The notes beneath the pieces were generated by a model that searched no databases, was not told where the DNA came from, and worked only from the letters and a program-made list of their open reading frames with translations. From Fimbriimonadaceae bacterium (GTDB taxonomy: Bacteria; Armatimonadota; Fimbriimonadia; Fimbriimonadales; Fimbriimonadaceae), in NCBI GenBank assembly GCA_019694835.1, contig JAIBBE010000211.1:1-13549 (forward strand): 13,549 bases of DNA. The letters are read 5' to 3'. The position numbers and the translations under genes were made by a program. This document shows, piece after piece, positions 1 to 13,549 of this stretch; within the stretch, counting starts at the first letter, position 1, and each line of letters opens with the position of its first letter.

Positions 1-2
1 GC

Positions 3-149
3 CCCGGCCACTTCTTCACCCGACGAGATGATGCCAACACACCGCCGGAACCTAACCGAGTGTTGCGACCGCGCCTAGAAACCACCTTGCCGACGTCGAC
101 AGTTGTCGAGATGCAGGAAAGATTGACCGGAATCGCCGGGCTACTTTGA
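3..149 (+). CDS. Possible C-terminal tail of a gene entering from the left
   Basis: Reading frame 3 is open from the window edge to a TGA at 147-149 and gives 48 residues. It ends in a plausible helical stretch (TSTVVEMQERLTGIAGLL). Codon use has the G/C-rich third positions expected here, and the other two plus frames stop early. No domain can be recognised in so short a piece and the start lies outside the window, so this may be a real gene end or a chance open frame. No function is assigned. Confidence 0.3.
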   Translation, partial: PGHFFTRRDDANTPPEPNRVLRPRLETTLPTSTVVEMQERLTGIAGLL

Positions 150-185
150 CAAGACTTCGGCGTGTTTCGGAGGGCTGTCAATCTT
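119..185. repeat. 9-bp inverted repeat with nested stem
   Basis: AAGATTGAC at 119-127 is matched exactly by its reverse complement GTCAATCTT at 177-185, 49 bases away. Inside it CGCCG (134-138) can pair with CGGCG further right. The left arm overlaps the end of the putative gene tail. There is no U-tract and no neighbouring transposase, so the role is unclear. It could be a transcript-end structure, a relic of an element end, or chance. Confidence 0.3.
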
Positions 186-358
186 CGCTGCAAAAGCCCA
201 GCGAGCTAGTGGCTTCGTAATGTCTCTTCTGCGGTCGCTGACCGACCTAGGTCCTAGCTACTCGGATCCCCTAGCCCTTTGTCGCTCGTGAATAGCTTCT
301 CGGCCGATACCTGACAAGACGACTCGTCCGCGAGTCTGCGGCACGAGTGCAATAAGCG
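150..358. other. Non-coding stretch, no gene seen
   Basis: No open frame of useful length is present on either strand. The stretch contains the right arm of the 119-185 inverted repeat, a 10-base palindrome GACCTAGGTC (244-253), several CTAG tetramers close together, and a small hairpin at 321-336. CTAG is usually rare in bacterial coding DNA, so its clustering fits decayed or non-coding sequence. If the left direct repeat is the displaced original helicase end, this stretch is the original downstream flank of that gene. Confidence 0.5.
321..336 (-). terminator. Small hairpin after the helicase relic
   Basis: GACTCG (321-326) and CGAGTC (331-336) form a perfect 6-bp stem around a 4-base loop. 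It lies 22 bases past the stop codon of the helicase relic in the relic's direction of reading. There is no clear T-run after it, so it is at best a weak terminator or its remnant. Confidence 0.25.
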
Positions 359-536
359 TCACTCGGGCCCAAGCGATAGATCCATCGTGAGCCGTTGCGC
401 TAACTCAGCTGGGAGCGGCACTCTATCCTCTTGGCGGTCGGTGGCAACTTCACCAGAGTCCGGTGTTTCCCCATGACCACGCCGAACCACCGCTCGCGGT
501 CCTTAACGACACGGAACATCCTCTCGCCGTGGGTAC
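359..536 (-). pseudogene. 3'-end relic of an SNF2 helicase gene (homologue of the gene at 3993-6725)
   Basis: This stretch matches the last 180 or so bases of the 910-residue helicase gene. In the first part the minus strand encodes MFRVVKDRERWFGVVMG, identical to the live gene. One C is then missing in a C-run (four C at about 470-473, five in the live gene), which throws the frame. Beyond that shift the original frame still reads DRQEDRVPLPAELAQRLTMD and ends at a TGA (359-361). Homology stops abruptly at 536, so the body of this helicase is gone. Differences from the live copy are mostly synonymous (amino-acid changes include D to G, K to R, I to V, Q to E). This implies that the relic diverged as a working gene before it was truncated and frameshifted. 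It is therefore better explained as the end of an allele or homologue than as a fresh duplicate. A non-functional remnant is nearly certain; its history is inferred. Confidence 0.85.
366..536. repeat. Direct repeat, left copy
   Basis: This aligns with 4006-4177 in the same orientation. By hand count there are about 16 mismatches and one single-base gap in about 171 columns, roughly 90% identity. The right edge is sharp: both copies share GGGTAC and then diverge completely. Together the copies bracket the 3.5-kb phosphatase/CBS-HEPN/helicase cassette like attachment-site remnants, although no integrase gene lies between them. Confidence 0.85.
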
Positions 537-780
537 TAGACGTGGCCTCCGACATTTCCGCCACACTCCGTTCCGCATACTCACGCCCGCCTTCCGGCAG
601 AGCTTATAGCGGTTCATCACCCGGTGATGCCCCGGAAATTCGCCCGACACCGCGAACCCCTACGTTGATCTGGTGACCTTGTTGATACTGCTTACGACCA
701 GGTAGGTGACCTCGAGACCTCGTTTAGTCTCAGTGCCCAAGATCAACGTCGACAGCGGGATCGCGAACGGCCGGATTATT
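537..780. other. Non-coding junction region next to the relic
   Basis: No convincing gene is seen between the sharp end of the direct repeat and the stop of the phosphatase gene. A palindrome CATCACC-C-GGTGATG (615-629, 7-bp arms, 1-base centre) has the look of a small operator or hairpin. Minus-strand frames read protein-like for short stretches (for example IRPFAIPLSTLILGTE) but lack a supported start or a recognisable domain. This may be decayed coding DNA at the cassette's left border. Confidence 0.4.
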
Positions 781-1218
781 TCAGAAGGAACCATCTGCGA
801 CCTGGAAACAAACCAATCCGATGCGGCGCCACATCCGAACCACCCGATCACGATCATCAAGTACGCCAACCACGGAGTAACTCGATTCGACATGTCGTCG
901 AAATAGCTCTTCTTTCACGACTTCATCCGGGCGCGAATCGCCATTCGGCCGCATTAGTAGCAAATCGTGATGCACCCCTTTGGATTTCAGCCACTTAGCC
1001 GTTATGTCCCGGGCACGTTCCTCCCGGCCAGATATAACGATAATGGCCGCAACACTTGGGTGGGCTGCGAGGGCTTGAGAAGCAGTAACGACGGCCAAGT
1101 TCGGAGCGTCGTCCGCAGCGGCCCGCCAGTCATACGGGTCACGGTGCACGTTGAGCGCGAGGGTGCCGTCGACGTCCACCATCCACGCGTTGGGTCGGGA
1201 GACCGATTCATTCCTCAT
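781..1218 (-). CDS. T4 Pnkp-like polynucleotide 3'-phosphatase, HAD superfamily, phosphatase domain only
   Basis: The 145-residue product closely resembles the C-terminal phosphatase domain of T4 polynucleotide kinase/phosphatase. It has the HAD nucleophile motif VDVDGTL (D15, D17), then HRDPYDW, the VISGR motif (R65), GDSRPDEVVKEELF (K102), and the DDR acidic pair (D121, D122) followed by VVRMWRRIGLVCFQVADG. All catalytic positions known in the family appear present. The family removes 3'-phosphate or 2',3'-cyclic phosphate from nucleic-acid ends, leaving 3'-OH for ligation. The kinase domain found in T4 Pnkp is absent. I chose the ATG at 1218 because GGAGGT lies just before it and the core motif begins within 20 residues; an in-frame ATG at 1272 would add 18 unlikely residues. 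The gene is divergent from the CBS-HEPN operon. The family call is strong; a link to repair of HEPN-cut RNA is inferred. Confidence 0.9.
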   Translation of the reverse strand: MRNESVSRPNAWMVDVDGTLALNVHRDPYDWRAAADDAPNLAVVTASQALAAHPSVAAIIVISGREERARDITAKWLKSKGVHHDLLLMRPNGDSRPDEVVKEELFRRHVESSYSVVGVLDDRDRVVRMWRRIGLVCFQVADGSF

Positions 1219-1221
1219 CCG

Positions 1222-1227
1222 ACCTCC
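1222..1227 (-). promoter_or_regulatory. Ribosome binding site of the phosphatase gene
   Basis: The minus strand reads GGAGGT followed by three bases and then the ATG at 1218-1216. This near-perfect Shine-Dalgarno sequence decides the start in favour of the 145-residue protein. Confidence 0.65.
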
Positions 1228-1371
1228 GTTCGCTTCGTCAACCTTCGCCGTCCCAGTAGAGGTTGGCCCCACAAGTGGTTACTTATCCGGCATGCGGTCC
1301 GGCTCTAGCACGGGACGAGCCTCAGTGAAACTACAGCGCTTGTATGACGCGATCTAGCCAAGTTTGTATCC
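1228..1371. promoter_or_regulatory. Divergent intergenic region shared by the phosphatase and CBS-HEPN genes
   Basis: This gap of about 150 bases must hold promoters for both directions. A short direct repeat TCCGG...TCCGG (about 1288-1304) is visible. No strong -35/-10 pair can be called by eye; TATGAC at 1343-1348 is a possible plus-strand -10. Head-to-head placement would allow joint regulation of the two transcripts. Confidence 0.35.
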
Positions 1372-2358
1372 ATGGCGATCCGTCTGCGGCGTTATCGTGG
1401 GTTCATGACCGGTGAGTATGCGACTGCGCAGACGCATCGGGTGGCGGATGACAACGCCGCGCTTGCCTTTGATGAGGAGGATCTCGAGCTAGAAGAAACG
1501 GATAGTCAGGATCCGACTGCTATCCCCGCCCCGCGCCTGCGCGCGGCAGCGGAGACAACGGCGCCAGGCGACATGTACCAGCGAGTCAGGCAACTAGTGC
1601 CAGCTGAACAGGAGCTTCTCACCCTCGATGCTGGTACATCTGCTCTGGAAGGTTTGCGGCAACTTGGCCGGCATAGCTACTCGCAGGCCCCAGTGATCAG
1701 CGCCCGAGGTTGTATCGGAGTGTTTTCCTACCGATCATTCGCTCGGACGGTCGCTGCCTTCCCCGAGGGGAAGAGCGGATTCGCGCAGATTGCGGTCGAA
1801 GACTGCATCGAGCAAATCCCTTATGTACGCCTCGAGGACAACATCGCAGATATTTTCGACAAACTCGATCGCTACAACGCAGTCTTGGTTGGCGAGCCGA
1901 CGCGGCTACTTGCCATTACGTCATCCATCGATGCGCTGAACTACCTGTACGAGATCGCCAACGGTTACGTTCTCATGCGTCAGATTGAACTTGCACTTCG
2001 ACACATAATTCGGTTTTCGACGACCGCAGAGACGCTTGCCGAATGTGTCAGCGCTGCGGTCACACAAAAGTACGTCCAGCAACGCCGCGATGCACCCGAA
2101 CGCCTCGAAGAGATGGACTTCTCTGACCTCTACACCATCATTACCAGCGGTCGTACGTGGTCACACTTCACCTGCGTCCTAGGTGGAAACCTCGATCTAG
2201 TGAAGACACGGCTCGCAGGGCTGTCCACGATCCGCAATGACCTTTTTCACTTTCGCCGGCAGATCAGTGCGGAAGAGTACGAGACGCTCGCAATGACTAG
2301 AAACTGGCTGCTCCTCAAAATCGACTTCGCCGAAGCGGCGATGGGCAGCGCAATATGA
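1372..2358 (+). CDS. CBS-pair / HEPN fusion protein, predicted ligand-sensing RNase
   Basis: The 328-residue product has three parts. Residues 1-65 are a variable acidic tail (DEEDLELEE). Residues about 75-195 fit two CBS repeats, each ending in a strand-helix pattern (APVISARGCIGVFSYRSFAR; AVLVGEPTRLLAITSSIDAL). CBS pairs bind adenosine nucleotides or cyclic dinucleotides. Residues about 200-320 are helical with IRNDLFHF, an R-x4-H motif (R288, H293) typical of HEPN RNases. Paired with the helicase that overlaps its stop codon, it may act as the sensing and cutting arm of a two-gene system. The start is uncertain. The ATG at 1372 has no Shine-Dalgarno sequence. The ATG at 1405 would give 317 residues and has TATCGT six bases before it, as in actinobacterial leaderless promoters. 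The fold calls come from reading motifs; RNase activity is inferred, and a non-catalytic HEPN scaffold is the main alternative. Confidence 0.75.
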   Translation: MAIRLRRYRGFMTGEYATAQTHRVADDNAALAFDEEDLELEETDSQDPTAIPAPRLRAAAETTAPGDMYQRVRQLVPAEQELLTLDAGTSALEGLRQLGRHSYSQAPVISARGCIGVFSYRSFARTVAAFPEGKSGFAQIAVEDCIEQIPYVRLEDNIADIFDKLDRYNAVLVGEPTRLLAITSSIDALNYLYEIANGYVLMRQIELALRHIIRFSTTAETLAECVSAAVTQKYVQQRRDAPERLEEMDFSDLYTIITSGRTWSHFTCVLGGNLDLVKTRLAGLSTIRNDLFHFRRQISAEEYETLAMTRNWLLLKIDFAEAAMGSAI

Positions 2359-3725
2359 GTGATTCCGAGTCGATGCATAATCTGACCGCTGATCAGCGGC
2401 AACTTGTCGAGGCCGTCACTAGCGGTGAATCCACCCGACTACTCGTAGTTGCTCCACCCGGAACGGGCAAGTCTCACGCAGTGGTGGCAGCCGTTGTCGA
2501 GTTGCTTGCGCGCGTTCCCAACGCACACGTTCTAATGCTGGCCCCCAAAGCACTATGCGCATATCAACTCGCAATGCTTGCGGACCGGCTTCAATTCGGA
2601 ACTTCAGTCGTAGAAGTCACTGGCAGGGTCCTGGACACCGATATCAGCATCCACAGTCGGGATGGCGATAGCGGATTACCCCCCGGTGTGTACGTCGTCT
2701 CGACTGGTCTCGCTAAGCGAGACGACATCAGCGCCAGACTTGCTGCCTCTGAGTGGGACCTAGTGGTCGTTGACGAAGCCCACGGCATTCCAGCGCCCTT
2801 GATCGACTTCGTGCTGAGACTCGCAGCGGACGCACGAGTACGCTCACTTGTCCTGTTATCGGTGATGACATTGAAAGATGCCCGCCTAACTGACCGTTTT
2901 AAGGCCGTTCCCTGGGCTCGAAAGAACCCTGCAACGTCACCTCGATTCCAAACGGTAATCAGCTATGAGCGCACGCCAGAAGAACAGCAGCTATATCTCC
3001 GGCTGACAGAGTTCCTGCGTATTCAAACCAACGACTCGTTCATGAGGGACGTGATCGAACGCGCGTGGCGATCAAGCGCAATCTCCCTTGAACAGGTACT
3101 CCTACGCGCGCGGTCACTGCTCGAAATCGGTAAGAGCACAGTCGGGCGGCCGGAGTTTGGACCATGGCCCTCGATAAGCCCGCTGGTACGCAGTGGCCAA
3201 CCGTCCTCTGGAGACCGAGAAGACAGACCACAGGTGTGGATCGACAGTGCCGCCGCGGCGGCGGGCCTGGACATACTGTTACGCCTCATCTCCGAATTGC
3301 GTTCCGACTCCAAGCTCGAAGCCATGCTGGCAGCGATCGAGCATCGCCGCGAACACGGAACTGCCTTGCCGTCCGTGTTCACAGAAATGCGTGAGACCGC
3401 CATCTACATCGACGAAGCACTGAATTCACGCGATCAAGTGTCTGTGCGTGCTGAAGGTGAGCAGACTGACTTGGAACGTGCCAAGGCCATTGGCACGGCC
3501 GGTGCGATCGTGGTCGCGACCGATGCGGGCATCCAAGGATTCGAGTTGGCCACGGACACCATCCTCAACTATGACCTGCCGCGTTCACGTATTCGAATGC
3601 AGCACCGGTGGGGGCGAATTGACCGGATCGGCCGCGAGCAGCCTGCCACGATGTTGGCGCTTCGGGATACATCCGAAGTGGACCCCATCGAGGACGAACT
3701 ACTCCGGCTCCACGGGTTCATCTGA
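2355..3725 (+). CDS. Short SF2 (SNF2-like) helicase/translocase
   Basis: The 456-residue product has Walker A APPGTGKS (33-40), DEAH box VVVDEAHG (138-145), a motif-III-like LLSVMT (167-172), motif V VVATDAGIQGFEL (386-398) and motif VI MQHRWGRIDRIGR (415-427), with two arginine fingers as in SNF2/HepA-type enzymes. It is smaller than usual SNF2 proteins: the region between the two RecA lobes (about 200-370) is short and lacks a recognisable accessory domain, and there is no N- or C-terminal extension. The motif-III change from SAT to SVM is slightly unusual. Its ATG overlaps the CBS-HEPN stop by 4 bases (ATGA), so the two are translationally coupled and probably work together. It is predicted to move along or remodel nucleic acid using ATP. 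Whether the substrate is RNA or DNA cannot be told; HEPN partnership leans to RNA, and SNF2-like motifs lean to duplex DNA. Confidence 0.85.
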   Translation: MSDSESMHNLTADQRQLVEAVTSGESTRLLVVAPPGTGKSHAVVAAVVELLARVPNAHVLMLAPKALCAYQLAMLADRLQFGTSVVEVTGRVLDTDISIHSRDGDSGLPPGVYVVSTGLAKRDDISARLAASEWDLVVVDEAHGIPAPLIDFVLRLAADARVRSLVLLSVMTLKDARLTDRFKAVPWARKNPATSPRFQTVISYERTPEEQQLYLRLTEFLRIQTNDSFMRDVIERAWRSSAISLEQVLLRARSLLEIGKSTVGRPEFGPWPSISPLVRSGQPSSGDREDRPQVWIDSAAAAAGLDILLRLISELRSDSKLEAMLAAIEHRREHGTALPSVFTEMRETAIYIDEALNSRDQVSVRAEGEQTDLERAKAIGTAGAIVVATDAGIQGFELATDTILNYDLPRSRIRMQHRWGRIDRIGREQPATMLALRDTSEVDPIEDELLRLHGFI

Positions 3726-3992
3726 TTACGGTCCTTGCGCAACATATGTAATCCACCGCAATGTTCGTAGCCTCAGCGACTTCCGGATCCACTTCTTCTC
3801 CCCTCATTCCCCTTGATGGTGCGTCTCGTAGATCTTCTCCGTGACCTGTCTCGGGCTTGACTATGCGTCACTCAGGTCGGAAAGGGGGATTCTTGGTGAG
3901 TTTGAAGTGCCGACCATACCGGCAGGCAACGGTGTCGATGCTGTTGCGGAGCCGGTATAACGGTCGGGCGCCCAACTGGCACACGAGTCCGA
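3726..3992. other. Intergenic region between converging helicase genes
   Basis: No complete gene is seen in these 267 bases. The main content is the stem-loop at 3910-3967. One minus-strand frame reads smoothly just past the 910-residue helicase's stop (for example RPLYRLRNSIDTVACRYGRH) before a stop near 3876. This could be a decayed gene tail or a by-product of the inverted repeat. It has no supported start and no recognisable family. Confidence 0.45.
3910..3967. terminator. Large imperfect stem-loop between converging genes
   Basis: CCGACC-ATACCGGC (3910-3923) pairs with GCCGGTAT (3951-3958) and, after a 3-base bulge, GGTCGG (3962-3967). Inside, GCAAC (3926-3930) pairs with GTTGC (3943-3947). 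The total is about 19 base pairs in three blocks. It lies 26 bases past the stop of the 910-residue helicase and could end transcription from either side. There is no clear T-tract, and such tracts are often lacking in actinobacteria. A recombination-site or element-end origin is the alternative. Confidence 0.5.
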
Positions 3993-6725
3993 TCAGCCGC
4001 GCCTAGGCCCAAGCGAAAGGTCCATCGTAAGCCGCTGCGCCAATTGAGCCGGGAGCGGAACGCGATCCTCTTGGCGGTCGGTGGCAATTTCACCAGAGTC
4101 CGGTGTTTCCCCCATGACCACGCCGAACCACCGCTCACGGTCCTTAACGACACGGAACATCTTCTCGTCGTGGGTACCGCCGATATAGGGCTCATAGATG
4201 ACCACCGGCTGTCGAACTGCTTCAGCCTTTGAACCAATGCGGTCGATTCGTCCGGTCCTTTGCTCCAGGGTGCTCGGATTCCAGTCGAGGTCATGGTGGA
4301 TGACGTAACGACAATCCTGTTGTAGGTCAACACCTTCCGACATCACCGAGCTGGCGACTAAGACCTCGGGAAAGAATGGCGTATTGAACGCGAGCATAAG
4401 ACGTCTTCGGGTATCCCGCTTGACCGATCCGTTGGCGAGTCGGACGTTGGGCATCAGCACCGCGCGTCGATTAGAACCCTCGGCGGGATCGAAGTCCGCC
4501 GCGGTGGCAACGATGCCACCCGTCTGTATACCGTTCAACGTCTCAAGGACTTCGGCTCGTTCCTGCTCGACTTTCCGGCTCAGCGTGACCGCGAATGCGC
4601 GGATCCGATCGCTCAGCGTGGCCCCTGACATATTGCGTTCCAAGCCGGCGAGCAAGTCATCGACTGTCGTCGTCCGCGAGAGATCGATGTAGCGAACGAG
4701 AAACGATGGTGTCCGCATGAATCTGATCGCCACGTCGGCGGCTTGGTCTTTGGTTGCATCGTCGAACTCCACCAAGAGCGATCGGATCTTGTCTCTAAAG
4801 CGCGCGTACCCGCGAGAGTCGATACGCAGCAGTCGCTCCCCGATACGATCAAGCTCCGCAAGGACTTCTCCTTCCTCAGCGGGGTTCATCCGAAGTCCCT
4901 GGGCTGCGCGGTAGACGACCTCTTCGCGAAGGGCTCGTGAAATGTGTGCGCGGAGGGCACGGCCAGTCTCCACGTAGAAACAGAAGACAAGGACCTTCTC
5001 GCCATTGCGCCAAAGCTCTCGTACCCGTTGGACCGTGGCTTCGACCTTCGGGTGGGATCCCCACATGTCGGACTTCGCGTCCGGCAAGGCGGCTGAAATC
5101 CGATCGAGATACCAACGCAACTGTTGGTTGATCTCAACCGGGCTTTGATCGTTGTCGGCTACTTCGTCGAGTTTGGCGACCCGGTTGCGTCGTGTATCGG
5201 CATAGGCCTCGAAGGAGGAGGCCAATCCGTAGGCGAAGTACTGGCGGGTAGACCTTTCTCCGTCGGATCCTTGAAGTGCAGCAATCGCCTGCGCGCGAGC
5301 GGCGAGCAGAAAGGGAAGCGTGGCGGTCCCCGTGACGGGGATTCCCTTGTCGCTAAGTGTGTTATCGAGTATCGACTTCCCTGGCCGATAGAGCCGCCGC
5401 TGCGCTCTGTCGTTCTTGACGTGCCGGATTACCCATGGCCGAAGTAGGGTTTCGGCCTCATCGATGTCACGGGCGGCATCTTCTGCGATCTGCAGTGCAG
5501 TACGCAATGCCTCCGGCTGCGCGTCAAGAGGTTCAAATGCGGTCAGTTCCTCGACGAGGGTGCTATCGAGGGGGTCGATGCGCGACCATGCCCGCTCTAG
5601 GCGCAGGGCGCTGCTCTGTGCGCGGTCCAGAGCACGTCGCAACTGGTCTAGCTGGTTATCGAAGCTTTCGCGGGCCATTGCCGAAGGCCAACGCACTCCG
5701 TGAAACCGGTTCAGAACATGGAGTAACTCATGGTGGCCCAACTGAAACGGTGTGGCCGTCAGGAACAGCATCTTTTCGAAGATGTCTCCGAGCGGCCCCC
5801 GAAGGGCCTCAGCGTCCTTCTCCGCGTCTTCATTGTCGAAGAGGTGGGCGAGCCGGTTGGGATTCTTAACGTGGTGTGCCTCATCGAGAATCAGCAATGG
5901 GAGCCGGCTACTGAACGCCTTGAGGCAGTGCGGCCACGTGTCATTCAGGGCCGTGTGCAGTTCCCGCCGGGCGGCACGTAATCGAGATTCGTACGTAGCG
6001 GTTGTCCGTAGTGGGATCGCATCCAGCGCGTCACGCAGCGACGTGAGATCAACCTTCTTGAGTGCCGCTTCCAGACCGCGCGGCACTGGGTCGTCATCCA
6101 GGGGATTCCCCGGCTTATGCAACTGCCAGACCTTGCGCCAACGGCTGGTGGGTGACTGCAGCAGTTCCAGAGCGAGTTCGGTGCCGAACTGTCTGTCGTT
6201 AAGGAGTGAACTGGCCGAGCGGGCGACAGCTTGCTGAAGGATGTGGGCGTTCCTCCGGCGCGGCATTGCGCGGCGGAGTAGCGCCAAGCGCATGAATGGG
6301 TCGTGGAGGTTGGTTGTCAGCGCGCCGTGGGTCATGAAGATCAAGTGCGATCTGGTGGCGGCCGGGTCGTCCAGAAGCTTGAGGAAGTCGCTGCCACGCC
6401 GAATGGTTTTGGATGCCCGTAACCCGTGGTCGGGCGGTAGGCAGCGCTCAGCGAACACTGCCCACTCCGTGGGCCACTTTTCGGCGACAGAGGGCGGGAC
6501 CATCACCACGACTGGCTTGCGTCGCTGGGTGGCTTCGAGTACGGAAACGGCGACGGCAAGAGCGACGTAGGTCTTGCCCATGCCTACTTCATCAGCCAAG
6601 ACGAGACCCGGTTGTTCAGCCAGACGATTGAGAATCTCGGCGGCCGTCAGTTGTTGACGGTCGGCGTCCGAATTGGAGATCCGGTCGTTTCTCAGGCTCA
6701 CCTTCGGGCTCAGTACCCACGTCAC
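3993..6725 (-). CDS. SNF2-type DEAH helicase, last gene of the five-gene operon
   Basis: The 910-residue product has motif I LADEVGMGKT (43-52), motif Ia VVVMVPPSVAEKW (72-84), the DEAH box LILDEAHHVKN (278-288), motif III LTATPFQ (322-328), a serine/glutamate motif V SSVMSEGVDL (792-801) and motif VI LEQRTGRIDRIG (820-831). This order and spacing fit SNF2/HepA-like translocases. Residues about 110-270 form a large insert before the DEAH box, and about 385-640 is a helical inter-lobe region. Such enzymes use ATP to track on duplex DNA and commonly partner nucleases in anti-phage systems such as DISARM. The start is GTG at 6725, overlapping the upstream nuclease stop as GTGA, and no other start fits upstream of motif I as well. 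The 3' end is duplicated as a relic at 359-536. The helicase call is secure; the defence role is inferred from partners. Confidence 0.92.
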   Translation of the reverse strand: MTWVLSPKVSLRNDRISNSDADRQQLTAAEILNRLAEQPGLVLADEVGMGKTYVALAVAVSVLEATQRRKPVVVMVPPSVAEKWPTEWAVFAERCLPPDHGLRASKTIRRGSDFLKLLDDPAATRSHLIFMTHGALTTNLHDPFMRLALLRRAMPRRRNAHILQQAVARSASSLLNDRQFGTELALELLQSPTSRWRKVWQLHKPGNPLDDDPVPRGLEAALKKVDLTSLRDALDAIPLRTTATYESRLRAARRELHTALNDTWPHCLKAFSSRLPLLILDEAHHVKNPNRLAHLFDNEDAEKDAEALRGPLGDIFEKMLFLTATPFQLGHHELLHVLNRFHGVRWPSAMARESFDNQLDQLRRALDRAQSSALRLERAWSRIDPLDSTLVEELTAFEPLDAQPEALRTALQIAEDAARDIDEAETLLRPWVIRHVKNDRAQRRLYRPGKSILDNTLSDKGIPVTGTATLPFLLAARAQAIAALQGSDGERSTRQYFAYGLASSFEAYADTRRNRVAKLDEVADNDQSPVEINQQLRWYLDRISAALPDAKSDMWGSHPKVEATVQRVRELWRNGEKVLVFCFYVETGRALRAHISRALREEVVYRAAQGLRMNPAEEGEVLAELDRIGERLLRIDSRGYARFRDKIRSLLVEFDDATKDQAADVAIRFMRTPSFLVRYIDLSRTTTVDDLLAGLERNMSGATLSDRIRAFAVTLSRKVEQERAEVLETLNGIQTGGIVATAADFDPAEGSNRRAVLMPNVRLANGSVKRDTRRRLMLAFNTPFFPEVLVASSVMSEGVDLQQDCRYVIHHDLDWNPSTLEQRTGRIDRIGSKAEAVRQPVVIYEPYIGGTHDEKMFRVVKDRERWFGVVMGETPDSGEIATDRQEDRVPLPAQLAQRLTMDLSLGPRRG
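4006..4177. repeat. Direct repeat, right copy (within the live helicase 3' end)
   Basis: This encodes the last ~60 residues of the 910-residue helicase. It is the intact partner of 366-536, with five C where the left copy has four. Recombination between the copies would delete the phosphatase/CBS-HEPN/helicase cassette and still leave a helicase gene with a homologous end, although that end would carry the frameshift if it came from the left copy. Confidence 0.85.
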
Positions 6726-8734
6726 GCGCGTGCCTTCTTCAGCGCGTCACGCGCGTAGTTGTCCAGCGCCGGATCAGGAGCTGCATCGAGTTCCCCGAGT
6801 CGGGCGGCGATCGAGTCGACAGCCTCCTTGACCAATGCCCGCACCGTTTTCCGGTCAACTCCTGGCGCGACCTGATCCCACTCGACGGCGGCGATGGTGA
6901 GGGCCAGTTCGGCGAGGCGGAAGTGCGCTTCTCCGGGCAGGGTCTTCTCGTCGGCTGCGGCTCGTCCGAGCCCGTCAGCAATGGCGATCGGCCCGACTGG
7001 ACCGCGGAGCCGCCATTCAAGAACGTCGAGACTCGTTGCGGGACGGCTTAATCGCTCCTGGAGTCGCCACAGCGCCAGAGACAGGTGCCGGGCTCTCTGC
7101 AGCAGGAGTCCGCTGTCGTCAAACCTCTGTAGCGGGTCAAGAACGAGGGTGAGTCCTTCATCGACGGCGCGCTGCTTGCGGCGGAGTTCGCGTTCCAGCG
7201 CAATTGGCAGGGGGCGTGTTGAGGCTAAGGCGGCTAGGAGGACGTCGACCGATATTTCATTGAATTCGGGTGGAGCAGGAAGCGCTCCCCGGTCCTCGGC
7301 GTTGACTATCCAGGTGGCTTGGCATTGCTGGCACTCGGCGTCCCAACGCACCAGCAGGTAGGAGGGCAACGCATCGTCGGTCACAGCCAATGCAATTTGC
7401 TGCGGTGCGCCGTCAGCTCGCCAGCCTTCGGCGGTCAGGAGCTTTTTTCCGATTGGACTAAGGATGTCCCAGGTTTCCGGAAGCGCCTCGGCATCGAGTT
7501 GTAGGAATAGGCGCGGAGGAGCCGCGGCGTCGAGGGTGCAACTCACAAATCCGAATGGGAGAATCGGGGTTGTCGGTTCATCCTCGTCGGGGAGAACTCG
7601 CCAGTCCAGGTCGTCTGGGTCGATCTCCGCGCCCAGGCACGCCAACGATCGAAGGTGTTTTGCCGTCTTCGACCGAGTCGGGCAACCGAGCCACAGGTTG
7701 AGTTCGTGGTGTCCGTGGTTTGGGTAGAGGCCAAGGCCTGCCCCGGTCATGTTCGATGACCCGATCATCGCGGCCATCCATTGGTCGCTCTCCAGCAGCA
7801 GCATTTTGGCGTGCAGGGTCCGGCGCTTGTCTGGATCGGGGGTATCGAACTCGCGGATGACCGCCCCTGTCTCGATCTGGGCGAGTAACGATTCCGGTGC
7901 ATGGACTGTCTGGGTTAGGGAGTCGACTCCCACGACGAAGGTCATGCTCCGTGCTGCGGCAGGGCGGCCGGTCAGCATTCCTCGAACTGCCTCGACGGCT
8001 GGTGCCGGATCGGTGCTATCCCAAAATGGCGACAGCATCGTGGCGCGCAACGGCTGTGCACCCCGCCATACGTCGCCGAGACGATCCAGGGGCCTGGTGC
8101 CGGGCCGGGCGGGTGCGACGGCGAGGCGAAGGTCACCGCTGCCCGTTCGTGGGAGGTCCAGTGCCGCAACGCGATCGGCAAGAAGGTCGACTGTGCTGAG
8201 TGCGCGCTCCTTCGGCCCGCTGACGGGACCCGGCACGAGTTCGACAAGTCGCCGGAGTTCGACCACCAGCGTATCGATGACATCCCTTGCTACGCGGCAC
8301 TCGGCGTTGAGATCGATGGCAAGCGACAGTTCGACTTGACGACGGTAGCCGGCCGAGGTCAGGTTGGCGGAACCCAAGATGATCCGAGCCGATCGCTCCC
8401 AGATCAGGGCCGCGACTTTGGCGTGCAGAAGACCGCCGCCGAGCGCGGTGACTGGAAGCAAGTCCCAGCGGAGGTTCCGTTTCTCCGCGGGGGTGCTGCG
8501 ATCGATGAGCACCGATATCTGGGCTTCGCTGAGCCGGTCCTCTTCTTCTAGCAGGGCCGCAATCGATGAGATCCTGTCGCCTTCTGCAGACGTGGTCGAC
8601 AAGCTCAGGAAACGAGCCAGACATTCCTCAGTGAAGAAGTCGGACTCGAACGTAAAGCTGGTGGCAAGGCAGGCAACTGGCTGACCGGCCCCATCTGGCG
8701 GCGCCCAAGAGTCCAGCAATCGAATGTCGCTCAT
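6722..8734 (-). CDS. Phospholipase-D-type nuclease with two HKD-like motifs
   Basis: The 670-residue product carries HAKVAALIWERS...GSANLT (H104, K106, S122, N124) and HAKMLLLESDQW...GSSNMT (H308, K310, S326). This is the paired arrangement that builds one PLD active site. Both lack the Asp of the textbook HxKxxxxD (I111 and E315 stand there), as seen in some PLD-family nucleases. The N-terminal pattern (ATSFTFESDFFTEECL) resembles helicase-associated PLD proteins. Residues about 400-480 form a beta-rich part, including CQQC (468-471) with no second cysteine pair evident. Residues 500-670 are helical. Expected role: metal-independent cleavage of nucleic acid. I chose the ATG at 8734 because it overlaps the previous stop as ATGA; an ATG at 8869 would add 45 residues of overlap without homology. 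The stop overlaps the helicase GTG. Its activity is predicted from motifs only. Confidence 0.85.
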   Translation of the reverse strand: MSDIRLLDSWAPPDGAGQPVACLATSFTFESDFFTEECLARFLSLSTTSAEGDRISSIAALLEEEDRLSEAQISVLIDRSTPAEKRNLRWDLLPVTALGGGLLHAKVAALIWERSARIILGSANLTSAGYRRQVELSLAIDLNAECRVARDVIDTLVVELRRLVELVPGPVSGPKERALSTVDLLADRVAALDLPRTGSGDLRLAVAPARPGTRPLDRLGDVWRGAQPLRATMLSPFWDSTDPAPAVEAVRGMLTGRPAAARSMTFVVGVDSLTQTVHAPESLLAQIETGAVIREFDTPDPDKRRTLHAKMLLLESDQWMAAMIGSSNMTGAGLGLYPNHGHHELNLWLGCPTRSKTAKHLRSLACLGAEIDPDDLDWRVLPDEDEPTTPILPFGFVSCTLDAAAPPRLFLQLDAEALPETWDILSPIGKKLLTAEGWRADGAPQQIALAVTDDALPSYLLVRWDAECQQCQATWIVNAEDRGALPAPPEFNEISVDVLLAALASTRPLPIALERELRRKQRAVDEGLTLVLDPLQRFDDSGLLLQRARHLSLALWRLQERLSRPATSLDVLEWRLRGPVGPIAIADGLGRAAADEKTLPGEAHFRLAELALTIAAVEWDQVAPGVDRKTVRALVKEAVDSIAARLGELDAAPDPALDNYARDALKKARA

Positions 8735-10029
8735 CGGGCGGTGTCTTCGACAAAGCGCCGCAGCGTGGCGATCCGGACAGGATGGACAAACGCTTCCGAC
8801 AGCTGGGGCCGGTCGGCAACCGCATAGGGAACGCGAACGATCACTCCCCCTCGGAAGGGCTCGAACCATGGGCTCTTGCCACGTGGCGGTTTGTCGGCCT
8901 GGATTCGCTTATGATGGGCCAGGAGAAGCTCTACTAGTTCACCCGGCGGTCGCGGGATGGCGAATTCACCCAGCCGCTCCTCCAGCAGTCCGTCCATCTC
9001 GATCGCGGACATTCGCTCCACCGCCTCTCGATAGCGAATGGGAATATCGCGTGCGTAGCGCGCAAACGTCGGATCGAGTCCCATCGATAGCGGCGTGAGA
9101 GGCTCAAAGCCGAGTGCGTAGGAGACCCAGCACAAGGTCCGGAAGGCCGCGTCGATCAGTTGCGCAAGTCGCTCATACGCGACGACTGCATCGATGATCC
9201 TTTTCAGACCGGGTGAACACGATGGTCGCAGTGCCGCGAGGGTTGCGGCCTCGGTCATCTCGCCTCTGATGCCGGTCAGGTGCTTGGCTAGTTCAGCGCG
9301 GGTTTCGTGCTCGCCATCGCTGATTAGTGACCGAAGCACTCGGCGCTCGAGTGGCCCGGCTTCGTCGGGCCGCAGGGATGTGGCCAGATCACCGAACAGC
9401 CAGCTACGTGGCTTCGTCATGCATCTGCCGTTCCGCAGGGCATCGCGTACCTGGTCGCGAATCTGTGCTCTCAGTCCTCCGCCCTTGGTGCCGCTCACTG
9501 CGTCGGTGAACCCGTCGAAGCCCTGCTCGTACTCCCAGGTCCGGGTGAGTTCAGCACACCGGGGGCCTGGCTCGAGTTCGCTGCTGACGACGCCCGCGTC
9601 GATGGCGAAGGGCTTGTAGACGCCGTTGAACCCGAACACCGTTGGACTTTTCAGATAGGTCGCCGCTGATAGGCGCTCATTACGGTTGACGACGGCCCGG
9701 GTCTTCTGGCTTCCGGGCACGCCGGTGGGCATCTCCTGCGGCGAAAGTCGCCTTACCAGGGCTTCGATGAGGACCCACTCGAAGCAGATCGCCGGTGTGG
9801 AAATGTCGTCGCCAGGTTTTTCGTCTGCCAGGGTTTCACAGGCCACCGACCCGACTGCCATTGCAGTGACAAAGCGGATCGACTGCATTCGCGCCCGAAC
9901 ACCGGGTACTAGTTGATCGGCCAACCGATCTGAGATCACGGCCAGCCCCATCGGGTCGAGGCTTCCTTCGCCTGTGACTCCGGGATCCCAGGCCGTTAGT
10001 TCAGGTAGCGCTAATCCTGCCAGCGTCAT
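8731..10029 (-). CDS. Unrecognised 432-residue protein between the small orphan and the PLD nuclease
   Basis: I do not recognise the family with confidence. The protein is soluble-looking, mostly helical, with no signal peptide or membrane segment. Landmarks include LDPMGLAVISDRLADQLVPG (about 25-44), an aromatic stretch SPTVFGFNGVYKPFA, RTWEYEQGFDGF, and a basic C-terminal part with RPPGELVELLLAHHKR. The opening pattern (D-P-x-G-L ... PG ... R) faintly recalls uncharacterised proteins such as DUF6361 that occur near helicase/PLD loci; this is a resemblance only. No nuclease, methyltransferase or NTPase motif is visible. Its place, coupled by ATGA on both sides, suggests an obligate partner of the PLD nuclease and helicase, for example a target-recognition or scaffold subunit. 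A real gene is near certain; the function is unknown. Confidence 0.85.
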   Translation of the reverse strand: MTLAGLALPELTAWDPGVTGEGSLDPMGLAVISDRLADQLVPGVRARMQSIRFVTAMAVGSVACETLADEKPGDDISTPAICFEWVLIEALVRRLSPQEMPTGVPGSQKTRAVVNRNERLSAATYLKSPTVFGFNGVYKPFAIDAGVVSSELEPGPRCAELTRTWEYEQGFDGFTDAVSGTKGGGLRAQIRDQVRDALRNGRCMTKPRSWLFGDLATSLRPDEAGPLERRVLRSLISDGEHETRAELAKHLTGIRGEMTEAATLAALRPSCSPGLKRIIDAVVAYERLAQLIDAAFRTLCWVSYALGFEPLTPLSMGLDPTFARYARDIPIRYREAVERMSAIEMDGLLEERLGEFAIPRPPGELVELLLAHHKRIQADKPPRGKSPWFEPFRGGVIVRVPYAVADRPQLSEAFVHPVRIATLRRFVEDTAR

Positions 10030-10250
10030 GATTGCGGACTGGGTGTTCGATCAAAGGGCCCCCCACAGAACAACGCGGCCGTCTTCTTCAACGCCGAGGA
10101 GCACATTTCCCTCGACAGGGAGACAAGCCCATCGTCGTCATTCCACACATCGTTGGCGAAGTAGTGATCGAACTCCTCCCGACGCCTCTTCGGCGCCGCG
10201 TGGTCTATCGCGAATATTCGCTTTGCCATGAAGTCCAGTCCCTGACTCAT
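10026..10250 (-). CDS. Small unrecognised protein, 74 residues
   Basis: No family is recognised. The sequence is charged and begins with a basic stretch (KRIFAIDHAAPKRRREEFDH), then an acidic patch (NDVWNDDDG) and a Ser/Pro-rich end. No membrane segment or zinc-binding set is visible. Its ATG overlaps the VIT-VWA stop (ATGA, 10247-10250) and its stop overlaps the ATG of the 432-residue gene (10026-10029). Two 4-base couplings strongly support a translated gene despite its size. A later in-frame ATG at residue 8 has weaker context. It could be a small regulator, inhibitor or adaptor of the operon; an old truncated gene kept only as a translational bridge is the alternative. Confidence 0.7.
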   Translation of the reverse strand: MSQGLDFMAKRIFAIDHAAPKRRREEFDHYFANDVWNDDDGLVSLSREMCSSALKKTAALFCGGPFDRTPSPQS

Positions 10251-13200
10251 ACAAGATCCAATGTCGCACCGTCCATGATCTGCTGGACGGCAATGACCTT
10301 GGGGGCCGTTTGGACGAGGATGTCGACGCCTGGCGCCGGCCGATAGACCAAGACTGTTGTCTCGTCGCCGCGGATCTCCGCTGGTTGTCCGATCAGCCCG
10401 GTGACTTCATCCAGCGTCATGCCTTTTCGAATCTGACTGAACTTCTCTCGCCACAATGCGTCCCCTGCCACGCGGGTAGCTGAGGTCAGGCTGCTGGCAT
10501 CGATCGTCACTTCACCGACCGTGACTTCGTCACTGGGCTGATCCAAGCGAAGAGTCAGCACCTCGTGCCTTTCCGATGCACGTCCGTAGTTGGTGTAAAC
10601 GTCGACGATGACGGTGCAACTGCCGGAAATCATCTGCTGGTGGGAGCCGTAGTAGTGAGCTTTGACGGTGTAGGCGCCGGAGTAGGCCCTGTGCAGCACG
10701 TACTCTTCGGGTCCGTATCCCTGGGTGAAGTCACGCGAGACCAGTCCGCCGATCTGTGTCCGGTTGTGGCCGTAGTAGGCGTGCTCGCCGGTCGGTTCGA
10801 ACACGTGCAGGTCGATGTCGGTGAGGTCGGCGTCCCAGGACATGCTGATGCGCACGTCCAGATCGAGCAGCCGGATCAGCCGGCTGTCGATCTCTGTCGG
10901 AATCGCGATGCCCTTCTGCTGTGCGAAGTGGATGAGCCGGTTGAGTTCCATCAATGCGATGATCTCGATCTCCGGGAAGTTGGCCCAGCTGTTCAGGATC
11001 ACGTGATGCAGCAGGTCCATCGCGCGGAGTGCGTCGGCCTGGTCGCCGTTTCGTTCCCAGCGGCGGCTCAGGGCCAGTGCCAGGTCTCGGTGGGATTGGG
11101 GCTCGTCGCCGCGGGCCTCCCGGACGCGTTCGAGGATGGCGATGGCCAAATCCAGGTCGTCGGCCTGTTGCAGCCGCCAGGCGAAACTGCGCATCAGAGC
11201 CGGGTCATCGAGTCCGGTCTCCACCAGGTTCGACAGGACACGGATCCCCAATTCCTTGTAGCCGCAACTCAATAGGTAGTCGCCGCAATCGAGGAAGAAG
11301 GCGGGGCTGGCGGCGTACTCGGGGCGCTGTCCCAGGTAGACCGCGTAGGCCTCCTCGGCCGCGCCCTCCCGCATCTCGGTCAGATAGGGCGTGTCCGGTG
11401 TCCAGGGCTTGATGCGGATGGCGCCTGCGGCCGAAGGCAGGTCCGCTCCTCCCGGAGCTGCCAGGTCATGGTCCGCTCCTCCCGGAGCTGCCAGGTCATG
11501 GTCCGCTCCTCCCGGAGCTGCCAGGTCAAACCCCGCAACTTCCAAGTCATCGAGATCTATTCCGCCTGCTAGGGCGAAGTCCGCCTCGAAAGCCCCTGCG
11601 GCCGCCGGGGGTGCTGCCATCGCCGCGAAACTGCCGCCGGCTTCGCGGCTGGGGGCAGGTCCTGCCCGACGGGCCCTTGGCATGTCGTCCCGATCGTTGG
11701 CTTGGGAACCTGGACGCGGTCCGGCCGTGCCCGGAGCACCCTTCCTGGGGCGTCGGTGACTTTCATCTACAGGGCGGAAGTCGAATTCCTGTTCCCACCA
11801 CTGCACGCGTTGCTGCCAGAGATCGATGACCCTGTCCAGATGCGATGCCCGGCTTTGCTTGTCGGCCTGGGTGTGCTCTGCGATGCGGGCGTCGTACGCT
11901 GCTCGCATTTCCGGCAGGCTGGCCGGCGGCTGGATTCGATATTCGAGGTACTGCTCGAGGCTCTCTAGGACGAGAAGCGAGGTTCCCGGTGTGACCAGCC
12001 CGTGCGTGCGGGCAACAGTCAGGATTTCCTCGGCGGTGGGTTTCAGCGTCAGTCCTAGCACCTGGGTCTGCAGACCTGCCCACGCGCGGGCCACCAGATC
12101 GCCGACGCCAGCGTCTGCCCGGCTGACTGTCGCAGTTTCCGGTGTCCTGCCCAAGCCGGCGACGGCCAGCGACGCCTCGCTCTTGGTCAGCCGGCCGAGG
12201 ACCGCCACGCGGCCTTGGCCGGCGATCACATGGGTGTCCGCACAGCCGTCGGACTCGACGATCCGCGGGGCTTGGCCACCGGAGACGATCTCGCGAACTG
12301 CGGCGGCGGTGTTGGTGCGTAACAGGTTCAGGTAACGGCCGCCGGTGCTGCGCGCGAGGTGCTGCAGCAGGGCGGCATTGGAATGGGCTTGTCCCGTCAC
12401 GGCGATGATCTGAACCGGGCCGATCTTCGGCAGGCCAGTGTCGATGGTTCCCAGGCCGTCGCTGAACAACAGCCACGCCTCGCATCCAGCGTTGGCGGGC
12501 GATGCCAGGTCCAACGCTGTCAGATCCGTTCCACCGTCATAGGGCAGACCCTGCAGATAGGTCAGGAGGTCTGCGGCCTGGCTGTCGCCGGGGGCGAAGG
12601 ATCGCCGTTCGTCGTCGAGCCGGTTGCGGAAGACGACCACGTCGACCACCGTGTCGTTCCACGCGGCCAGCAGTTCCCGCAACAAGTCGTACTCGCGATC
12701 CAGGGAATGGCGGCTACCGGAGGCGTCCCAGGCGATCGCGACGCGTTTCGGCATCCAGGCCTGCTCGTCTCCTCGCTCGCTCAGCATGCTGCTGATGCAG
12801 AAGAAGGATTCCCCGTCCTTGTTCTCGACGGTGGTGAATCGGTCGGGCAGATCGGGCAGTCGGATCTGCAGGTCCTCGGCAGGCAGCCCCCTGCCGAGTG
12901 TGGCTTCGGCGACCCAGCGATCCTCCCAGCGATTCAGGGCCATGTTGCCCAGTCCGCCGCTGATCACCGGTGCAACCGGAGCCTGGACGACTTCCGCACG
13001 CAGTGACACCGACTCGATGTTGGCCGCGTGGGTCAACGGCAGGTGGTAGGCAGCCTGATTGCCGTCCACCGTCAGATTGCTGATGTAGGTGACCCGAACC
13101 GTGCGGGCACCGCGAGGCGGGATCGGGTAGATCCGCGTCCGGTAGACGTTGCCCTGGACTTGCTCGAGGAGACCCGGGTCGGCGCCCTTGCGTTCCTCGG

Positions 13201-13513
13201 CCTCGAGAATCCGGCGGGCCTCCTGCTTGGGGACGACCACCCCGTCGACCAGCTGGCCGTCGACATCCAAGGCGTAGCCGCAAACCACGGCGTTATCGGG
13301 CAGCGGAAAACTGAGATTGCCCTCCAGCACGCGATCGTTCGGGTTGTAGAAGCGCATCGTCTGCGTCGTCTCGGCCAACAGACCGCTGACCTTGACCTGG
13401 ATCTCCAGGCCACTCAGTTCGATGGTCCGTTCGCCGCGGGGCGCCTCGATATAGGGCAACCGGTCCTCGGGGGAGAACTGACGGTCAACCGATTGTCCGA
13501 AGAACCAAAACAT
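10247..13513 (-). CDS. Large VIT / VWA / helical-repeat / DUF2135 / BamE-like protein, first operon gene
   Basis: The 1088-residue product reads as a chain of domains. VIT spans about 25-170. VWA spans about 255-400 with a complete MIDAS: DASGS (263-267), GGTD (T329) and SDG (D352). A Pro/Ala/Gly-rich linker spans about 585-700, holding three 10-residue repeats (663-692). TPR-like helices span about 715-865. A DUF2135/YfaP-like beta domain spans about 886-985 (SMSWDADLTDIDLHVFEPTG). The end (1021-1088) resembles BamE/SmpA (IRKGMTLDEVTGLIGQPAEI). VIT and VWA mediate metal-dependent protein binding. The relatives I know of BamE are lipoproteins, and DUF2135 proteins are often exported, but here there is no signal peptide or lipobox, so a cytoplasmic scaffold is likely. 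The ATG at 13513 has AGGGAG seven bases upstream. Its stop overlaps the next gene as ATGA, tying it to the nuclease and helicase genes. Domain calls are good; the role in this operon is inferred. Confidence 0.88.
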   Translation of the reverse strand: MFWFFGQSVDRQFSPEDRLPYIEAPRGERTIELSGLEIQVKVSGLLAETTQTMRFYNPNDRVLEGNLSFPLPDNAVVCGYALDVDGQLVDGVVVPKQEARRILEAEERKGADPGLLEQVQGNVYRTRIYPIPPRGARTVRVTYISNLTVDGNQAAYHLPLTHAANIESVSLRAEVVQAPVAPVISGGLGNMALNRWEDRWVAEATLGRGLPAEDLQIRLPDLPDRFTTVENKDGESFFCISSMLSERGDEQAWMPKRVAIAWDASGSRHSLDREYDLLRELLAAWNDTVVDVVVFRNRLDDERRSFAPGDSQAADLLTYLQGLPYDGGTDLTALDLASPANAGCEAWLLFSDGLGTIDTGLPKIGPVQIIAVTGQAHSNAALLQHLARSTGGRYLNLLRTNTAAAVREIVSGGQAPRIVESDGCADTHVIAGQGRVAVLGRLTKSEASLAVAGLGRTPETATVSRADAGVGDLVARAWAGLQTQVLGLTLKPTAEEILTVARTHGLVTPGTSLLVLESLEQYLEYRIQPPASLPEMRAAYDARIAEHTQADKQSRASHLDRVIDLWQQRVQWWEQEFDFRPVDESHRRPRKGAPGTAGPRPGSQANDRDDMPRARRAGPAPSREAGGSFAAMAAPPAAAGAFEADFALAGGIDLDDLEVAGFDLAAPGGADHDLAAPGGADHDLAAPGGADLPSAAGAIRIKPWTPDTPYLTEMREGAAEEAYAVYLGQRPEYAASPAFFLDCGDYLLSCGYKELGIRVLSNLVETGLDDPALMRSFAWRLQQADDLDLAIAILERVREARGDEPQSHRDLALALSRRWERNGDQADALRAMDLLHHVILNSWANFPEIEIIALMELNRLIHFAQQKGIAIPTEIDSRLIRLLDLDVRISMSWDADLTDIDLHVFEPTGEHAYYGHNRTQIGGLVSRDFTQGYGPEEYVLHRAYSGAYTVKAHYYGSHQQMISGSCTVIVDVYTNYGRASERHEVLTLRLDQPSDEVTVGEVTIDASSLTSATRVAGDALWREKFSQIRKGMTLDEVTGLIGQPAEIRGDETTVLVYRPAPGVDILVQTAPKVIAVQQIMDGATLDLV
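11440..11528. repeat. 30-bp perfect tandem repeat, three units
   Basis: Units begin at 11441, 11471 and 11501 and are identical until base 11528. They keep the frame and encode three copies of DLAAPGGADH (last one DL) in the linker of the VIT-VWA protein. Identity at the nucleotide level, including synonymous positions, indicates recent slippage-type expansion in a length-tolerant linker. Confidence 0.95.
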
Positions 13514-13520
13514 GAATCCG

Positions 13521-13526
13521 CTCCCT
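13521..13526 (-). promoter_or_regulatory. Ribosome binding site of the first operon gene
   Basis: The minus strand reads AGGGAG, seven bases before the ATG at 13513. This is a standard spacing and supports the chosen start. The operon promoter, if it is not further upstream, lies outside the window. One upstream frame has a TAG about 12 bases before the ATG, so an additional upstream gene cannot be excluded. Confidence 0.6.
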
Positions 13527-13549
13527 ATCGACTGGCACTCTCGTGCACA

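Follow-up and report, generated by a model that had tools for sequence, protein, structure and literature searches.

The last three genes of a five-gene run in this Fimbriimonadaceae contig, orf432-PLD-SNF2, probably form a three-gene anti-phage cassette which, judged by sequence, represents a branch related to Azaca (ZacA-ZacB-ZacC) and to the PADLOC candidate PDC-M27. The assignment builds on a gene order and close spacing maintained across phyla, on intact nuclease and ATPase motifs and on homology to the Zac proteins, which is weakest for orf432. In the window, i.e., the whole stretch of 13,549 nt that was analysed, the ORF finder placed five open reading frames on the minus strand, joined by four consecutive 4-base overlaps (10247–10250, 10026–10029, 8731–8734 and 6722–6725); all four overlaps of the original prediction are thus real in the ORF calls. 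Gene 1 (10247–13513, minus strand as all five, 1088 aa, ATG) encodes a VIT-(VWA)-DUF2135 protein and gene 2 (10026–10250, 74 aa, ATG) is the candidate small gene orf74, which has a 4-base overlap at each end. The trio (3993–10029) starts with gene 3, orf432 (8731–10029, 432 aa, ATG), coding for a ZacA-like protein predicted to be all-helical. It continues with gene 4 for a ZacB-like PLD-family nuclease (6722–8734, 670 aa, ATG at 8734) and gene 5 for an SNF2/RapA-type DNA translocase that is both ZacC-like and PDC-M27C-like (3993–6725, 910 aa, GTG). For the PLD gene, the ORF finder list contained a longer alternative start at 8869. Position 8734 is the likelier start, since the PLD open frames of three relatives (L004, L005 and L015) lack any start upstream of the overlapping one.

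Comparison of 50 loci, chosen via the SNF2 gene, revealed orf432, PLD and SNF2 in the same order and on the same strand in 38 loci from eight phyla. As the selection was made on SNF2, the linkage of orf432 and PLD is an independent fact, and its conservation across phyla places this three-gene part beyond chance. Gaps at the two junctions of the trio were at most 40 nt in 37 and 35 of the 38 loci, respectively, with gene starts assigned automatically in the vicinity of the aligned start. Of the 50 loci, 37 entered alignment A1, 37 entered A2 and 40 entered A3, each time along with the window, and shorter, open-ended or broken genes were excluded; L028 and L050 were among the loci left out of the PLD alignment. 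The phyla were intermixed in the tree, where L004 (Rhodococcus sp.), counted here as Actinomycetota, carries a Cyanobacteriota label due to a homonym error. The distribution was patchy: orf432 was present in genome G001 and absent from all 60 relatives searched. Genes neighbouring the trio were scanned in two hand-picked sets of 10, which serve as examples and not as rates. Matches in the second set were to AbiEii, LeoA, DrmB, DrmD and type IIG/DrmMI models; of its 10 genes, three matched nothing and another was the SNF2 gene of the locus itself.

The PLD protein matched Pfam PLDc_2 (5.6e-8) and displays two active-site halves, H104/K106/N124/E135 and H308/K310/N328/E344, all invariant in the 38 full-length aligned sequences. 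The predicted two-HKD architecture was therefore confirmed as far as two HxK...N...E halves are concerned, but the classical HKD aspartate is not among the invariant residues. Each of the 38 aligned PLD proteins matched the PADLOC ZacB model at E 0.001 (2.4e-16 for the window's own), and hhalign against six ZacB proteins gave 98.6% (E 5.9e-16) over residues 5–351 only, a region including both active-site halves.

The SNF2 protein showed Pfam matches to Helicase_C (1.7e-15) and SNF2-rel_dom (5.4e-11), and carries the motifs GMGKT at 48 and DEAH at 281. Its best solved relative by sequence is RapA (1.6e-22). Among PADLOC models, PDC-M27C (2.6e-36) and DrmD (4.8e-29) outscored ZacC (6.8e-26), and all 41 aligned SNF2 proteins matched both ZacC and PDC-M27C at E 0.001. 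Alignment to ZacC by hhalign (99.3%) covered the C-terminal helicase part; homology among helicases is general. The counts for the two enzymes (ZacB 38/38, ZacC and PDC-M27C 41/41) bear out the expectation that a PLD nuclease and an SNF2 translocase of defence type are combined in a coupled operon.

Genes 2 and 3, both taken for orphans at the outset, had no Pfam match at E 1. This description stands for orf74, for which no family match was found, but orf432 turned out to be ZacA-like. It matched the PADLOC ZacA model with an E value of 6.5e-5, and hhalign against six ZacA proteins yielded 78.4% (E 1.7e-5) for residues 19–178, thus limiting the alignment to the N-terminal half; the control comparison of orf432 with the VIT family gave 0.1%. 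At E 0.01 the ZacA model reached eight of the 38 orf432-family members and missed 30, and in the reverse search the orf432 profile matched two of the six ZacA proteins. A shared motif, D-x2-G-x13-P-x9-R-aromatic, occurred in 30 of the 38 orf432-family members, in all six ZacA proteins and in both third-branch proteins, compared with 10 of 7600 shuffles; it was also present in four of the 38 PLD-family control sequences. An AlphaFold2 model of orf432 predicted a confident helical fold (mean pLDDT 92.1). Foldseek retrieved no PDB match with E ≤0.001 for this model, and the best VIA-align hit had a Z of 4.5, which does not establish a new fold. Matches of the orf432 profile to PDB sequences (E 0.0019–0.091), to proteins such as aldolases, were judged to be due to chance.

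Common to the trio and Azaca are three genes on one strand in the order A-B-C (6/6 full Azaca loci, 38/50 loci for the trio), an A protein with a D-x2-G-x13-P motif, a PLD protein with two active-site halves and an SNF2-type helicase. The six Azaca loci used for comparison were confirmed by the models for ZacA, for ZacB (6/6) and for ZacC (4/4 scanned), and in the reverse direction the PLD and SNF2 profiles of the trio matched 6/6 ZacB and 6/6 ZacC proteins. Scores on the Zac models nevertheless differed widely. While genuine members reached 299–447 bits (ZacA), 391–574 bits (ZacB, full length, n = 6) and 1060–1136 bits (ZacC), the trio proteins scored 20.7 bits, 57.7 bits in two short stretches and 89.1 bits, respectively, and none showed a full-length match at the level of genuine members. 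In addition, the SNF2 protein (910 aa) is about 130–160 aa shorter than the four ZacC proteins scanned (1044–1066 aa, two of them read stop-to-stop). Because of these scores, full membership in Azaca was rejected and we regard the trio as a related branch. The original view that the operon matches no nameable system accordingly survives in so far as the scores lie far below those of genuine Azaca, but not for the three distal genes, which are related to it. The trio is indicative of a family that spans several phyla, stands beside Azaca and is mostly missed by the PADLOC ZacA model (8/38).

A possible, if somewhat doubtful, alternative is that the trio belongs to PDC-M27 rather than beside Azaca, or that a single larger family comprises the trio, PDC-M27 and Azaca as branches. 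The SNF2 protein scored highest on M27C (123 bits, with residues 767–837 co-linear with 737–807 of 892), which matched 41 of 41 members; genuine ZacC proteins attained only 61–81 bits on this model, so that the SNF2 protein of the trio resembles M27C more closely than ZacC does. The second PLD half (298–347) is likewise co-linear with M27B (276–324 of 635). On the other hand, M27A and M27B matched fewer members than ZacA and ZacB did (4 vs 8 and 24 vs 38, each of 38), with M27A reaching only those four members of the orf432 family. We consider PDC-M27 to be about as close to the trio as Azaca is; the term PDC-M27 was not found in the literature searched.

The upstream gene 1 was originally described as a VIT/VWA protein. 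The VIT part was supported by Pfam (8.1e-28), which also identified DUF2135 (8.7e-11), but no Pfam VWA model matched, and the basis for a VWA domain is DASGS at residue 263, which we take to be a MIDAS-like motif. D263, S265 and S267 are retained in three aligned relatives. Searches by tblastn and by profile located the VIT protein beside the trio in none of the 50 SNF2-selected loci; in 33 of these, the trio is complete and 3.5 kb or more of upstream sequence is available. An independent positive control of the VIT profile gave 3.5e-191. Nor was the protein present in L001, which among relatives with upstream sequence is the nearest. On four plasmids carrying VIT relatives, the retrieved flanks contained no relative of the trio, and the VIT gene was found in none of nine Azaca-side regions. 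Two of the 15 genomes reached from the 50 loci contained distant VIT-only matches and four of 80 genomes of one class contained partial matches to the VIT gene. Its absence near the trio hence refers to 50 loci, 15 + 80 genomes and nine Azaca-side regions. No match for orf74 was obtained by tblastn at 1e-3 in the 50 loci, and the junctions between genes 1 and 2 and between genes 2 and 3 were seen at no other locus. GC3 amounted to 0.78 for the VIT gene against 0.69 for the trio (z 5.3 if codons are independent) and to 0.71 for orf74. The VIT gene is thus probably a locus-specific neighbour outside the conserved trio. A conserved five-gene operon was rejected on the count of 0/50 loci, and the prediction of one undescribed system led by a VIT-VWA protein was not sustained, as the VIT gene adjoins the PLD and helicase genes in no other locus sampled, an outcome named beforehand as refuting that prediction.

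It appears unlikely that all five genes nonetheless act as one system in which the VIT-(VWA) protein occupies an exchangeable slot upstream of the trio as an accessory sensor or scaffold. Such an arrangement would agree with the two extra 4-base overlaps that tie the VIT gene to the trio through orf74, with the intact MIDAS-like residues of the VIT protein and with unrelated same-strand genes upstream of the trio elsewhere: a LeoA-like gene (L031, 56 nt), AbiEii (L007, 108 nt), a Schlafen-type helicase (L022, 73 nt) and a WYL regulator (L014, 84 nt). Two upstream genes even overlap the trio, a 508-aa gene by 4 bases (L023) and a DrmD-like gene by 1 base (L047), although upstream ORF calls at the other loci were mechanical and some are surely spurious. 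However, the VIT gene is missing from all 50 loci including L001, its relatives occur elsewhere without the trio, its GC3 departs from that of the trio and the upstream genes differ from locus to locus. Quite unlikely is the fuller version, in which the trio core and a translationally coupled exchangeable slot, holding a MIDAS-intact VIT protein and a 74-aa linker, would constitute a five-gene defence system; the same holds, taken jointly with it, for the VIT-VWA protein as sensor or scaffold of that system. Titles retrieved by searching the literature for VIT domains combined with phage defence included no such case.

A role of the trio in DNA repair or as a DNA-uptake barrier instead of phage defence is very unlikely: SNF2/RapA-type translocases and PLD nucleases are also known in housekeeping and plasmid-restriction roles, but the patchy distribution, the mixing of phyla in the tree, the defence-gene neighbours at hand-picked loci and the homology to Azaca argue against it. 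Similarity to DISARM was evident from matches of the PLD protein to DrmC (1.1e-8) and of the SNF2 protein to DrmD and DrmA (4e-24), the latter being weaker than those to M27C, DrmD and ZacC. In DISARM, DrmB and a methyltransferase accompany DrmC/DrmD; neither was matched among the eight window proteins scanned, and with NCBIfam scores far below the cut-offs (DrmC, 26.9 vs 133 bits; DrmD, 116.7 vs 610 bits) membership was rejected. Mokosh combines a helicase with a PLD protein, and a PLD-like domain is given for it in a published table. The 11 PADLOC families listed as matches of the PLD protein include no Mokosh model, and membership in this system was rejected as well.

For the Azaca-related anti-phage cassette that we favour, the following mode of action seems likely. 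The SNF2/RapA-type protein would track along double-stranded DNA and recognise invading or replicating phage DNA, presumably through some feature that is not a methyl mark, given that the trio lacks a methyltransferase. The PLD protein, combining two active-site halves in one chain, would cut the DNA; PLD enzymes need no metal. The helical orf432 protein may act as an adaptor that bridges translocase and nuclease and might keep the nuclease inactive as long as the translocase has not engaged its target. As upstream neighbours, the VIT protein and orf74 are perhaps co-transcribed but would be dispensable for the core. The alignments of the trio show what remains constant, namely the two PLD active sites, the SNF2 motor and D-x2-G-x13-P-x9-R-aromatic in the A protein. 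Since a 2023 survey (PMC10482375) calls the mechanism of Azaca unknown, the invariant residues of the trio offer directly testable positions.

Mobile elements were searched as well. The whole window had no megablast match in 72,556 plasmid records, and orf432, PLD and three relatives had no tblastn match there; with the SNF2 protein there were matches in 286 plasmid records, but none of them spanned more than 80% of its length. Phage records contained no match for the VIT protein. Scanning viral contigs with orf432, PLD and VIT as single proteins gave no relative, alignment A1 matched none, and the VIT alignment detected six loci in which the match was confined to DUF2135 residues. Alignments A2 and A3 identified one locus each, both on the same 103-kb viral contig, which carries all three trio genes.

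The sequence contains the five minus-strand open reading frames of the original prediction and the four 4-base overlaps joining them, as described: a VIT gene (10247–13513), orf74 (10026–10250), orf432 (8731–10029), a PLD gene (6722–8734) and an SNF2 gene (3993–6725). On reading the junction sequence, the overlap at 8731–8734 was ATGA; the SNF2 gene starts with GTG, and AGGGAGC, a possible ribosome site spotted by eye, precedes the ATG of the VIT gene. Pfam detected VIT and DUF2135 in the VIT gene, PLDc_2 in the PLD gene and SNF2/Helicase_C in the SNF2 gene, in agreement with the predicted nuclease and helicase. For the presumed VIT/VWA protein, the VWA part matched no Pfam model and rests on a MIDAS-like motif, which is retained in three relatives. 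The same gene carries three direct repeats, spaced 30 bp apart (11440–11543), that encode a GGADHDLAAP-like linker. Both active-site halves of the PLD protein (H104/K106/N124/E135 and H308/K310/N328/E344) were invariant across 38 aligned full-length proteins.

A single genome-contig scan with a 100-residue SNF2 piece as query yielded 50 loci, 38 of which carried orf432, PLD and SNF2 (the trio) in the same order on one strand. With gene starts chosen by script close to the aligned start, gaps were ≤40 nt in 37/38 loci for orf432–PLD and in 35/38 for PLD–SNF2, the junctions overlapping in 28 and 33 loci, respectively. The PLD–SNF2 gap was wide (352–697 nt) in loci L028, L047 and L050, and the PLD frame was short in L028 (422 aa) and L050 (254 aa). 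According to record titles and tree-tool labels, the 38 loci represent eight phyla (Actinomycetota, Pseudomonadota, Bacteroidota, Chloroflexota, Verrucomicrobiota, Planctomycetota, Acidobacteriota and Myxococcota) plus one unassigned locus (L039). Among the remaining 12 loci are contig-end cuts and SNF2 fragments, as well as L048, in which only a profile detected the orf432 relative. In a tree of 41 SNF2 proteins, phyla were intermixed and the window formed a group (support 100/100) with the Mycolicibacterium locus L001 and with L002, from an actinomycete MAG.

The expected co-occurrence of all five genes held for the trio but not for the VIT gene, which was found in 0/50 loci, whether searched by tblastn or with a profile built from four members of its family, the upstream view from orf432 being at least 3.5 kb in 33/38 trio loci and shorter in the rest. 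As a positive control, the profile found L056, a locus not among its sequences, at 3.5e-191. Plasmids of Deinococcus, Sphingomonas, Aureibacter and Novosphingobium carry relatives of the VIT protein (29–34% mean identity over 76–82% of the query); tblastn found a trio relative in none of these four loci, and the three annotated ones showed no annotated PLD or helicase gene within 7 kb, several neighbours being hypothetical. GC3 was 0.78 for the VIT gene, 0.69 for the trio and 0.62 for three genes on the trio's other side (z 5.3 and 3.6, assuming independent codons), and these sequence differences suggest different histories. The loci compared do not support five genes acting as one system; most likely, the VIT gene merely neighbours a three-gene core. 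For orf74, no match was obtained at the thresholds applied in Pfam, PADLOC, NCBIfam or by tblastn in the 50 loci.

PADLOC searches, in which the VIT gene likewise had no match, gave ZacA for orf432 (6.5e-5), ZacB (2.4e-16) and DrmC (1.1e-8) for PLD, and PDC-M27C (2.6e-36), DrmD (4.8e-29), ZacC (6.8e-26) and DrmA (4e-24) for SNF2. The second supposed orphan, orf432, matched nothing in Pfam or NCBIfam; in NCBIfam, the sole PLD and SNF2 matches were well under the model cut-offs. The Zac models are named for components of the anti-phage system Azaca. A passage in PMC12278908 includes 'Azaca (ZacC)' among helicase-bearing systems, and an Azaca entry in PMC10952713 gives a PLD-like domain; an excerpt of PMC10482375 counts Azaca among Actinobacteria-enriched systems, its mechanism given as unknown.

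For comparison, the ZacA model was run on 148 genomes from a single class, where it matched twice in full and once over a shorter stretch, and on 398 from another phylum, where four matches were full and two weak. Six of nine fetched regions carried zacA-zacB-zacC in the same order and strand, and PADLOC confirmed ZacB in 6/6 (E 2.6e-117 or better) and ZacC in 4/4 scanned (E 0). This gene order on one strand is that of the trio. Trio-derived PLD and SNF2 profiles found 6/6 ZacB and 6/6 ZacC, and the orf432 profile 2/6 ZacA; the VIT profile matched in 0/9 regions. Profile–profile comparison gave 98.6% for PLD–ZacB (E 5.9e-16, residues 5–351), 99.3% for SNF2–ZacC (the ZacC side being two sequences) and 78.4% for orf432–ZacA (E 1.7e-5, residues 19–178; 35.5% with two ZacA only), against 0.1% for the control, orf432 versus the VIT family. 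Full Azaca membership was rejected, since the window proteins scored 20.7 (ZacA), 57.7 (ZacB) and 89.1 bits (ZacC), far below the 299–447, 391–574 and 1060–1136 bits of real members, and the trio was filed as a related branch. The core of three genes forms an Azaca-related cassette, the orf432–ZacA link being the weakest step.

Two loci found via weak ZacA matches possibly represent a helicase-free third branch. There, a ZacA-like protein (520–530 aa) adjoins a long PLD protein (786–787 aa) on the minus strand (L090:4294–8210; L091:4113–8052), and the SNF2 profile had no match at E 0.01, the L091 contig being of limited length. hhalign gave 88.7% for this ZacA-like protein versus orf432. The motif D-x2-G-x13-P-x9-R-aromatic is common to the three branches (orf432 family 30/38, ZacA 6/6, third branch 2/2), compared with 10/7600 shuffled sequences and 4/38 (PLD family), 0/41, 0/4 and 0/6 in control alignments. 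In the trio, the PLD and ATPase motifs are intact, the order of the genes is fixed and homology is established. Its proteins would serve as motor, nuclease and adaptor acting on DNA; as the trio comprises no methyltransferase, the target would be recognised without a methyl mark.

Beyond the operon, a plus-strand CBS-HEPN gene (1372–2358) related to DS-11 (5e-20, 71.8 bits versus a cut-off of 260) overlaps by 4 bases a plus-strand helicase gene (2355–3725, 456 aa). DS-11 is described in a passage of PMC13092281 as a one-protein system with reported phage defence, and the pair (1372–3725) is possibly a two-gene variant of it. A relative was present in nine plasmid records, 8/9 haloarchaeal. A minus-strand PNKP-type HAD phosphatase gene (781–1272; Pfam HAD_PNKP 1.8e-46) lies between the CBS-HEPN gene and a degraded second copy of the SNF2 3′ end (366–536 versus 4006–4177; 172 bp, 90.7% identical) downstream. 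The two copies flank all three genes, as if these were a cassette inserted at the operon 3′ end; L032 likewise has a partial second SNF2 3′ copy downstream. Hand-picked trio neighbours elsewhere matched AbiEii, LeoA, DrmB, DrmD and type IIG/DrmMI models. In L047 (900–15612), a divergent trio lies downstream of a DrmD-like helicase and is followed by a type IIG/DrmMI-like gene, an arrangement resembling a mosaic assembled from DISARM and Azaca-like parts. One trio lies on a 103-kb contig classed as viral in IMG/VR (L066 and L073 being the same contig).
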